Source of the DNA: Palleronia pelagia
Lineage (GTDB): Bacteria > Pseudomonadota > Alphaproteobacteria > Rhodobacterales > Rhodobacteraceae
Length of the DNA stretch: 64,000 nt
Reading direction: 5' to 3'
Assembly (NCBI RefSeq): GCF_900110115.1
Contig: NZ_FOCM01000004.1
Coordinates: 186,001 to 250,000, forward strand
The notes under the pieces were generated by a model. It was not told the DNA's origin and did no database searches. It was given only the letters and a program-made list of their open reading frames with translations. The stretch's first letter is position 1; each line of letters opens with the position of its first letter. Shown in pieces: positions 1 to 64,000 of this stretch. Both the position numbers and the translations under genes were made by a program.

Positions 1-38
1 GCGTCGATTTCGGCCTGCTGGTCGGGCGACAGGGGCAT
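1..38 (-). CDS. 5' end of an unidentified gene (partial)
   Basis: An ATG on the minus strand at 38 opens a frame that runs off the left edge, encoding MPLSPDQQAEIDA. A GAAGGA SD-like sequence lies about 10 bases upstream of it. Only 12 complete codons are visible, so I cannot name the product. The gene would be divergent from the lipoprotein gene that starts at 258. Confidence 0.45.
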   Translation of the reverse strand, partial: MPLSPDQQAEID

Positions 39-257
39 GGGGCGGTGTCCTTCCGGGCTTCGTGAGTCGAGGGCTACCATATCGTGGGGGCGGCACCCGC
101 AAAACAACCATATGCGGGTTATCCACGACAATTGGGGCAATTTCCCCACAGGCGGGTGACGATTTGGCCGCAACCCCCGGGTGCGCTTGACCGGGCACGC
201 GGACCGGGGGCACGGTGCCGGAAAAACAACGAGCAGACCTCCAAGGCAGGTAGAGCC

Positions 258-1352
258 ATGTTCCGGATTCCCCTTTCCATCGCGCTGGCCGCGGTGTTGT
301 CCCTTGCCGCCTGCGGCGGTCCCAACCCGTTCAATGCGCCCGAGGAAGAGACCGACGGCGGCACCGATGGCGGCACCGGCGGCGATGACGGCACGCCGAT
401 ACAGTCCGATCGCGGCCTGCCCCCCGGCACGTCGTCGCCCAGCCCCGACAACGCCATCGTCCGCTACGAGGCCAACGACTCGGCCGGCGGCGGCGGTTTC
501 GCCGAGGGGATCGAATACGACCGGGCCACGGACACGTTCACGGTCGACAACCTGGCCTTCGACGGCGACAACACCTACGCCCGCGGCACGGCGGTCAGCT
601 CGCTCGGGCCGTTCGCGGTGTACGAGTCGGACGTGACGACCACCGACCCGGTCACCGGCAACGTGATCGACACCTTCCCCTACCGCGCGATCTACGGCGT
701 GTCGCGCACCGGCCAGACCGAGTTCGCCATCGTGCGCACCGGCGGCTACCTGAATTACGGCTTCGGCGGCTTCGTCTACCAGCGGAACGCCGAGGACGCG
801 GCCGGCAACCCGGTGACGCTGGATCTGCCGACCGAGGGCGACGCCGAATACGCCGGCGACTATGCGGGCGTGCGGATCTTCGACGGGAAAGGCGGGCTGG
901 AATACGTGACCGGCGACGCGTCGATGCTGATCGACTTCAAGGATTTCAACGACAGCCAGGCGGGCGTGCTGCTGCGGGTGCGCAACCGGCGGCTGTACGA
1001 CGTCAACGGCAACGACATAACGTCGGCCTACCTGGACGCGCTCGAGGCCGACAACGCCGACCTGATCCGGCCCAGCGCCACCGACGGCAGCGGCAACGAG
1101 GTGCTGGCCAGTATCGGCAGCCGGGTGAACCCGAACGTCGCCGACGCCAATGGCGAGATCGTGCAGGAGATCTTCGCGCGCTACTCCGAGACCGACGGCA
1201 CGTCGTTCGAAGCGGGCGACGGCCAGTACTATGCCATCATGTCCGGCCAGAACGCGTCCGAGATCGTGGGCGTGCTGGTGATGGAGGGAGCGGACGCGCG
1301 CAGCGACGCGACCTTCCAGGAGACCGGCGGCTTCATCGTCTATCGTCAATGA
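258..1352 (+). CDS. Surface lipoprotein with a TbpB-like C-terminal region (candidate Slam substrate)
   Basis: A 364-residue lipoprotein. I start it at the ATG that gives a clean lipoprotein signal peptide with lipobox LAAC followed by GGPN. An upstream in-frame start would bury that signal. After the lipobox comes a low-complexity linker rich in Asp, Gly and Thr, then a beta-rich body. The C-terminus (around GQNASEIVGVLVMEG) resembles the end of TbpB-type beta-barrel domains, where a Gly-x-Asn-Ala-x-Glu motif is typical. The stop overlaps the start of the downstream outer-membrane gene by 4 bp, so the two are translationally coupled. That gene looks like a surface lipoprotein assembly modifier, so I infer this protein is its cargo, displayed on the outer leaflet. 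The ligand is unknown; metal or haem binding is only a family-based guess. Confidence 0.7.
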   Translation: MFRIPLSIALAAVLSLAACGGPNPFNAPEEETDGGTDGGTGGDDGTPIQSDRGLPPGTSSPSPDNAIVRYEANDSAGGGGFAEGIEYDRATDTFTVDNLAFDGDNTYARGTAVSSLGPFAVYESDVTTTDPVTGNVIDTFPYRAIYGVSRTGQTEFAIVRTGGYLNYGFGGFVYQRNAEDAAGNPVTLDLPTEGDAEYAGDYAGVRIFDGKGGLEYVTGDASMLIDFKDFNDSQAGVLLRVRNRRLYDVNGNDITSAYLDALEADNADLIRPSATDGSGNEVLASIGSRVNPNVADANGEIVQEIFARYSETDGTSFEAGDGQYYAIMSGQNASEIVGVLVMEGADARSDATFQETGGFIVYRQ

Positions 1353-2758
1353 TGCGCGGGGCGCGATTGCCCCCGTCCTTTCGGCGCGCGACGCTGGCCC
1401 TGCTGGCGGCGCTGGCCCTTGCGGGGCCGGTCGCGGCCGAGCCCGCCGCGCTGAACCCCGACCAGATGCGGGTCGCCGCGGGCCGCGCGACGGCGTCGGG
1501 GCAGCCCTTGGCCGCCAAGGCCATGGCCGAGGCGCTGCTGGCGCGCGACCGCGATGACATCCAGGCCCTGCTGGCGCTTTCGCGGGCTGAGCGCGACCTG
1601 GGCGACTACGACGCGGCGCGCGACGCAGGAATGCGCGCCTGGTCGCTGGGCCGCCGGGACGAGGACCGCTATGCCGCCGCGCTGGCCGTGGCGCAGGCGC
1701 AGGCGTCGAAAGGCGCACGCACGCGGTCGCAGTTCTGGCTGCGCCGCGCGGTCGAGGTGGCGCCCGACGACCGGGCCGAGGCGCGGGCCATCCGCGATTA
1801 CCGCTATGTCCGCGCGCGCAACCCTTGGGCGACGCAGCTGTCCTTCACCCTGGCGCCGTCGTCGAACGTGAACGGCGGGACCAGCAACGAGACCGCGGAC
1901 CTGTACCTGAGCGGCACGCCCATCGGCGACCTCTACCTGCCCGACGCGCAGCTGGGCCCCACGGCCCGGGCGCTGTCGGGGGTCGAGCTGGCACTGGGCG
2001 TCAGCGCGTCGCGCCGCCTGCACGAGACGGCGACCGAGAAGACGACGCTGGACATGGGCCTGCTCCAGCGCAGCCACATCCTGTCGGACGAGGCCAAGCG
2101 CATGGCGCCCACGGCCTCGGGGTCGGACTTCGCCTATTCGGCCGCGACGCTGGGCATGACCCACAAGCGCAAGATCGACGACGGGCGCGGCGACCTGCGC
2201 TTTGGCCTGGCGACCCAGCGCACATGGTACGGCGGCGACACCCTGGCCCAGAGCGTGCGCGCCAGCGCCGCCGTGGGCTATGCCCTGACGCCGAAGACCA
2301 AGGGGCAGCTGAGCCTGTCGGCCGACCGCGAGAACGGGCTGAACGGGCGCGCCGACGTGACCGGCTGGCGGCTGGGCGCCGGCGTGGGACGGGTCACCGA
2401 CAGCGGCCTTCAGCTGAGCGCCGCGATCAGCCACAGCGACCGCGACTCGGCCTCGGGCGCGCTGGATTTCCGCGAGACCGAGATCACGCTGGGCGCCGCC
2501 CTGCCCGAGCCGGTCATGGGCGCGCAGGTGTCGTTCAGCCTGTCGGCGGCGGACCGGCATCACGACAGCCTCCCCTTCGCGCTGAACGGGCGCGACGACA
2601 AGCGGCTGGCCGCGCGCGCGACCATGGCGTTCCCGGCGCTGGATTACATGGGGTTCGTGCCGGACGTGACGGTCGAGGCATTGAAGAATTCGTCCACGGT
2701 CGACCTGTATGACCGGCGCGAATTCGGCGTGTCGCTGGGCGTGCGGTCGCGATTCTGA
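1349..2758 (+). CDS. Surface lipoprotein assembly modifier-like outer membrane protein (Slam, DUF560)
   Basis: A 469-residue protein with an N-terminal signal peptide (residues about 1-30). A TPR-like helical segment follows (about 35-140), with helices such as AKAMAEALLARDRDDIQALL. A C-terminal beta-barrel of alternating amphipathic strands ends in Phe (...GVRSRF), as expected for Bam-inserted outer membrane proteins. TPR plus barrel is the architecture of Slam, which moves specific lipoproteins to the cell surface. The ATG at 1349 overlaps the stop of the preceding lipoprotein gene (ATGA), the usual cargo-translocator arrangement. The family assignment rests on architecture and context. The barrel strands were judged by eye. 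Confidence 0.72.
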   Translation: MMRGARLPPSFRRATLALLAALALAGPVAAEPAALNPDQMRVAAGRATASGQPLAAKAMAEALLARDRDDIQALLALSRAERDLGDYDAARDAGMRAWSLGRRDEDRYAAALAVAQAQASKGARTRSQFWLRRAVEVAPDDRAEARAIRDYRYVRARNPWATQLSFTLAPSSNVNGGTSNETADLYLSGTPIGDLYLPDAQLGPTARALSGVELALGVSASRRLHETATEKTTLDMGLLQRSHILSDEAKRMAPTASGSDFAYSAATLGMTHKRKIDDGRGDLRFGLATQRTWYGGDTLAQSVRASAAVGYALTPKTKGQLSLSADRENGLNGRADVTGWRLGAGVGRVTDSGLQLSAAISHSDRDSASGALDFRETEITLGAALPEPVMGAQVSFSLSAADRHHDSLPFALNGRDDKRLAARATMAFPALDYMGFVPDVTVEALKNSSTVDLYDRREFGVSLGVRSRF

Positions 2759-2760
2759 CG

Positions 2761-2789
2761 CTTTACGCGCGGGTCGCCCGGCCTAGCTT
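2761..2789 (+). promoter_or_regulatory. Promoter-like CTTTAC-N16-CTAGCTT element upstream of gloA
   Basis: CTTTAC at 2761-2766 and CTAGCTT at 2783-2789 lie 40-70 bases upstream of the gloA ATG. The same pair, with nearly the same spacing and flanks, occurs upstream of the DUF2237 gene at 49391-49420. A related CTTTAC element precedes trpB. I read it as a -35/-10 pair. Confidence 0.45.
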
Positions 2790-2828
2790 TCGGCGCAATC
2801 GAAAGACAATCGCGGAAAGGACTTACCG

Positions 2829-3263
2829 ATGGCAATCGAGTATCTTCACACGATGGTGCGTGCCAAGGATCTGGACAAGACCATGGCGTTCTTCAAGCTG
2901 CTGGGCCTGAAGGAGCGGATGCGCAAGGAGGTCGAAGCCGGCCGTTTCACGCTGGTGTTCATGTGCCCGCCCGACCAGGACGACGGCACCGCCGACGTGG
3001 AGCTGACCTATAACTGGGACGGCGACGACGCCCTGCCCGACGACAGCCGCCATTTCGGCCACCTGGCGTATCGCGTCGACGATATTTACGACATGTGCGC
3101 CAAGCTGCAGGATGCGGGGGTGACGATCAACCGCCCGCCGCGTGACGGGCACATGGCCTTCGTGCGCTCGCCCGACAACATCTCGGTCGAGCTTTTGCAG
3201 AAGGGCGACGCGAAGGAGCCGCAGGAACCTTGGGCCAGCATGGAAAACACCGGGCACTGGTAA
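2829..3263 (+). CDS. gloA: Lactoylglutathione lyase (glyoxalase I)
   Basis: A 144-residue vicinal-oxygen-chelate fold enzyme. It isomerises the hemithioacetal of methylglyoxal and glutathione to S-lactoylglutathione in the cytoplasm. The four expected metal ligands are in place: His7 (YLHTMVRAKD), Glu58 (ADVELTYNW), His78 (FGHLAYRVDD) and Glu121 (ISVELLQK). The length is normal for the short glyoxalase I family. A GGAAAGGA SD region precedes the ATG. Its 3' end overlaps the TTG-started DUF1194 gene, so the two are probably co-transcribed. Confidence 0.93.
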   Translation: MAIEYLHTMVRAKDLDKTMAFFKLLGLKERMRKEVEAGRFTLVFMCPPDQDDGTADVELTYNWDGDDALPDDSRHFGHLAYRVDDIYDMCAKLQDAGVTINRPPRDGHMAFVRSPDNISVELLQKGDAKEPQEPWASMENTGHW

Positions 3264-3934
3264 GCCTTGGCGCCGCGGCGGCCCTGACCCTGTGGGCCGC
3301 CGCGGCCGAGGCCCAGTGCCGGCTGGCGCTGGTGCTGGGCCTCGACATCTCGTCCTCGGTGGATGCCGAGGAGGACGCGCTGCAGCGCCAGGGCCTCGCC
3401 CGCGCGCTGATTGCCCCGCAGGTGGTTCAGGCCGCCACCGCCCTGCCCGGCCAGCCCGTGGCGATCGCTGTGTTCGAATGGTCGGGCCGCTGGCAGCAGG
3501 ACCTTCTTCTGGACTGGACCATGGTCGAAAGCGCCGCCGACATGGAGCGGATCAGCGCCACCATCGCCGCGTCGAAACGATCCTATGCCGATTTTCCGAC
3601 GGCGATGGGATACGCGCTGGGCTATGCGTCGGACCTGTTGCGCCGGGCGCCGCCATGCCTGTTCCGCACGCTGGATTTGTCGGGCGACGGGATCAACAAC
3701 GACGGGTTCGGCCCCGCGCTGGCCTACCAGAACTTCCCCTACGAAGAGGTGACGGTGAACGGGCTGGTGGTGACCGGCCACGACCAGGCCGTCGTCACCT
3801 TCTTCGAGCGCGAGGTCCGGCACGGCCCCGGGGCCTTCATCGAGGTGGCGCGCGGCTTCGAGGATTTCGAGCGCGCCATGCGCCGCAAGCTGGTACGCGA
3901 GCTGGGCGCGCGCGTGATCGGGCTGGCCGAATGA
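3230..3934 (+). CDS. DUF1194 protein, first of a tandem pair (VWA-like, secreted)
   Basis: A 234-residue protein with an N-terminal signal peptide ending near AAAAEAQ. Next comes VLGLDISSSVDAEE, a DxSxS motif like the metal-ion-dependent adhesion site of von Willebrand A domains. The only plausible start is TTG at 3230, which lies 34 bp inside gloA in another frame. No in-frame ATG or GTG would keep the signal peptide. Conserved stretches include LDLSGDGINN and VNGLVV. DUF1194 proteins are common in Rhodobacteraceae and have no assigned biochemical role. The stop overlaps the start of a second, related DUF1194 gene (ATGA), which points to tandem duplication. Confidence 0.78.
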   Translation: MGQHGKHRALVSLGAAAALTLWAAAAEAQCRLALVLGLDISSSVDAEEDALQRQGLARALIAPQVVQAATALPGQPVAIAVFEWSGRWQQDLLLDWTMVESAADMERISATIAASKRSYADFPTAMGYALGYASDLLRRAPPCLFRTLDLSGDGINNDGFGPALAYQNFPYEEVTVNGLVVTGHDQAVVTFFEREVRHGPGAFIEVARGFEDFERAMRRKLVRELGARVIGLAE

Positions 3935-4620
3935 TCCGGGCCGCGCTTGCCGCCCTGCTGGGGCTTCTTTCGATGACGACCGCCGAGGCCGGGTGTCGCC
4001 AGGCCCTGGCGCTGGGGCTCGACATCTCGGGGTCGGTGGACGCGACCGAGTACCGGTTGCAGCGCGACGGGCTGGCCGACGCCCTGTCGCGCCCGGCCGT
4101 GCGCAGCGCGCTGTTCTCGACCCCCGGCGAGGTCGTCTGGATCGCCGTTTTCGAGTGGGCGGATCCCGGGCAAAGCCACGTGATCCAGCCATGGGCCGCG
4201 CTGACCGATGGCGCGGCGCTGGACCGGGTGACCGCGCGGTTGCGGGGCGGCACCCGTCCCGATTTCGGCCCCTCGACTGCCTTGGGCTCGGCCATGGAAG
4301 CCGGCGCCGCCCTGCTGGCCGGGCGCCCCGACTGCGCGACGCTGACGCTGGACGTCTCGGGCGACGGGCCATCCAACACCGGCCCCCGCCCGCGCGATGC
4401 GCGGCGGGCGCCGGCGTTGGCGGGCGTGACCGTGAACGGGTTGGTGGTTGCGCCGGACGCAAAGGCCGCTTCCCAGCTAGAGTCCTACTTCCGCGCCGAG
4501 GTCATCAGCGGGCCCGGCGCCTTCGTCGAACGCGCGGACGGGTTCGAAGGCTACGCCGACGCGATGGAACGCAAGCTGATCCGCGAATTGCGGTCGATGC
4601 TGCTGGGCGCGCTTCAGTAG
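3931..4620 (+). CDS. DUF1194 protein, second of a tandem pair (VWA-like, secreted)
   Basis: A 229-residue paralogue of the preceding gene. It has a signal peptide (MIRAALAALLGLLSMTTAEA), the DISGSVD MIDAS-like motif, an LDVSGDGPSN segment and the same VNGLVV and GPGAFVE motifs. The ATG overlaps the upstream stop. Sequence divergence between the copies is substantial, so this is an old duplication. The product is probably periplasmic. The convergent MarR-type gene overlaps its 3' end by 7 bp. The function is unknown; VWA-like proteins usually mediate protein contacts. Confidence 0.78.
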   Translation: MIRAALAALLGLLSMTTAEAGCRQALALGLDISGSVDATEYRLQRDGLADALSRPAVRSALFSTPGEVVWIAVFEWADPGQSHVIQPWAALTDGAALDRVTARLRGGTRPDFGPSTALGSAMEAGAALLAGRPDCATLTLDVSGDGPSNTGPRPRDARRAPALAGVTVNGLVVAPDAKAASQLESYFRAEVISGPGAFVERADGFEGYADAMERKLIRELRSMLLGALQ

Positions 4621-5111
4621 ATATAGCGGATCTGGTCGGTCCAGTAGCGTTCGACCCGGCGCAGCGTGCCGTTGATGAGATCGACCTGGTCGTAGCTGAG
4701 CACGTTGCGCGATTGCAGCCCCTCGGCGTGGCGGGCGAAAAGACGGCCCACCGCCTCGTGCACCTGCCGGCCTTTCGGCGTCAGCCGCACGCGCACCGCG
4801 CGGCGATCGATCTCGCAGCGCTGGTGGTGCATGTAGCCCATTTCGACCAGCTTCTTCAGGTTGTAGGAGACGTTCGAGCCCTGGTAGTAGCCGCGGGTCT
4901 TGAGCTCGCCCGCCGTCACCTCGTTGTCGCCCACGTTGAACAGCAGCAACGCCTGGACCGGGTTCACCTCCAGCACGCCGACGCGTTCGAATTCATCCTT
5001 GAGAACGTCGAGAAGCAGCCTGTGCAACCGCTCGACCAGGGACAGCGTATCCAGGTATTCCTTGATGAAACCCCGTTTCTCGGCGGTTTCCACCCTTTGC
5101 AGCGAACTCAT
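4614..5111 (-). CDS. MarR-type winged-helix transcriptional regulator
   Basis: A 165-residue regulator with a central winged helix. Its recognition region is around NEVTAGELKTRGYYQGSNVS and the wing around HHQRCEIDRRAVRVRLTPKG. An N-terminal helix and a long C-terminal helix fit MarR dimerisation. I start at the ATG at 5111, because GAGGTG sits five bases upstream. The ATG at 5126 would place that SD inside the gene. The overall pattern resembles LdtR-type regulators conserved in alphaproteobacteria, but that link is a recollection of the family, not a demonstrated orthology. It is convergent with the DUF1194 pair. Confidence 0.82.
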   Translation of the reverse strand: MSSLQRVETAEKRGFIKEYLDTLSLVERLHRLLLDVLKDEFERVGVLEVNPVQALLLFNVGDNEVTAGELKTRGYYQGSNVSYNLKKLVEMGYMHHQRCEIDRRAVRVRLTPKGRQVHEAVGRLFARHAEGLQSRNVLSYDQVDLINGTLRRVERYWTDQIRYIY

Positions 5112-5183
5112 CTCGCACCTCGCCATTCTGCATCGCCGGGCGAAGATGCGACGAATTCGCTAATTAATGGTTTATCCCGGAGA

Positions 5184-5468
5184 TCAGGCCACGCCGCCGC
5201 GCACGTGTTCGGCCATGTGGGCCGCGATGTCGGCGATCAGGTCGGCGTAGAGGGGCGGCGCGGGGGCCTGCCCGCTAACCCACTGGTAAAGGTCCTGGTC
5301 GTTTTCCAGAAGCATCTGCTGGTAGAGCGCCACGGTCTCGTCATCCAGTTCGGCCAGCCGGTGGTCGGCATAGGCGCCCAGGATCAGGTCCATCTCCTTG
5401 ATGCCGCGCCGCCAGGACCGGATCCGCAGGCGGCGCAGCATGGTTTCGCGATCGCCGGCCTCTGTCAT
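5184..5468 (-). CDS. sdhE: FAD assembly factor SdhE (succinate dehydrogenase assembly factor 2)
   Basis: A 94-residue protein of the SdhE/Sdh5 (DUF339) family, which promotes covalent flavinylation of the succinate dehydrogenase flavoprotein. The diagnostic RGxxE motif is present as RRGIKEMDLILG. The C-terminal half contains the conserved E-x-D-L-Y-x-W signature (LENDQDLYQWVSG). The length is typical. The ATG overlaps the stop of the upstream HTH regulator by 4 bp, so both come from one transcript. The longer frame upstream of this ATG is non-coding. Confidence 0.92.
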   Translation of the reverse strand: MTEAGDRETMLRRLRIRSWRRGIKEMDLILGAYADHRLAELDDETVALYQQMLLENDQDLYQWVSGQAPAPPLYADLIADIAAHMAEHVRGGVA

Positions 5469-5872
5469 TGGGCGGTCTCTTGCATCCGGCGCAGACGCTT
5501 TTGCAGCCGGCCCAACGTGTCGGCCTGCTGCACCATCGCGCGCTGAAGCTGGCGCATCTCGTTGAGAAGCTGGGTCATGTCGTCGGAAAGCGGTGCCGGC
5601 TCGGACGGCGCGGCGAGGCCGTCGCCCTCGCCCGTCATCAGCCAGCGCAGGCTGACATTCAGCAGCCCCGAGATGGTCTGAAGCTGGTTGGCGCGCGGCT
5701 CGGACATGTCGTTTTCCCACTTCTCGAGCGTGCCGATGCGCACGCCGATGCGATGGGCGAGTTCGTTCTGCGAAAGGCTCGCGGCCTGGCGCGCGTCGGC
5801 CAGCCGATCGCCGAAGGTCGCGGTGTCGTTGGAATACCAATCGTGCTGCGTCTCTACCAGGTCGTCGGTCAT
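5465..5872 (-). CDS. XRE-family helix-turn-helix regulator with coiled-coil tail
   Basis: A 135-residue protein. Residues about 20-75 form a Cro/CI-type HTH (FGDRLADARQAASLSQNELAHRIGV then TLEKWE). Residues about 95-130 are a heptad-rich segment (MTQLLNEMRQLQRAMVQQADTLGRLQKRL), probably a coiled coil for oligomerisation. It is co-directional and 4 bp overlapped with sdhE, and divergent from aspC. The target is unknown; autoregulation or control of aspC from the 87-bp divergent region is possible. Confidence 0.85.
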   Translation of the reverse strand: MTDDLVETQHDWYSNDTATFGDRLADARQAASLSQNELAHRIGVRIGTLEKWENDMSEPRANQLQTISGLLNVSLRWLMTGEGDGLAAPSEPAPLSDDMTQLLNEMRQLQRAMVQQADTLGRLQKRLRRMQETAQ

Positions 5873-5902
5873 GGTGATCCTCGATCCGTTTTTCGCTGTT
5901 GA

Positions 5903-7162
<1,260 letters not shown>

Positions 7163-7223
7163 GCGGGTACGCCGGGCGCGGCACGGGCCCGGTACCGCGG
7201 CAGACAGACTGAGAGGGGCCACC

Positions 7224-7646
7224 ATGTCGCTGGAACTGCCCGAGTATTTCTTCCGCGTGCGCGAGAACGGGGCTTTCGTGTTCCGCGTCGATTCCGACAA
7301 TCGCCAGCGCCGGATCGAGATGGACCAGATCGCGGTCGTCAACATCCGCAACGGCGAGGTGAAGCCCAACGGCGAGCGCACGCTGGACGCACACGACATG
7401 GCCGCCATCACCGAGTGGATGGAGGAACGCCGCGCCACGCTGGCCTACCGCGAGATCGACGACATCCTGCGCACCGTCGATCACCTCAACCACACCGCCC
7501 ACTGGGTTCAGACCAAGGCCACGGAAGAGCAGATCGACGCCATCCTGAATCCCCTGCTGCTGTCGATGCACGATCTGCGCCAGGTGCTGGTCCGCAAACG
7601 CACCGACCGCATCATGCGCGAGCGCGAGGCGAACGAGCCGGAGTGA
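7224..7646 (+). CDS. Conserved hypothetical protein
   Basis: A 140-residue acidic, soluble, mostly helical protein with no signal peptide or membrane segment. A beta-rich start (YFFRVRENGAFVFRVDSDNRQRR) is followed by long helices (AAITEWMEERRATLAYREIDDILRTVDHLNH). An AGAGGGG SD precedes the ATG. It follows aspC on the same strand after 61 bp. I do not recognise a characterised family. The protein type seems common in Rhodobacteraceae. Confidence 0.7.
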   Translation: MSLELPEYFFRVRENGAFVFRVDSDNRQRRIEMDQIAVVNIRNGEVKPNGERTLDAHDMAAITEWMEERRATLAYREIDDILRTVDHLNHTAHWVQTKATEEQIDAILNPLLLSMHDLRQVLVRKRTDRIMREREANEPE

Positions 7647-7685
7647 GCGCCATAACGGACCGGCGCACGGCCCGGCCCGGATCAC

Positions 7686-8501
7686 TCACTCGGGCACGGC
7701 GAAGGTGAGCGAGGCCCAGAGGCTTTCCCACGCGGCGCCGGTTTCCTCGGCCACGTCGTCGCCGGGACGGCGCAGCACGACGGCATCCACCAGGTAGCTG
7801 TGGCCGGCAGTGACCGGCACTGTCGCGACGCCCTCGGCATCTGTCGTCACTGTGCTGACCGTCACTTCGCCATCCGGGTCACGGTCGAAGATCTCGACCT
7901 GCGCGTCACCGCGTGGCTCGGACTGGTAGAAGACCTGCACGTCGATCCCGTCGCCTGTGTCGCCGGTATAGGGGTTCTCGAGCGCGACGATCTCGGTGAC
8001 CAGGCCGAAGGCACGGTCCTGCCCCGCGCCCTCGCCCACTGCGACGAGCGACTTGGCGTGGCGGGAATAGATTTCCTTCGGGGCCACGCCCTCCTGCCCC
8101 GCGTCGGCGTGGGCGTCGATCACCCATTCGGCGTCCTTGTGGGTGACGAAGTTCACGAAACTGTCGTAGCTGGAATAGGTCAGGTCGTAGTCGCGGGTGA
8201 CGTGGACCACGATGGCGAGCCCGTCCTCATCGACGGTCGTGCTCAGCGCCGGGCGGTCGCCGATGCGGCCCTCGACCGGGGCCACGTCGTCGCCCTGCGC
8301 CAGGTCGAAACGGCGGAAGTTGTCGGGAATGTAGGCATAGCTCGATCCCTTGAAGTTCTCGCCCACCCGGATGGCGGCGGTCAGCGTGTCGCCGGGGGCC
8401 AGCGTATAATCCTCGGGGTCGATCCAAAACTCGTGGCCCCACGCCAGCGATGTGCTAGCTGCGATGGCGAGAATTGGGGCGAAAGGGCGAAAAAGGGACA
8501 T
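7686..8501 (-). CDS. DUF4198 periplasmic protein
   Basis: A 271-residue protein with a signal peptide (MSLFRPFAPILAIAASTSLAWG). The mature start HEFWIDPEDYTLAPGDTLTAAIRVGENFKG is characteristic of DUF4198. The C-terminal part (YQSEPRGDAQVEIFDRDPDGEVTV) looks like a carboxypeptidase-regulatory Ig-like domain. DUF4198 proteins often sit beside nickel or cobalt transporters. Here the divergent neighbour is a HupE/UreJ-family membrane protein, so a role in metal handling is inferred. Its start codon overlaps the possible HupE start within a shared CATG. Confidence 0.8.
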   Translation of the reverse strand: MSLFRPFAPILAIAASTSLAWGHEFWIDPEDYTLAPGDTLTAAIRVGENFKGSSYAYIPDNFRRFDLAQGDDVAPVEGRIGDRPALSTTVDEDGLAIVVHVTRDYDLTYSSYDSFVNFVTHKDAEWVIDAHADAGQEGVAPKEIYSRHAKSLVAVGEGAGQDRAFGLVTEIVALENPYTGDTGDGIDVQVFYQSEPRGDAQVEIFDRDPDGEVTVSTVTTDAEGVATVPVTAGHSYLVDAVVLRRPGDDVAEETGAAWESLWASLTFAVPE

Positions 8502-8502
8502 G

Positions 8503-9675
8503 ATGCGCAATATTTCCAAGGGCAGGTTGCCGGTCAGGGTGGCGCTGGGGTCGATGCTGTCAAGCGGGCTTCTGGGGCTTGCGATGCTCATCGCGGCTTT
8601 GTCATCGCCGCTGGCGGCGCACGAGGTCCAGCCCTCGGTGGCGGACGTGACCATCGGCGGCGACGAAATCACCCTGGATTTCGAGGCCACGCTGGAGCCC
8701 TTCATCGCGGGCGTCGACCTGGAGGGGCTGTCGGACACCAACGATTCGGACGTGGCGGACGAGGTCGACCGCCTGAGGGCGCTGGAGCCCGCCGCGCTGG
8801 AAGAGGCGTTCCGCGAGGCGTTCGACCGCTTCGCCGACCAGATCGACGTGACCGTGGACGGCGCGCGCGTGCCGCTGTCGCTGCAATCGGTCAGCGCCGC
8901 GCCCGTGGGCAACGTGGAGTTGCCGCGCCTGTCGGACTTCGTCGTGACCGGCCCGCTGCCCGAGGGCGACGCGCCCGTGGTCGTGCAGTGGGACGCGAGC
9001 CTCGGCGCGCTGGTACTGCGCCAGATGGGCGCCGGGCAGGACGGCTATACCGGCTACTTGACCAACGGCGCGGCCAGCGACCCGATCCCGCGCACCGGCG
9101 GCGCGGCGCAATCGGGCTTCGAGGCGTTCGTCGATTTCATCCCCGTGGGGTTCGAGCACATCGTCCCCCTGGGCCTGGATCATATCCTGTTCGTGCTGGG
9201 CCTGTTCTTCCTGTCCACGCAGCTGCGCCCGCTTCTGTGGCAGGTCACCGCCTTCACCGCCGCGCACACCGTGACGCTGGCGCTGGCCGTGCTGGGGGTC
9301 GTCAGCGTGCCCGGGTCCATCGTCGAGCCGCTGATCGCGGCCTCGATCGTCTATGTCGGCGTCGAGAACGTGCTGAGCCGGGGGATGACGCCCTGGCGGC
9401 CGCTGATCGTGCTGCTGTTCGGTCTGCTGCACGGGCTGGGCTTTGCGGGCGTGCTGACCGAATACGGGCTGGGCAGCAGCAACCTGGTGGGCAAGCTGAT
9501 CGGCTTCAACGTGGGCGTCGAGCTGGGACAGCTGTTCGTGATCGCCGTGGCCTTCGCGCTGGTGGGCTACTGGTTCGGGCGCAAGAACTGGTATCGCCGC
9601 GTCATCGCGAACCCCGCCAGCATCGCCATCGCGCTGGTCGGGGCTTGGTGGTTCGTGGAGCGGACGCTGCTGTAG
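8503..9675 (+). CDS. HupE/UreJ-family membrane protein
   Basis: About 390 residues. An N-terminal signal-like segment precedes a long extracytoplasmic beta-rich domain starting AAHEVQPSVADVTIGG. From about residue 210 come six to seven membrane segments with the HupE/UreJ signature: VGFEHIVPLGLDHILFVLGLFF, TAFTAAHTVTLALA and FGLLHGLGFAG, with conserved His and Asp residues. HupE/UreJ proteins are implicated in nickel or cobalt passage. The start is uncertain: ATGs at 8500, 8503 and 8554 are all possible. AGGGA lies four bases upstream of 8503. Confidence 0.8.
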   Translation: MRNISKGRLPVRVALGSMLSSGLLGLAMLIAALSSPLAAHEVQPSVADVTIGGDEITLDFEATLEPFIAGVDLEGLSDTNDSDVADEVDRLRALEPAALEEAFREAFDRFADQIDVTVDGARVPLSLQSVSAAPVGNVELPRLSDFVVTGPLPEGDAPVVVQWDASLGALVLRQMGAGQDGYTGYLTNGAASDPIPRTGGAAQSGFEAFVDFIPVGFEHIVPLGLDHILFVLGLFFLSTQLRPLLWQVTAFTAAHTVTLALAVLGVVSVPGSIVEPLIAASIVYVGVENVLSRGMTPWRPLIVLLFGLLHGLGFAGVLTEYGLGSSNLVGKLIGFNVGVELGQLFVIAVAFALVGYWFGRKNWYRRVIANPASIAIALVGAWWFVERTLL

Positions 9676-9703
9676 GCGCCCGCCCCGGTGCGGGAACGGC
9701 TGA

Positions 9704-10171
9704 TCAGGACGATCCCATCAGCCCCGGCCAATTGGCATCCCCGCGGCTGATATGCGTGGGGATGTCACGGTTCCAGCGGCGCTGGATCCGGCGCGAGTAG
9801 TTGAGGTAGAGCTTGCCATCGACGATGCGCCAGGCCTCGGGCGTGGTCGAGGCGGTGTAGCCCTCGCTCACCGCCCAGGCGCAGAAGCCGCCGTATTGCG
9901 GGGCATAGGCCTCGGGGTCGGCGGCGAAGGCATCGCGGTTGGCGGCGCTTGCGAACCGCCAGGTCGCCCCGCCCCAGTCGTGGGTGATGGACGGATCGCC
10001 CGGCACCGGGCGGCCTTCGGTGAAATAGGCGACGGCATCCGTGCCGTCGATGGCGATGCCGTCCTCGGCATAGACCTGCGGGGCGGCCTGCGCGGCCAGG
10101 GGCCCGGCGATCAGGCCGAGGGCGGGAAGACTGGCGGCAAGCGCCAGGAAGCGGCGGCGGTCGGCGGTCAT
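9704..10171 (-). CDS. YHS domain protein with Tat signal
   Basis: A 155-residue exported protein. The start at 10171 is chosen because AAAGGA lies about nine bases upstream and a twin-arginine signal (DRRRFLALAASL) follows at once. The YHS core is visible as GIAIDGTDAVAYFTEGRPVPG, then WGGATWRFASAANRDAFAADPEAYAPQYGGFCAWAVS, which includes the conserved Cys. YHS domains are linked to metal binding. The C-terminus carries a basic stretch (YSRRIQRRWNRDI). It is convergent with the HupE-like gene. Confidence 0.85.
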   Translation of the reverse strand: MTADRRRFLALAASLPALGLIAGPLAAQAAPQVYAEDGIAIDGTDAVAYFTEGRPVPGDPSITHDWGGATWRFASAANRDAFAADPEAYAPQYGGFCAWAVSEGYTASTTPEAWRIVDGKLYLNYSRRIQRRWNRDIPTHISRGDANWPGLMGSS

Positions 10172-10282
10172 GGCAAGCGTCCTTTCATGCTGCATGACCC
10201 GACGTTAGGCAGCGCCGCGGCCCCGCGATAGCGGGCTCACCGACATGTCAGGGTGCGTGACGCAGGACCGCGAATTGTTACA

Positions 10283-11185
10283 TCAGGCCGCCGCAGGCGC
10301 CGTCGCGGCCTGAAGGCTGCAGAACTCCTCCAGCACGTCCGCGTAGTCGGGGTTCGACCGGGCCACGTGCAGGATCGCGGCGAGCATCCCGGTCTTCGAG
10401 CCGCAGTCGAACCGCTTGCCCGAGAAGGCATAGCCCGCCAGGCCCACGCGGCCGATCCCGGCGGCGATCGCGTCGGTGAGCTGGTACTCCCCGCCCGCCC
10501 CCGGTGTGAGCGCGTCGAGATCCGCGAAGATCGACCCGTCGAGCACGTAGCGCCCGACGACCGCCTGGCGCGACGGCGCGGCGTCGATGGCCGGTTTCTC
10601 GACCATGCCCGAGGCGAAGATCATCGGGCCCTCGATGCTTCGGGGCGCGAGGATGCCGTAGGACGACACCGCGTCGGGGGCGACTTCCATGGCGGCGACC
10701 AGGTGACCGGCCTTGCCGTGTTCATAGGCGTCGACCATTTCGGCCAGGCAACCGCGGCCGCCGAGGATCAGATCGTCGGGCAGGATCACGGCCACCGCCC
10801 CCGGCAGCGCATGGGGGGCGGCGCAGTTCACCGCGTGGCCGAGGCCCAACGGCTCGTCCTGCATGACGAAGACGACCTCGTGTTCGCCCTCGTTCAGGCA
10901 GGCGGCCTCGAGCGTGCGGGCCACGCCGTTCTTGCCCTTCGACCGCAGCATCCGCGACAGGTCGGCGTCGTGGCGCACGTGACGCTCGATTGAACCTTTC
11001 GAGGGGTGGCTCACGAACACCATGCGCTCGATCCCCGCGGCGCGGGCTTCGTCGATGGCGTACTGGATCAGGGGTGTGTCGATGACCGGCAGCAATTCCT
11101 TTGGCGTCGCCTTGGTGGCGGGCAGGAACCGGGTGCCCAGGCCTGCGACGGGGAAAATTGCTGTGCGGACGGGATCGTTTTTCAT
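10283..11185 (-). CDS. galU: UTP-glucose-1-phosphate uridylyltransferase
   Basis: A 300-residue cytoplasmic nucleotidyltransferase making UDP-glucose. The N-terminal signature AGLGTRFLPATKATPKELLP, the PLIQYAIDEA segment and the VEKP motif (ASGMVEKP) identify GalU. AAAGGAAAG precedes the ATG. UDP-glucose feeds the exopolysaccharide genes 4 kb away. The divergent neighbour is the glucosylglycerol operon. The open frame continuing upstream on this strand is a shadow of gpsA. Confidence 0.94.
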   Translation of the reverse strand: MKNDPVRTAIFPVAGLGTRFLPATKATPKELLPVIDTPLIQYAIDEARAAGIERMVFVSHPSKGSIERHVRHDADLSRMLRSKGKNGVARTLEAACLNEGEHEVVFVMQDEPLGLGHAVNCAAPHALPGAVAVILPDDLILGGRGCLAEMVDAYEHGKAGHLVAAMEVAPDAVSSYGILAPRSIEGPMIFASGMVEKPAIDAAPSRQAVVGRYVLDGSIFADLDALTPGAGGEYQLTDAIAAGIGRVGLAGYAFSGKRFDCGSKTGMLAAILHVARSNPDYADVLEEFCSLQAATAPAAA

Positions 11186-11587
11186 CGACGGTCTTTCCTT
11201 TCGACAGGCCCTGCGGGCGGGGCGGTGGTGGAAAAGACTAGGTGGGACCGGTCGGGCCGGCCAATACCGGCGCAAAGCCCGTCCACGCCGGTTCGCGGGC
11301 GCAATCGGCCCATCTTTCGGCGCCTGTGGCCTGATTTTTCGGTAAAAATAGGGGAAAACCCGGTGCGCCGGCCCCCGTGACGCCTGCGGCTCGGGGCGCG
11401 GATCCGCGGTCCCGCGATTGGCCGATCCTCCATCGCTGCCGCCGGATTGCGCACATTGCCCGCGGAACGTGCACCTGGCGCAGCTTCGCACAAGGCTCCC
11501 CTTTGCTTCGCCCCGGCGGACCACTAGGTAAAGCGACGGTGCGTCGCATGGGCGGCGTTTCCTGCTTTCTTGCCCCTGGGATGTTCG
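11186..11587. other. Divergent galU-gpsA intergenic region, no gene seen
   Basis: About 400 bp separate galU from gpsA, the longest gap in the window. I see no convincing coding frame. A TTTTT-CGGT-AAAAA inverted repeat lies at about 11334-11347. An AGGTAAAGCGACGG stretch close to gpsA includes the GTAAAG seen in other promoters here. The length is enough for separately regulated divergent promoters, plausibly with osmotic control of the glucosylglycerol genes, but no operator is recognisable. Confidence 0.4.
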
Positions 11588-12703
11588 ATGACGATCAGCA
11601 AATCCGATCAACAGATTCTGCCCGCCCTGGCGAAACCCTATCCGAGGATCGCGGTCATCGGCTCGGGGTCGTGGGGCACCGCGCTGGCGACCGTGGCCAA
11701 GCGCGCGGGACGCGAGGTGGTGATCTGGGGCCGCGACGAGAAAACGACCGACGCCATTCGCGAACGCGGCGAGAATCCGAAATACCTGCCCGGGGTGGAG
11801 CTTCCGAAGGGGATCGACGCAACCACCGACATGGGCGCCGCGCTGAAGGACGCAGATGCGGTGCTGGTGGTCACGCCGTCGAAGACCCTGCGCAAGATCT
11901 GCGCCCGGATGAAGCCGCATCTGAAGAAGGGCGTGCCCGTCGCCCTGTGCGCCAAGGGGATCGAGACCAAGACCGGCCTGCTTCTGGGCGAGGTCGCGGC
12001 CGAGGAGCTGCCCGATCACCCCATCGGGGCGCTGTCGGGCCCGACCTTCGCCAAGGAAACGGTGCTGGGTCACCCCACGGCCGCCACGGTCGCCTTCGAC
12101 TTCACCTATGCCGACCGGCTGTCGCCGAAGGACAGCCCGGCCGCGCGGCTGGCCATTTCCATGTCGTCCGAGTTCTTCCGCCCCTATATCAGCGACGACC
12201 TGGTGGGGGTCGAGATCGGCGGCGCGGTGAAGAACGTGATCGCCATCGCCTGCGGGATGATGTCGGGCGCGGGCTTTGCCGAGAACACGCGCGCCGCGCT
12301 GATCACCCGCGGCATGGACGAAATGAAGACCCTGGCCGAGGTGCTGGGCGGGCGGCGCGAGACGGTGACCGGCCTGTCGGGCGCGGGCGACCTGACGCTG
12401 ACCTGTTCGTCGACCACCTCGCGCAACATGAGCCTGGGCACGCAGCTTGGCAAAGGTCTGAAGCGCGAAGAGTGCTTCGACGGCAAGCCGGTGGTGGTCG
12501 AGGGCGAAGTGAACTCGATCTCGGTCATCGACCTTGCGCAGCGCATCGGCGTGAGCCTGCCCATCTGCGAGTCGGTCCACGCCGTCCTGCACGAGGGCGC
12601 CGACCTGACACAGACGTTCCGTGACCTGTGGTCACGCCCGATCGAGGCCGAGCCGAAGGCGCTGGGCCTCGCATTCGATCATCCTTTCGGAGAAAATGCA
12701 TGA
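11588..12703 (+). CDS. gpsA: NAD(P)-dependent glycerol-3-phosphate dehydrogenase
   Basis: A 371-residue enzyme reducing dihydroxyacetone phosphate to sn-glycerol 3-phosphate. The dinucleotide-binding motif is VIGSGSWGTALA. Family motifs follow: LSGPTFAKE, the catalytic-lysine region EIGGAVKNVIAIACGM and GLSGAGDLTLTC. I prefer the ATG at 11588 to an upstream TTG. It is the first gene of an operon whose other two genes make glucosylglycerol from ADP-glucose and glycerol 3-phosphate. It may therefore be a dedicated precursor supplier, and a second gpsA for phospholipids may exist elsewhere. Confidence 0.92.
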   Translation: MTISKSDQQILPALAKPYPRIAVIGSGSWGTALATVAKRAGREVVIWGRDEKTTDAIRERGENPKYLPGVELPKGIDATTDMGAALKDADAVLVVTPSKTLRKICARMKPHLKKGVPVALCAKGIETKTGLLLGEVAAEELPDHPIGALSGPTFAKETVLGHPTAATVAFDFTYADRLSPKDSPAARLAISMSSEFFRPYISDDLVGVEIGGAVKNVIAIACGMMSGAGFAENTRAALITRGMDEMKTLAEVLGGRRETVTGLSGAGDLTLTCSSTTSRNMSLGTQLGKGLKREECFDGKPVVVEGEVNSISVIDLAQRIGVSLPICESVHAVLHEGADLTQTFRDLWSRPIEAEPKALGLAFDHPFGENA

Positions 12704-13479
12704 GCTCTGACAGCTACACCCCCGGCGAAGACATGGCCGGGCGCCGCTTCGTCCTGGCCACCGACCTGGACGGCACGTTCCTGGGCGGCAGCGACGAGGA
12801 TCGCAAGGCGCTCTACGACTGGATCGAGGCGCATCGCGACACGATCGGCCTGATCTTCGTGACCGGCCGCGATCCCAAGTTCATCGGCGAGCTGTGCGAC
12901 GGCGGCGTGCCCTGGCCCGAATACGTGGTGGGCGACGTGGGCACCACCATCGCCCGGGTCGAGGACAAGCGCATCGCCCCCATCGACACGCTGGAGGCCG
13001 AGATCGCCGAGGCCTGGGGCGACGGCGGCGACCGCGTGCGCGAGGCGCTGGCCGACCATGCCGGCCTGACGTTGCAGCCCACCGATTTCCGGTATCGCGT
13101 GAGCTTCGACCTGGACCCCGACAAGCTGGACCGTGCCAGCATCGACCTGGTCCACGAGATGGGTTACGATGCGCTGATCTCGGACAACAAGTATTTCGAC
13201 GTGCTGCCCAAGGGGATCAGCAAGGGCCCTTCGCTCAAACGGCTGGTGTCGCACCTGGGGATCGCGCCGAACAAGGTCCTGGCGGCCGGCGACACGCTGA
13301 ACGACCTGTCGATGCTGGAATGCGGCCTGCCCGCCGTGGCCGTGGGCGGGGCGGAACCCGCCCTTGTCGAACGGGTTGAGGGCCTGAGCCACGTGCATGT
13401 TGCCACCGCCGTGGGCGCCGCCGGTATCATCGAGGCCGTCGCCCAGTTCGATTTTCACGCAACGCCCGAGGGATATTGA
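12700..13479 (+). CDS. ggpP: Glucosylglycerol-3-phosphate phosphatase (HAD-IIB, S6PP-like)
   Basis: A 259-residue HAD hydrolase. Motif I is VLATDLDGTFLGG with two Asp, motif II is IFVTGRD, the motif III lysine is in the KGISKGPSLKRL region, and motif IV is AAGDTLNDLSML. The fold resembles sucrose-phosphate phosphatases of subclass IIB. The assignment to glucosylglycerol-phosphate rests on its place between gpsA and a GgpS, with 4-bp overlaps on both sides. The start at 12700 overlaps the gpsA stop. A mannosyl- or sucrose-phosphate phosphatase is the alternative. Confidence 0.8.
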   Translation: MSSDSYTPGEDMAGRRFVLATDLDGTFLGGSDEDRKALYDWIEAHRDTIGLIFVTGRDPKFIGELCDGGVPWPEYVVGDVGTTIARVEDKRIAPIDTLEAEIAEAWGDGGDRVREALADHAGLTLQPTDFRYRVSFDLDPDKLDRASIDLVHEMGYDALISDNKYFDVLPKGISKGPSLKRLVSHLGIAPNKVLAAGDTLNDLSMLECGLPAVAVGGAEPALVERVEGLSHVHVATAVGAAGIIEAVAQFDFHATPEGY

Positions 13480-14963
13480 TGCCGTCTGATCTGGTCATCG
13501 TCTACCACCGCCAGCCCTACGAAGAGGTCGAGGAAAACGGCAAGATCGTTTTCAAGGAGAACAAGAGCCCGAACGGCATCGTGCCGACGCTCAAGTCCTT
13601 CTTCGGCCGCGTGGACAAGGGCGCATGGGTTGCCTGGAAGCTGTCAGCGACCCCGGCCGAGCCCGATTTCGAGCGGGTGGTCGAGATCGAGGACAGCTTC
13701 GGCAAGTATTCCGTGTCGCGCCTGCCCCTGACCGAGGCGCAGGTGAAGTCGTTCTACCACGTCACCTCGAAAGAGGCGTTCTGGCCGATCCTGCACTCGT
13801 TCAAGGAAAAGTACGACTATGACCCCGTCGACTGGCCCACCTTCCGCGAAGTGAACTGGGCCTTCGCCGAGGCTGCCGCGAACGAGGCGGCGCAGGGTGC
13901 CGTGGTCTGGGTCCACGACTACAACCTGTGGCTGGTGCCGGGATACCTGCGCAAGCTGCGCCCCGACCTGCGCATCAGCTTCTTCCACCACACGCCCTTT
14001 CCCTCGGCCGACATGTTCAACGTGCTGCCCTGGCGGCGCGAGATCATCGAGTCGCTGCTGGCCGCCGACGTGGTGGGCTTCCACATCCCGCGCTATGCCG
14101 CGAATTTCGTGGGCGTGGCCGAGAGCCTGTTCACGGTCGAGACAGGCCCGCGCGAGGACGTGAACCCCGATTTCGTGAAGGAACACGTGGCCCTGTCCGA
14201 GCGCCGCGTGGCGCAGGAGATCACCTATCAGGGGCACAAGGTGCACGTGCAGGCCTCGCCGGTGGGCGTCGACGTGGACTACATCGAGGGCAAGGCCTCG
14301 GCCGACGAGACACAGGCCAAGGCGCGCGAAATCCGCGAGGAGATCGGTGAAGGCGCCATGATCCTGTCGGTGGGCCGCACCGACTATACCAAGGGCGGCA
14401 CCGACCAGCTGATGAGCTTCGAGCGCGTGCTGGACGAGAACCCGCACCTGCACGGCAAGGTGCGCCTGATGCACGTGTCGGTCAGCGCCAACCGCAACAT
14501 GACCGTCTACGAGGGCATCCAGAACGAGATCGAGGCCACCGTGGGCCGCATCAACGGCCGCTTCGGCACCTTCGACTGGACGCCCGTGACCCTCATGAGC
14601 CGGGCGATCCCCTTCGATGACCTTGTGGCCTACTACCGCGCCGCCGACGTGGCGTGGATCACGCCGCTGGCGGACGGGATGAACCTGGTCGCCAAGGAAT
14701 TCGCGGCCTGCCGCACCGATAATCGGGGCGCGCTGGTGCTGTCGGAATTCGCGGGTGCGGCGGTCGAGATGGGCTCGGCGATCCTGGCGAACCCGTTCTC
14801 GCACAAGAGCATGGACCGCGCCCTGCTGCAGGCGCTGGATATGTCCGAGGCCGAGCAGGAAGACCGCATGAAGCACATGCGCGAGACCATCCGCAAATAC
14901 GACATCAAGGCCTGGGCCGAGGACCAGATGGCCGGTTTCTCGGGCAAGGACGGCCCCCTGTAA
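13479..14963 (+). CDS. ggpS: Glucosylglycerol-phosphate synthase (GT20)
   Basis: A 494-residue GT-B glycosyltransferase that joins glucose from ADP-glucose to sn-glycerol 3-phosphate. It follows the cyanobacterial GgpS pattern closely rather than OtsA: LVIVYHRQPYEEVEENGKIV, SPNGIVPTLKSFF, TSKEAFWPILHSF, VWVHDYNLWL, FFHHTPFPSADMFNVLPWR, ADVAWITPLADGMNLVAKE and VLSEFAGAAVE. The start is ATG at 13479, overlapping the phosphatase stop (TGATG). A hairpin terminator follows. With gpsA and the phosphatase it forms a complete route to the osmolyte glucosylglycerol. Confidence 0.9.
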   Translation: MPSDLVIVYHRQPYEEVEENGKIVFKENKSPNGIVPTLKSFFGRVDKGAWVAWKLSATPAEPDFERVVEIEDSFGKYSVSRLPLTEAQVKSFYHVTSKEAFWPILHSFKEKYDYDPVDWPTFREVNWAFAEAAANEAAQGAVVWVHDYNLWLVPGYLRKLRPDLRISFFHHTPFPSADMFNVLPWRREIIESLLAADVVGFHIPRYAANFVGVAESLFTVETGPREDVNPDFVKEHVALSERRVAQEITYQGHKVHVQASPVGVDVDYIEGKASADETQAKAREIREEIGEGAMILSVGRTDYTKGGTDQLMSFERVLDENPHLHGKVRLMHVSVSANRNMTVYEGIQNEIEATVGRINGRFGTFDWTPVTLMSRAIPFDDLVAYYRAADVAWITPLADGMNLVAKEFAACRTDNRGALVLSEFAGAAVEMGSAILANPFSHKSMDRALLQALDMSEAEQEDRMKHMRETIRKYDIKAWAEDQMAGFSGKDGPL

Positions 14964-14988
14964 CGGCGGTCCGGATCCGCGAAACAGC

Positions 14989-15020
14989 AACGGCGGCACC
15001 CGAGGGCGCCGCCGTTCTTC
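14989..15020 (+). terminator. Terminator after the glucosylglycerol operon
   Basis: An 8-bp GC stem (ACGGCGGC with GCCGCCGT) closes a loop of about 10 bases and is followed by the T-rich stretch TCTTCGTT. It lies 25 bases after the ggpS stop and before a convergent gene. Confidence 0.75.
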
Positions 15021-15042
15021 GTTCGGATGATGGTGACCGGCG

Positions 15043-16152
15043 TCAGCCGCCCAGCGCGTTCGCGAACCCGAGGCCGCCGGTCAACAAGCCAAGCGCCACC
15101 TGAATGGAACTGACCGGAGACTCGGTCGCCAGCACCACATCGCCCGGCATGATCTGCAGGTTCTTGGCGCTGAAAAGCCCGTCCGCCGTGGTCATGTCGA
15201 TCGAGAAGACCACGCGGGTCTTTCGCGGCCCGCGAACGCCGGCAGCCAGTGCCGAGACCGGGTATTCGCGCAGCACCAAGACACCCTCGGGATCGGCACG
15301 CGTTTCGGTCAGACCGCCAATCAGCGCCACGGCCTCAAGCGCGGTGACATGATCGCGCGGGAAATACACCAAGTCCTCTCGCCCAGCGGCACCGATGGAC
15401 AGGAAATACCGGTCGTCTTCTTCCACCAGGATCGTGTCGCCGGGCCGGACCAGCGTATTCGCCTGCGGGTTCTCGTAGAGGGTCTTCAGCGACGTGGCGT
15501 AGTTCCGTTGCCCGCGCTGCAGTCGAATCAGGGGGTTGCGCAGGGTCGGCGCAACACCGCCCGCCTGGCCAAGAAGCCGGAGGACCGAAAGGTTGCGATC
15601 CTGCATTGGAAACACACCCGGAGACGCAACGCCGGCGGCGACGGTGACCGCGTTATTCTGCCCTTCGCGCAGCATCAGTTGAACCTGGCTCGAGGGGGCC
15701 ACCTCGTTGAGTTGATTTTGAATGACCCGGCGGGCGACCTCGGGGCTTTGTCCCGCGACGCGCACGGAGCCGACATAGGGGATGAAAACGGTACCGCCGG
15801 GCGTGACCGTCATATCGCCCAGCGAGGTCTGACGTTCTTCCGTGCCGGTCAGCAGAGAGTTCTCCGAGCTGTCCCAAACGGTGATCGTGACCACGTCCCC
15901 GGGCTGGATCAGCTGGCCCATGGATCCGTGCGCGGATCTCGGCCAGCCATCGGTCCTCGTGACATTGACCGCGGGCCAGGCCTGCACGGTCGGCAACAGC
16001 GCACGGCTCACTTGATAGAACGCGTAATCCGCCGTGTCGGCATTGGCAGGACGGCTGATTTCGGATTGCAGCGCCGCGCCGCGTGGCAGGCTGCATCCTG
16101 CGAGCGCCGCAAGAAGCAGGGCGGCAAAGATCGTGCGCTTGCGTGTGGTCAA
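15043..16152 (-). CDS. Polysaccharide export outer membrane lipoprotein (Wza-like)
   Basis: A 369-residue lipoprotein with lipobox LAGC. Next comes a polysaccharide-export domain (IQPGDVVTITVWDSSENSLL, then GGTVFIPYVGSVRVAGQSPEVARRVIQNQL), followed by two SLBB-like domains (VTVAAGVASPGVFPM; FLSIGAAGREDLVYFP). It would form the outer membrane channel for an exopolysaccharide. The best start is TTG at 16152, with a perfect AGGAGG five bases upstream; ATG at 16173 is the alternative. No Wzc-type co-polymerase or Wzx/Wzy is present nearby. Confidence 0.85.
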   Translation of the reverse strand: MTTRKRTIFAALLLAALAGCSLPRGAALQSEISRPANADTADYAFYQVSRALLPTVQAWPAVNVTRTDGWPRSAHGSMGQLIQPGDVVTITVWDSSENSLLTGTEERQTSLGDMTVTPGGTVFIPYVGSVRVAGQSPEVARRVIQNQLNEVAPSSQVQLMLREGQNNAVTVAAGVASPGVFPMQDRNLSVLRLLGQAGGVAPTLRNPLIRLQRGQRNYATSLKTLYENPQANTLVRPGDTILVEEDDRYFLSIGAAGREDLVYFPRDHVTALEAVALIGGLTETRADPEGVLVLREYPVSALAAGVRGPRKTRVVFSIDMTTADGLFSAKNLQIMPGDVVLATESPVSSIQVALGLLTGGLGFANALGG

Positions 16153-16262
16153 GTTTTCCTCCTGCCCGGGCATACTTCCGCCGGGGCTTTTGTCTCGCCC
16201 GGGCAATCTACTAGGATGCCGATCAAAAGCAATCGCCCGAGCCGGCGGTCGCAATCTCGGCG

Positions 16263-17105
16263 ATGGATGATGCCATGAAACCACTGATCCTGATCGGCGC
16301 CACCGGTCTCGTTGGCGCACGCTTGGTGCGCGCCTTTCCGCTGATCGGCCGCGAGGTCGTCCGCATCGGCCGCGAGGCGGGCAGCGGGATCGACCTGCGG
16401 TGGGACATGGACTCGCCCCCGCCACCCTGCCCGTCCGCGCGCGGTGCGGCAGTGGTCGTCCTGGCCGGGGTGACGCCGGTGTCGGGAGATGCGTTCGATC
16501 GCAACGCAATCCTGGCACGCGCGGGCGTCGCGGCGGCGCGGCATTGGGGTGCAGCCCACGTTTTCGTCATGTCCACGTCGGCGGTTTACGGCGACACTGG
16601 TGACCGGCCCGCTTCCGAAGATGCCGCCCAGGCCGGAACCTCGCCCTACGCGCGGGCCAAGCTCGAGATGGAGCACGCCGTACGGGGCCCTGACGTCACT
16701 GCCCTGCGGCTGGCCAACGTGGCCGGCGCGTCCGAGCCGTTCCTGTCGATCCGCCGGGGCACCGCGCGTCTGGACCAGTTCACGGACGCGCCCGACGCGC
16801 CCTCGCGCAGCTTCATCGGGCCTGTGACCATGGCCCGCGCGCTGGCCGCACTGGCCGACCGCGCGGAGGCGGGCGAGCCCCTGCCGTCGGTGCTGAACCT
16901 CGCGGGGCGGACGCCGCTGCCCATGGCCGATATCTTCACTTCGGCGAACGTGTCACCCGACCGAGTCGCCGCGCCTCCGGGCGCCGTCGCCCGGGTGCAT
17001 CTGGATGTCGGCGCGCTGGATCGCCTTTGGCCTGTCCCGTCGGCGGATGCCGCCGCGCTGTGGGACGAGGTGCGGGCGACCGACCCCGTTTCAGTCGACG
17101 CATGA
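16263..17105 (+). CDS. NAD-dependent epimerase/dehydratase family protein (extended SDR)
   Basis: A 280-residue protein with an N-terminal Rossmann motif (LILIGATGLVGARLV), the active-site region VFVMSTSAVYGD and the catalytic SPYARAKLEME (Tyr-x-x-x-Lys). These are the hallmarks of nucleotide-sugar epimerases and dehydratases. The substrate cannot be told from sequence. A second ATG at 16275 is also possible. The stop overlaps the start of a sugar-phosphate transferase (ATGA), so it probably supplies or modifies the priming sugar of an exopolysaccharide. Confidence 0.8.
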   Translation: MDDAMKPLILIGATGLVGARLVRAFPLIGREVVRIGREAGSGIDLRWDMDSPPPPCPSARGAAVVVLAGVTPVSGDAFDRNAILARAGVAAARHWGAAHVFVMSTSAVYGDTGDRPASEDAAQAGTSPYARAKLEMEHAVRGPDVTALRLANVAGASEPFLSIRRGTARLDQFTDAPDAPSRSFIGPVTMARALAALADRAEAGEPLPSVLNLAGRTPLPMADIFTSANVSPDRVAAPPGAVARVHLDVGALDRLWPVPSADAAALWDEVRATDPVSVDA

Positions 17106-17710
17106 CACCGGGCAAACGCGCATTCGACATCGCCCTGGCGATGATGCTGGGCGCGATCCTGCTCATCCCCGGGCTGGTGATCGCGGGGCTGGTGTTGGTT
17201 CTGTCCGGCCGACCGGTGCTGCACCGATCCGAACGGATGCGCGGTATCAACGAGCCGTTCATGCTGTGGAAGTTCCGCTCCATGCGGCCGGACCCGGGCG
17301 ATATCGGTGTGACGGGTGGCGACAAGAGCACCCGCATCACCCCCGTCGGTCGTATGCTGCGCCGCACCCGGCTGGACGAGCTCCCACAGCTTTGGAACGT
17401 GCTGCGTGGCGATATCAGCTTCGTGGGCCCCCGCCCGCCGCTGCGCCGCTATACCGAGCTGTTTCCCGAGCTCTACGCGCGCGTGCTGCAGACGCGGCCC
17501 GGAATCACGGGTCTGGCCACTCTCCGCTTCCATCGGCGCGAAGAGGTATTGCTAACCGCGTGCGAGACCGTGGCGGAAACCGAAGCAGTCTATTGCCGGC
17601 GCTGCGTGCCGCGCAAGGCGGCGCTGGACCTGATCTATGCGCGCAACCGCAGCCTGTGCTTCGACCTGGCGCTGATCGCCGAGACGGTGACGCGGATCCG
17701 CCCGCACTAG
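17102..17710 (+). CDS. Undecaprenyl-phosphate sugar-phosphotransferase (ExoY/WcaJ C-terminal type)
   Basis: A 202-residue initiating sugar transferase. One hydrophobic segment lies near the N-terminus (ALAMMLGAILLIPGLVIAGL). The cytosolic catalytic domain follows, with KFRSMRP, RITPVGRMLRRTRLDELPQ and LWNVLRGDISFVGPRPPL, ending in RPGITGLATL. It is the short ExoY-like form without the multi-span N-terminus of WcaJ. It would load the first sugar phosphate onto the lipid carrier. Its TAG stop overlaps the TAG stop of the convergent YjbF gene in a CTAG palindrome. Confidence 0.9.
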   Translation: MTPGKRAFDIALAMMLGAILLIPGLVIAGLVLVLSGRPVLHRSERMRGINEPFMLWKFRSMRPDPGDIGVTGGDKSTRITPVGRMLRRTRLDELPQLWNVLRGDISFVGPRPPLRRYTELFPELYARVLQTRPGITGLATLRFHRREEVLLTACETVAETEAVYCRRCVPRKAALDLIYARNRSLCFDLALIAETVTRIRPH

Positions 17711-18405
17711 CGCAGGCCGGTATGGACGGCCTGAAGATCGAAATATCCCAGCGTCGGCGTCACGAACTGCCGCGACTGGCGGATCACGCCGCGCCCGTCG
17801 ATCCAGTAGGTATTGCGCGTCGTCTCGCCCGCCTCGGTGCGGCAGCTTTCGTCCACCCGGGTGGTGACGAAGCGGCGCGAGGTGACGGTGATCGCCTGCC
17901 CGCCCGTGCGGGCGAGGGTGCAAAAATACCGCGTGCGCCGGATCACCTGCGGCCCCTCGAGCCGGTAGTGATCGCGCACCACCTGCGCCGGGCCCGCAAT
18001 CAGCTGCGCCACGCGGGGCACCTCGGCCGAGGACAGGTCGAAGCCGAAGCCCGCCGTTCCCACGATCTGTCCGTCCTTCAGCGACACGGCGTCGCCATCT
18101 GCCGTGATCCAGGTGGTGACATCGCGGTTGACCACCTGCTGAAGCATCCCGGCCTCGAACCCGGACTCGGGGATGCGCAGGATCAGGATGTCGTTCGGCG
18201 CGGCGTTCAGCTCGGCGTCGGACAGGGTGATGCCCGGGGGCGGCCCGTCATCTCCGCGGCGAAAGAGGCCGACCGCCAGACCGCGGAAATCCTGGAAGAT
18301 GGTGTCGCTGTTGGCGTCCCGGTTGGAGCACGCGCCCAGCGCCGCCAACAGCCCGACCCCGAGCGCGAACGCCCGGGCCGCCTGTGCAATCGGTGTCATC
18401 GCCAT
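17707..18405 (-). CDS. yjbF: YjbF-family lipoprotein (GfcB-like)
   Basis: A 232-residue lipoprotein with lipobox LGAC, of the YjbF/GfcB family tied to capsule and exopolysaccharide secretion. Recognisable regions are PNDILILRIPESG, a central FCTLARTGGQAITVTSRRFVTTRVDE segment and TYWIDGRGVIRQSRQFVTPTLGYFDLQ. The 5' end overlaps the YjbH gene by about 10 bp. A second ATG at 18399 gives an exact ATGA overlap and may be the true start. Confidence 0.85.
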   Translation of the reverse strand: MAMTPIAQAARAFALGVGLLAALGACSNRDANSDTIFQDFRGLAVGLFRRGDDGPPPGITLSDAELNAAPNDILILRIPESGFEAGMLQQVVNRDVTTWITADGDAVSLKDGQIVGTAGFGFDLSSAEVPRVAQLIAGPAQVVRDHYRLEGPQVIRRTRYFCTLARTGGQAITVTSRRFVTTRVDESCRTEAGETTRNTYWIDGRGVIRQSRQFVTPTLGYFDLQAVHTGLR

Positions 18406-20543
18406 ACCGTGCCCCAGCTGTCCTGCATGTCGGGCCGGTGATAGTCGCGCACCCGGTCGTAAAGACGTCCGTCGACCTCGAGCCGCGCGCCGCCGTCGCG
18501 GGTGATCGGCCGCAGGGTCGTCGACGCGGTGGTCTTCGACGGACGGCCCAGGAACTGACCCACCGGGATCTCCAACGTGATGCCCTTGTCGAACGACCCC
18601 TCGCCGAATTCCTCGGCCGAGACATCGGTCTTGGTGGCGAAGACGCCGATGCGCCAGCCGTTGGCGAATTCGCGGTGCAGGCTCAGGGTCGCGCCGACGT
18701 CGCCCGCCAGGTAGCGGCCCACGTCAAGCTGCACGTGGAATTTCTCGGGAAGCTTGTAATAGGCCGACAGATGCCCGGTGGCGACCGAGTAGTCCTGGAA
18801 CCCGAACTGGGTGTCGAAATCGCGCTGGTGCACGTAGTTCAGCTCGGCCCCGAGGGCGAGCCGGCTGCCCACCGGTTTCCACAGAAGCTCGGTCGATAGC
18901 CCGCCGAACATCCGCTCGAGATAGCCCACCGTGACCCGACCGTAGAGGTTGTCCCCCGGCTTGAAGTAGTAGGCGCCTGTCAGCTTCTCGAGCGCGGGGT
19001 CGCCCTGTTCGTTGTAGAGGTTGAAGTTCGTGCGGACGCGGGGCAGCACCGAGTTGCTCTGCCGCACGCTGTCCGACAGGTTGCCCGCGATCCGCTTGGT
19101 GACCGAGCCGCTGAAGACGAGGCCCGGCCGCGGCTCGTAGGTCGCCTGGGCGCGGACGCCGACATCAAGGCGCAGCGGCTCTTCCGGCTCGAATAGCACG
19201 CGCCGGACGTAGGGACCGACCGACCAGTCGAAGCGCGGGAACACCGACGGCGACAGCGCGGCACGCCGGTCGCGTGCGGGCGGATCGGCGAAGCCTGTCG
19301 CGGCGAAGAGCTGCGCCGAGGCGTCGGGCTCCAGCACCAACGCCTCAAGATCCGAGCGGCGCATCACGATCGCCGACAGCGGCAGGCCGTCCGAGCTGGG
19401 CACGATGCGGAACGTCTCGACCGAGCTGGGCATCGTGCGGCTGAGCGCGCGCGCCGTGCGGCCGATGGCCTGCGGCGCCATGCCGTAACGCTGGTTGCGA
19501 ATGCGGACCTCGACGGTGTTCGGTCCCTGGACCTGCAGCGACTCCACGTCGATCCCGCTGCCCGCCAGGTCCCGCTCGAGCGCGCCCAGCAGCGTGGTCT
19601 GCGCGGTCGGTCGGGCGGCCCAGGTCTCGATCCATTTCTCGGGCGCCGAAGCGCGCGATGGACGCGGCGCCACGGGACCCGGCGCCCGGATCACCTGACC
19701 CTGCACCGGCGGGCGGTTGGGGTTGCCCTGGAAGGTCAGGCTGACGCCGAATTCGCTGCCGTAAAGATAGTAGCCGCCGACCGTCACCGCGTCGTTGACC
19801 CGGTAGACCGCACCGAAGTTCAGCGGGCTGTCGCGGTCGAGGATCCGTTGCGACGCGATGGCACCGTTGCCGGTTTCCAGGTCGTAGGCGTCCGAGCTGT
19901 ATTCAGCCATCAATGACAGGCGCGGCGTGGCCTGCCAGATGGCGCTGGCGAAGGGCGCGGCGTCGCCACGAAACCACTGGTCGACATTGAAGTTGCCGCC
20001 CCGACCGTTGTCGATGGGCTCGCGCGTGCCCGTCGAAAAGGCCGGGTTGTAGCTGCCCAGCCGGCCCCAGCCGAGGCCTGCGCTGAGCGCGAGGTCGCCG
20101 CCGAAGGTCTTGGTCGCGACCAGGTATTCGCCGGACGAGATGCCGGTGCCCGCAAGGTCCTGTAGCCCCAATTTCAGCGCCGGGCGCCAGCGGGTTTCCG
20201 ACAGCAGGCGGACAGACACGTCGAAGCTGCGGTCCAGGTAGTCCTCGTAGCCGGGATTGTCTTCCAGCCTCAGGCCCGAGAATTGGGAATAGCGGAACGA
20301 GCCCTGCAACCACGGCAGGGCCTGGAAGGTCAGCGTGCCGCGGGTGATATTGCCGAAATGCGAGACGGAGCCCGACAGTTCGCCCTCGGGCTGTTCCAGC
20401 GCCGTGGGCATGTCGACCGCGCCCGTAACGCCATAGAGGTTCAGCGGCGGGCGGTCGAACTCGGCCCCCGCGGGCCCCGCCACGGAGCCGGCGGCCAGCA
20501 GCGCGGTGCAACATCCGGTCGCCAGTTTTCGCCCGATGGTCAA
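18396..20543 (-). CDS. yjbH: YjbH-family outer membrane exopolysaccharide protein
   Basis: A 715-residue predicted outer membrane beta-barrel of the YjbH/GfcD type. A signal peptide (to GPAGA) precedes the family start EFDRPPLNLYGVTGAVDMPTALEQPEGEL. An N-terminal barrel half (about residues 30-300), a linker containing a small alpha/beta domain (about 300-430) and a second barrel half follow. The chosen start is TTG at 20543, with AGGAG seven bases upstream. A TTG at 20579 only extends the frame. It pairs with yjbF in a secretion module of unsettled mechanism. Confidence 0.87.
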   Translation of the reverse strand: MTIGRKLATGCCTALLAAGSVAGPAGAEFDRPPLNLYGVTGAVDMPTALEQPEGELSGSVSHFGNITRGTLTFQALPWLQGSFRYSQFSGLRLEDNPGYEDYLDRSFDVSVRLLSETRWRPALKLGLQDLAGTGISSGEYLVATKTFGGDLALSAGLGWGRLGSYNPAFSTGTREPIDNGRGGNFNVDQWFRGDAAPFASAIWQATPRLSLMAEYSSDAYDLETGNGAIASQRILDRDSPLNFGAVYRVNDAVTVGGYYLYGSEFGVSLTFQGNPNRPPVQGQVIRAPGPVAPRPSRASAPEKWIETWAARPTAQTTLLGALERDLAGSGIDVESLQVQGPNTVEVRIRNQRYGMAPQAIGRTARALSRTMPSSVETFRIVPSSDGLPLSAIVMRRSDLEALVLEPDASAQLFAATGFADPPARDRRAALSPSVFPRFDWSVGPYVRRVLFEPEEPLRLDVGVRAQATYEPRPGLVFSGSVTKRIAGNLSDSVRQSNSVLPRVRTNFNLYNEQGDPALEKLTGAYYFKPGDNLYGRVTVGYLERMFGGLSTELLWKPVGSRLALGAELNYVHQRDFDTQFGFQDYSVATGHLSAYYKLPEKFHVQLDVGRYLAGDVGATLSLHREFANGWRIGVFATKTDVSAEEFGEGSFDKGITLEIPVGQFLGRPSKTTASTTLRPITRDGGARLEVDGRLYDRVRDYHRPDMQDSWGTVWR

Positions 20544-20624
20544 AGAAGTGCTCCTGCCCGCATCCCTTGGATCACGCAACCGGTATGAAGGCGGCTTTTG
20601 GCAAGGGCAAGAGCAGTCGGCCGC

Positions 20625-22580
20625 CTAGGCGCCTTGTGGCGCAACGACCGTGTCCCCCGTGCCCGGCTTGCGGTAGCCTTCGACCCAGCGCATGGCGACG
20701 GCGGCCGCGGCATCCTCGTTGCCCGAACTCAGCGCCTCGCGCAGGGATCGCAGCGCGCTGGCCACCTCGATCTCGGAGAGGCAGGCCTCGTGGGTCACGA
20801 AGATCTTCTCGTGCATGGTCATCACGTGGCCTTCGCCGATGATGAGCTCTTCGCACAGCTTCTCGCCCGGCTTCAGCCCAACCTCGACGATCGCGATGTC
20901 GCCATCGGGGTTTTCATCGCTACGCACGGTATAATGGCTTTCCTCGATCAGGTGGCGCGCCAGGTCCCAGATGCGCAGGGGCTTGCCCATGTCGAGCACA
21001 TAGACCTCGCCGCCGTTGGCCATGGATCCGGCCATGAGCACCAGGCTCACCGCCTCTTCGACGGTCATGAAGAAGCGGGTGACGTCGCGGTGGGTGACCG
21101 TGACCGGACCGCCCTGGGCGATCTGCTCCTTGAAGAGCGGAATGACCGACCCGGACGAGCCGATGACGTTGCCGAAACGGACCATGGTAAAGATGGTGCC
21201 GCGGCTGCGCGCGGCCTGGTCCTGGATCACCAGCTCGGCCAGCCGCTTGGACGCGCCCATGACGTTCGTCGGGCGCACCGCCTTGTCGGATGACACGAGC
21301 ACGAAGCGCTCGCATCCCGCCCGCGCCGCTTCGCGCGCCAGGGTCGACGTGCCGAGAACGTTGTTCGCGAGCCCGACCAGCGGGTTCGTCTCGACCAGGG
21401 TCACGTGCTTGTAGGCCGCCGCGTGCAGTACCACGTCGATTTCATGCGTCTCGAGCACCTGGCGCACCAGGCGCGCCTCGGTCACCGAGCCCAAGACCGG
21501 CACCAGCTCGATCTCCGCGTCGGCGGCGAGCGGCGCCAGCGTCTTGTGGATCTCGTAGAGTGCGAGTTCGGATAGTTCGAAGATAACGAGTTTACGTGGC
21601 GCGCAGTCCAGCAACTGTCGGCAGAGTTCAGAGCCGATGGACCCGCCCCCGCCCGAGACAAGCACCGACCGCCCGGCAAACTCGCGCGCGGCCTTGTCGG
21701 TCTGCCGGTCGAAGACCTGCCGTCCCATCAGGCGGGCTTCGGACATGGGCACCAGCTTGTCGACCAGCGGCTCCTGCCCGATCAGCTGGGTGAAAGACGG
21801 CAGGACCTGGACCTCGAGCCCCTGGGCCTGCAGCCGACGCGCCAGCTGGGTCTGCTTGGGCCGGGACATCGACGGCATGCACAGAACGACCCGCTTCACA
21901 TCGCGCTCGGCCACGATTCGTTCGATATCGACCGGGCGCAGCACTTCGAGGCCACCGACGGTCAGCCCCTGCAGCGACGGGTTGTCGTCGACGAAGGCGA
22001 CCGCCTCGATCTGGTCATCGGCGGTCAGCGCGCGCGCCAGCTGCATACCCGTCGTGCCGGCGCCGTAAATCAGCACGCGCGCCCGGTCACCGCGCATGCG
22101 ATAGGTCGCCACCAGGATTTCCAGCATGATCAGCCGGCCCGCCGACAGCAGCACGAACATCATCATGCCGAACACCACGAAGGAAGCAGCGGCAAGCGGC
22201 AGACTGCCGATCTGGTGAAGCGCCGCCGCGATTGCCGACGAGATCAGCGCGAGAACGCCGATCAGTCCTATGCCCTTGGAGTCGAACGCTTTCAGACGGG
22301 CATTCGGGATCTTCAGGATCACCGAGACCACCGCACTGATCATGAGCATCATCGATACCGTCATGAGTCCGGTCCAAGTTCCCAGCATCAACCCCAGCGG
22401 ATCGCCGAGAATCTTCAGCGTCAGAACGTAGGCAAGCGCCGTCAGGCAAAGATCCACTGTCAGGAGGATGGCACGCTTCTGATTCCGGCTGAGCGTGGTC
22501 GCACGCCGCGCAAATGCACCGCGGAAACGCGAAATCAGGGTCGTAGCGCGCGGGGCGCTTCGGCTCGCATTCTGTTTCAT
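20625..22580 (-). CDS. Nucleoside-diphosphate sugar 4,6-dehydratase/epimerase (WbpM/PglF/CapD type)
   Basis: A 651-residue protein with four N-terminal membrane spans (about residues 30-150) and a CoA-binding-like Rossmann domain (VLIYGAGTTGMQLARAL). The C-terminal SDR domain carries VLVSGGGGSIGSELCRQLL and SSDKAVRPTNVMGASKRLAE. Met replaces the usual Tyr in the MxxxK catalytic motif, which is normal for WbpM and PglF. It forms UDP-4-keto-6-deoxy sugars for polysaccharide. The start at 22580 has no strong SD; upstream in-frame ATGs exist. A weak hairpin with GGCGGC/GCCGCC arms follows the stop. Confidence 0.88.
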   Translation of the reverse strand: MKQNASRSAPRATTLISRFRGAFARRATTLSRNQKRAILLTVDLCLTALAYVLTLKILGDPLGLMLGTWTGLMTVSMMLMISAVVSVILKIPNARLKAFDSKGIGLIGVLALISSAIAAALHQIGSLPLAAASFVVFGMMMFVLLSAGRLIMLEILVATYRMRGDRARVLIYGAGTTGMQLARALTADDQIEAVAFVDDNPSLQGLTVGGLEVLRPVDIERIVAERDVKRVVLCMPSMSRPKQTQLARRLQAQGLEVQVLPSFTQLIGQEPLVDKLVPMSEARLMGRQVFDRQTDKAAREFAGRSVLVSGGGGSIGSELCRQLLDCAPRKLVIFELSELALYEIHKTLAPLAADAEIELVPVLGSVTEARLVRQVLETHEIDVVLHAAAYKHVTLVETNPLVGLANNVLGTSTLAREAARAGCERFVLVSSDKAVRPTNVMGASKRLAELVIQDQAARSRGTIFTMVRFGNVIGSSGSVIPLFKEQIAQGGPVTVTHRDVTRFFMTVEEAVSLVLMAGSMANGGEVYVLDMGKPLRIWDLARHLIEESHYTVRSDENPDGDIAIVEVGLKPGEKLCEELIIGEGHVMTMHEKIFVTHEACLSEIEVASALRSLREALSSGNEDAAAAVAMRWVEGYRKPGTGDTVVAPQGA

Positions 22581-22783
22581 CGGACTTGTAACGCCTTTCG
22601 CCGAAATACGGCGCATGCCCGCATTCAATGCCCAAGGCATACAGCCAAACACGCGATTTTCACAAGACGCGCGGAGCCCATCGGCAATTCGGCGCGCCCC
22701 ACGGGCGCGTGGACGTCCCCGGCGATCACGCTAAGCTTCCGGGACCGCAAGGTTCGCCGCAGGACACCAAAAAAGGGTAAATC

Positions 22784-24187
22784 ATGAGTAAATCCGAAAT
22801 CGGGCTGGTGGGCCTTGGCACCATGGGCGCCGCGCTGGCCCTGAACATCGCCGAGAACGGCTTCGACATCGCGGTGATGAACCGCACGAACTCGGTCACG
22901 CGCGATTTCGTGGCGAACGCGGGCGACCTGGCGCCGCGCCTCACCGCGACCGAGGATCTACAGGGGCTGGTGGACGCGCTGGCCACACCGCGCGCGGTGA
23001 TCCTGATGGTGCCCGCGGGCGATGTCGTGGACGACCATATCGAGCGTCTGCGCGCGATCATGGATCCCGACGACCTGATCATCGACGCGGGCAACGCCAA
23101 TTTCCGCGACACGATCCGCCGGGCCGAGGCCGCGCGCGACTCGGGCAATCCCTACCTGGGCATCGGCGTGTCGGGCGGCGAGGACGGCGCGCGCCACGGG
23201 CCGTCGATCATGGGCGGCGGCGACCGCGCGGCGTGGGACCGCGTCAGCCACATCCTGACCGCCATCGCCGCGCGCCACGAGGGCACCCCCTGCGCCACCT
23301 ACATGGGTCCGGGCGGGGCCGGTCATTTCGTGAAGGCCGTCCATAACGGCATCGAATACGCCGACATGCAGATGATCGCCGAGATCTACGGCCTTCTGCG
23401 CGACGGGCGCGGCGCGGATTACGGCGAGATCGCCACCCTGTTCGAGCGGTGGAACGACGGGCCGTTGCAATCCTACCTGGTCGAGATCACCGCCAAGGTC
23501 GCCGCCGCCGAGGATCCGAAGACCGGCAAGCCGCTTCTGTCGGTGATCGAGGACACGGCCGGTCAGAAGGGCACCGGCCGCTGGACCGCCATCGAGGCGC
23601 TGCACCTGGCCGCCCCCGTCCCGGTGATCGAGGCCGCCGTGGCCGCGCGCAACATGTCGGCGGTGAAGGACGCTCGCAAGGCGGGCGAGGATCGCTTCGG
23701 CGCAGGCGCGGGCCGCTTCGACGTGCCGGGCGACGAGACGCTGGAGCGGGCGATGATCGCGGGCAAGATCGCCTGCTACACGCAAGGCTTCGACATGCTG
23801 GCCAAGGCGTCCGAGGCGTTCGACTGGAGCCTGCCCCTGCCCGAGATCGCCAAGGTCTGGCGCGCGGGCTGCATCATCCGCTCGGCCATGCTGGACGACA
23901 TGGCGGCCGCGCTGGCCGACGCGCCGGGCACGTCGCTGATGCTGTCCGACAGTTTCGCGAAACGGGTCGAAGACTCGACGCCCGGCCTGCGCGACACGGT
24001 CTCCAAGGCGATCGCGGCGGGCCATCCCGTTCCGGCGCTGGCGGCGGCGGTCACCTATTTCGACACCATGCGCAGCCATCGCGGCACCGCCGACATGATC
24101 CAGGGGCAGCGCGACTACTTCGGCTGGCACGGCTTCGCCCGGCTGGATGACGACGGGCGGGATCACCACGGACCGTGGGTGGAGTGA
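22784..24187 (+). CDS. gnd: 6-phosphogluconate dehydrogenase, decarboxylating
   Basis: A 467-residue pentose phosphate pathway enzyme converting 6-phosphogluconate to ribulose 5-phosphate. It has the N-terminal NADP-binding motif GLVGLGTMGAALALNI, the signature IDAGNANFRDT and GVSGGEDGARHGPSIMGGG. GAGHFVKAVHNGIEYADMQ contains the catalytic Lys and His-Asn. The C-terminal QGQRDYFGWHGFAR is the usual tail. Length is normal for the long form. A terminator hairpin follows. Confidence 0.96.
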   Translation: MSKSEIGLVGLGTMGAALALNIAENGFDIAVMNRTNSVTRDFVANAGDLAPRLTATEDLQGLVDALATPRAVILMVPAGDVVDDHIERLRAIMDPDDLIIDAGNANFRDTIRRAEAARDSGNPYLGIGVSGGEDGARHGPSIMGGGDRAAWDRVSHILTAIAARHEGTPCATYMGPGGAGHFVKAVHNGIEYADMQMIAEIYGLLRDGRGADYGEIATLFERWNDGPLQSYLVEITAKVAAAEDPKTGKPLLSVIEDTAGQKGTGRWTAIEALHLAAPVPVIEAAVAARNMSAVKDARKAGEDRFGAGAGRFDVPGDETLERAMIAGKIACYTQGFDMLAKASEAFDWSLPLPEIAKVWRAGCIIRSAMLDDMAAALADAPGTSLMLSDSFAKRVEDSTPGLRDTVSKAIAAGHPVPALAAAVTYFDTMRSHRGTADMIQGQRDYFGWHGFARLDDDGRDHHGPWVE

Positions 24188-24189
24188 TG

Positions 24190-24213
24190 CCCGGCTGACG
24201 CCGGGGGTTTTTA
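24190..24213 (+). terminator. Rho-independent terminator after gnd
   Basis: CCCGGC, loop TGAC and GCCGGG are followed by GG and a run of T, directly after the gnd stop. Confidence 0.85.
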
Positions 24214-24335
24214 CTTGGGCCGGCCTCGATGCGACGGCGCCTTCGCGGGCCACGCCGATGGCGCGTGCTGAAGACCCGGGCCGCGATCGACAAAGCTCGC
24301 CGGTCAGGCCCCTCACTCAGGAACAGGCGCAGCGT

Positions 24336-25991
24336 CTACCGCTGAGCGACCTGCCAGCCGGGGTGGATCCACGGCTCGTCATTCGCCGCCGCAAGACGAC
24401 GGCCGAGGATGTGATCCGCCGCCTTCTCGCCCGTCATGATCGAGGGGCCGTTGAGGTTGCCGTTGGTGATGCGCGGGAAGATCGAGCTGTCGGCGACGCG
24501 CAGGCCCTCGACGCCGATCACGCGGCAGTCGGGATCGACCACCGCCCGGGGGTCGTTCGCGGCGCCCATCTTGCAGGTGCCGCAGGGGTGGTAGGCCGAC
24601 TCGACGTGCTCGCGGATGATGGCGTCCAGCTCGTCGTCGGTCTGCGCCGCCTCGCCCGGCTGGATCTCGTGCCGGCGGAAGGGGGCGAAGGCCTCCTGCC
24701 CAAAGATCTCGCGCGTGAGGCGGATGCAGAGACGGAAATCCTCCCAGTCCTTCGGGTCGGACATGTAGTTGAACAGGATGCGCGGCGCGTCCGCGGGGTC
24801 GGGCGAGCGCAGCGTGATCTCCCCGCGCGAGGCCGAGCGGTTCGGCCCGACATGCGCCTGGAACCCGTGCCCCTCGGCCACCGTCTGGCCGTCGTAGCGC
24901 ACGGCCAGCGGCAGGAAGTGATACTGGATATCGGGATATTCCACGCCCGCGCGCGAGCGGATGAAGGCGGCGGATTCGAAGTTGTTCGACGCGCCCGGCC
25001 CGGTCCCGGTGAACAGCCACCGCGCGCCGACCATGGCCTTGCCCATCAGCGACCAGTGCTTGAACAGCGTGACAGGCTGGCTCGCGGCCATCTGGACCAG
25101 GAATTCCAGGTGGTCCTGCAAGTTCTGGCCCACGCCCGCACGGTCCGCGCGCACCTCGATGCCGTGTTCGGCCAGGTGCGCGGCGGGACCGATCCCCGAC
25201 TGCATCAGGATCTTGGGCGAGTTGATGGCCCCCGCCGACAGAACCACCTCGGCCCGCGCGCTGACGACCTTGCCGCCCGCCAGCCGCACGCCGGTGGCGC
25301 GCGCGCCTTCGAAGACCAGCCGCTCGACCAGGCCGCGCACGACCTGCACGCGCCCCGTCTTCACCGCGGGCTTCAGGTAGGCGTTGGCGGCGGACCAGCG
25401 GCGGCCCTGCCAGACCGTCTGCTCCATCGGGCCGAAGCCTTCCTGCTTCTCGCCGTTGTAGTCGTCGGTGACCTCGTAGCCCGCCTGCGCGCCCGCCTGC
25501 ACGAAGGCGTGGTAGAGCGGGTTGTCGCGCGGCCCCCGCGTGACGTGCAGCGGGCCGTCGCTGCCACGCCAGCGCGGGTCGCCGCCGTGGCCGCCATCGT
25601 GCCACGTCTCCATCCGCTTGAAGTAGGGAAGGACGTCGGCAAAGGCCCAGCCCGCCGCGCCGCTGTCGGACCAGTGGTCGAAGTCCCGGGCGTGGCCGCG
25701 CACGTAGACCATGCCGTTGATGCTGCTCGAGCCGCCCAGCACCTTGCCGCGCGGGGTGGCCAGGACGCGGCCGTCCAGATGCGGCTCGGGCTCGGTGCTG
25801 TAGCCCCAGTCGTAGCGCTTCATGTTCATCGGAAAGGACAGCGCTCCGGGCATCTGGATCAGCGGCCCGGCATCGGTGCCGCCGTGTTCCACGACCAGCA
25901 CCGAGCGCCCGGCCTCGGCCAGCCGGTAGGCAATGGCACAGCCCGCCGAGCCCGCGCCGACGATGACGTAATCGGCTTGCAAACTGGTCAA
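24336..25991 (-). CDS. betA: Choline dehydrogenase (GMC oxidoreductase)
   Basis: A 551-residue FAD enzyme oxidising choline to betaine aldehyde. It has the FAD motif [20 protein letters not shown] signatures ([24 protein letters not shown] and [20 protein letters not shown]) and the active-site region [13 protein letters not shown]. No ATG is available. The start is TTG at 25991, which overlaps the betB stop (TTGA) and has GGAGG seven bases upstream inside betB. It is the last gene of betI-betC-betB-betA. Confidence 0.95.
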
Positions 25992-27448
25992 AACGCGGCC
26001 TCCACGGGGTTGGTGCCGACATAGACGGTCTGCACCTCGGTGAAATGGTCCAGCGCCTCGCGCGCGTTCTCGCGGCCGATGCCGCTGGCCTTCGACCCGC
26101 CGAAGGGCATCCCGGCGGGTGTCAGGTTGTATTCGTTGATCCACGCCGTGCCGGCCTTCAGCTGCGCCACGACCCGGTGCGCGCGGGCGATATCGCGAGT
26201 GAATACGCCCGCCGACAGCCCGAAGGCGGTGTCATTGGCGCGCGCGATCACATCGTCCTCGCCGGTGAAGGACAGGACCGACATGACGGGGCCGAAGATC
26301 TCGTCCCGCGCGCAGGTCATGGCGTCGGTCACGTCGGCCAGCACGGTGGGCGCGACCCAGTAGCCCGCGCGTTCGATCCGGTGACCGCCGCAGACCACGC
26401 GCGCGCCCTCGGCCCGCGCGGTGTCGAGATGGCCGAGCACGATCTGCATCTGCGCCTCGGTGGTCATGGGACCGAAATTGGTGGCCGGATCCAGCGGATC
26501 GCCGATCACGGCCTTCGCGACGCGGGCTTGCAGGCGTTCGAGGAAATCCCCGACCACCGACTCGTGCACGAAGACCCGTGTGCCGTTCGAGCAGACCTGC
26601 CCCGAACTGTAGAAATTGGCGTTGATGGCGCCCGAGACTGCGTCATCCAGCGTCGCGTCGTCGAAGATCACCAGGGGGGATTTGCCGCCAAGCTCCATCG
26701 TGACGTGTTTCATGGACGCGGCCGCGGCGGCATAGACCTTGCGGCCCGTGGGCACCGAGCCGGTGAGCGAGACCTTGGCCACGCGCGGATCGGTCGACAG
26801 CGCCGCGCCCACCGGTCCTGCGCCCTGGATCACGTTGAACAGGCCCGGTGGCAGACCGGCCTCGTGCAGGATCTCGGCCACCTTCAGCGCGCAGAGCGGC
26901 GTGGTCTCGGACGGCTTGAACACCATGGCGTTGCCCGCGGCCAGCGCGGGCGCGCCCTTCCAGCAGGCGATCTGGGTGGGGTAGTTCCACGCGCCGATCC
27001 CCGCGCAGACGCCCAGCGGGCGCGGGATCGTGTAGGCGAAATCGCCGCCGCCCAACGGAATGTGCCGCCCCGAGATGTCCCCGGCGAGGCCGCCGAAATA
27101 TTCCAGCGCGTCGGCGCCGCTGGTCGCGTCGGCCACCAGCGTTTCCTGGATCGGCTTGCCGGTGTCGAGCGTCTCGAGCCGCGACAGCGCGTCGTTGCGG
27201 TCGCGCAGGATGTCGGCGGCGCGGCGCAGGATGCGGCCGCGTTCCACCCCCGGCAACGCGGCCCAGTCCGCCTGCGCGCGGGCCGCCGAGTCGATCGCGC
27301 GGTCGATGATTGCGGGCGTGGCGGCGTGCACCGTGGCGATTTGTTCACCGGTGGCGGGATAGATCACCGCAATGGCGTCGCCGGCCGTGTCCTCGACATA
27401 CTGGCCGTCGATGAAATGGCTGGCGGTGGGTTGGGCATCGTGGGTCAT
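25988..27448 (-). CDS. betB: Betaine aldehyde dehydrogenase
   Basis: A 486-residue aldehyde dehydrogenase making glycine betaine. Residues include Glu252 in [12 protein letters not shown], the nucleophile Cys286 in [16 protein letters not shown], the NAD-binding [12 protein letters not shown] and the BetB-typical [13 protein letters not shown]. The ATG overlaps the betC stop and the stop overlaps the betA start, so translation is coupled throughout. Confidence 0.95.
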
Positions 27449-28983
27449 CACGCGTCTCCGTCGGGGTCGGGCTGCTGGCCGCGCGGGGCGCGCTGGGCGT
27501 CCTCCAGCACGTTCAGATCCATGTGGTTGCGCATGTACCGCTCGGACGCGATGCGCGTGGGCTGCCAGTCCCAGGGGTAGTAGCCGCCCTGGCGCAGCGC
27601 GGGGTAGACGACCCAGCGGCGGGCCTGGCTTTCGCGGACCTCGGCATCGAAGCGGTCGAGATCCCAGCGCGCGTCGGCCATTGCGCGGAACTGCGCCAGC
27701 GTGTCCGCGTGGGCGGGCGCGGCGGCGAGGTTCGTCAGCTCGTGCGGGTCGGCGTCCAGGTCGAACAGTTGCTCGGGGTCCAGCGCGCAGCGGGTGTACT
27801 TGAACCGCCCCTGCCGCAACGCGACCAGCGGGGCGTAGGAGCCTTCGGCCGCGTATTCCATGGCGACGGGGCTGGTGCGCGTGGCCCCCTGCCCCAGCGG
27901 CAGCAGGCTTTCGCCCGTGGTCCAGGGTTCGATTTCCGACATGTCGACCCCGGCGAGATCGCAGAGCGTCGGGCAGACGTCGATATTGCTGACCGGCGTC
28001 TCGTCCAGGCCCGGCGCGACGCCCTCGGCCGCGATCATCAGCGGCACGCGGGCCGAGCCTTCGAGGAAGCTCATCTTGTACCACAGCCCCCGCTCGCCCA
28101 GCATGTCGCCGTGGTCGCTGACGAAGAGGATCGCGGCCTCCTGCCCCGTGCGGTCGAGCGTGTCCAGGATCTCGCCCACCTTGGCGTCGAGATACGAGAT
28201 GTTGGCGAAATAGGCGCGGCGCGACCGGCGCACGTCCTCGCGCGTGACGTCGAAATTGCCGCGATCGTTGGCGTCGAGGATGTGCTGCGAGTGCGGGTCG
28301 TGGTCTTCGTAGGCCATTTCGGCCACCGGCGGGTCCAGGTGGTCGCAATCGCCGTAGAGATCCCAGAATTCCTGCCGGGCGACATAGGGGTCGTGGGGAT
28401 GGGTGAAGCTGACGGTCAGGCACCACGGGCGCGGATCGTGGCCGCGCGCGTAGTCGTAGAGCTTCATCTTGGCGAAATGCGCGACCTCGTCGTCGTATTC
28501 CATCTGGTTGGTGATCTCGGCCACGCCCGAGCCGGTGACCGAGCCCATGTTGTGATACCACGAGTCGATGCGCTCGCCCGGCTTGCGGTAATCCGGCGTC
28601 CAACCGAAATCGGCCGGGTAGATGTCGGTGGTCAGACGCTCTTCGAACCCGTGAAGCTGGTCGGGACCCACGAAATGCATCTTGCCCGACAGGCAGGTCT
28701 GCCAGCCCGCGCGGCGCAGGTGGTGGGCGTAGGTGGGGATGTCCGACGCGAACTCGGCCGCGTTGTCGTAGACCCGCGTGCGCGAGGGCAGCAGCCCCGA
28801 CATGAAGCTGGCCCGCCCCGGCGCACAGAGCGGCGAGGCCGTGTAGGCATTGGCGAAGCGGCGCGAGCGGGCGGCAAGCCCTTTCAGGTTGGGCGCGTGC
28901 AGCCAGTCGGCGGGGCCGTCGGGAAACAGCGTGCCGTTCAGCTGGTCGACCATGAGGATGAGAATGTTCGGTCCCTTGGTCAT
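27448..28983 (-). CDS. betC: Choline-sulfatase
   Basis: A 511-residue sulfatase hydrolysing choline-O-sulfate to choline. The formylglycine motif is [11 protein letters not shown] with Cys53. The N-terminal metal site is [12 protein letters not shown], and [28 protein letters not shown] carries the second metal-ligand region. The C-terminal [10 protein letters not shown] is typical of BetC. Maturation needs a formylglycine-generating or anaerobic sulfatase-maturing enzyme encoded elsewhere. It overlaps betI and betB by 4 bp. Confidence 0.93.
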
Positions 28984-29561
28984 GCGCAGGCCTCCAGCAG
29001 GGTGTCGAGCGTCGCGTCGATGCGCGCCGCCAGGCCAGCCGGGTCGGCCGCGCCGGTGCGCGACGCCTCGCGGATGTAGAACCCGTCGATCAGGGCCGCG
29101 ACCGTATCGGCCAGCTGCGGCGCATCGTCGCCGGACAGGGGGCGCAGGTCCGACAGCAGGGCCGAGCGCAACCGCCGCTGGTAGACGCGCAGCAGCCTGC
29201 GCGCCTCGCGGTCGTGCTGCGCCGAGACGTAGAAGGCGAGCCATGCGGCGATGACTTCGCGCCGGAAGGACTGCCCGCCGAAATTCGCCGCGATCGTGGC
29301 GCGGAGCCGTTCGCGCGGGCCCGTGACGCCGCGCAGCCGGCGCAGATGCTCGGCCCGCAAGCCTTGCAGGATATGGCGCATGGCCGCCGTCAGGATGTGA
29401 TCCTTCGAGCCGAAGTAGTGATGCGCCAGCGCGCTGGAGACCCCCGCCCGGCGGGCGATGCCGCCCACGGTGACGTCCAGCGTGCCGCGCTTGCCGATCT
29501 CGGCGATGGCGGCCTGAACCAGCGCCCGGCGGCGCGAGGTCTGGATGTCGGGTCTCGGCAT
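28980..29561 (-). CDS. betI: Transcriptional repressor BetI (TetR family)
   Basis: A 193-residue TetR-type repressor. The N-terminal HTH is [31 protein letters not shown], the BetI form. The C-terminal domain contains [27 protein letters not shown] and [12 protein letters not shown], as in choline-responsive BetI. The start at 29561 follows AGGAG by six bases. A near-perfect palindrome 42 bases upstream is the probable operator. The gene leads the bet operon and is divergent from the ABC importer. Confidence 0.93.
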
Positions 29562-29602
29562 GATCGACTCCTGCGGTTGCGATAGGCTTTGCCATGCCAC
29601 GT

Positions 29603-29624
29603 GTTGACTGACTAGTCAATCAAC
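29603..29624. promoter_or_regulatory. Palindromic BetI operator
   Basis: A 22-bp inverted repeat with 10 of 11 pairs matching, centred on CTAG. The core TTGACTGACTAGTCAATCAA spans 29604-29623. It sits in the betI-choX divergent region, close to the betI start. Position and symmetry fit a BetI operator that could control both directions. A 6-bp hairpin with a GCAA loop at 29685-29700 is also present in the choX leader, with no known role. Confidence 0.75.
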
Positions 29625-29764
29625 GCATTAATGTTCCAAAAGAAGGCACCGCACGGAAATCTTGAGGTTTTGAAAGGTTGCAATCGCAGCGCAAGCTGCG
29701 GCAGTAATGCAAACCATAATAAACATCCGCCGCCTCACAGCGGATCGCAGCAAGGGGAAATCCA

Positions 29765-30736
29765 ATGAAGAAGACCATCACACTGGCCGCGCTCGGCCTC
29801 GCGGCCCTGCCGGGGCTTGCACAGGCCCAGTCCAGCGATTGCGGCGAAGTCTCGATCACCGAAATGAACTGGGCCTCGTCGGCCATCGTGACCTCGGTCG
29901 CGACCTTCCTGATGGAACAGGGCTATGGCTGCGACGTGACGAAGGTCCCGTCCTCGACCACGCCGTCGCTGGTGTCGGTCGCCGAGAACGGCTCGCCCGA
30001 CATCGTGACCGAGCTGTGGATCAACGGCACCCCGGCCTACGACCGGCTGTCCGAGCAAGGCGTCATCACGACCCTGACCGACGTGCTGTCCGACGGCGGG
30101 ATCGAGGGCTGGTGGATCCCGAAATACATCGCCGACGAACACCCCGAGGTGACCACGCTGGAAGGCCTGCTGGCCAATCCCGAAGTGGTCGGCGCCCGCT
30201 TCCACCAGTGCCCCGAGGGCTGGGGCTGCAAGAACACCAACCGCGCGCTGGCCGACGCGGTGGACCTGGAAGGCAACGGCTTCGAGGTGTTCCAGCACGG
30301 CTCGGGCGAGACCATGGCGACCTCGATCGCGGCCGCGTTCGAGAACAACGAGCCGTGGCTGGGCTACTACTGGGCGCCCACCAGCGTTCTGGGCAAGTAC
30401 GAGATGGTGTCGGTGGACCTGGGCGAGTACAACCACGAGGTCCACATGTGCAACGCCGACCCCGACTGCGAGGAAGTCGGCGTGTCCTCCTACCCCGTGG
30501 GACCGGTCAAGACGGTCGTCACCACGTCCTTCGCGGACGAGCACCCGGATCTGACCGAGCTGATGACCAATGTGCAGTTCACGAACGCCCAGATGGGCGA
30601 CGTGCTGGCCTGGCAGGAAGCCAACAACGCCTCGGCCGACGAGGCTGCGGTCTACTTCCTGACCACTTATACCGACGTGTGGCGCGACTGGGTCAACGAA
30701 GAGGCCTCGGAAAACCTGTCGATGCTGCTGCAGTAA
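29765..30736 (+). CDS. choX: Choline/glycine betaine ABC transporter substrate-binding protein
   Basis: A 323-residue periplasmic protein with signal peptide MKKTITLAALGLAALPGLAQAQ, of the ProX/OpuAC family. Several Trp-containing motifs that could form an aromatic quaternary-amine box are visible: EMNWASSA, ELWINGTPAYD, EGWWIPKY and EPWLGYYWAPT. It has four Cys in two pairs (FHQCPEGWGCKN; HMCNADPDCEEV), likely disulfides. Adjacency to bet genes favours choline or betaine as ligand. A hairpin after the stop may hold back read-through to the permease gene. Confidence 0.88.
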   Translation: MKKTITLAALGLAALPGLAQAQSSDCGEVSITEMNWASSAIVTSVATFLMEQGYGCDVTKVPSSTTPSLVSVAENGSPDIVTELWINGTPAYDRLSEQGVITTLTDVLSDGGIEGWWIPKYIADEHPEVTTLEGLLANPEVVGARFHQCPEGWGCKNTNRALADAVDLEGNGFEVFQHGSGETMATSIAAAFENNEPWLGYYWAPTSVLGKYEMVSVDLGEYNHEVHMCNADPDCEEVGVSSYPVGPVKTVVTTSFADEHPDLTELMTNVQFTNAQMGDVLAWQEANNASADEAAVYFLTTYTDVWRDWVNEEASENLSMLLQ

Positions 30737-30746
30737 GCGCATGACC

Positions 30747-30780
30747 GGGCGGGCCCCCATCGTGCGGGCCCGCCCTTTCC
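30747..30780 (+). terminator. Strong hairpin between the binding-protein and permease genes
   Basis: A perfect 10-bp stem (GGGCGGGCCC with GGGCCCGCCC) closes a 9-base loop and is followed by TTTCC. It lies 10 bases after choX. The T-tract is short, so it is more likely a partial terminator or 3' mRNA stabiliser, giving more binding protein than permease. Confidence 0.7.
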
Positions 30781-30837
30781 GGCGCGCGGGACAGGACCCG
30801 GCGCCCAACATGAAAATCTCCCACAGGCGGATATGAC

Positions 30838-31872
30838 ATGGCGACCTATGACGGCGTGATCGAGGCGGTGGGCCTCACCGATTGGTGCAGTGTCGAGGGC
30901 GCTGGCGGCCCGATGACCATGGAAGAGCTCATGGCGCAGGCCCGCGGTGAGACCGAGGCGCCGGACGTCAACCTGTGGGAGCTGCCCTTCCCGTCGCTGG
31001 ACGCGCTGAACCAGTCCTGCTCGATCATCCCGCGCACCCGCGACATGACCGACGCGGTCGAACAGGGTTTCCTGGGCATCAAGGACGCGCTGCGCGTGGT
31101 GCTGGACCCGATCACCACGCCGCTGGGCTGGATGCTGGATCTGTCGCTGCAGTTCTTCCAGGCGGTGCCGTGGTTCATCATGATCCCGTTCCTGATCGCG
31201 ATCACGTGGTTCGCGTCGAAATCGGCCAAGGTGACGGCGCTGGTGGCGTTCAGCTTCCTGTTCATGGCCTTCATCGACCACTACGTCTACGCGATCCAGA
31301 CGCTGTCGATCATCTTCGTCTGCACGATATTCTCGGTGGTGCTGGGCGTGCCCATAGGCATCGCCATGTCGCGCTCGAACGTGTTGCAACGGGGCGCGAT
31401 CCCGGTGCTCGACATGCTCCAGACGCTGCCCACATTCGTCTATCTCGTGCCGCTGATCTTCCTGTTCTCGGTCACCGAGTCCAAGCTCTACGGCATCGCC
31501 ATCATCCTTTACGCCATCGTGCCGGTGATCCGCCTGACGGACCTGGGCATCCGGCTGGTCGACAAGGACGTGATCGAGGCGGCGAACGCCTTCGGCATGA
31601 CCTCGTGGCAGAAGCTGACCCGCGTGCAGATCCCGCTGGCGCTGCCCAACATCATGGCCGGCATCAACCAGACCATCATGATGAGCCTCGCCATGGTCGT
31701 CATCGCGTCGCTGGTCTCGGCGCCGGGGCTGGGCGTTCTGGTGCTGCGCGGTATCCGGAACCTGGAGTTGGGCGTCGGCCTGGTGTCGGGCTTCTGCATC
31801 GTGCTTCTGGCGATCCTGCTGGACCGGTCCACCAAGGCGGCGCTGAGCCGCATCGACGCAAGCGGACGGTGA
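30838..31872 (+). CDS. choW: Choline/glycine betaine ABC transporter permease
   Basis: A 344-residue ProW-type permease with seven or so membrane segments from about residue 110. The conserved binding-protein-dependent transport motif is EAANAFGMTSWQKLTRVQIPLALPNIMAGINQTIM. The roughly 100-residue N-terminal extension has Cys and is unusually polar. The stop overlaps the start of the ATPase gene (GTGA). Confidence 0.9.
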   Translation: MATYDGVIEAVGLTDWCSVEGAGGPMTMEELMAQARGETEAPDVNLWELPFPSLDALNQSCSIIPRTRDMTDAVEQGFLGIKDALRVVLDPITTPLGWMLDLSLQFFQAVPWFIMIPFLIAITWFASKSAKVTALVAFSFLFMAFIDHYVYAIQTLSIIFVCTIFSVVLGVPIGIAMSRSNVLQRGAIPVLDMLQTLPTFVYLVPLIFLFSVTESKLYGIAIILYAIVPVIRLTDLGIRLVDKDVIEAANAFGMTSWQKLTRVQIPLALPNIMAGINQTIMMSLAMVVIASLVSAPGLGVLVLRGIRNLELGVGLVSGFCIVLLAILLDRSTKAALSRIDASGR

Positions 31873-32945
31873 GCGACATGAAACAGAAAAAGCCCGTGAA
31901 GATCTCGATCCGCAAGCTCTACAAGATCTTCGGGTCCGACCCGAAATCGGCGCTGGAGCACGTGAAGGCCGGCGTCGGCAAACCCGACCTGCTCAAGCGC
32001 TATGGCCACGTGCTGGGCCTGCAGGACATCAACGTGGACATGCGCGATGGCGAGATCACCGTCATCATGGGCCTGTCGGGGTCCGGCAAATCCACCCTGA
32101 TCCGCCACCTGAACCGCCTGATCGAACCCACCGATGGCAAGGTCGAGGTCGATGGCGAGGACGTGCTGGCTTACGGCGAGAAGAAGCTGCGCGACCTGCG
32201 ACGTTCGAAAATGTCGATGGTGTTCCAGAAATTCGCGCTGCTGCCCCACCGCACGGTGCTGGAGAACACAACGATGCCCCGGCGCGTGCGTGGCGAGGGC
32301 GGCCAGGCGACCGAGGATGACGGGACCAAGTGGCTCGACCGGGTGGGCCTGCACGGCTACGGCGGGCATTACCCCAACCAGCTGTCGGGCGGCATGCAGC
32401 AGCGCGTGGGCATCGCGCGGGCGCTGGCCTCGGACAGCCCGATCATGCTGATGGACGAGGCGTTCTCGGCGCTCGACCCGCTGATCCGGACCGACATGCA
32501 GGACCTGCTGCTGGAACTGCAGAAAGAGCTGCACAAGACCATCGTCTTCATCACCCACGACCTCGACGAGGCGCTGAAGCTGGCCGATCACCTGGTGATC
32601 CTGAAGGACGGCCGCGTGGTCCAGCAGGGCGAACCGCAGGAGATCCTGCTGCATCCGAACGACCCCTACATCGTGGACTTCATCTCGGACATCAATCGCG
32701 CCCGCGTGCTGCGCGTCCGCTCGATCATGGAAGAGACCGACCGCGAGGGCGACGGCCTTGCGGGCGAGGTCGACGCCGACCAGAACCTCGAGTCGGTCAT
32801 CGCGATCTCGGGTGGCGACACGAACCTGCATTACCGCGTGATGTCGGGCGGGCAGCAGGTGGGCCTTCTGCACATGCAGGACCTGGTCCGCGCACTGGTG
32901 CCGGTCGACGCGCAGGACGCGTCGAAGCGGGTGTCGGCGGCCTGA
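31869..32945 (+). CDS. choV: Choline/glycine betaine ABC transporter ATP-binding protein
   Basis: A 358-residue ProV-type ATPase. Walker A is GLSGSGKST, the signature is LSGGMQQRVGIARAL, Walker B is PIMLMDEAFSALDP, and the switch His is in FITHDLDEALK. A C-terminal region of about 90 residues (VRSIMEETDREGD to the end) resembles a degenerate CBS-type regulatory tail. I choose GTG at 31869 because it overlaps the permease stop; ATG at 31878 is equally possible. It is convergent with the udgX gene after 4 bp. Confidence 0.9.
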   Translation: MSDMKQKKPVKISIRKLYKIFGSDPKSALEHVKAGVGKPDLLKRYGHVLGLQDINVDMRDGEITVIMGLSGSGKSTLIRHLNRLIEPTDGKVEVDGEDVLAYGEKKLRDLRRSKMSMVFQKFALLPHRTVLENTTMPRRVRGEGGQATEDDGTKWLDRVGLHGYGGHYPNQLSGGMQQRVGIARALASDSPIMLMDEAFSALDPLIRTDMQDLLLELQKELHKTIVFITHDLDEALKLADHLVILKDGRVVQQGEPQEILLHPNDPYIVDFISDINRARVLRVRSIMEETDREGDGLAGEVDADQNLESVIAISGGDTNLHYRVMSGGQQVGLLHMQDLVRALVPVDAQDASKRVSAA

Positions 32946-32949
32946 AGGG

Positions 32950-34383
32950 TCAGGCGGCCTCGGCCAGCATCCGGGCCGCAATGGACAGGTCGGCGCGGAA
33001 ATCGCGCATGGCGGCCTCTTTCGCCGCCGCGTCGGGCACGCGCAGCAGGTAGGACGGATGCAGCGTCAGCAGGACGGGTGTGCCATCCTCGGCCGCCTCG
33101 ACCGTGCCGCGTCGCGACAGGATGCCCTTGCCGCTGCCCGTCAGGCTTTCCGCCGCCGTCGCACCCATGGCGAGGATCAGTTTCGGTCGGACCAGCTGCC
33201 GCTCCGCCTCGAGCCACCATTTGCAGGCCTGCACTTCGCCCGCGTCGGGGCGTTGGTGGATGCGCCGCTTGCCGCGCGGCTGGAATTTGAAATGCTTCAC
33301 GGCATTGGTGACAAAGGCGCGGTCGCGGTCAAGTCCGACCTCGCCCGCCACCCGGTCGAACAGCTGGCCCGCCGGGCCGACGAAGGGACGCCCCGCCAGA
33401 TCCTCACGATCGCCGGGTTGTTCGCCCACGATCATCAGCGGCGCGTCGCGCGGCCCCTCGCCCATCACCACCTGCGTGGCGTCCCGGTGCAGCGGGCAGC
33501 GCCTGCAGACGGCGGCCTGCCGGTGGAGCGCGTCCAGGTCGCCTGCGGGCGGTGGCGTGTCCTGCCCCGACAACCGCTCAGAGATGCGCGCCGCGCGCAG
33601 CGGCGGCAGGCTGGGCGCGGCGGCCTGCATCTGGCGCGCCCGCGCCTCTGCGCCCGCGATCATCTCGGGGATGGCGGCGGCCTCGGGCAGGTTCTTCCAG
33701 TATTTCTTTGGCATTTCCGACTGCATCGCCTGCACCTTCAGACGCGCGGGATTGAAGATGTTGCGGAAATAAGTGGTCCAGAGCGCTTCGTGCGCGTCGT
33801 CGGGCAGGTCCGGCTTGGCCCCGCCCGGCAGCAACGCGATCCGGCCATCGGTGAAGGCGACCGAGCGGTGGGGGGTGACGATCAGCCAGTCCATGTCGCC
33901 GAAGCGGCGCGCGAAGAAGCCCGCCATGGGCTCGGCAATGTGGTGGGTGGGCTCGAACCACGCGGCGAAGCGGCGGCGGTCGCCCAGTTTCGGCACCTCG
34001 CGAAAGCGCAGGAAGGCCTTCATCTTGTGCTTGTCGCGGCTGACGGCCTTTTCCATCACGCGCAACTTCGCCAGGTCCGCATCGCCCCGATCGGCCATCA
34101 GCGACGGGCGATCCTTCAGCCGCCACAGGAAGGCGTAAAGGCGCGCGAACCGCTGCGGGTCGGAATGCCAGCAGAGGTTTTCGGCCAGCGACACGAAGCT
34201 TTTCGGCACGCTCACCCGCCCCGGCGCGGGTGGCGTGGCGGGCGCGTCTGCGAACAGATCCGCGTCGCCGGCCCCGAACTGCCACAGCACGTCGGCCGGC
34301 GGCACCCCGGCCCCCAGCAGCCCGCGCGCAGCGTCGCGCCACGCGGCCGCCGCGCCGATCTCGGGCACCACGACGGTGGGCAT
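32950..34383 (-). CDS. udgX: UdgX-type uracil-DNA binding protein with N-terminal DUF4130-like domain
   Basis: A 477-residue two-domain protein. Residues about 1-245 match the domain found with radical SAM DNA-repair candidates (WTTYFRNIFNPARLKVQAMQSEMPKKYWKNLPEA). Residues about 280-477 form a family 4-like uracil-DNA glycosylase with GEQPGDREDLAGRPFVGPAG and a metal-binding Cys pair (CRRCPLH). The UdgX hallmark insertion GKRRIH has its His at about residue 376, and LHPSYLLR follows. In UdgX that His bonds covalently to the abasic site after uracil removal. The ATG overlaps the stop of the radical SAM gene, so the two form one operon. Confidence 0.9.
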   Translation of the reverse strand: MPTVVVPEIGAAAAWRDAARGLLGAGVPPADVLWQFGAGDADLFADAPATPPAPGRVSVPKSFVSLAENLCWHSDPQRFARLYAFLWRLKDRPSLMADRGDADLAKLRVMEKAVSRDKHKMKAFLRFREVPKLGDRRRFAAWFEPTHHIAEPMAGFFARRFGDMDWLIVTPHRSVAFTDGRIALLPGGAKPDLPDDAHEALWTTYFRNIFNPARLKVQAMQSEMPKKYWKNLPEAAAIPEMIAGAEARARQMQAAAPSLPPLRAARISERLSGQDTPPPAGDLDALHRQAAVCRRCPLHRDATQVVMGEGPRDAPLMIVGEQPGDREDLAGRPFVGPAGQLFDRVAGEVGLDRDRAFVTNAVKHFKFQPRGKRRIHQRPDAGEVQACKWWLEAERQLVRPKLILAMGATAAESLTGSGKGILSRRGTVEAAEDGTPVLLTLHPSYLLRVPDAAAKEAAMRDFRADLSIAARMLAEAA

Positions 34384-35618
34384 CAGAAGAGGCTCAACTG
34401 CTCGGGCGGGGGCGCGAACCGCGCGCGCAGGTCGGCGCTGTCGGTCAGCGCGCCCGGCGTCCATCCGGCGGCGGTGATGAAGGCGCGCGCTTTCTTCAGG
34501 CTCGCCCCCATCCGCGTCAGATCCTCGTAGCGCAAGGTTCTGTGCCGTCGGGTCGTCAGGATGCGGTTCACCGTCTTCACGCCGAACCCAGGCACGCGCA
34601 GCAGCATCTCGCGCGGGGCCGCGTTCACGTCGAGCGGGAAGTGGTGGCGGTTCTGCAGGGCCCAGGCAAGCTTCGGGTCGATCTGGAGGTCGAGATTGCC
34701 GCCTTCGGTCGCGCCCGTGATCTCGTCCAGCCCGAACCCGTAGAAACGCAGCAGCCAGTCGGCCTGGTACAGCCGATGCTCGCGCTCCAGCGGCGGGCGG
34801 ATCAGCGGCAGCTTGGCCGAGCTGTCGGGGATGGGCGAGAAGGCCGAGTAGTAGACGCGCTTGAGCTTGTAGCTGGAGTAAAGCCGCGTGGACTGCCCGA
34901 GGATCGTCGCGTCGTTTGCCCCGTCTGCGCCCACGATCATCTGGGTCGACTGGCCGGCAGGCGCGAAGCGCGGCGGACGCTTGCCGGTGTGGGACCGGTC
35001 CTTCGACGCCTCTTTCGTCAGCCGCACGTCGGCCATGGCCTTGCGGATGGTGCCCGGGTCCTTCTCGGGCGCGTAGGACTTCACCGATGCGTCGGTGGGC
35101 AGCTCGACATTGATCGACAGGCGGTCGGCGTGGCGCCCGGCCTCTTCGATCAGGTGTGGGGCGGCGTCGGGAATGGTCTTGAGGTGGATGTAGCCGCGGA
35201 AATTTTGGACCTGCCGCAGCTCGCGCGCGATGCGCACCATGTCGGCCATGGTGTCGTCCGGCGACTTGATGATGCCGGAGGACAGGAACAGCCCCTCGAT
35301 ATAATTGCGGCGATAGAATTCCAGGGTGAGCTGGATCACCTCCTCCGGCGAGAAGCGCGCGCGGGTGACATTGCTGCTCACACGGTTCACGCAATAGGCG
35401 CAGTCGTAGATGCAGAAATTCGTCATCAGGATCTTCAGCAGGCTGATGCAGCGCCCGTCCGGCGCGTAGGCGTGGCAGATGCCGCTGCCCTCGGTCGAGC
35501 CCAGCCCCGAGCCGTCGCGCGACTGCCGCTTGGACGTGCCCGACGATGCGCAGGAGGCGTCGTATTTCGCCGCGTCCGAGAGAATCGCGAGCTTCTGTTG
35601 AAGATCCAGCTTGGCCAT
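34383..35618 (-). CDS. Putative DNA repair/modification radical SAM protein with HhH and clamp-binding tail
   Basis: A 411-residue protein. The radical SAM cluster motif is NFCIYDCAYCVNRV (Cys69, Cys73, Cys76). A helix-hairpin-helix DNA-binding motif lies near residues 335-365 (MLLRVPGFGVKTVNRIL). The last six residues, EQLSLF, contain QLSLF, which fits the bacterial beta-clamp consensus QL(S/D)LF. It matches the family of radical SAM proteins found next to UdgX-like genes, whose reaction is unknown. There is no SD before the ATG; a promoter placed so that the transcript starts at the ATG suggests a leaderless mRNA. Confidence 0.88.
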   Translation of the reverse strand: MAKLDLQQKLAILSDAAKYDASCASSGTSKRQSRDGSGLGSTEGSGICHAYAPDGRCISLLKILMTNFCIYDCAYCVNRVSSNVTRARFSPEEVIQLTLEFYRRNYIEGLFLSSGIIKSPDDTMADMVRIARELRQVQNFRGYIHLKTIPDAAPHLIEEAGRHADRLSINVELPTDASVKSYAPEKDPGTIRKAMADVRLTKEASKDRSHTGKRPPRFAPAGQSTQMIVGADGANDATILGQSTRLYSSYKLKRVYYSAFSPIPDSSAKLPLIRPPLEREHRLYQADWLLRFYGFGLDEITGATEGGNLDLQIDPKLAWALQNRHHFPLDVNAAPREMLLRVPGFGVKTVNRILTTRRHRTLRYEDLTRMGASLKKARAFITAAGWTPGALTDSADLRARFAPPPEQLSLF

Positions 35619-35662
35619 GCGTTCACACTACGTTCACGCCGTGACGCGAACAAGAGGCGAAC
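35619..35662 (-). promoter_or_regulatory. Two inverted LexA-type SOS boxes over a leaderless promoter
   Basis: GTTC-N7-GTTC, the alphaproteobacterial LexA site, is at 35621-35635. The same motif in the opposite orientation (GAAC-N7-GAAC) is at 35648-35662. On the minus strand TTGTTC (35653-35648), 17 bases and TAGTGT (35630-35625) make a -35/-10 pair. The predicted transcription start falls on the radical SAM ATG. The -35 lies in one box and the -10 in the other, so LexA binding would block the promoter. SOS control is inferred from the motif. Confidence 0.8.
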
Positions 35663-35667
35663 ATGCG

Positions 35668-36057
35668 TTACCGCGCCGCAGCCCCCGCCCGCAGCCAGGC
35701 CGCGAACTTGGCCTCGGGCACCCGCGATTGCGCGAGGTCTTCCATCATGGTGACAACCTCGGCATTGGGCACGTCCAGATCCTGACCGTTCACGTAGAGG
35801 AACACGAAGGCGGTCTGGAACGCGGTGCGCTTGTTGCCGTCGATGAAGGCGTGCGCCTTGGCGATCCCGAAAGCGTAGGCCGCGGCCAGCTCGAAAAGAT
35901 CGGGATCGCCATAGGCGTGCAGATTAAGGGGCCGCCCGCACGCCATTTCCAGCAATGCCTCGTCCCGCATCCCCGGCGTGCCGCCGTGGCGCGAAATCAT
36001 GCGGTCGTGAATGGCCTTGATTGCTGCGAACGGCACCCACCGGGGCGCATCGGTCAT
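35668..36057 (-). CDS. doc: Death-on-curing toxin (Fic/Doc fold)
   Basis: A 129-residue Doc-type toxin with the Fic core HAFIDGNKRTAFQTAFVFL (HxFxDGNKRT). Doc enzymes phosphorylate EF-Tu. The N-terminal WVPFAAIKAIHDRMISRHGG and GMRDEALLEMACGRP are typical. The core motif is complete, so the protein should be active. The ATG overlaps the antitoxin stop. The stop lies 6 bases from the SOS box of the downstream radical SAM gene, so read-through from the toxin-antitoxin promoter into the repair genes is possible. Confidence 0.9.
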   Translation of the reverse strand: MTDAPRWVPFAAIKAIHDRMISRHGGTPGMRDEALLEMACGRPLNLHAYGDPDLFELAAAYAFGIAKAHAFIDGNKRTAFQTAFVFLYVNGQDLDVPNAEVVTMMEDLAQSRVPEAKFAAWLRAGAAAR

Positions 36058-36278
36058 GCCAGCGCGTCCATCGCCTTGTCATAGCGGCGCGCGCCGACCT
36101 CGAGCGCGTCCATGGCGTCGGCGAAGTCGTCCTCGTGCCGCCGCAGGGCCAGCGACCCGTCATCGGTGCGCACGAGGTAGACGGTATCGCCCTCGGCCGC
36201 GTCCAGCACCGCCAGCGCCTCTTTCGAGAGCGTCAGGACGCAGGAATTGCCGACCTTGCGGATCTTGGTCTCGAACAT
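36054..36278 (-). CDS. AbrB/MazE-fold antitoxin partner of Doc
   Basis: A 74-residue protein. Residues 1-45 form a swapped-hairpin AbrB/SpoVT domain (MFETKIRKVGNSCVLTLSKEALAVLDAAEGDTVYLV). The acidic C-terminal tail probably wraps the toxin. Doc usually pairs with a Phd antitoxin, so this is a hybrid pair. GAGGT lies seven bases upstream of the ATG. It is the first gene of the operon, behind a palindromic operator. Confidence 0.87.
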   Translation of the reverse strand: MFETKIRKVGNSCVLTLSKEALAVLDAAEGDTVYLVRTDDGSLALRRHEDDFADAMDALEVGARRYDKAMDALA

Positions 36279-36291
36279 GGGTGATACCTCA

Positions 36292-36321
36292 TCTGTATAT
36301 ACCAGAAGATGTATATACAGA
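36292..36321 (-). promoter_or_regulatory. Operator palindrome of the AbrB-Doc operon
   Basis: Perfect 11-base arms (TCTGTATATAC and GTATATACAGA) are separated by 8 bases. A consensus -35 (TTGACA, minus strand 36334-36329) lies just upstream, overlapping the ychF stop codon. The repeat covers the expected -10 region, so antitoxin or complex binding would repress transcription. It is markedly AT-rich compared with its surroundings. Confidence 0.8.
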
Positions 36322-36330
36322 CGGATATTG

Positions 36331-37428
36331 TCAAGCGTTGAACAGGAAGTGCATCACGTCGCCGTCCTTGACGATATAAGACTTGCCCTCCACCCGCATC
36401 TTGCCGGCGTCCTTCGCGCCCGCCTCGCCGCCAAGCGATACGTAATCGTCGTAGGCCGTCGTCTCGGCCCGGATGAAGCCGCGCTCGAAATCGCCGTGGA
36501 TGACGCCGGCGGCCTTGGGGGCGGTGGTGCCGTTGGGGATGGTCCAGGCACGGGCCTCCTTGGGACCGACGGTGAAATAGGTTTGAAGCCCCAGCAGCTG
36601 GTAGCCCGCCTGGATCAGCCGGTCGAGCCCGGCCTGCTCGAGCCCCAGTTCTTCCAGGAATTCGCGCGCCTCGTCGGCGTCAAGCTGGGCGATCTCTTCC
36701 TCGATCTGGGCCGAGATCACCACGGTGCCCGCGCCCTGCTTCGCCGCCATGTCGGCCACGGCCTGGGAATGGGCGTTGCCGGTGGCGGCCTCGGCCTCGG
36801 ACACGTTGCAGACGAACAGGATCGGCTTGGCGGTCAGCAGTTGCAGCATGCGCCACGCCTTGGCGTCGTCCTCGGCCACCTCGACGGTGCGGGCCGGGCG
36901 GCCATCCTCCAACGCGGCCTGCGCCTGCTTCAGCAGGCGTTCCTGCTGCACGGCCTCCTTGTCGCCGCCGCGCACCTTGCGCGACAGGCCCGCGATGCGC
37001 TTTTCAACCGATTCCAGGTCGGCGAGCATCAGCTCGGTCTCGATCGTGTCGGCATCGGCGACCGGGTCCACGCGGCCATCCACGTGGGTCACGTCGTCAT
37101 CCTCGAAGCAGCGCAGCACGTGGGCGATGGCGTCGCATTCGCGGATATTGGCCAGGAACTGGTTGCCCAGCCCCTCGCCCCGGCTGGCGCCCTTCACCAA
37201 TCCCGCGATGTCCACGAAGGTCATGCGCGCCGGGATGATCTGTTTGGACTTGGCGATGCCCGCCAGCGTGTCGAGCCGCGCGTCGGGGACGGCGACCTCG
37301 CCCACGTTGGGCTCGATGGTGCAGAACGGAAAGTTCGCCGCCTGCGCCGCGGCGGTCTTGGTCAGCGCGTTGAACAGGGTCGATTTGCCCACGTTCGGCA
37401 GACCGACGATCCCCATCTTGAAGCCCAT
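36331..37428 (-). CDS. ychF: Redox-regulated ATPase YchF (Obg family)
   Basis: A 365-residue OLA1/YchF P-loop protein that prefers ATP over GTP and associates with ribosomes. The G1 motif is GIVGLPNVGKSTLFNAL, switch II is VDIAGLVKGASRGEGLGNQFL, and a NVSE motif (CNVSEAEA) takes the place of the GTP-specific NKxD. A C-terminal TGS domain ends in DGDVMHFLFNA. AAGGGA precedes the ATG at 37428; the frame upstream of it is not needed. Confidence 0.95.
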   Translation of the reverse strand: MGFKMGIVGLPNVGKSTLFNALTKTAAAQAANFPFCTIEPNVGEVAVPDARLDTLAGIAKSKQIIPARMTFVDIAGLVKGASRGEGLGNQFLANIRECDAIAHVLRCFEDDDVTHVDGRVDPVADADTIETELMLADLESVEKRIAGLSRKVRGGDKEAVQQERLLKQAQAALEDGRPARTVEVAEDDAKAWRMLQLLTAKPILFVCNVSEAEAATGNAHSQAVADMAAKQGAGTVVISAQIEEEIAQLDADEAREFLEELGLEQAGLDRLIQAGYQLLGLQTYFTVGPKEARAWTIPNGTTAPKAAGVIHGDFERGFIRAETTAYDDYVSLGGEAGAKDAGKMRVEGKSYIVKDGDVMHFLFNA

Positions 37429-37492
37429 GACGCATCCCTTCGCTTGGCTGAAACCGCGCCCCATCTAGGGCGCGCGGCGCAGGCGTGCAAGG

Positions 37493-37687
37493 TCAGGCGC
37501 GGTCGCGGCGGTCGGCGTGGGACTGGTAGATCAAAATCCAGGCCAGAAGGATGAACATCGGGTGGGTCAGACCGCCCGAGATCAGGATGGCCGGCACCCA
37601 GATCAGGAAGGTGACGATGGCCGTGAAGATCCGGCCCAGAAGCAGGATCGACAGCGGCGGCAGGAAAAGGGCAAGCACGTAGTTCAT
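37493..37687 (-). CDS. Small membrane protein, Pmp3/YqaE-like
   Basis: A 64-residue protein with two hydrophobic segments (MNYVLALFLPPLSILLLGRIFTA; THPMFILLAWILIYQ) and a charged tail (SHADRRDRA). The ALFLPPLSILL start recalls YqaE/Pmp3 proteolipids. It may begin at ATG 37708, adding seven residues; neither start has a clear SD. It is divergent from trpA. The function is unknown; Pmp3 relatives affect membrane potential and stress tolerance. Confidence 0.65.
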   Translation of the reverse strand: MNYVLALFLPPLSILLLGRIFTAIVTFLIWVPAILISGGLTHPMFILLAWILIYQSHADRRDRA

Positions 37688-37769
37688 GAGGGATAGATAG
37701 GAGCGCATCTGCCATTGAACAACGGCGCGCCGCGCGGATATGCAGGGGCGGATCGGAAAAGGGGACGAC

Positions 37770-38561
37770 ATGGGCCGCATCGCAGAGTGTTTCGCCAGAT
37801 TGCGCACGGAAAACCGCAAGGCCTTCGTCAGCTACATCATGGGCGGCGATCCGGACGTGGAGACCTCGCTCGAAATCATGCGCGGCCTACCCGGCGCCGG
37901 CGTCGACATCATCGAACTGGGCCTGCCCTTTACCGATCCCATGGCCGACGGCGAGACGATCCAGTTGGCCGGGCAGCGGGCGCTGGAAGGCGGGATGACG
38001 CTCAACCGGCTGCTCGAGATGGTGCGCGTCTTTCGCAAGGACGACGACACCACGCCCATCGTGGTCATGGGCTACTACAACCCGATCTACTCCCACGGTG
38101 TCGATCGGTTCCTGGACGATGCCAAGGCCGCCGGGATCGACGGGCTGATCGTGGTGGACCTCCCGCCCGAGGAGGACGACGAGCTCTGCCTGCCGGCGCT
38201 GGCCAAAGGCATCGACTTCATTCGCCTCGCCACGCCCACCACCGACGACGCGCGACTGCCCAAGGTGCTGCAGAACACCAGCGGTTTCGTCTACTACGTT
38301 TCGATCACCGGCATCACCGGCGCGGCCGCGGCCCAGTCGACCGAGGTTGGCCCCGAGGTCGCGCGAATCAAGGCCAAAACCGACCTTCCCGTCATCGTGG
38401 GCTTCGGCATCCGCACGCCCGACGCGGCCGCCGAAATCGCGTCGGTGGCCGATGGCTGCGTGGTGGGCTCGGCCATCGTGGGCGAGCTGGGGAAGGGCCG
38501 CCCGGTGGACGAGGTGCTCGAATTCGTGTCGGGGCTCGCCGGCGGCGCCCACCGCGCCTGA
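37770..38561 (+). CDS. trpA: Tryptophan synthase alpha chain
   Basis: A 263-residue TIM-barrel subunit cleaving indole-3-glycerol phosphate to indole. It contains [22 protein letters not shown] with the catalytic Glu, the second catalytic Asp in the VVDLPPEED region, [14 protein letters not shown] and [21 protein letters not shown] precedes the ATG at 37770. trpB and trpF are 13 kb away on the other strand, so the tryptophan genes are split. Confidence 0.95.
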
Positions 38562-38589
38562 GCCCGGCAGGAAAGGCGCGCGCCCGCCC

Positions 38590-38700
38590 CATCACTGGTC
38601 CCAAAATACTCACGGCCCGCGGCCTGCCGCCGGCGCACCCTTTCGTGGCAAGCTCCGGTGGCCCGCCCCCCCCCTTGCATCACTGGTCCTCGAATACCCG
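38590..38700 (+). repeat. Intergenic direct repeat containing ATCACTGGTCC
   Basis: The 281-bp gap between trpA and the NADH dehydrogenase holds two copies of a short element. They read CATCACTGGTCCCAAAATAC at about 38590-38609 and CATCACTGGTCCTCGAATAC at 38678-38697, each preceded by a C-rich run. I see no gene here. Similar ACTGGTCCCAAATACTC elements are, from memory, scattered between genes in Rhodobacteraceae, so this may be a repetitive extragenic element. Confidence 0.5.
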
Positions 38701-38842
38701 CACTGCGCGGCACGCGCGGCCACGCCCAACGGGAGAAGGCCCGGCACGGGCCGACGACGGGCGGGAGCGACGGGGCATTTGGATTACCCGCGCCATCGGC
38801 TAGGTCTGTAGGGGACAACTCCAACGGCAGGCGGGGGGCGGC

Positions 38843-40156
38843 ATGTCCGAACGCAAGACACAGATCGTCGTGGTGGGCGGCGGCGCGGCGGGGCTGGGCC
38901 TCGTGCGCAAGCTCGGCAAGCGCTACGGGCGCGACCGGCACGACATCATCCTGATCGACCGCAACCGCACCCATGTCTGGAAGCCGCTCCTGCACGAGGT
39001 CGCGGCGGGATCGCTCGATCCGAATCTCGACGAGGTCGGCTATGGCGGCCACGCGGCGCGCTGGGGCTACCGATTTTTCAACGCGGGCCTCGAACGGATC
39101 GACCGCGAGAAGCGGATGGTCACCACCGCGCCGCTTCTGGACGAGGAAGGCAGCGTCATCATCGACCGCCACGAGATCCGCTATGACTACCTCGTGCTGG
39201 CCATGGGCGGGGTCAGCAACGATTTCGGGATCGAGGGCGTGCGCGAGAACGCGATGTTCCTCGAGGATCGCAAGCAAGCCGACCGGTTCCGGCAGGTCCT
39301 TCTGAACGCCTGCCTGCGCGTGAATCAGGCCCGTGCGCGGGGCGAGACGGCGAAGCTGCCGATCTGCATCGTTGGCGGTGGCGCCACGGGGGTCGAGCTG
39401 TCGGCCGAACTGGTTAACTCGGCCAAGGCGCTGCGCAGCTACGGGCTGGAAGTCTTCGACGACAGCGCGATCGAGTTGACCCTGCTCGAGGCCGGGCCGC
39501 GCCTGCTGCCCGCGCTGGACGAGAAGATCTCGGACAATGTGCGGTCCGAGCTGACATCGCTGGGGGTCGACGTGCGCACCGAGGCCATGGTCAGCCGGAT
39601 CGAGCCGGGCCGCGTGCATATCAAGGGCGCTGACGCGCCGCTGGACGCCAAGATGATCCTGTGGGCCGCCGGCGTGCGCGGCGACGAGGCGGTGAAGGGG
39701 ATGAGCGACCTGGAACTCAACAAGCTGGACCAGATCGTCGTGAAACCCACGCTGCAGACCACCGTGGACGACCGCATCTTCGCCATCGGCGACTGCGCCT
39801 TTTGCCACCTGCCCGGCGACGCGCGGCCGATCCCACCGCGCGCGCAAAGCGCCCAGCAGATGGCCGATTGCGTCTACGACAACCTCGAACGCGCCCAGCG
39901 CGGGCAGAGCCTGAAGGATTTCGTCTACAACGACCGGGGATCGCTGGTGTCGCTGTCCCGCTTCGCCACCATCGGCAGCCTGATGGGCAACCTCGTGGGC
40001 GGCAAGATGGCGATCGAGGGGCGCATCGCCCGCGCCGCCTACATGTCGCTCTACCGGATGCATATCCTGAACGTGCACGGCTGGTTCCGCGGCACGGCGC
40101 AGATCGTCGTGTCGAAGGTCAACCAGGTGGTCCGCCCGGCGCTGAAGCTGCACTAG
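38843..40156 (+). CDS. ndh: Type II NADH dehydrogenase
   Basis: A 437-residue flavoprotein that passes electrons from NADH to quinone without pumping protons. It has two dinucleotide-binding motifs (VVVGGGAAGLGLV for FAD; CIVGGGATGVELSAEL for NADH) and the FAD-contacting IFAIGDCAFCH. The quinone-site PPRAQSAQQMA and a C-terminal amphipathic region (MHILNVHGWFRGTAQIVVSKVNQ) suited to membrane attachment are also present. It is a single gene with its own promoter region downstream of trpA. Confidence 0.92.
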   Translation: MSERKTQIVVVGGGAAGLGLVRKLGKRYGRDRHDIILIDRNRTHVWKPLLHEVAAGSLDPNLDEVGYGGHAARWGYRFFNAGLERIDREKRMVTTAPLLDEEGSVIIDRHEIRYDYLVLAMGGVSNDFGIEGVRENAMFLEDRKQADRFRQVLLNACLRVNQARARGETAKLPICIVGGGATGVELSAELVNSAKALRSYGLEVFDDSAIELTLLEAGPRLLPALDEKISDNVRSELTSLGVDVRTEAMVSRIEPGRVHIKGADAPLDAKMILWAAGVRGDEAVKGMSDLELNKLDQIVVKPTLQTTVDDRIFAIGDCAFCHLPGDARPIPPRAQSAQQMADCVYDNLERAQRGQSLKDFVYNDRGSLVSLSRFATIGSLMGNLVGGKMAIEGRIARAAYMSLYRMHILNVHGWFRGTAQIVVSKVNQVVRPALKLH

Positions 40157-40165
40157 CGCGCGGGC

Positions 40166-40840
40166 CTACCCCATGCCGCTGCGGGTGCCGCGCACGCGGA
40201 CGCGGGCCCGGTCGGTGAGCAGGCTGACAAGGGCCGCACAGCCCCACAGCAGGCAATAGGCGACGCCCATCGCCAGCACGGCCTGCCCCGGCAGCGGCCC
40301 GATCGCCGCCCGCTCGACGAGCTGGGCGGCATCCGTCATCGGCTCGGGATGCACCACCAGCTTGCCCACGTAGGCCGCGCTCTGGATCAGCAGGATCCAG
40401 AAGTAATTGCGCCGGATGCGCCGGCCCAGCGCCACCCAGAGCGACACGTGGTAGCGTGGATGCATGTAGTCCTGCGCCAGCGTCTGCTGCCAGCCATGGT
40501 CCATGTGGTGGTCGCCGTCGTGCAGCATCGGTGCGTAGAAATGCGTTTCGATCCAGCGGCAGCGCGCGCGCCAGACGTTGAAATAGCGATAGCGCCGCGC
40601 CTCGAGCCACAGGAAGAAGAAGATCAGCACGCCCACGAGGATCAGCGGCAAGGGCGAGGCCTGCGGCGCCGCGAACGAGATCGACAGCGCGATCCCCAGC
40701 GTCACCACCGCCCAGTTCGTCGTGGTGTCGAGCCGCGTGCGCCAGATGGTCGAGCGATAGACCTCGCCACGATAGAGATGCGCGACGGCGCCGATCTCGG
40801 CCGCATCGAGCGGCTTCTGTGCGGCCCCGGTCTCGTCCAT
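40166..40840 (-). CDS. DUF2270 membrane protein
   Basis: A 224-residue protein with an N-terminal cytosolic part (EIGAVAHLYRGEVYRSTIWRTRLDTTTNWAV) typical of DUF2270, two adjacent membrane spans (about 45-80) and two more near the C-terminus. A His- and aromatic-rich loop lies between (RYFNVWRARCRWIETHFYAPML). The function is unknown. It is convergent with ndh. Confidence 0.8.
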   Translation of the reverse strand: MDETGAAQKPLDAAEIGAVAHLYRGEVYRSTIWRTRLDTTTNWAVVTLGIALSISFAAPQASPLPLILVGVLIFFFLWLEARRYRYFNVWRARCRWIETHFYAPMLHDGDHHMDHGWQQTLAQDYMHPRYHVSLWVALGRRIRRNYFWILLIQSAAYVGKLVVHPEPMTDAAQLVERAAIGPLPGQAVLAMGVAYCLLWGCAALVSLLTDRARVRVRGTRSGMG

Positions 40841-40934
40841 GGCCCCTCCCGCGCTCAGTGTCGCACGGAGAGCGGGGTATCGCGAAGGAAATTCGGCAGG
40901 GATTGGCGTGAGGGCTTCGCCAGTCAGCGGGACA

Positions 40935-41384
40935 TCAGCCGTCGCGGGCCGAATCCATGACCTTGCGCAGGCGCGTCAGGAACGGCAGCGCGGCGGCGAC
41001 CTCGTCGGTCGGGATCTCAGCCGCCAGCCCCTCGATATCGGCCTCGAGCGCGGCCACCGCGTCGTCCCGGAATGCGCGCCCCGCCTCGGTCAGCCAGACC
41101 TGCTTGGACCGCCCGTCCTTCGGATGGGGCCGCAGCGCGACGAGCCCCGCCTTCTCCAGACCCGCGAGCGTGTGGGTCATCGACGCCTTGGGCACCTGGA
41201 AGGCCCGCGACAGTTCCAGCGGCGTGCGCCCATCCGACACCCGGATCAGGTGGTTCAGCACCGAGAAATGCGAGCGCAGCATGCCTTTGGGCAGCTGCGC
41301 TTCGAGCAGGGTCGAGCTGAGCTGGTTCACGATGCCGATTTCGTTGAACAGCGTGAACCAGGTCGCGATGGGGTCTTCAGCCAA
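40935..41384 (-). CDS. MarR-family transcriptional regulator
   Basis: A 149-residue regulator. Its winged helix contains LELSRAFQVPKASMTHTLAGLEKAGLVALRPHPKDGRSKQVWLTEAG, with the conserved DxR wing. It overlaps the upstream oxidoreductase gene by 8 bp and so is co-transcribed with it. The double palindrome in front of that operon is its likely binding site, giving autorepression relieved by a small ligand. Confidence 0.9.
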   Translation of the reverse strand: MAEDPIATWFTLFNEIGIVNQLSSTLLEAQLPKGMLRSHFSVLNHLIRVSDGRTPLELSRAFQVPKASMTHTLAGLEKAGLVALRPHPKDGRSKQVWLTEAGRAFRDDAVAALEADIEGLAAEIPTDEVAAALPFLTRLRKVMDSARDG

Positions 41385-42489
41385 TCAGTTTCGCCTCGAG
41401 CGGCCAGCGCGGGGTGCGCGGGGTCAACGGACCGTAGCCCAGCAGCCCCAGCATTTGAACCGTCCCGCCGCCCGGCGCCTCGCGCGCGTGGATGTCGGCG
41501 TGGATCTCGGCCATCTCGGGGTACTCCTGCAGGGCCTGGCTGACCGGCCGCAGCCCCAGACCGGCGCCGGTGCTGGCCAGGTTCAGCCGCATCCACCGAC
41601 GGCCGGTTTCGATCTGGTCCCGCCGCGTGTTGGTCTGGGTCGTCATCACCACGAAGGCCGGCGCGCCGGCGATGGCCTGCGTCGTCTCGTCGATGGCCGC
41701 GCGCACGTTCGGGTCATTGCGGTCCCCCGCCCCTTCGCGGGTGAGCAGGCCCAGCGCGTGCAGGCTGTCCATCATCGGGCCGCCCAGGTCGATGCCGTCG
41801 GGGTTCGCGTTGATCTGCGCCTTGCCGATCCGCAGCAGGTCGACGCTTTCCTGCCAGGCGTCGTCGGTCGCAGCCTCGCGGTGCCAGGCATCGATGGCGA
41901 TGCGGCGCAGCGCCTCGGCCCTCGGGCCGGGCAGCACGACGTCGGCGAAGGGCGCGAAATCGCGGGCGTAGCGGCCCGGCACCGGGCGCGCGTCGAAGCC
42001 GATCTTGTGGCTGCGGCGGTCCATGACATGCGCAAACAGCGGGTCCGGTGCCCCCGCGCCGGGCAAGAAGCGGCTGCGCGCGACCGGGCTGTCCGCGGTC
42101 TCACCCTCTGGGAACAGCGTCGTCTCGACCGCGAAGCCCCCCTCGGCGGCCGCCATCTCCATCAGCTCGATGAAGCAGCCCATGCCGATGGTCAGCTGCC
42201 GCCCGAACGGGTCCGTCACCGGCAGGTCACGCGCGGGGTCGCGCCAGAGCGTCACGGTATCGTCTCCGTCGAGCCGGGCCAGCCACGGCTGCCGGTTATG
42301 CGGGTTGGGCGCCAGCAGTGCGAAGCTGAGGGCGCGGGCGCGCGGGTCGGTGGGTGTGCCGGCCGCGTCCCAGGGCGCCAGCGCCCGGTCGGGGCGGCGC
42401 GTGACGGCGAAGGCCCCGGCCCCACCGGCCACAGCCGTGATTGCACCGCCGCCCACGAGGGCGATCATCTTGCGTCTGGTCAGGGTCAT
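41377..42489 (-). CDS. Acg-family/nitroreductase-like FMN protein with Tat signal
   Basis: A 370-residue protein beginning MTLTRRKMIALVGGGAITAVAGGAGA, a twin-arginine signal. The body resembles double nitroreductase-like folds of the Acg family, with APNPHNRQPW as FMN-binding start, MDRRSHKIGF and a C-terminal LGLRPVSQALQEYPEM. These proteins may sequester or use flavin. Co-transcription with a MarR regulator suggests induction by a toxic or redox-active compound. The substrate is unknown. Confidence 0.8.
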   Translation of the reverse strand: MTLTRRKMIALVGGGAITAVAGGAGAFAVTRRPDRALAPWDAAGTPTDPRARALSFALLAPNPHNRQPWLARLDGDDTVTLWRDPARDLPVTDPFGRQLTIGMGCFIELMEMAAAEGGFAVETTLFPEGETADSPVARSRFLPGAGAPDPLFAHVMDRRSHKIGFDARPVPGRYARDFAPFADVVLPGPRAEALRRIAIDAWHREAATDDAWQESVDLLRIGKAQINANPDGIDLGGPMMDSLHALGLLTREGAGDRNDPNVRAAIDETTQAIAGAPAFVVMTTQTNTRRDQIETGRRWMRLNLASTGAGLGLRPVSQALQEYPEMAEIHADIHAREAPGGGTVQMLGLLGYGPLTPRTPRWPLEAKLIG

Positions 42490-42514
42490 CTCGTGTCTCC
42501 TTCGGGCGACTCAT

Positions 42515-42555
42515 TTAGTTCGATATGAAATTATTATCGTTCCATATCGAACTAA
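42515..42555 (-). promoter_or_regulatory. Double-palindrome MarR operator
   Basis: Perfect 13-base arms (TTAGTTCGATATG and CATATCGAACTAA) flank 15 bases. Each arm also lies in its own TTC-N5/6-GAA half-palindrome, so two MarR dimers could bind side by side. The site lies 26-66 bases upstream of the oxidoreductase gene. It is also upstream of the divergent lldD gene, which could share the control. Confidence 0.75.
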
Positions 42556-42632
42556 GTCAAGATGAATCGGTCGTAGCAGATTGCTCCGCGACGAGAGGGA
42601 CGGTAGGAGTTCGGGCGAAGAAGGAGGCACGC

Positions 42633-43805
42633 ATGGCCACACCGATTACCGAGATCGAAGACCTCAAGCGCATCTACAAAAGGCGCGTGCCGAAGATGTT
42701 CTACGATTACTGCGAAAGCGGGTCGTGGACCGAGCAGACCTTCCGCGAGAACACCACCGATTTCGACAAGATCCGCCTGCGCCAGCGCGTGGCCGTGGAC
42801 ATGGACGACCGCTCGACCGCGACCAAGATGATCGGCGAGGACGTGACCATGCCCGTGGGGCTGGCCCCCGTCGGCATGACCGGGATGCAGCACGCCGATG
42901 GCGAGATCCTGGCCGCCCAGGCCGCCGAGGAATTCTGCGTGCCCTTCACCCTGTCGACCATGTCGATCTGCTCGATCGAGGACGTGGCCAAGCACACCAA
43001 GAAGCCGTTCTGGTTCCAGCTCTACGTGATGCGCGACGAGGACTTCCTGGAAAACGTCATCCGCCGCGCGACCGAGGCCGGGTGTAGCGCCATGGTGCTG
43101 ACGTTGGACCTGCAGATCCTCGGGCAGCGCCACAAGGACATCAAGAACGGCCTGTCGGCCCCGCCCAAGCCCACGCTGAAGAACATGCTGAACCTCAGCA
43201 CCAAGTGGGGCTGGGGCATGGACATGCTGAAAACCCAGCGGCGAAGCTTCGGCAACATCGTGGGCCACGCCAAGGGCGTCGGCGACATGTCGTCCCTGTC
43301 GTCCTGGACGGCCGAGCAGTTCGACCCGCGGCTGGACTGGGAAAAGGTCAAAAAGATCCGCGACATGTGGGGCGGCAAGCTGATCCTGAAAGGGATCCTC
43401 GACGCGGACGATGCGCGCGCCGCGCTGGACGTGGGCGCCGATGCCATCATCGTCAGCAACCACGGCGGGCGGCAGCTGGACGGCGCGCTGAGCGCCATCC
43501 GCGTCCTGCCCGAGATCGTGGACGCCGTGGGCGGCCAGACCGAGATCCACATGGACAGCGGCATCCGGTCGGGACAGGATGTGCTGAAGGCGATGGCCCT
43601 GGGCGCAGACGGGACCTATATCGGGCGCGCGTTCATCTACGGCCTCGGGGCGAAGGGCAAGCAGGGCGTCACCGACGCGCTGAACGTCATCCACAAGGAG
43701 CTCGACACCACCATGGCGCTTTGCGGGCATCGCAAGCTGACCGAGGTGGGCCGCGACATCCTGCTGCTGGATGACGAGTTCAACCGCTACCGCCGGAACA
43801 TCTGA
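42633..43805 (+). CDS. lldD: FMN-dependent L-lactate dehydrogenase
   Basis: A 390-residue alpha-hydroxy-acid dehydrogenase oxidising L-lactate to pyruvate at the membrane. It has PVGLAPVGMTGMQHADGE, FWFQLYVMRDEDF, VLTLDLQILGQRHKDIKNG, KLILKGILDADDAR and the active-site SNHGGRQLDGA with catalytic His and Arg. AAGGAGG precedes the ATG. Length and motifs match LldD, although glycolate or mandelate relatives share them. It is separated by 26 bp from the amylosucrase-like gene. Confidence 0.9.
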   Translation: MATPITEIEDLKRIYKRRVPKMFYDYCESGSWTEQTFRENTTDFDKIRLRQRVAVDMDDRSTATKMIGEDVTMPVGLAPVGMTGMQHADGEILAAQAAEEFCVPFTLSTMSICSIEDVAKHTKKPFWFQLYVMRDEDFLENVIRRATEAGCSAMVLTLDLQILGQRHKDIKNGLSAPPKPTLKNMLNLSTKWGWGMDMLKTQRRSFGNIVGHAKGVGDMSSLSSWTAEQFDPRLDWEKVKKIRDMWGGKLILKGILDADDARAALDVGADAIIVSNHGGRQLDGALSAIRVLPEIVDAVGGQTEIHMDSGIRSGQDVLKAMALGADGTYIGRAFIYGLGAKGKQGVTDALNVIHKELDTTMALCGHRKLTEVGRDILLLDDEFNRYRRNI

Positions 43806-43831
43806 GCCGATCCCGCCCGGGAGGGGTGACC

Positions 43832-45793
43832 ATGCCGAAGTTCAAGTCGCGGGCGACGCCCGCGGGCACGGCCAAGCACACGAAGGCCAAGATCCCCACG
43901 GTCAAGGCCAGCGTCACCGACGACGCGCTGTTCGACATGCGCTGGCAACGGGCCGAGCGCGAGATCCGCACGCCGCTGAACCGGCTTTACGGTCGCGCGA
44001 TGCCCATCGACCAGCTGATGGCACGGCTGCGAGAGGTTCTGGCCAGACGCTGGGCCGCCCGGCCCGCCGACCTGCGCCTGCTGGACCTGAAGCGTGACCT
44101 GGACCCGCACTGGTTCCAGAGCAGCGACATGGCGGCCTACGTCTTTTACGTGGACCGCTTCGCCGGCGACATGAAGGGCGTCGGGCGCAAGATCCCCTAC
44201 CTGCGCGACCTGGGCATCACCTACGCCCATTTCATGCCCTGCCTCATGCCGCGCCCCGGCGACAGCGACGGCGGCTACGCGGTGATGGATTACACCCGGA
44301 TCGACCCGCGACTGGGCAGCATGGCCGATTTCAAGCGCGTGACGCAGAAGATGCGCGCGGCCGGGATCAGCCCGTGCATCGACATGGTCCTGAACCACAC
44401 CGCAAAGGAACACGCCTGGGCCGACAGGGCCCGCGCGGGCGACCCGTTCTACCAGAAGTTCTATCGCCTCTACGACGACCCGGCCGAGCCGCTGGAGTTC
44501 GAGAAGACCCTGCAGGAGGTCTTTCCCAACCAGGCGCCCGGCAATTTCACCTTCGACGAGACGATGGGGAAATGGGTCTGGACGACCTTCAACACCTTCC
44601 AGTGGGACCTGAACTGGGAAAACCCCGAGGTCTTCCTGGCGATCCTGGACATCATCCTGAACCTGGCCAACGCGGGGGCCGAGGTGCTGCGCCTGGACGC
44701 GGTCGCCTTCATGTGGAAGCGAATGGGCACCGATTGCCAGAACCTGCCCGAGGTGCACGACATCCTGCAGGCCATCAACCAGGCCGCGTCGGTGGCCGCG
44801 CCCGCCACGATCTTCAAGGCCGAGGCCATCGTCGGGCCGCACCAGCTGGTCCCTTATCTCGGCGCCGGTCGGCACGCGGGCAAGGTCTGCAACCTGGCCT
44901 ATCACAACAGCCTGATGGTGCAGTTCTGGTCCGCGCTGGCCAGCCGCGAGACGTCGCTGATGACGGACGTGCTGGCGCGTCACTTCCCCGACCGGTTCAC
45001 CAATGCCGAGTGGGGCACCTATATCCGCTGCCACGACGATATCGGCTGGGCCATCACCGAGGACGACGCCGAGCGGGCGGGCGTCACCGGACCGGGGCAC
45101 CGCCGCTTCCTGGCCGATTTCTACGCCGGTCGCTTCGACGGCAGCTTTGCCCGCGGCGCCGACTTCCAGGTCAACGAGGTGACGGGCGACAAGCGCACCA
45201 ATGGCAGCTTCGCCTCGCTCGCCGGGCTCGAGTCGGCGCTGGAGTCCGGCGACGCGCGGCTGATCGACGACGCGGTGGCCCGCATCAACCTGGGCCACGC
45301 GCTGATCGCGGGGTTCGGCGGTGTGCCGTTGATTTACATGGGCGACGAGATCGGGCTGATGAACGACCACGCCTGGCGCGAGGATCCCGACCGGGCGGGC
45401 GACGGGCGCTGGATGCAACGGCCCGCCATGGACTGGAACCGCGCGGCCGACGCGCCGACCAGCGATGCGCCCCATGGCCGGATCTACCGCGCGTTGCGCC
45501 ACATCCTGAAAGTGCGCGCCGCCTGCGCCGAGCTGGGCGGCGATACCCCGTCGCGCGTGCTGCGCACCGGGCATGACCGCCTCTTCAGCGTGCTCAGGCC
45601 CGGAACCGAGGCGACGACCTGGGTCATTGCCAACTTCTCGGAAGAGCCGCAGCGCATCCATCGCGACGCGCTTCAGATGGATCCGGGGCCCTGGCCGAAG
45701 GATACGTTGACCGACCAGCTGCCGGACGTTGACGGCGACACCATAGTGGTGCCGCCGCTGGCCTGCCTCTGGCTACGCCGCCAGATCTGGTAG
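43832..45793 (+). CDS. Amylosucrase-family glycoside hydrolase (GH13_4)
   Basis: A 653-residue GH13 enzyme. It has an N-terminal helical domain (about 30-95), a (beta/alpha)8 barrel and a C-terminal beta domain. Catalytic residues by motif are the nucleophile Asp289 (VLRLDAVAFMWKRMGT), the acid Glu331 (FKAEAIVGPHQ) and the transition-state Asp in RCHDDIGW. DGGYAVMDY and HDDIGW are specific to amylosucrase and sucrose hydrolase. It would split sucrose and either build alpha-glucan or release glucose. GAGGGG precedes the ATG. Sucrose synthesis or uptake genes are not seen here. Confidence 0.87.
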   Translation: MPKFKSRATPAGTAKHTKAKIPTVKASVTDDALFDMRWQRAEREIRTPLNRLYGRAMPIDQLMARLREVLARRWAARPADLRLLDLKRDLDPHWFQSSDMAAYVFYVDRFAGDMKGVGRKIPYLRDLGITYAHFMPCLMPRPGDSDGGYAVMDYTRIDPRLGSMADFKRVTQKMRAAGISPCIDMVLNHTAKEHAWADRARAGDPFYQKFYRLYDDPAEPLEFEKTLQEVFPNQAPGNFTFDETMGKWVWTTFNTFQWDLNWENPEVFLAILDIILNLANAGAEVLRLDAVAFMWKRMGTDCQNLPEVHDILQAINQAASVAAPATIFKAEAIVGPHQLVPYLGAGRHAGKVCNLAYHNSLMVQFWSALASRETSLMTDVLARHFPDRFTNAEWGTYIRCHDDIGWAITEDDAERAGVTGPGHRRFLADFYAGRFDGSFARGADFQVNEVTGDKRTNGSFASLAGLESALESGDARLIDDAVARINLGHALIAGFGGVPLIYMGDEIGLMNDHAWREDPDRAGDGRWMQRPAMDWNRAADAPTSDAPHGRIYRALRHILKVRAACAELGGDTPSRVLRTGHDRLFSVLRPGTEATTWVIANFSEEPQRIHRDALQMDPGPWPKDTLTDQLPDVDGDTIVVPPLACLWLRRQIW

Positions 45794-45798
45794 CGCGC

Positions 45799-46179
45799 TC
45801 AGGCGGCCCGCACCGGCCCCACGCCGTTGCGCACGACGATCAGGCCGAACAGCGCCATGGTCGCCAGCGCCAGGATCGATCCGATCTGGCTGAGCACCGG
45901 GCTGCCGCCGGGGATGGCGATGGCGATACCGGGCACCAGAAACACGACCGTGGCGACCGCCAGCAGGAAGTGGAGCGTCGCCATCCGCCCCATCGCCGCG
46001 GGGGTCAGCGCGTAGTAGGTGCCGAAGACCGCCATGGCGACGAAGCCCAGCAGGTTCAGGTGGCCGTGGGCCGGTGACAGCGTGTGGTCGTGGCTGGCGG
46101 CCATCTGGATGCCCCAGACCATGCCGATCAGGGCGAAGAGCGCGGCACTGGCGAAAAACAGGGTGGGAAGGGATTTCAT
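45799..46179 (-). CDS. Four-span membrane protein with HxHLNLLG motif
   Basis: A 126-residue protein with four predicted membrane segments. SPAHGHLNLLGFVAMAVFGTYYAL carries histidines in a motif seen in cytochrome-oxidase-subunit-I-like and related haem-copper proteins, but the protein is far too short to be an oxidase. The ATG overlaps the upstream cupin stop by 4 bp. The function is unknown. Confidence 0.7.
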   Translation of the reverse strand: MKSLPTLFFASAALFALIGMVWGIQMAASHDHTLSPAHGHLNLLGFVAMAVFGTYYALTPAAMGRMATLHFLLAVATVVFLVPGIAIAIPGGSPVLSQIGSILALATMALFGLIVVRNGVGPVRAA

Positions 46180-46637
46180 GATGCGTCCTCCTCGGCGCCG
46201 AGCGGCGGGCCGGTAAAGCTGAGTTGATGTCGTTTGGCGCTTTCCTCGATCTGCGCCATGTCCTCGGGGATGCGGAAGGCGCCCCGCGCCATGTCGGCGA
46301 AGAACCCTTCGAACCCGCCCGGGGTCAGGATGATGAGATGGCGCGAGGGCTTTTCGCCCACGATCCGGAAGGTGTGCTCCCTGCCACGCGGGATGAAGGC
46401 CGTCTGGCCCGGTCCGCGGAGGAAGCTTTCGCCCTCGAGCCAGAATTCCACGTCGCCGGTCAGGACCACGAAGGCCTCGTCCGCGTCGTGGTGGATGTGC
46501 CGGGGCGGCCCCGAGGCCGGTGGCGAGACGCTGTCGGTGATCGACATGGCGCCATCGGTTTCGGCGGTGGTGAGAATCGGCAGATACTGGGTCCCGAGCC
46601 ATTCGACGGCATCGGGTCCGAGGGTCAGGTCCTTCAT
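46176..46637 (-). CDS. Cupin-domain protein
   Basis: A 153-residue single-domain cupin. Motif 1 is PPRHIHHDADEAFVVLTGDVEFWLEG with metal-ligand histidines and Glu, and motif 2 is GQTAFIPRGREHTFRIVG. Such cupins may be dioxygenases, isomerases or sensors. It is co-transcribed with the membrane protein and divergent from a LysR regulator that probably controls it. Confidence 0.82.
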   Translation of the reverse strand: MKDLTLGPDAVEWLGTQYLPILTTAETDGAMSITDSVSPPASGPPRHIHHDADEAFVVLTGDVEFWLEGESFLRGPGQTAFIPRGREHTFRIVGEKPSRHLIILTPGGFEGFFADMARGAFRIPEDMAQIEESAKRHQLSFTGPPLGAEEDAS

Positions 46638-46665
46638 CGTTTCCTCCCTACAAGGTGTTGGAAAC

Positions 46666-46711
46666 GAAAGCGCTTTCTATGGACTAGGCGTATCACGCGG
46701 CCCGTGATACG
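46666..46711. promoter_or_regulatory. Two operator-like palindromes in the cupin-LysR divergent region
   Basis: GAAAGCGCTTTC (46666-46677) is a perfect 12-bp palindrome of the type used by LacI-family regulators. CGTATCACG-N5-CGTGATACG (46689-46711) has perfect 9-base arms and contains a T-N11-A LysR core, 18 bases upstream of the LysR start. The second is the likely binding site of the adjacent LysR protein. The first may belong to a regulator encoded elsewhere. Confidence 0.65.
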
Positions 46712-46728
46712 AAAAATCGATTGTTCTT

Positions 46729-47685
46729 ATGATCGGTATTCGTTTGGCGAATTTATCCAGTTTCGACCTGAACCTGCTCCGGGTGCTGGACGCGCTGTTG
46801 CGCGAGACGTCGACGGTCCGCGCCGGGGAACGGCTGGGCCTGTCGCAACCGGCGGTCTCGGCCGCGCTCGGGCGGCTGCGCGCGGCGCTGGGGGACGAGC
46901 TGTTCTTTCGGCGCGGACAGGGGCTGGAGCCCACGGCCTATGCCCTGTCGCTGGAGGCGCCCCTGCGCGAGGTCCTGGACCTGACCGAGACCCTGCTGCG
47001 CGGCGCCGACCGGTTCGACCCGCTGACCAGCACCGACCGGTTCAAGATCTCGGGCAGCGACTTCTTCGCCGAGATGCTGATGCCGTCGCTGGCCGACCGG
47101 CTGACCCGCGCGGCGCCGGGCATGAAGGTCCACCTGGTCGACCTCGTGCCCGACAGCTACGTGGACACGCTCGAACGCTATGACGTGGACATGGCGCTGC
47201 TGCCCGCGATGGACCTGCCCGACTGGGTGCAAAGCCGCCCCGTCTTCCGGTCGTCCTTTGTGGTCGTGGCCCGGCGCGATCACCCGCGTCTGGCGCGGGC
47301 CGGCATCGCGCCGGGCGGCGTGATCCCGGTCGACCTGTTCTGCGACCTCGGGCACGTGCTGTTCTCGCCCGAGGGCAAGCTGCAGGCCATGGGCGATGCA
47401 GCGCTGGCCCGGCTGGGACGCGAACGGCAAGTGGTGATGACCATGCCGGTCTTCTCGGGCGTCTACCGCGCGGTGGCGGGGTCGGACCTGATCGCGCTCT
47501 TGCCCGTGCAACTGGCCCGGCACGTGGCGCCCGCGGCCGGGCTGGACGTCTATGCCGCGCCGATGTCGGTGCCGGTGGCGCAGATCGTCATGGTCTGGCA
47601 CCGACGCTTCGCCGCCAGCGCCGCCCATGGCTGGCTGCGCGACCAGATCGCCGACCTTCTGGCCCCGCTGGATTGCACCGCCTAG
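46729..47685 (+). CDS. LysR-family transcriptional regulator
   Basis: A 318-residue regulator. The N-terminal HTH is FDLNLLRVLDALLRETSTVRAGERLGLSQPAVSAALGRLRAALGDELFFRRGQGLEPT. The effector-binding domain spans about residues 95-310. The NodD/SyrM-like start suggests an aromatic or small organic effector. It is divergent from the cupin operon, across the palindromes described separately. Confidence 0.88.
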   Translation: MIGIRLANLSSFDLNLLRVLDALLRETSTVRAGERLGLSQPAVSAALGRLRAALGDELFFRRGQGLEPTAYALSLEAPLREVLDLTETLLRGADRFDPLTSTDRFKISGSDFFAEMLMPSLADRLTRAAPGMKVHLVDLVPDSYVDTLERYDVDMALLPAMDLPDWVQSRPVFRSSFVVVARRDHPRLARAGIAPGGVIPVDLFCDLGHVLFSPEGKLQAMGDAALARLGRERQVVMTMPVFSGVYRAVAGSDLIALLPVQLARHVAPAAGLDVYAAPMSVPVAQIVMVWHRRFAASAAHGWLRDQIADLLAPLDCTA

Positions 47686-47830
47686 GCAAGCCGGGCCGTT
47701 TTCGCCGCGATCGGGCAGACGGGGCCTTCCCATCCGGGGCAAGCTGCCCTATACGCCCGCATCGCATCCCGCGTGCACACCCTTGGAGGCGGCGGGAGGC
47801 GCGATGAATTGAAACTCTAGGAGACTTCTC

Positions 47831-48511
47831 ATGGCAGGCGAAACACCTGACATCATCGCCATGGAGCGGACGGGGACAGGCAAGGGGGCCGCCCGTCAGG
47901 CCCGGCGCGAAAACCTCGTGCCCGGTGTCGTCTATGGCGGCGGATCCGATCCGCTTCCCATCAACATCCCCTACAACGCGCTGATCAAGCGGCTGAAGGC
48001 CGGCCGCTTCCTGTCGACGCTGTTCAACCTGAAGGTCGAAGGCCACGACGACGTGCGCGTCATCTGCCGCGGCGTCCAGCGCGACATCGTCAAGGATTTC
48101 CCGACCCACGTGGATTTCATGCGCCTGCGCCGCACCAGCCGCGTGTCGCTGTTCATCCCGGTGGAAATCGTGGACGAGGATCAGGCCCCCGGCCTGAAGA
48201 CCGGCGTGCTGACCATGGTCCGCTCGGAAGTCGAGCTGCGCTGCACCGCCGGCGAGATCCCCGAGAAGATCGTCGCGTCGGTCGCGGGGATGGAGATCGG
48301 CGACACGCTGACCATCTCGCAGGTCGACCTGCCCGAGGGCACGCGCCCGACCATCGACCGCGATTTCGTCATCGCCAACATCCAGCCGCCCTCCGGCCTG
48401 GCCAGCCAGTCCGAGGATGACGAGGACGAGGATGTCGCCGCCGACGAGGTGCCCACCACCGAGATGGGCCCGCCCGATGGCGAGGAAGGCACCGAGGACG
48501 ACGAAAGCTGA
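47831..48511 (+). CDS. rplY: 50S ribosomal protein L25 (Ctc form)
   Basis: A 226-residue 5S-rRNA-binding protein of the long TL5/Ctc type. The N-terminal L25 domain ([23 protein letters not shown], then [26 protein letters not shown]) is followed by the CTC beta domain (about 105-190) and an acidic tail ([12 protein letters not shown]). AGGAG lies seven bases upstream of the ATG. It is followed by a terminator and then pth, the usual neighbour. Confidence 0.95.
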
Positions 48512-48537
48512 TCGTCCGATCCGATGAAAGTCACCAG

Positions 48538-48571
48538 AACGGGCGCGGCGCAAAAGGCCGCGCCCGTTTTT
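48538..48571 (+). terminator. Rho-independent terminator after rplY
   Basis: A 12-bp stem (AACGGGCGCGGC with GCCGCGCCCGTT), loop GCAAAAG and a T run. Confidence 0.9.
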
Positions 48572-48650
48572 CGTTCGCGGCCCCGCCCGGCTGGCCAATC
48601 GGCCCGGCACGCGGCATAAGGACCGCGAGCTGACACAGGGGCGCTGCGCC

Positions 48651-49376
48651 ATGCGACTGTTCGTGGGCCTGGGCAATCCGGGCGACAAATATGCCAACAA
48701 CCGGCACAATATCGGCTTCATGGCCGTGGACCGCATCGCCGGGGATCACGACTTCACGCCGTTTCGCGCCAAGTTCCAGGGCCTCGTCTCGGAAGGCCGG
48801 CTGGGCCACGAAAAGGTCCTGCTGCTGAAGCCCACGACCTACATGAACAATTCGGGCCAGTCGGTGGGCGAGGCCATGCGCTTTCACAAGATCGACGTGG
48901 GCGACGTGGTGATCTTCCACGACGAGATCGACCTCGCCCCCGGCAAGCTGAAGGCCAAGACCGGCGGCGGCCATGCGGGCCACAACGGGCTGCGGTCGCT
49001 GCACGCCCATATCGGCCCCGACTACCAGCGCGTGCGCATGGGCGTGGGCCATCCGGGCCACAAGGACGCGGTGCCCGGCCACGTCCTGCGCGATTTTCCC
49101 AAGGCGGATGCCGAGTGGCTGGACGACATGCTGCGCGGCGTGTCGGACGGCGCCGCGCACCTGGCCGAGGGCGACACGCCGAAGTTCCTGAACGCGGTGG
49201 CGCAACGGCTGAGCCCGCAGCGCGCCAGCACCGGCACCAAGCGGCCGGGCGGCGACACGGGCGAGGACAAGGGCAGCAAGGCCGCGCCCCCTGCCCCGCC
49301 AAAGGCAGTGGAGACCGGGACGGCCCAGCCCGACGACCGCTCGCCCCTGCAGAAACTGGTGGACCGGTTCAAGTAG
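48651..49376 (+). CDS. pth: Peptidyl-tRNA hydrolase
   Basis: A 241-residue enzyme recycling peptidyl-tRNA. The active site is VGLGNPGDKYANNRHNIGFMAVD with the catalytic His. KPTTYMNNSGQSVGE, FHDEIDLAPGKLKAKTGGGHAGHNGLRS and RVRMGVGHPG follow. Beyond about residue 190 there is a disordered, Pro/Ala/Lys-rich tail of roughly 50 residues ending SPLQKLVDRFK, longer than in E. coli and common in alphaproteobacteria. Confidence 0.95.
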   Translation: MRLFVGLGNPGDKYANNRHNIGFMAVDRIAGDHDFTPFRAKFQGLVSEGRLGHEKVLLLKPTTYMNNSGQSVGEAMRFHKIDVGDVVIFHDEIDLAPGKLKAKTGGGHAGHNGLRSLHAHIGPDYQRVRMGVGHPGHKDAVPGHVLRDFPKADAEWLDDMLRGVSDGAAHLAEGDTPKFLNAVAQRLSPQRASTGTKRPGGDTGEDKGSKAAPPAPPKAVETGTAQPDDRSPLQKLVDRFK

Positions 49377-49390
49377 CCGCACGTCGCCCG

Positions 49391-49420
49391 CTTTACCCCG
49401 CGCGCCGACGGCCCTAGCTT
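49391..49420 (+). promoter_or_regulatory. Promoter-like CTTTAC-N17-CTAGCTT before the DUF2237 gene
   Basis: CTTTAC (49391-49396) and CTAGCTT (49414-49420) lie just upstream of the ATG at 49428. They are nearly the same as the pair before gloA, including the following CGG. A start point near 49427 would make a leaderless or very short-leader mRNA. Confidence 0.5.
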
Positions 49421-49427
49421 CGGGGAC

Positions 49428-49799
49428 ATGGAAAAAGAGACATCTCTCAACGTGCTCGGCACCGATCTGGCGCCCTGCTCCGTCGACCCCGTCACCGGGT
49501 TCTTCCGGGACGGCCATTGCAACACCTGCGCCGCCGACGAAGGCGCCCACACCGTCTGCGCGGTGATGACGGCCGAATTCCTAGCCTTCTCGAAATACCT
49601 GGGCAACGACCTCAGCACGCCGCGGCCCGAGTTCAACTTTCCCGGCCTGAAGCCCGGCGACCGGTGGTGCCTGTGCGCCAGCCGTTTCCTGCAGGCGGTC
49701 GAGGAGAATTGCGGCCCGAAGGTGCATCTGAACGCCACCCATGTGCGCACGCTGGATATCGTGTCGCTGCAAGTGCTGACCGAGCATGCTGCGCGCTAG
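49428..49799 (+). CDS. DUF2237 protein
   Basis: A 123-residue soluble protein with the DUF2237 pattern: NVLGTDLAPCSVDPVTGFFRDGHCNT at the N-terminus, HTVCAVMTAEFLAFSKYLGNDLSTPRPEFNFPGLKPGDRWCLCASRF in the middle, and an AHV-like LNATHVRTLDIVSL at the end. Six Cys residues suggest metal or redox chemistry. The function is unknown. It overlaps the next gene by 14 bp. Confidence 0.9.
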   Translation: MEKETSLNVLGTDLAPCSVDPVTGFFRDGHCNTCAADEGAHTVCAVMTAEFLAFSKYLGNDLSTPRPEFNFPGLKPGDRWCLCASRFLQAVEENCGPKVHLNATHVRTLDIVSLQVLTEHAAR

Positions 49800-50367
49800 C
49801 CTTCTGGCGCTGTCGCTGCTGGCCGTCGCGCCCGCCTGGGCCGCACCGCAGATCCGGGCGGCCGATGCCGACCGGCTGGCGCGATTCGAAGAGGCGGCGG
49901 GCCGGGCGCTGCTGGTGGCGCTGTCCGAAGGCGACGCGGCCGATATCGATGTGCTGACCCGCGCGCTGTCGGGCCGCCCGCTGGCCCCCGCCCCGAACGG
50001 CGACTGGAACTGCCGCACGATCAAGCTGGGCGGGCTGTCCGGGCTGGTGGCCTATACCGATTTCCGCTGCCGCATCACGCAGGTCGGCCCCACCGAATGG
50101 CGATTCGAGAAACTCACCGGATCGCAGCGGACCGTGGGCACGATCAGCATGATCGAAGGGCGGCTCATCTACCTGGGCGCGGGCCACACCGGCGAAGCGC
50201 CCGCAACCGATTACGCGGGCCTGCCCGATACCCAGACGGCGGTCGAGCCGAACCAGACGATCCCGCAGGTCGCCGTGTTCGAGCAGACATCCGGGACATC
50301 GGCGCGGCTGATGTTCCCCTACCCGCTGCTCGAGTCGGAGTTCGACCTGCTGTATCTCACCCGTTAG
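49786..50367 (+). CDS. DUF4893-like secreted protein
   Basis: A 193-residue protein with signal peptide MLRASLLALSLLAVAPAWA. The mature protein contains WNCRTIKLGGLSGLVAYTDFRCRITQ, whose two Cys probably form a disulfide. The C-terminal half is beta-rich and ends FPYPLLESEFDLLYLTR. The pattern fits DUF4893, of unknown function. Its start lies inside the DUF2237 gene in another frame. Confidence 0.75.
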   Translation: MLRASLLALSLLAVAPAWAAPQIRAADADRLARFEEAAGRALLVALSEGDAADIDVLTRALSGRPLAPAPNGDWNCRTIKLGGLSGLVAYTDFRCRITQVGPTEWRFEKLTGSQRTVGTISMIEGRLIYLGAGHTGEAPATDYAGLPDTQTAVEPNQTIPQVAVFEQTSGTSARLMFPYPLLESEFDLLYLTR

Positions 50368-50376
50368 GCGCGGACC

Positions 50377-51609
50377 TCAGCCCGGGGCCTTCATCTCGAA
50401 GCCCAGAGCCTTGGCGACGGTGAAGATATCCTTGTCGCCCCGGCCGCACATGTTCATGCAGATGATGTGATCCTTGGGCAGGTCGGGCGCGATCTTCATA
50501 ACGTGGGCCAGGGCGTGGCTGGGCTCGAGCGCGGGGATGATCCCCTCGGATTCGCAGCAGAGCTGGAACGCCTCCAGCGCCTCGGCATCGGTGATCGCGA
50601 CGTATTGCGCGCGGCCGATATCGTGCAGCCACGAATGCTCGGGGCCGATGCCGGGATAGTCGAGCCCGGCCGAGATGCTGAACCCTTCCAGGATCTGGCC
50701 GTCGTCGTCCTGAAGCAGGTAGGTGCGGTTGCCGTGCAGCACGCCCGGCCGTCCGCCGGTCAGGGACGCGCAATGCTCCATCTTCTCATTCACGCCCTTG
50801 CCGCCGGCCTCGACCCCGATGATCGAAACCTCCTTGTCGTCAAGGAAGGGGTAGAACAGGCCCATGGCGTTCGAGCCGCCACCGATCGCGGCGATGATCG
50901 TGTCGGGCAGACGCCCCTCGGCCGCCTGCATCTGTTCCTTGGCTTCCTTGCCGATGATCGCCTGGAAATCACGGACCATGGCCGGATAGGGGTGCGGCCC
51001 AGCCACCGTCCCGATGCAGTAGAATGTGTCGCGCACGTTGGTCACCCAGTCGCGCAGCGCGTCGTTCATGGCGTCCTTCAGCGTGCCACGACCGCTGGTC
51101 ACCGGGATCACCTCGGCGCCCAGGAGCTTCATCCGGAACACGTTGGGGGCCTGACGCTCGACATCGTGGGCGCCCATGTAGACCACGCATTTCAGACCGA
51201 ACTTGGCGCAGACGGTGGCGGTGGCGACGCCGTGCTGGCCCGCACCGGTCTCGGCGATGATGCGGGTCTTGCCCATGCGGCGGGCCAGGATGATCTGGCC
51301 CAGCACGTTGTTGATCTTGTGCGCGCCGGTGTGGTTCAGCTCGTCGCGCTTCATGTAGATCTTGGCGCCGCCCAGACGCTCGGTCAGGCGCTCGCAGTAA
51401 TACAGCGGGCTGGGGCGGCCGACATAGTGGGTCCAGAGATCGTGCATCTCGGCCCAGAAGCTGTCGTCGGTCTTGGCGCGTTCGTATTCCTGTTCCAGCT
51501 GCAGGATCAGCGGCATCAGCGTTTCCGACACGAAGCGGCCGCCGAACTTGCCGAACCGGCCCTTTTCGTCGGGCCCGGTCATGAAGGAATTGAACAGATC
51601 GTTGGCCAT
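50377..51609 (-). CDS. trpB: Tryptophan synthase beta chain
   Basis: A 410-residue PLP enzyme joining indole and serine. The PLP lysine is in [19 protein letters not shown]. The catalytic-Glu region is [23 protein letters not shown], the phosphate loop is [11 protein letters not shown], and [12 protein letters not shown] is typical. AAAGGG precedes the ATG at 51609. It lies downstream of trpF on the same strand; trpA is elsewhere. Confidence 0.97.
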
Positions 51610-51634
51610 CGCGCACCCTTTCGATTGAGGCGCG

Positions 51635-51663
51635 ATCATATCAGCGGGCGCGGCAGGGTAAAG
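51635..51663 (-). promoter_or_regulatory. Promoter before trpB
   Basis: On the minus strand CTTTAC (51663-51658), 17 bases and TATGAT (51640-51635) form a good -35/-10 pair, 26 bases before the trpB ATG. It allows trpB to be transcribed separately from the upstream ihfB-trpF genes. Confidence 0.6.
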
Positions 51664-51676
51664 CGGCGCAGGGCCC

Positions 51677-51985
51677 TCAGGCGGCCCGGAATCGCGCGGC
51701 GAGCCGGCGCAGGCGCCGCCGCCCGCAGACCATCGCGGCCGCCACCACCGGGCGCAGCGGGGGCACGTCCAGCGACAGCAGCAGCAGGCCCAGCGGCAGC
51801 ATCCACAGCCCCAGCATCGGCAGGATCGACGCGACCCCGCCCAGGATCAGCAGAAGCGCCACGGGCACCCGCAGCCAGCGGTGGCGCGGGCGGGTCAACG
51901 GGGCGATCACGCGGCCGGCGGGGGGCGCCGTCCGTTCGATGGCCGCGATCTGGCGGCGGATCCTGGCGAGGGCACGATTGGACAT
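51677..51985 (-). CDS. Small hypothetical membrane protein between trpF and trpB
   Basis: A 102-residue basic protein with one or two central hydrophobic segments ([33 protein letters not shown]) flanked by Arg-rich ends ([29 protein letters not shown]). No SD is obvious at the ATG. Its place between trpF and trpB seems common in this group, but I know of no tryptophan-related function. Confidence 0.65.
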
Positions 51986-52079
51986 GGGAACTTGGAAACC
52001 GGAAGGCGGACGGCATCCTGCCGCGCCTGTCTGCATATGGGGATCAAGGCGGCGGATTGGAATGGCCGCGCTGGGTGGA

Positions 52080-52733
52080 TCAGGCGGTGACGTCGCCCCG
52101 CGCGGCGGCGACGAAATCGCGCATGCGCTCGCCGTCCTTCATCCCCGGCGCCGACTCGACGCCCGAGCTCACGTCAACCTGCGTGGCGCCCGTCAGGCGG
52201 ATCGCCTCGGCCACGTTGCCCGCGTGCAGGCCGCCCGCCAGCATCCAGGGCTGCGACCAGTCACGCTCGGCGATCAGCCGCCAGTCGAAGGCCAGGCCGT
52301 TGCCGCCGGGCAGCTCGGCCCCCTTGGGCGGCTTGGCATCGACGAGGATCTGGTCGGCGACATCGGCGTAGCGGTCGAGCGCGGGAAGGTCGCCCGCATC
52401 GGCCACGCCCACCGCCTTCATCACCGGCAGGCCGTGGCGCGCGCGGATGGCCGCCACCCGCTCGGGCGTTTCGGATCCGTGAAGCTGCAACATGTCCAGC
52501 GGCACCTCGCCCACGATCCGGTCGAGCGTGGCGTCATCGGCATCCACGGTCAGCGCCACGCGGGTAATGCCCTCGGGCACCGAGCCGGCCATGAAGGCCG
52601 CGGCATCCAGTTCCAGGTGGCGGGGGGACTTGGGAAAGAACACGAAACCGACATAGGACGCGCCCGCCAGCAGGGCGGCGGCCACGTCGGCGGTTTCGGT
52701 CAGCCCGCAGATCTTCACACGCGTGTCGGTCAT
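52080..52733 (-). CDS. trpF: Phosphoribosylanthranilate isomerase
   Basis: A 217-residue TIM barrel for the third committed step of tryptophan synthesis. It contains [16 protein letters not shown] with the catalytic Cys, [29 protein letters not shown], the catalytic-Asp region QILVDAKP, and [16 protein letters not shown] with [15 protein letters not shown] at the phosphate end. The ATG lacks an SD and lies 11 bp after the LapA-domain gene. Confidence 0.95.
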
Positions 52734-52744
52734 GGGGGGCGCGT

Positions 52745-53113
52745 CTAGCGCGGAACACTGCCGTCTTCCAGCAGCGCCAGCACGTCGTCCCCGCCGCGCC
52801 CGGTGGTGCGGCCGCGGCTGCGCAGGTTCTCGTTCTCCCGCTGCAGCTCGTCCTTCTCGCGCCGCGCTTCGCGGGCGGCGGCGCGGTGCTTGTGCTCGCG
52901 CAGGTATTCCCAGAAGAACCCGATCGCCAGGCCGACGACGATCGCGCCCAGGATCACGATGAACATGGGCAGCGTGATTTCCCACGACAGGCCCAGGAAG
53001 CCGGCCATCGCCTCGGGCAGGACGCGCAAGGTCACCAGCGCGGAGTTGGCCAGGGCTACGATGATCAGGATCACGGCCAGGACAGCCAGAAAGATGTATT
53101 TCACCAGACGCAT
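52745..53113 (-). CDS. lapA: LapA-domain membrane protein
   Basis: A 122-residue protein with two membrane segments ([45 protein letters not shown]) and a charged cytosolic coiled coil ([32 protein letters not shown]). This is the LapA (DUF1049) pattern. In enterobacteria LapA works with LapB in lipopolysaccharide control; no LapB is next to it here. It lies 8 bp downstream of ihfB. Confidence 0.85.
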
Positions 53114-53121
53114 GGGGGGTC

Positions 53122-53403
53122 TTATCCTTCGTTCAAACGGTCACGGAGAAGCTTGCCGGTCTTGAAGAACGGAACATGCTTGGCCTCGACTTGAACGGCC
53201 TCTCCGGTGCGGGGGTTCCGTCCCATACGAGCATCGCGCTTCTTGACCGAGAATGCGCCGAAACCGCGCAGCTCGACCCGGTCGCCGCGGGCCAGGGCAT
53301 CGATGATCTGATCGAAGACGGTTCCGACGATACGCTCGACGTCGCGCTGGGTCAGGTGCGGGTTCTCGTCGGCGATCTTCTGAATCAATTCGGATCGAAT
53401 CAT
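53122..53403 (-). CDS. ihfB: Integration host factor subunit beta
   Basis: A 93-residue HU/IHF-fold DNA-bending protein: [33 protein letters not shown], then the beta arm with [22 protein letters not shown] including the intercalating Pro. Its place directly downstream of rpsA is the conserved proteobacterial order for ihfB rather than hupB. Confidence 0.96.
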
Positions 53404-53629
53404 CGTCAGTCTCCCCCGCTGAATGGGCGCGTTTGTCGCGCCTCGATAGAACCACGACTATAGCCGGATTTTCCCGTTACGAAAGCGATCTTAGCCCGAA
53501 CAGGCCCTCCGACAGCGGGACCGCCCCGAAATTCTCCAAAGATTTCAATCTTGCGCCGCGTCGGACGCCGTGACCGGGGCAACGGCGCCCCGTCGCCCGG
53601 GCGACGATTCGGGTGCCGTGAAACGCGAA

Positions 53630-53658
53630 CGGCCCCGCGCCACTGGGACGCGGGGCCG
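53630..53658 (-). terminator. Terminator after rpsA
   Basis: A 10-bp stem (CGGCCCCGCG with CGCGGGGCCG) closes a 9-base loop, 43 bases downstream of the rpsA stop. On the minus strand it is followed by a T-containing TTCGCGTTTC. The rest of the 297-bp gap to ihfB shows no gene and presumably carries the ihfB promoter. Confidence 0.7.
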
Positions 53659-53700
53659 TATTGTCGCGCGCGGACGGGGCCGCACGCGCCTTTTCTCAGA

Positions 53701-55377
53701 TCACTCGTCGCCCTTCAGCGCGGCGCCAAGGATATCGCCCAGCGAGGCGCCCGAGTCCGAGCTGCCATACTGTTCGACGGCCTCTTTCTCTTCGGCGATC
53801 TCGCGCGCCTTGATCGACAGGCCAAGGCGGCGGGTCTTCTGGTCGACATTGGTGACGCGGACGTCGACCTTGTCACCGACCTGGAAGCGCTCGGGGCGCT
53901 GCTCGGAACGGTCGCGCGACAGGTCCGAGCGGCGGATGAAGGACTTGGCGCCTTCGTATTCCACCTCGATCCCGCCATCCTCGATCGCCGTCACCTCGAC
54001 GGTGATGATCGAGCCGCGCTTCACGCCCTCGGTCGCACCCGAGAAGCTGTCGTCCAGGGCCTTGATCGACAGGCTGATACGCTCTTTCTCGACATCCACC
54101 TCGGTGACGACGGCCTGAACGGTGTCGCCCTTCTGGTAGTTCTGGATGGCTTCCTCGCCGCGCTGGTCCCAGCTGATGTCGCTGAGGTGGACCATGCCGT
54201 CGATGTCGCCGTCCAGGCCCACGAAGAGACCGAACTCGGTGATGTTCTTGACGTCGCCTTCCACGTGCGTGCCCTCGGGGTGGGTCTCGGCGAAGACCTC
54301 CCACGGGTTGCGCATGGTCTGCTTGAGGCCAAGGCTCACGCGGCGCTTCTGGGTGTCGATCTCCAGCACCATGACTTCCACTTCCTGCGAGGTGGAGACG
54401 ATCTTGCCGGGGTGCACGTTCTTCTTGGTCCAGGACATTTCCGACACGTGGACCAGGCCCTCGACGCCCGGCTCGAGCTCGACGAACGCACCGTAGTCGG
54501 TGATGTTGGTCACGCGGCCGGTATGGGTGCTGTCCAGCGGGAACTTGGCTTCGACGGTATCCCACGGATCGTCCTGCAGCTGCTTCATGCCCAGGCTGAT
54601 ACGATGGGTTTCCTTGTTGATCTTGATGACCTGCACCTTGATCGTCTCGCCGATGGTGACGATCTCGGACGGGTGGTTGACCCGGCGCCACGCCATGTCG
54701 GTGACGTGCAGCAGGCCGTCGACGCCGCCCAGGTCCACGAAGGCACCGTATTCGGTGATGTTCTTCACCACACCGTCCACGGCCTGACCTTCCGCCAGGT
54801 TGCCGATAACCTCGGCGCGCTGCTCGGCACGGCTTTCTTCCAGGATGGCGCGGCGCGACACCACGATGTTGCCGCGGCGGCGGTCCATCTTGAGGATCTG
54901 GAACGGCTGCTTGAGACCCATCAGCGGGCCGGCATCGCGCACGGGGCGCACGTCGACCTGCGAGCCGGGCAGGAACGCCACGGCGCCGCCGAGGTCGACG
55001 GTGAAGCCACCCTTGACGCGGCCGAAGATCGCGCCTTCGACGCGGTTCTCGTCGGCATAGGCTTTTTCCAGGCGGTCCCAGGCGGCTTCGCGACGGGCCA
55101 TCTCGTGGCTGATCACGGCTTCGCCACGGGCGTTCTCGACCTGGCGCAGGTAAACCTCGACTTCGTCGCCCACGTGGATCTCGGGGGCTTCGCCGGGCTG
55201 TGCGAATTCTTTCAGATCGACGCGGCCTTCCATCTTGTAGCCGACGTCGATGATGGCCTGGCCCGCCTCGATGGCGAGGACCTTGCCCTTGACGACAGAC
55301 CCTTCGTCGGGCGTGTCGATTTCGAAGCTTTCGTTCAGGAGGGCTTCGAATTCCTCCATGGATGCGTTCTGAGCCAT
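53701..55377 (-). CDS. rpsA: 30S ribosomal protein S1
   Basis: A 558-residue protein built of six S1 (OB-fold) repeats. These are visible as recurring GxVxNITxFGxFVxL units (for example GVVKNITEYGAFVDLGGVDGLLHVTD, GRVTNITDYGAFVELEPGVEGLVHVSE and GDVKNITEFGLFVGLDGDIDGMVHLSD). It delivers mRNA to the ribosome. The length is the usual one. Start MAQNASMEEFEALL follows a leader of about 200 bases. Confidence 0.97.
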   Translation of the reverse strand: MAQNASMEEFEALLNESFEIDTPDEGSVVKGKVLAIEAGQAIIDVGYKMEGRVDLKEFAQPGEAPEIHVGDEVEVYLRQVENARGEAVISHEMARREAAWDRLEKAYADENRVEGAIFGRVKGGFTVDLGGAVAFLPGSQVDVRPVRDAGPLMGLKQPFQILKMDRRRGNIVVSRRAILEESRAEQRAEVIGNLAEGQAVDGVVKNITEYGAFVDLGGVDGLLHVTDMAWRRVNHPSEIVTIGETIKVQVIKINKETHRISLGMKQLQDDPWDTVEAKFPLDSTHTGRVTNITDYGAFVELEPGVEGLVHVSEMSWTKKNVHPGKIVSTSQEVEVMVLEIDTQKRRVSLGLKQTMRNPWEVFAETHPEGTHVEGDVKNITEFGLFVGLDGDIDGMVHLSDISWDQRGEEAIQNYQKGDTVQAVVTEVDVEKERISLSIKALDDSFSGATEGVKRGSIITVEVTAIEDGGIEVEYEGAKSFIRRSDLSRDRSEQRPERFQVGDKVDVRVTNVDQKTRRLGLSIKAREIAEEKEAVEQYGSSDSGASLGDILGAALKGDE

Positions 55378-55471
55378 GTGGCCTATGAGTTCCTTTTTTA
55401 CGGTCTATACGGGCCGCGCGGTTGTCTCCGCCGGTCTTTCGATTGGCCTTGCTGACGGGTCCCGGGATGAC

Positions 55472-55497
55472 AAAAAGGGCCGGCGTTGACCGACCCT
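55472..55497 (-). terminator. Rho-independent terminator between cmk and rpsA
   Basis: On the minus strand AGGGTCGG, loop TCAACG and CCGGCCCT (one T-G pair) are followed by five T. It ends the cmk transcript and leaves about 95 bases for an rpsA promoter and leader. Confidence 0.75.
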
Positions 55498-55579
55498 GCT
55501 CACGCCCGGGGCTGTCCCGCCCCTTCGACGCCCGCCTGATAGGCCAAAGCTTTCCGTCGCGCAAGCCCCGGCAGCGGCC

Positions 55580-56194
55580 CTAGACCGCGCCGTACCGGGC
55601 GGAAACGGCCTCGACCGCGCGGGCCACCGCCGCGTCGATGTCGAGCTCGGTGGTGTCGATGACCACTGCGTCCTCGGCCGCGCGCATGGGGGCGTCGGCC
55701 CGGCCCGCGTCGCGGTCATCGCGGGCGCGCACATCGGCCAGCACCGTTTCAAAGTCGGTGTCGTCGCCATCGGCGCGCAGCTCGTCGAACCGGCGCCGCG
55801 CGCGAATCTCGGGGCTGGCGGTGACGAACAGCTTCACCTCCGCCTCGGGGCAGACGACGGTGCCGATGTCGCGCCCGTCCAGCACCGCGCCCGCGCCCAG
55901 CCGCGCGAACTGCCGCTGGAACGCCAGAAGCGCCGCGCGCACCTCGGGGATGGCCGCGACCTTGCTGGCCGCGTCGGCCACGGCGGCGGTGCGCAGGCCC
56001 TGGCGGTCCAGGTCCTCGGGGACCAGCGCCTGCGCCGCGGCCAGCGGTTCTTCGCCCGCGATCACCCGCGCCCCGGTGGCGCGGTAGAGCAACCCTGTAT
56101 CCAGGTGGCGAAAGCCGAAATGCGCGGCCACGGCGCGCGAGATCGTTCCCTTGCCGGCCGCCGCCGGCCCGTCGATGGCCACGGTGAACGGCAT
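55580..56194 (-). CDS. cmk: Cytidylate kinase
   Basis: A 204-residue P-loop kinase phosphorylating CMP and dCMP. P-loop region [21 protein letters not shown], then [38 protein letters not shown] and [15 protein letters not shown]. Lies between the GFA protein and rpsA in the usual order. Confidence 0.96.
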
Positions 56195-56248
56195 CGGGCT
56201 TCACCTTTCTTCAAGTTCTCGGTCGCGACGGTCGGGCCGCCGCGGGGA

Positions 56249-56674
56249 TCATTCGGGCTTGGGCGGGCCGTCATCGGCGCCGGGATACTGCTTCAGCCCA
56301 TCGGCGATCTCGTAATAGTCGCCCTTGTCGGCGCAATGGATGTGCCACGCGGTCGTCAGGCCGGTGGGCTTGTCCAGCGAGCCCGCGAAGATCGACAGCA
56401 TGTCGCCGCCCCCGTCCCAGAACAGGGTGCTGCCGCATTCGGGGCAGAAGCCGCGGCGCGCGCCTTCCGAGCTCTGGTACCAGCGCACTTCGCCTTCGAT
56501 CTCGACCCCGTCCTTGGACGCGGCGGTGGCGGCGGTGAAATGGCCGGACATGCGGCGGCATTGCTGGCAGTGGCAGGCGACCACGGGCCGCAGGGGACCG
56601 CGCACGCGGAACGAGACCTCGTTGCACAGACAGCCGCCCATGACCGGCAGGCCGTCACTATCGTCGCTGAACAT
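56249..56674 (-). CDS. GFA-family zinc protein
   Basis: A 141-residue protein of the glutathione-dependent formaldehyde-activating enzyme-like family. The zinc-binding cysteines are in GGCLCNEVSF, VACHCQQCRRMSG and GFCPECGSTLFWDG. The reaction is unproven for most members. The ATG overlaps the aroA stop by 3 bases, so it is co-transcribed with aroA. Confidence 0.88.
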   Translation of the reverse strand: MFSDDSDGLPVMGGCLCNEVSFRVRGPLRPVVACHCQQCRRMSGHFTAATAASKDGVEIEGEVRWYQSSEGARRGFCPECGSTLFWDGGGDMLSIFAGSLDKPTGLTTAWHIHCADKGDYYEIADGLKQYPGADDGPPKPE

Positions 56675-58026
56675 CAGCCGTTCCCCCTTACGATCTCGGC
56701 GCCGAGGGCCTTCATCAGGTCCTCGAAGATGGGAAACGACGTAGCGATGGGCTGGGCGTCGTCCACCGTCACCGGCGCTTTCGCTGCCATTCCGAGGCAC
56801 AGGAACGACATGGCGATGCGATGGTCGAGCCGCGCGGCCACTGTCGCACCGCCGGGGACGCCCCCCGGGCCACGTCCGGTGACCTGCCACCAGTCCGGCC
56901 CGTCCTCGACCTCGACCCCGTTGGCGCGCAGGCCTTGCGCCATGGCATCGATGCGGTCCGATTCCTTCACGCGCAGCTCGGCCACGCCGGGCATCTCGGT
57001 CACGCCGGCCGCATTGGCGGCCACCACCGACAACACCGGGTATTCGTCGATCATCGAGGCCGCGCGTTCCGACGGGACGCGGATGCCCTTCATGTCGGGC
57101 GAGAACCGGGCGCGCATGTCGGCCACCGGCTCGCCCCCCTCCTCGCGGCGGTTCTCGAAGGCCAGGTCGGCGCCCATCTCGACCAGCGTGTCGAACAGGC
57201 CCGCCCGCGTGGGGTTCAGGCCGATATTGGGCACCAGCACGTCGGACCCCTCGGTGATCAGCGCGGCGCAGACCGGGAAGGCGGCGCTGGACGGGTCCCG
57301 CGGCACGGCGATGGTTTGCGGGCGCAGCTCGGGGCGGCCGGTCAGCGTGATCTCGAAGCCCTCGTCGGTGCGCCTGGTCTCGATCTCGGCGCCGAAGCCC
57401 GCCAGCATCCGCTCGGAATGGTCGCGGGTCGCCTCGCGCTCGACCACCACGGTCCGGCCCGGCGCGTTCAACCCCGCCAGCAGCACTGCCGACTTCACCT
57501 GTGCCGAGGCCACCGGCGTGGCATAGCGGACCGGCACCGGCTCGGCCGCACCCACGAGGGTCAGCGGCAGCCGCCCCCCCGCACGCCCCACGGCCCGCGC
57601 CCCGAACAGCGACAGCGGGTCGGTCACGCGGCCCATGGGACGCCCGTTCAGCGACGCGTCACCGGTGAAGGTCACGGCCATGTCATGGGTGGCCACCGCG
57701 CCCATGATGAGCCGCACGCCAGTGCCCGAGTTGCCGCAGTCGATCACCTGCTCGGGCTCGGCGAAGCCGCCGACACCCACGCCATGCACCGACCAGTCGC
57801 CGGGGCCGTGGCGGATCACCTCGGCGCCCAGCGCGGCCATGGCGCGGCCGGTATCCAGCACGTCCTGCCCTTCGAGAAGGCCGCTCACGCGGGTTTCGCC
57901 CACCGCCATGGCGCCGAGGATCAGCGACCGGTGTGAGATGGACTTGTCGCCGGGCACATCGGCCGTGCCGGTCAGGGCATGGCCGCCGCGGGCGGTCATC
58001 GGGATCGGGTCACCGTGGGCGGACAT
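56674..58026 (-). CDS. aroA: 3-phosphoshikimate 1-carboxyvinyltransferase (EPSP synthase)
   Basis: A 450-residue shikimate-pathway enzyme. Shikimate and PEP motifs are [57 protein letters not shown] and LRVKESDRI. The sequence follows the class II (Agrobacterium CP4-like) pattern, but Gly101 in CGNSGTG stands where CP4 has Ala100. It heads the aroA-GFA-cmk-rpsA block. Confidence 0.96.
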
Positions 58027-58102
58027 GAAGGGCCTTTCCTGCGCGGCATGAAAATCCGCGCGACCCTACAACCTGCGCCCCGGCGCGCAAGGCCTCGAAA
58101 GA

Positions 58103-58177
58103 TCAGAAAAGGGCGGCCAGCGGGATCACCAGGAACAGGAAGATCGGGAAGGCCAGGAGCTTGGGAGAGAATTTCAT
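58103..58177 (-). CDS. Possible 24-residue hydrophobic microprotein upstream of aroA
   Basis: In the 244-bp gap between trmB and aroA the minus strand encodes a 24-residue peptide starting MKFSPKLLAFPIFLFLVIPL and ending in Phe. It has a basic N-terminus and one membrane-spanning stretch. A weak GGAC lies about 10 bases upstream of the ATG, and the preceding 60 bases are AT-rich like a promoter. The composition is what a real single-span microprotein would have, but no family supports it. Confidence 0.4.
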   Translation of the reverse strand: MKFSPKLLAFPIFLFLVIPLAALF

Positions 58178-58270
58178 CGGTCTGTCCAAAATCGCATAAT
58201 CAATACGTTGAATATGCCACCGATATGAATTTTCACCTAGCGCCGCATTTCGCGCTCGGCCAAACCCCGC

Positions 58271-58969
58271 CTATCCCCGCCGCCGGAACGTAAGGTAGTG
58301 CGGCACGCGCTCCTCGCGCAGCGCCTTCTGCTCGTAGCGGGTTGAGATCCAGTCGTCCCAGGGCGTACCGCCCTCGTCCAGCAGGTCGAACCCCGCGCCC
58401 GGCACTTCCTCGTGGGTCTGGCGCACATAGTCGGGAATGTCGGTCGCTACCCGGAAGATCGCACCCGGCGCCGTGACACGGGCCAGCGGCTCCAGGTGTT
58501 CGGGCGTGACGAAGCGGCGGCGGTGATGCCGCGCCTTTGGCCACGGATCGGGATAGAGCAGGAAGGCCCGCTCGATGCTGCCATCGGGCAGCACGTCGAA
58601 CAGGTCGCGCACGTCGCCGGGATGGACCGCCAGGTTGCCCACGCCCGCCGCGCGGATCTTGCCCAGCAGCATGGCGACGCCGTTGATATAGGGTTCGGCC
58701 CCGATGATGCCCACATCGGGGTTGCGGCTCGCCTGATGCACCAGGTGCTCGCCCCCGCCGAAGCCGATCTCGAGCCAGACGGGCTTGCCGCCGAACAGCG
58801 CTTTGAGGTCCAGCGGCGTGCGCTCGGGGTTCGCGTCCCAGTCCACGGGCCCCGGCGACAGCTTGTCCAGGTCCTCGGCCAGGTAGGCCTCCTGGCTGTC
58901 GCGCAGGTTGTGGCCCTTGCGGCGGCCGTAGAAGTTGCGCCAGGGCGCGTTGGGGGGCTTGTCGCTCAT
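58271..58969 (-). CDS. trmB: tRNA (guanine-N7)-methyltransferase
   Basis: A 232-residue SAM enzyme methylating G46 of tRNAs. It has FYGRRKGHNLRDSQ, the SAM site LEIGFGGGEHLV, GAEPYINGVAMLLGKI, the diagnostic LLYPDPWPKARHHRRRFV and YEQKALREERVPHYLTFRR at the end. Confidence 0.95.
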   Translation of the reverse strand: MSDKPPNAPWRNFYGRRKGHNLRDSQEAYLAEDLDKLSPGPVDWDANPERTPLDLKALFGGKPVWLEIGFGGGEHLVHQASRNPDVGIIGAEPYINGVAMLLGKIRAAGVGNLAVHPGDVRDLFDVLPDGSIERAFLLYPDPWPKARHHRRRFVTPEHLEPLARVTAPGAIFRVATDIPDYVRQTHEEVPGAGFDLLDEGGTPWDDWISTRYEQKALREERVPHYLTFRRRG

Positions 58970-59017
58970 GCGCGGCGGCTTAGGCCAACGGGCCGCACGG
59001 GTCCAGCCCCGGCAGGC

Positions 59018-59683
59018 CTAGTCGCCGGTCAGACGATGCAGCGTCTCGCGCCCGCGGGCCAGGAACAGCCACGACAGCGGCACCAGCCACAGAAGCGTCC
59101 CCGCCACCGCGATCTTCTCGAGCAGGCCGTCGAAGCTGTTCGACGCCAGCTTGAACGCGACGGCGAAGACCAGCCAGACCGCCGCGGCGGACAGGAACAG
59201 GGGCTTGTAGCTCCGGTGCACGCCTTTCGCGCCCTCGGCCATGGCGAGCGGGCCGGCCAGGTAGAGCGGCCCGAGGAAAAAGGTCAGCTGCGTGTGCACC
59301 GACATGTCCGGGGTCTGCTGGCCGAACTCGTCCCAGACGCCCAGCAGGACCTCGACCAGCGCAAGGAACGACAGGCAGAACAGCCCGAGCGTCCATCCCG
59401 CGCGGCCCAGATGCGCGTGCGCCGCCGCGATGGCCAGCGCCAGCAAACCGCCCGCGTTGAAATAGAACCCCACGTCCATGATCCACTTGCGCTCGCCCCG
59501 GGCGAGGTCGCTGATCGTGTCGGCGACGAAATCGTGCTGGGTCAGCAGGGTGCCGGCGGTAATGGCCACCAGCGGCATCACGTTGCCGACGATCCCCGCG
59601 ATGCCGCAGAAGACCAGAAGCTCGGGCCGTTCGCGGGCCACGATCTCGTGTTTCTCGTGGCGGGCCTTGGTTCCGGTCGACAT
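59018..59683 (-). CDS. DUF998-like membrane protein
   Basis: A 221-residue protein with about six membrane segments. Features are ISDLARGERKWIMDVGFYFNAGGLLALAIA and a short loop before FFLGPLYLAGPLAMAEG, matching the DUF998 pattern. The start at 59683 follows AGGAGG. It lies divergent to the DUF1636 gene. The function is unknown. Confidence 0.75.
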   Translation of the reverse strand: MSTGTKARHEKHEIVARERPELLVFCGIAGIVGNVMPLVAITAGTLLTQHDFVADTISDLARGERKWIMDVGFYFNAGGLLALAIAAAHAHLGRAGWTLGLFCLSFLALVEVLLGVWDEFGQQTPDMSVHTQLTFFLGPLYLAGPLAMAEGAKGVHRSYKPLFLSAAAVWLVFAVAFKLASNSFDGLLEKIAVAGTLLWLVPLSWLFLARGRETLHRLTGD

Positions 59684-59794
59684 GGGTGCGTCCCTCCTGC
59701 GCGGTCCAACGTCGCCGCGCCGCGCGGCGTTCCGCGCCGAATGCAACGCGGTGCCCCTTGCCCCGGGCGGCCGGATCGGGTTTTACCCCGGCCC

Positions 59795-60169
59795 ATGACC
59801 ACCTGGATCACCATCTGCGACACCTGCAAGCGCGACGACTGGGACGCCGCGCGCGAGACCGAGACCCATGGCGCGGCGCTGGCCCGGCTGGTCGAGGCCG
59901 CGGCCGACGGCGGCGCGGTGCGGACCCGCCGCGTGTCGTGCCTGATGGGCTGCGCGCAAGGCTGCAACGTGGCGATCCAGGCGGCGGGCAAGCTGAGTTA
60001 CACGCTGGGCCGCTTCGCTCCCGAGGCCGAGGATGCCGAAGCGATCGTCGCCTATGCCCGGCTCCATGCCGAAAGCGCCAGCGGCCAGGTGCCCTATCGC
60101 CAGTGGCCGCAGGGGGTGAAGGGGCACTTCGTCACGCGCCACCCGCCGTTGCCCGGCGACGATGGCTGA
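59795..60169 (+). CDS. DUF1636 metal-binding protein
   Basis: A 124-residue soluble protein with ITICDTCKRDDW and RVSCLMGCAQGCNVAIQ, giving five Cys in a ferredoxin- or metal-binding-like pattern. DUF1636 proteins are usually found among cobalamin genes, as here: the stop overlaps the cobC start by 8 bp. A role in cobalt delivery or a redox step is inferred from context only. Confidence 0.82.
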   Translation: MTTWITICDTCKRDDWDAARETETHGAALARLVEAAADGGAVRTRRVSCLMGCAQGCNVAIQAAGKLSYTLGRFAPEAEDAEAIVAYARLHAESASGQVPYRQWPQGVKGHFVTRHPPLPGDDG

Positions 60170-61106
60170 GACGCGCGACCACGGCGGCGGGATCGACGCC
60201 GCCATCGCCCGCTGGGGCGGCACGCGCGCGGACTGGCTGGACCTGTCCACCGGCATCAACCCGGTCCCCTACCCCATTCCCGATTTCGCGGCGTCGGACT
60301 GGACCGCCCTGCCCGACCGTGCGGCCGAGGCCGCCCTGGTCTCCGCCGCGCGCCGCTTCTGGGAGGTGCCCGAGGGCACCATGGTGCTGCCCGCGCCCGG
60401 GGCCTCGGCGCTGATCGCCGCGCTGCCGATGCTGGCGCCCGGCGGGTCGGTCCACATCCCCGGGCCGACCTATAACGAGCACGCCGCCGCTTTCCAGGCG
60501 CACGGCATCGCCATCGGGGACGCGACGGCGGACACCCACGTCACGGTGCACCCGAACAATCCCGACGGATGCCTCTTCGCGCCCGAGGGCGACCCGGCCT
60601 TGCGGATCATCGACGAAAGCTTCTGCGACGTGATGCCCGAGGCGTCCGAGGTGGCGCGCTGCGCCCGGCCGGGCACGGTGGTGCTGAAGAGCTTCGGCAA
60701 GTTCTGGGGGCTGGCCGGGCTGCGACTGGGCTTCGCCATCGGCCACCCCGGTACGCTGGCACCGCTGGCCGCCCGGATGGGGCCCTGGGCGGTGTCGGGG
60801 CCTGCGCTGCGGGTGGGGGCGATGGCGATATCGGACCACGATTGGGCCGGGCGAACGCGCGCGCGGCTGGTCCGGGACGCGGCGCGGCTGGACGGCCTGA
60901 TGGCGCAGGTCGGGGCCGAGGTGGTGGGCGGCACGACCCTGTTCCGCCTCTACGATGTGGATGCCGCCGCGTGGCATGACCGGCTGGGCCGCGCGCGGAT
61001 CCTGTCGCGGGTCTTTCCCTACTCGGACCGGTGGCTGCGGCTGGGCCTGCCGCAGCCGGACGCGTTCGACCGGCTGGCCGTCGCATTGACGGACGGCGCC
61101 GCGTGA
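60162..61106 (+). CDS. cobC: Threonine-phosphate decarboxylase (CobC, Salmonella CobD equivalent)
   Basis: A 314-residue PLP aminotransferase-fold enzyme making (R)-1-amino-2-propanol phosphate, the cobalamin linker. It contains WLDLSTGINPVPYP, LPAPGASALIAALP, IPGPTYNEHAAAF, HPNNPDG and the PLP lysine motif VLKSFGKFWGLAGLRLGF. The start lies within the DUF1636 gene. The stop overlaps the next gene's GTG. Confidence 0.92.
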   Translation: MAETRDHGGGIDAAIARWGGTRADWLDLSTGINPVPYPIPDFAASDWTALPDRAAEAALVSAARRFWEVPEGTMVLPAPGASALIAALPMLAPGGSVHIPGPTYNEHAAAFQAHGIAIGDATADTHVTVHPNNPDGCLFAPEGDPALRIIDESFCDVMPEASEVARCARPGTVVLKSFGKFWGLAGLRLGFAIGHPGTLAPLAARMGPWAVSGPALRVGAMAISDHDWAGRTRARLVRDAARLDGLMAQVGAEVVGGTTLFRLYDVDAAAWHDRLGRARILSRVFPYSDRWLRLGLPQPDAFDRLAVALTDGAA

Positions 61107-62002
61107 CGCTGTTCGCGGCCTTGCTGCTGGATGCCCTGCTGGGCGAGCCGCGCTGGCTGTGGGACCGGGCGCCGCACCCGGCGGTCCTGATGGGCCGCGC
61201 GGTGGGCTGGTCCGACCGGCGGTTCAACCGCCCGCCCGCCCGGGCCATGGGTGTGCTGTGCGTGGCAGGGCTGGTCATCGGCGCGGGCCTGCTGGGCCTG
61301 TTCATCGCGGCGCTGCCGGGCGGCGCACTGTGGTCCACGCTGATCGCCGCCATCCTGCTGGCCCAGCGCAGCCTGGCCGACCACGTGGGCCGGGTCGCCT
61401 CGGCGCTGGGACGCTCGCTGCCCGAGGGGCGGCACGCCGTGGCGCAGATCGTGGGTCGTGACACCGCTGCCATGGACGGGGCCGCCGTCGCCCGCGCCGC
61501 AATCGAATCCGCCGCCGAGAACCTGGGCGACGGGGTTGTGGCACCCGCCTTCTGGTTCGCGGTGGCCGGCCTGCCGGGCATCCTGATCTACAAGATCGTC
61601 AACACTGCCGACAGCATGGTGGGCTATCGCACGCCCCGGCACGAGGCGTTCGGCTGGGCGGCGGCGCGGCTGGACGACGTGCTGAACTGGATTCCCGCGC
61701 GGCTGACGGCGGGCCTGATCGCGCTGGCGCATCTGCGGGCCGACGCCTGGCGGGTGATCCTTCGCGATGCGGGGCTGCACCGCTCGCCCAACGCGGGCTG
61801 GCCCGAGGCGGCCATGGCGGTGTGCCTGGACGTCAGCCTCAGCGGCCCGCGCGCCTATGACGGGCGGATGCAGGATTTTCCCTGGGTGTTCCCCGAGGGC
61901 CGCCGTGACCCGGGCGCCGCCGAGATCCGGGCCGCCGTCACCGCGCTGTGGCGGACCTGGGCGCTGATGGCGGCTCTCGTCGCGCTCACGATGGCGTGGT
62001 GA
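61103..62002 (+). CDS. cbiB: Adenosylcobinamide-phosphate synthase (CbiB/CobD)
   Basis: A 299-residue membrane protein attaching aminopropanol phosphate to adenosylcobyric acid. It has LLLDALLGEPRWLWDRAPHPAVLMGR at the N-terminus, IVGRDTAAMD and ESAAENLGDGVVAPAFWF with the conserved acidic residues, YKIVNTADSMVGYRTPRHEAFGWAAARLDDVLNWIPARLT, and several membrane spans. The start is GTG overlapping the cobC stop (GTGA). Confidence 0.93.
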   Translation: MTLFAALLLDALLGEPRWLWDRAPHPAVLMGRAVGWSDRRFNRPPARAMGVLCVAGLVIGAGLLGLFIAALPGGALWSTLIAAILLAQRSLADHVGRVASALGRSLPEGRHAVAQIVGRDTAAMDGAAVARAAIESAAENLGDGVVAPAFWFAVAGLPGILIYKIVNTADSMVGYRTPRHEAFGWAAARLDDVLNWIPARLTAGLIALAHLRADAWRVILRDAGLHRSPNAGWPEAAMAVCLDVSLSGPRAYDGRMQDFPWVFPEGRRDPGAAEIRAAVTALWRTWALMAALVALTMAW

Positions 62003-62070
62003 GCTTTTGCGCCCGGCGCACGGGGCTGCTAGATCGCGTCGAACGCCAACATGCCCGCACCGGAGACCCC

Positions 62071-63240
62071 ATGCGCCAGACCCTCGCCGCCCTTGCCCTG
62101 ATCCCCCTCGCCACCGCGGCCGCCGCGCAGGACTGCGGCGGCAGCTTTGCCGATTTCAAGCAGCGGATGGAGTCCGAGGCCGTGGCGCGCGGCGCCGATC
62201 CGGCCACCGCGCGCGCCTTCTTCGACGGGGTGCGGCAGGACCAGGAAACGCTGGCGGCCGACCGGCGGCAGGGCGTGTTCACCCTGCCCTTCACCGATTT
62301 CGCCCGTCGCCTGATCAGCGCCGACCGGATCAACCGCGGACAGGCCAACGCCCGCCAATACGCCGACACCTTCGACCGGATCGAGGCCGAGTACGGGGTC
62401 AGCCGGGGCGTGCTGCTGGCCTTCTGGGCGTTCGAGACCGATTACGGCGCGTTCCAGGGCGACTTCAACACGGTCAACTCGCTGGTCACGCTGGCCCATG
62501 ACTGCCGCCGCCCCGACCTGTTCCGCCCGCAGGTCTTCGCGGCGCTGGAGCTGTTCGCGCAGGGCGGCCTGGACCCCGACACCACCACCGGCGCCTGGGC
62601 GGGCGAGATCGGGATGGTGCAGATGCTGCCCGAGGACATCCTGGAGAACGGCGTGGACGCCGACGGGAATGGCACCGTGGACCTCAAAACCTCGCCGCGC
62701 GACGCGCTGATGTCGGGGGCGAAGATGCTGCAATCGCTGGGCTGGCGCGCGAACGAGCCGTGGCTGGAAGAGGTCGACGTGCCCGCGTCGATGGACTGGT
62801 CGCAGGCGGCGCTCGAGATCAGGAAATCGCCCGCCGAATGGGAGGCGCTTGGCGTCGCCCCGCGCGACGGCGACTGGGATGCCGACCTGCCCGCGTCGCT
62901 GCTGCTGCCGCAGGGGCACGAGGGGCCGGCCTTCGTCGCCTACCCGAATTTCGACGTCTATTTCGAGTGGAACCAGTCCTTCACCTACGTCCTCACCGCC
63001 GCCTATTTCGCCACGCGGCTCGAAGGGGCGCCGGTCTTCGACGCGGGCAACCCCGCGCCGGGCCTGTCGGACGCGCAGATGAAGTCGCTGCAGCAGAAGC
63101 TGGCCGCGCGCGGCCATGACGTGGGCGATATCGACGGCATCCTCGGCGCCGGCACGCGCGCGGCCGTGCGGGCCGAGCAGCAACGGCTGGGCCTGCCCGC
63201 CGACGCCTGGCCCACGACCCAGCTTCTGAACGCGCTGTAA
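62071..63240 (+). CDS. Lytic murein transglycosylase B family with peptidoglycan-binding domain
   Basis: A 389-residue periplasmic enzyme with signal peptide MRQTLAALALIPLATAAAAQ. The catalytic domain follows (about 25-315) with the Glu in LLAFWAFETDYGAFQGDFNTVNSLVTLA. GEIGMVQMLPEDIL and FVAYPNFDVYFEWNQSFTYVLTAAYFATRL are typical of MltB/TIGR02283 enzymes. A C-terminal peptidoglycan-binding domain (SLQQKLAARGHDVGDIDGILGAGTRAAVRAEQ) is present. The family usually has QMxPS; here QMLPED. GGAG precedes the ATG. Confidence 0.9.
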   Translation: MRQTLAALALIPLATAAAAQDCGGSFADFKQRMESEAVARGADPATARAFFDGVRQDQETLAADRRQGVFTLPFTDFARRLISADRINRGQANARQYADTFDRIEAEYGVSRGVLLAFWAFETDYGAFQGDFNTVNSLVTLAHDCRRPDLFRPQVFAALELFAQGGLDPDTTTGAWAGEIGMVQMLPEDILENGVDADGNGTVDLKTSPRDALMSGAKMLQSLGWRANEPWLEEVDVPASMDWSQAALEIRKSPAEWEALGVAPRDGDWDADLPASLLLPQGHEGPAFVAYPNFDVYFEWNQSFTYVLTAAYFATRLEGAPVFDAGNPAPGLSDAQMKSLQQKLAARGHDVGDIDGILGAGTRAAVRAEQQRLGLPADAWPTTQLLNAL

Positions 63241-63259
63241 GAAGCCCGGCGGCGCGGCG

Positions 63260-63757
63260 TCAGTGCCGCGTCGCGCCCTGCGGCACCGGCTCGGCCCGCC
63301 CGGCGCGGGCAAGTGCCAGGAAGGCCGGCGCCAGGTCCTCGGCCTGGAGGACCGCCTCGTGCGCTGCCGGTCCCACGACCAGCGTGGCGGCGAACAAGAG
63401 CGCCTCGTCCCGGTCGCGGCCGGCGGTGGCGGCGATCATCTGGGCGAAGGCCGATTCGTGCCCGCCGTAGCAGGCGCAATCCAGGTGATGGTGCATGATC
63501 GGGCTGCGGGCCTGCGCCAGCACCAGGCGTATGAGCGTCGCGAAACGCTGCTCGGCCAGCAGCGCATCGCGCGGGTTCAGGACGCTGTGCAGGTCGCGGC
63601 GGATCATCTGCCGTTCGCCCGCGTCCCCGCACCACGCCCGCAGGAAGACGATGGCCGCCAGCTCCATCTCGGGCAACTCGTGCATGCGGCCCACGGGCGC
63701 GCCGCCGCGCTGGGGCTGGGGCGCCGGTTGGGCTTCGGCGAAAATCTCACGTCTCAT
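63260..63757 (-). CDS. Conserved hypothetical protein with CACYGGHE motif
   Basis: A 165-residue soluble, helical protein. The centre HHHLDCACYGGHESAFAQMIAATAGRDRDEALLFAATLVV has closely spaced His and Cys residues that could bind a metal. AAGGGATG lies upstream of the ATG. It is downstream of katG on the same strand, with two hairpins between them. I do not recognise the family. Confidence 0.68.
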   Translation of the reverse strand: MRREIFAEAQPAPQPQRGGAPVGRMHELPEMELAAIVFLRAWCGDAGERQMIRRDLHSVLNPRDALLAEQRFATLIRLVLAQARSPIMHHHLDCACYGGHESAFAQMIAATAGRDRDEALLFAATLVVGPAAHEAVLQAEDLAPAFLALARAGRAEPVPQGATRH

Positions 63758-63858
63758 GCTGGCATCCCTTGTGACTGCCAGCCCATTTCCGACTCTTTCA
63801 CTCGGAAAGTCAATCCCGATTGTTTTGGTCGGGTTGAAAATAGTCGCTCCACGAGAAA

Positions 63859-63881
63859 GGCCGCCCGGAAACCGGGCGGCC
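63859..63881 (-). terminator. Terminator after katG
   Basis: A perfect 10-bp stem (GGCCGCCCGG with CCGGGCGGCC) with a 3-base loop is followed on the minus strand by TTTCTCG, 26 bases after the katG stop. Two further small inverted repeats (63786-63808, arms TTTCCGA and TCGGAAA; 63811-63836) lie between it and the next gene and may be operator or leader elements. Confidence 0.8.
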
Positions 63882-63907
63882 CTGTCGGTCGAACCGGTGC
63901 TGTCGGC

Positions 63908-64000
<93 letters not shown>

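Follow-up and report, generated by a model that had tools for sequence, protein, structure and literature searches.

What controls the operon that begins with the radical SAM gene in this stretch of DNA (64 kb, called the window here), and where does its transcript begin? The 44 bp before the gene hold two LexA-type boxes laid over a candidate promoter whose predicted start point is the initiation codon itself. The best overall explanation, to which we give a probability of roughly 0.75, is a LexA-repressed leaderless promoter of the sigma-70 type, translational coupling of a second gene that encodes a DUF4130-UdgX fusion, and an operator that moves in evolution. The features involved are these:

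35621..35635, plus strand: LexA box A, an exact GTTC-N7-GTTC, which the minus-strand gene reads as GAACGTAGTGTGAAC and which embeds the -10
35648..35662, minus strand: LexA box B, an exact GTTC-N7-GTTC, GTTCGCCTCTTGTTC, whose terminal TTGTTC is the -35
35625..35630, minus strand: -10 hexamer TAGTGT, at -12 to -7 with A35618 as +1, a register repeated in relatives
35648..35653, minus strand: -35 hexamer TTGTTC, at -35 to -30 with A35618 as +1
35618, minus strand: predicted transcription start, the A of the radical SAM ATG, placed by the register of the promoter elements
34383..35618, minus strand: radical SAM protein of 411 aa (TIGR03916 rSAM_link_UDG, 574.9 bits against a cut-off of 343.5) with a CX3CX2C motif
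32950..34383, minus strand: DUF4130-UdgX fusion (TIGR03915 + TIGR03914) of 477 aa, overlapping the radical SAM stop in TGATG

Under this model, these 44 bp would form a LexA-repressed promoter of the sigma-70 type whose start point coincides with the initiation codon. In undamaged cells, LexA would cover the -10 from box A and the -35 from box B and so block RNA polymerase; upon damage, RecA-driven self-cleavage of LexA would free the promoter. The mRNA would then start at the A of the ATG and be translated without a leader, and the DUF4130-UdgX gene would be translated next through stop/start coupling at TGATG. Box B would have arisen in a single branch of the genus, with box A subsequently lost from some of its members, and the window would represent a redundant, perhaps tighter, double-operator intermediate.

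In the sense of the gene, the region reads GTTCGCCTCTTGTTC, 12 bp, GAACGTAGTGTGAAC, GC and the radical SAM ATG. The original prediction placed two inverted GTTC-N7-GTTC sites here, covering a TAGTGT and a TTGTTC hexamer 17 bp apart, and put the transcription start on the A of an ATG that lacks a Shine-Dalgarno (SD) sequence. Both sites are exact and correct to the base, the hexamers with their 17-bp spacer on the minus strand lie where they were placed, the start fits with A35618 as +1, and no SD sequence was seen upstream of the ATG. An in-frame TAG at 35630-35628 lies ahead of the ATG, so the gene has no upstream start codon. The two hexamers fit the consensus poorly, and a strict sigma-70 scan of 35550-36400 found no promoter. 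Boxes A and B, in opposite orientation, are the only two GTTC-N7-GTTC sites in the 64 kb scanned. That number is unremarkable: shuffling the window gives an expectation of 1.33 boxes per 64 kb, with at least two boxes in 35 of 100 shuffles, and the whole genome holds 85 sites against 39 for a reversed control pattern, about a twofold excess. What is unusual is the nearness of the two boxes, given that simple arithmetic for 85 random sites in 3.85 Mb leads one to expect about 0.08 pairs within 45 bp; the sole further close pair in the genome lies at lexA. Because chance statistics on the window alone fail to single out the boxes, we adopted comparative evidence.

Of 183 distinct alphaproteobacterial loci, which are related and do not count as independent cases, 177 have an exact box upstream of the radical SAM gene. 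Searched from -200 to +15 of the ATG, a first set yielded 127 of 133 loci, leaving six without an exact box, and a further set yielded 50 of 50; from the first, L169 was left out (start not found) and five duplicates were removed, and from the second three duplicates. Matches below the family cut-off in the operon survey were left out of the locus set, and the frameshifted L022 contributed its promoter and was excluded from the trees. Shuffled upstream regions contained a box in 0.6% of cases, as did 2 of 549 other open reading frames (ORFs) within 60 bp. Outside the Alphaproteobacteria, in the same phylum, the other LexA box type, CTG-N10-CAG, lies within 60 bp of the start in 24 of 29 loci and is missing in five. 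The predicted LexA control of the operon is supported by this conservation under two operator types and by the boxes that the window's own genome carries at lexA, recA, uvrA, dnaE2, pdeM, an ImuA-like gene (40.3 bits, below the family cut-off of 150) and a PA0069-family radical SAM gene, several of these SOS genes being read as fragments. The operon is patchily distributed in the taxonomic family, occurring in 48 of 248 genomes sampled (46 above the cut-off), and is present in all 14 genomes of the genus.

Some further sequences were noted around these starts. In three non-alphaproteobacterial loci (L261, L262 and L274), a CTGT-N8-ACAG box extends into the GTG start codon, a hint that a leaderless SOS start may have arisen there independently. 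Three others, with neither LexA box type (L252, L253 and L254), have in common an inverted repeat, similar to GGTCTCATCCAATGAGACC, upstream of the gene. We also weighed as an element, and set aside, a GTCGCA word near -46 to -52; it occurs in 23 of 183 loci, anywhere in 120 bp.

The position of the box relative to the ATG bears on the proposed leaderless start. A reverse-oriented box lies at -16 to -22 in 122 of the 183 alphaproteobacterial loci, and three more combine it with a forward box at -39 to -44; among the 177 loci that start with ATG, 96 have the reverse-oriented box at -16 to -18, over the -10. A register beneath such a box could be driven by LexA itself, so we turned to loci with the box in another position. 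Twenty-eight loci lack a reverse-oriented box at -16 to -22 (four carry a forward one at that place); among them T-12, A-11 and T-10 are found in 75%, 93% and 71%, and the three bases of TTG at -35 in 75, 79 and 64%. A cleaner set of 40 loci, with no box starting at -27 to -10, has A-11 in 78%, T-12 in 53% and T-35 in 80%, and the best -10 starts at -12 in 32.5% of these loci against 3.1% of 549 control ORFs. TTG is the commonest triplet at -35 to -33 in relatives. We also counted TAnnnT at exactly -12, for which the background is 0.5% per position. Where a single box covers the -10, it was found in 42 of 119 loci if the box is reverse-oriented and in 5 of 8 if it is forward. Loci with the box in the spacer gave 7 of 22, those with it over the -35 gave 3 of 6, all 3 doubles had the motif, and none of the 6 boxless loci did. 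The -35/-10 thus tends to keep its register with the ATG as +1 in the 40 displaced-box loci, where the operator leaves the -10 uncovered, so the leaderless start that had been predicted seems to be conserved while the LexA operator moves.

Alternatively, the operon might be under LexA control and yet not leaderless, with transcription starting upstream and the fit between -10 and ATG reflecting only a compact intergenic space. This would agree with the 27 single-box loci whose box, at -19 to -22, lies 2-5 bases further out and predicts a leader of that length, and with SD-like 4-mers in 9 of the 40 displaced-box loci, a frequency not below that of the control ORFs (89 of 549); it sits poorly with the retention of the register in many loci with displaced operators and with the scarcity of SD-like 4-mers, 6 in 96, where the box lies at -16 to -18. 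Moreover, recA and lexA behave in the opposite way within this taxonomic family, with TA at -12 in 0 of 28 lexA and 1 of 28 recA loci and SD-like words in 18 of 28 and 24 of 28 (the recA start was taken as the most upstream ATG near the anchor and may be imprecise). We therefore regard an upstream start as unlikely and favour the leaderless promoter, a layout that seven loci with a box at -96 to -99 do not fit.

A similar register appears at a second radical SAM gene. The PA0069-family gene has a box in 27 of 30 loci, lying 16-60 bp before an in-frame ATG in 25, where the start was taken as the ATG nearest downstream of the box, a choice that favours short distances. These 25 loci have A at -11 in 18, TA at -12 in 15 and an SD-like word in 1. 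The copy in the window's own genome (L333 / L188, G000:C11:82767) has its LexA box at -27 and a leaderless-type promoter, and its relatives are alike. PdeM was considered as a further leaderless SOS gene and dropped; 7 of 30 starts were located, none of them boxed in the stretch examined. Elsewhere in the genome, lexA itself carries two boxes that share a half-site, GAAC-N7-GAAC-N7-GAAC (L087:1501-1526, G000:C5:115793-115818), and two boxes 11 bp apart occur in 10 of 26 lexA loci read, this one included. A 218-aa open frame with no family match above cut-off has a LexA box at -16 (L212:701-1370, G000:C14:182440).

Every one of the 14 genomes of the genus carries box A, box B or a spacer box. 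Seven have box A only (L112-L115 and L122-L124), three have both A and B (L111, which is the window, L116 and L119), three have box B only (L117, L120 and L121), and one has a spacer box (L118); box B, where present, lies at -44 (6 of 14). All six B-bearing rows fall into a single clade of the protein tree (100/97), which is nested among rows with A, spacer-box and other layouts. The DNA tree groups five of the six (85/82) and the three doubles (99/98), with L121 unplaced. Across all 183 loci, double boxes number six, the other three being L016 (-50/-17), L229 (-43/-19) and L049 (-132/-33). The double LexA box is real in the window but is restricted to a few species and is no general feature of the operon. 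In Caulobacter, about 97% of SOS promoters have one box, according to a published account (PMC12700426).

L116 agrees with the window at all 16 half-site bases and departs from it at 11 of the 28 remaining bases of the promoter (Fisher 0.003), a contrast that is partly built in because L116 was classed as double by its exact boxes. The nearest relative, L119, is less exposed to this bias, with 0 changes over the 44 bp of the promoter against 38 third-position changes in the 411 codons of the gene, but here the half-sites are not singled out. Conceivably, box B is no operator, and TTGTTC and a chance GTTC merely make up a -35; the modest genome-wide excess of GTTC-N7-GTTC, just about twofold over the reversed control, would allow this. 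We judge it improbable, as box B is exact in six genus genomes and the sole exact box in three, and its six bearers are one clade of the protein tree. Box A is probably the ancestral site, and box B is lineage-specific. On the simplest reading B was gained and A was then lost in some lines, and the window looks like an operator in transit.

Two genes beyond the promoter raise the question of transcription from further upstream:

35668..36057, minus strand: Doc-family toxin gene, separated from the radical SAM ATG by 49 bases
36054..36278, minus strand: antitoxin partner of Doc (TIGR02609)

No terminator was found between doc and the radical SAM gene, leaving the operon unshielded from the toxin-antitoxin genes. 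The operon could then be read here mainly from the antitoxin-doc promoter, with the boxes acting as a road-block or persisting as a relic. That the doc module was found, among 221 loci searched (with flanks of differing length), in the three double-box species only would favour such read-through, but these species form one clade, so the co-occurrence counts once and amounts to no more than a hint. The promoter layout also exists in loci without the doc module, and the 44 bp have stayed unchanged in L119 while the gene has diverged. Read-through as the main source of transcript is consequently improbable, and the LexA-repressed promoter before the radical SAM gene remains our preferred reading. 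At 36292-36321, immediately ahead of the antitoxin gene, lies an inverted repeat with perfect 11-bp arms, TCTGTATATAC/GTATATACAGA, which are 8 bp apart; it is probably the toxin-antitoxin operator.

The operon was originally described as a radical SAM/UdgX pair. The radical SAM assignment stands, and the partner at 32950-34383 is corrected to a DUF4130-UdgX fusion. Its start shares one base with the radical SAM stop; in relatives, the second gene begins 1 base (28 of 78) or 4 bases (26 of 78) before the end of the first. By tblastn, DUF4130 is present in 80 of 80 loci and UdgX in 73, making DUF4130 the more constant partner of the radical SAM protein. The remaining seven loci (L018, L043, L047, L051, L053, L065 and L076) have radical SAM and DUF4130 with no detectable UdgX domain.

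Cysteines C69, C73 and C76 of the radical SAM protein are invariant over 53 rows. Its model (pLDDT 82.5) matches barrels of the HydE, lipoyl synthase and biotin synthase type (best E 5e-7), and its C-terminal part, with weak matches to the helix-hairpin-helix proteins ComEA and RuvA (E 0.02-0.08), is perhaps helix-hairpin-helix. The DUF4130-UdgX model has a pLDDT of 88.4 and a pTM of 0.52, a value that makes its domain arrangement unsure. Proteins of the UdgX type form a covalent bond to uracil-DNA. The UdgX domain in the window has the GEQPG motif A, the KRRIH loop with its histidine and motif B, and its model closely matches Mycobacterium smegmatis UdgX structures (E about 1e-20). The KRRIH histidine is kept in 69 of 79 UdgX rows, and 7 of the remaining 10 are gaps. 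For DUF4130, sequence search found no solved relative; its fold search returned, among the matches listed, mostly UDGs and phage polymerases. The operon likely encodes a unit for repairing DNA lesions, with the chemistry carried out by a radical SAM/DUF4130 core and UdgX as an accessory that deals with uracil or abasic sites.

A broader reading, for which we see the odds as even, is that in Alphaproteobacteria some SOS repair genes, the two radical SAM genes in particular, are hard-wired for leaderless transcription with the operator inside the promoter hexamers. Selection would fix the start while the LexA operator wanders, over the -10 in either orientation, in the spacer or over the -35, and the window would be a living two-site intermediate. 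If so, leaderless translation may allow the enzymes to be made when heavy damage compromises initiation. In this operon, SOS repression and leaderless translation, usually studied apart, would meet in a conserved and testable example. A single genus offers a natural series (A only, A and B, B only, spacer box) for operator movement without loss of control. Biochemical work on this uncharacterised SOS radical SAM enzyme should be steered by the finding that its constant partner is DUF4130 and not UdgX.

How does this operon compare with known systems? We take COG4277 to be the TIGR03916 radical SAM family. For the COG1573-COG4277 operon, assigned to UDG base excision, SOS regulation was inferred by comparative genomics in Bacteroidetes and is said there to have been reported in Verrucomicrobia and Alphaproteobacteria, as far as the available part of that paper goes (PMC8565304). 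SOS control of the operon is therefore not new, being already in print, and the window shares it; what that part of the account does not contain is the leaderless register, the hexamer-embedded operator, its relocation or the double box (PMC8565304). Our searches of the open-access literature, two of them aimed at leaderless transcripts, found, among the matches listed, no description of a leaderless layout or operator relocation for this operon, and no paper that combines 'UdgX' with 'radical SAM'. In Caulobacter, one study places CCNA_01391 among the early SOS genes and gives it a LexA box (PMC12700426); another, whose text does not name LexA, maps a leaderless primary start for it (PMC4287350).

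The PA0069-family SOS radical SAM gene resembles the window in combining a LexA box with a leaderless-type register in the same taxonomic family, but belongs to another radical SAM family, and its box is forward-oriented and in most cases lies at -27, directly ahead of the -10. Spore photoproduct lyase is a radical SAM enzyme acting on DNA. Like it, the window protein is a radical SAM enzyme, and DUF4130 has been linked with SplB-like radical SAM enzymes and UDGs in a published study (PMC3765255); spore photoproduct lyase is absent from the best 50 of 1156 fold matches to the window protein. With Mycobacterium smegmatis UdgX the window domain shares GEQPG, KRRIH with the cross-linking histidine and the HPS motif, at 48% identity in the best fold match, whereas in the window UdgX is fused behind DUF4130 and sits in an operon with a radical SAM gene.
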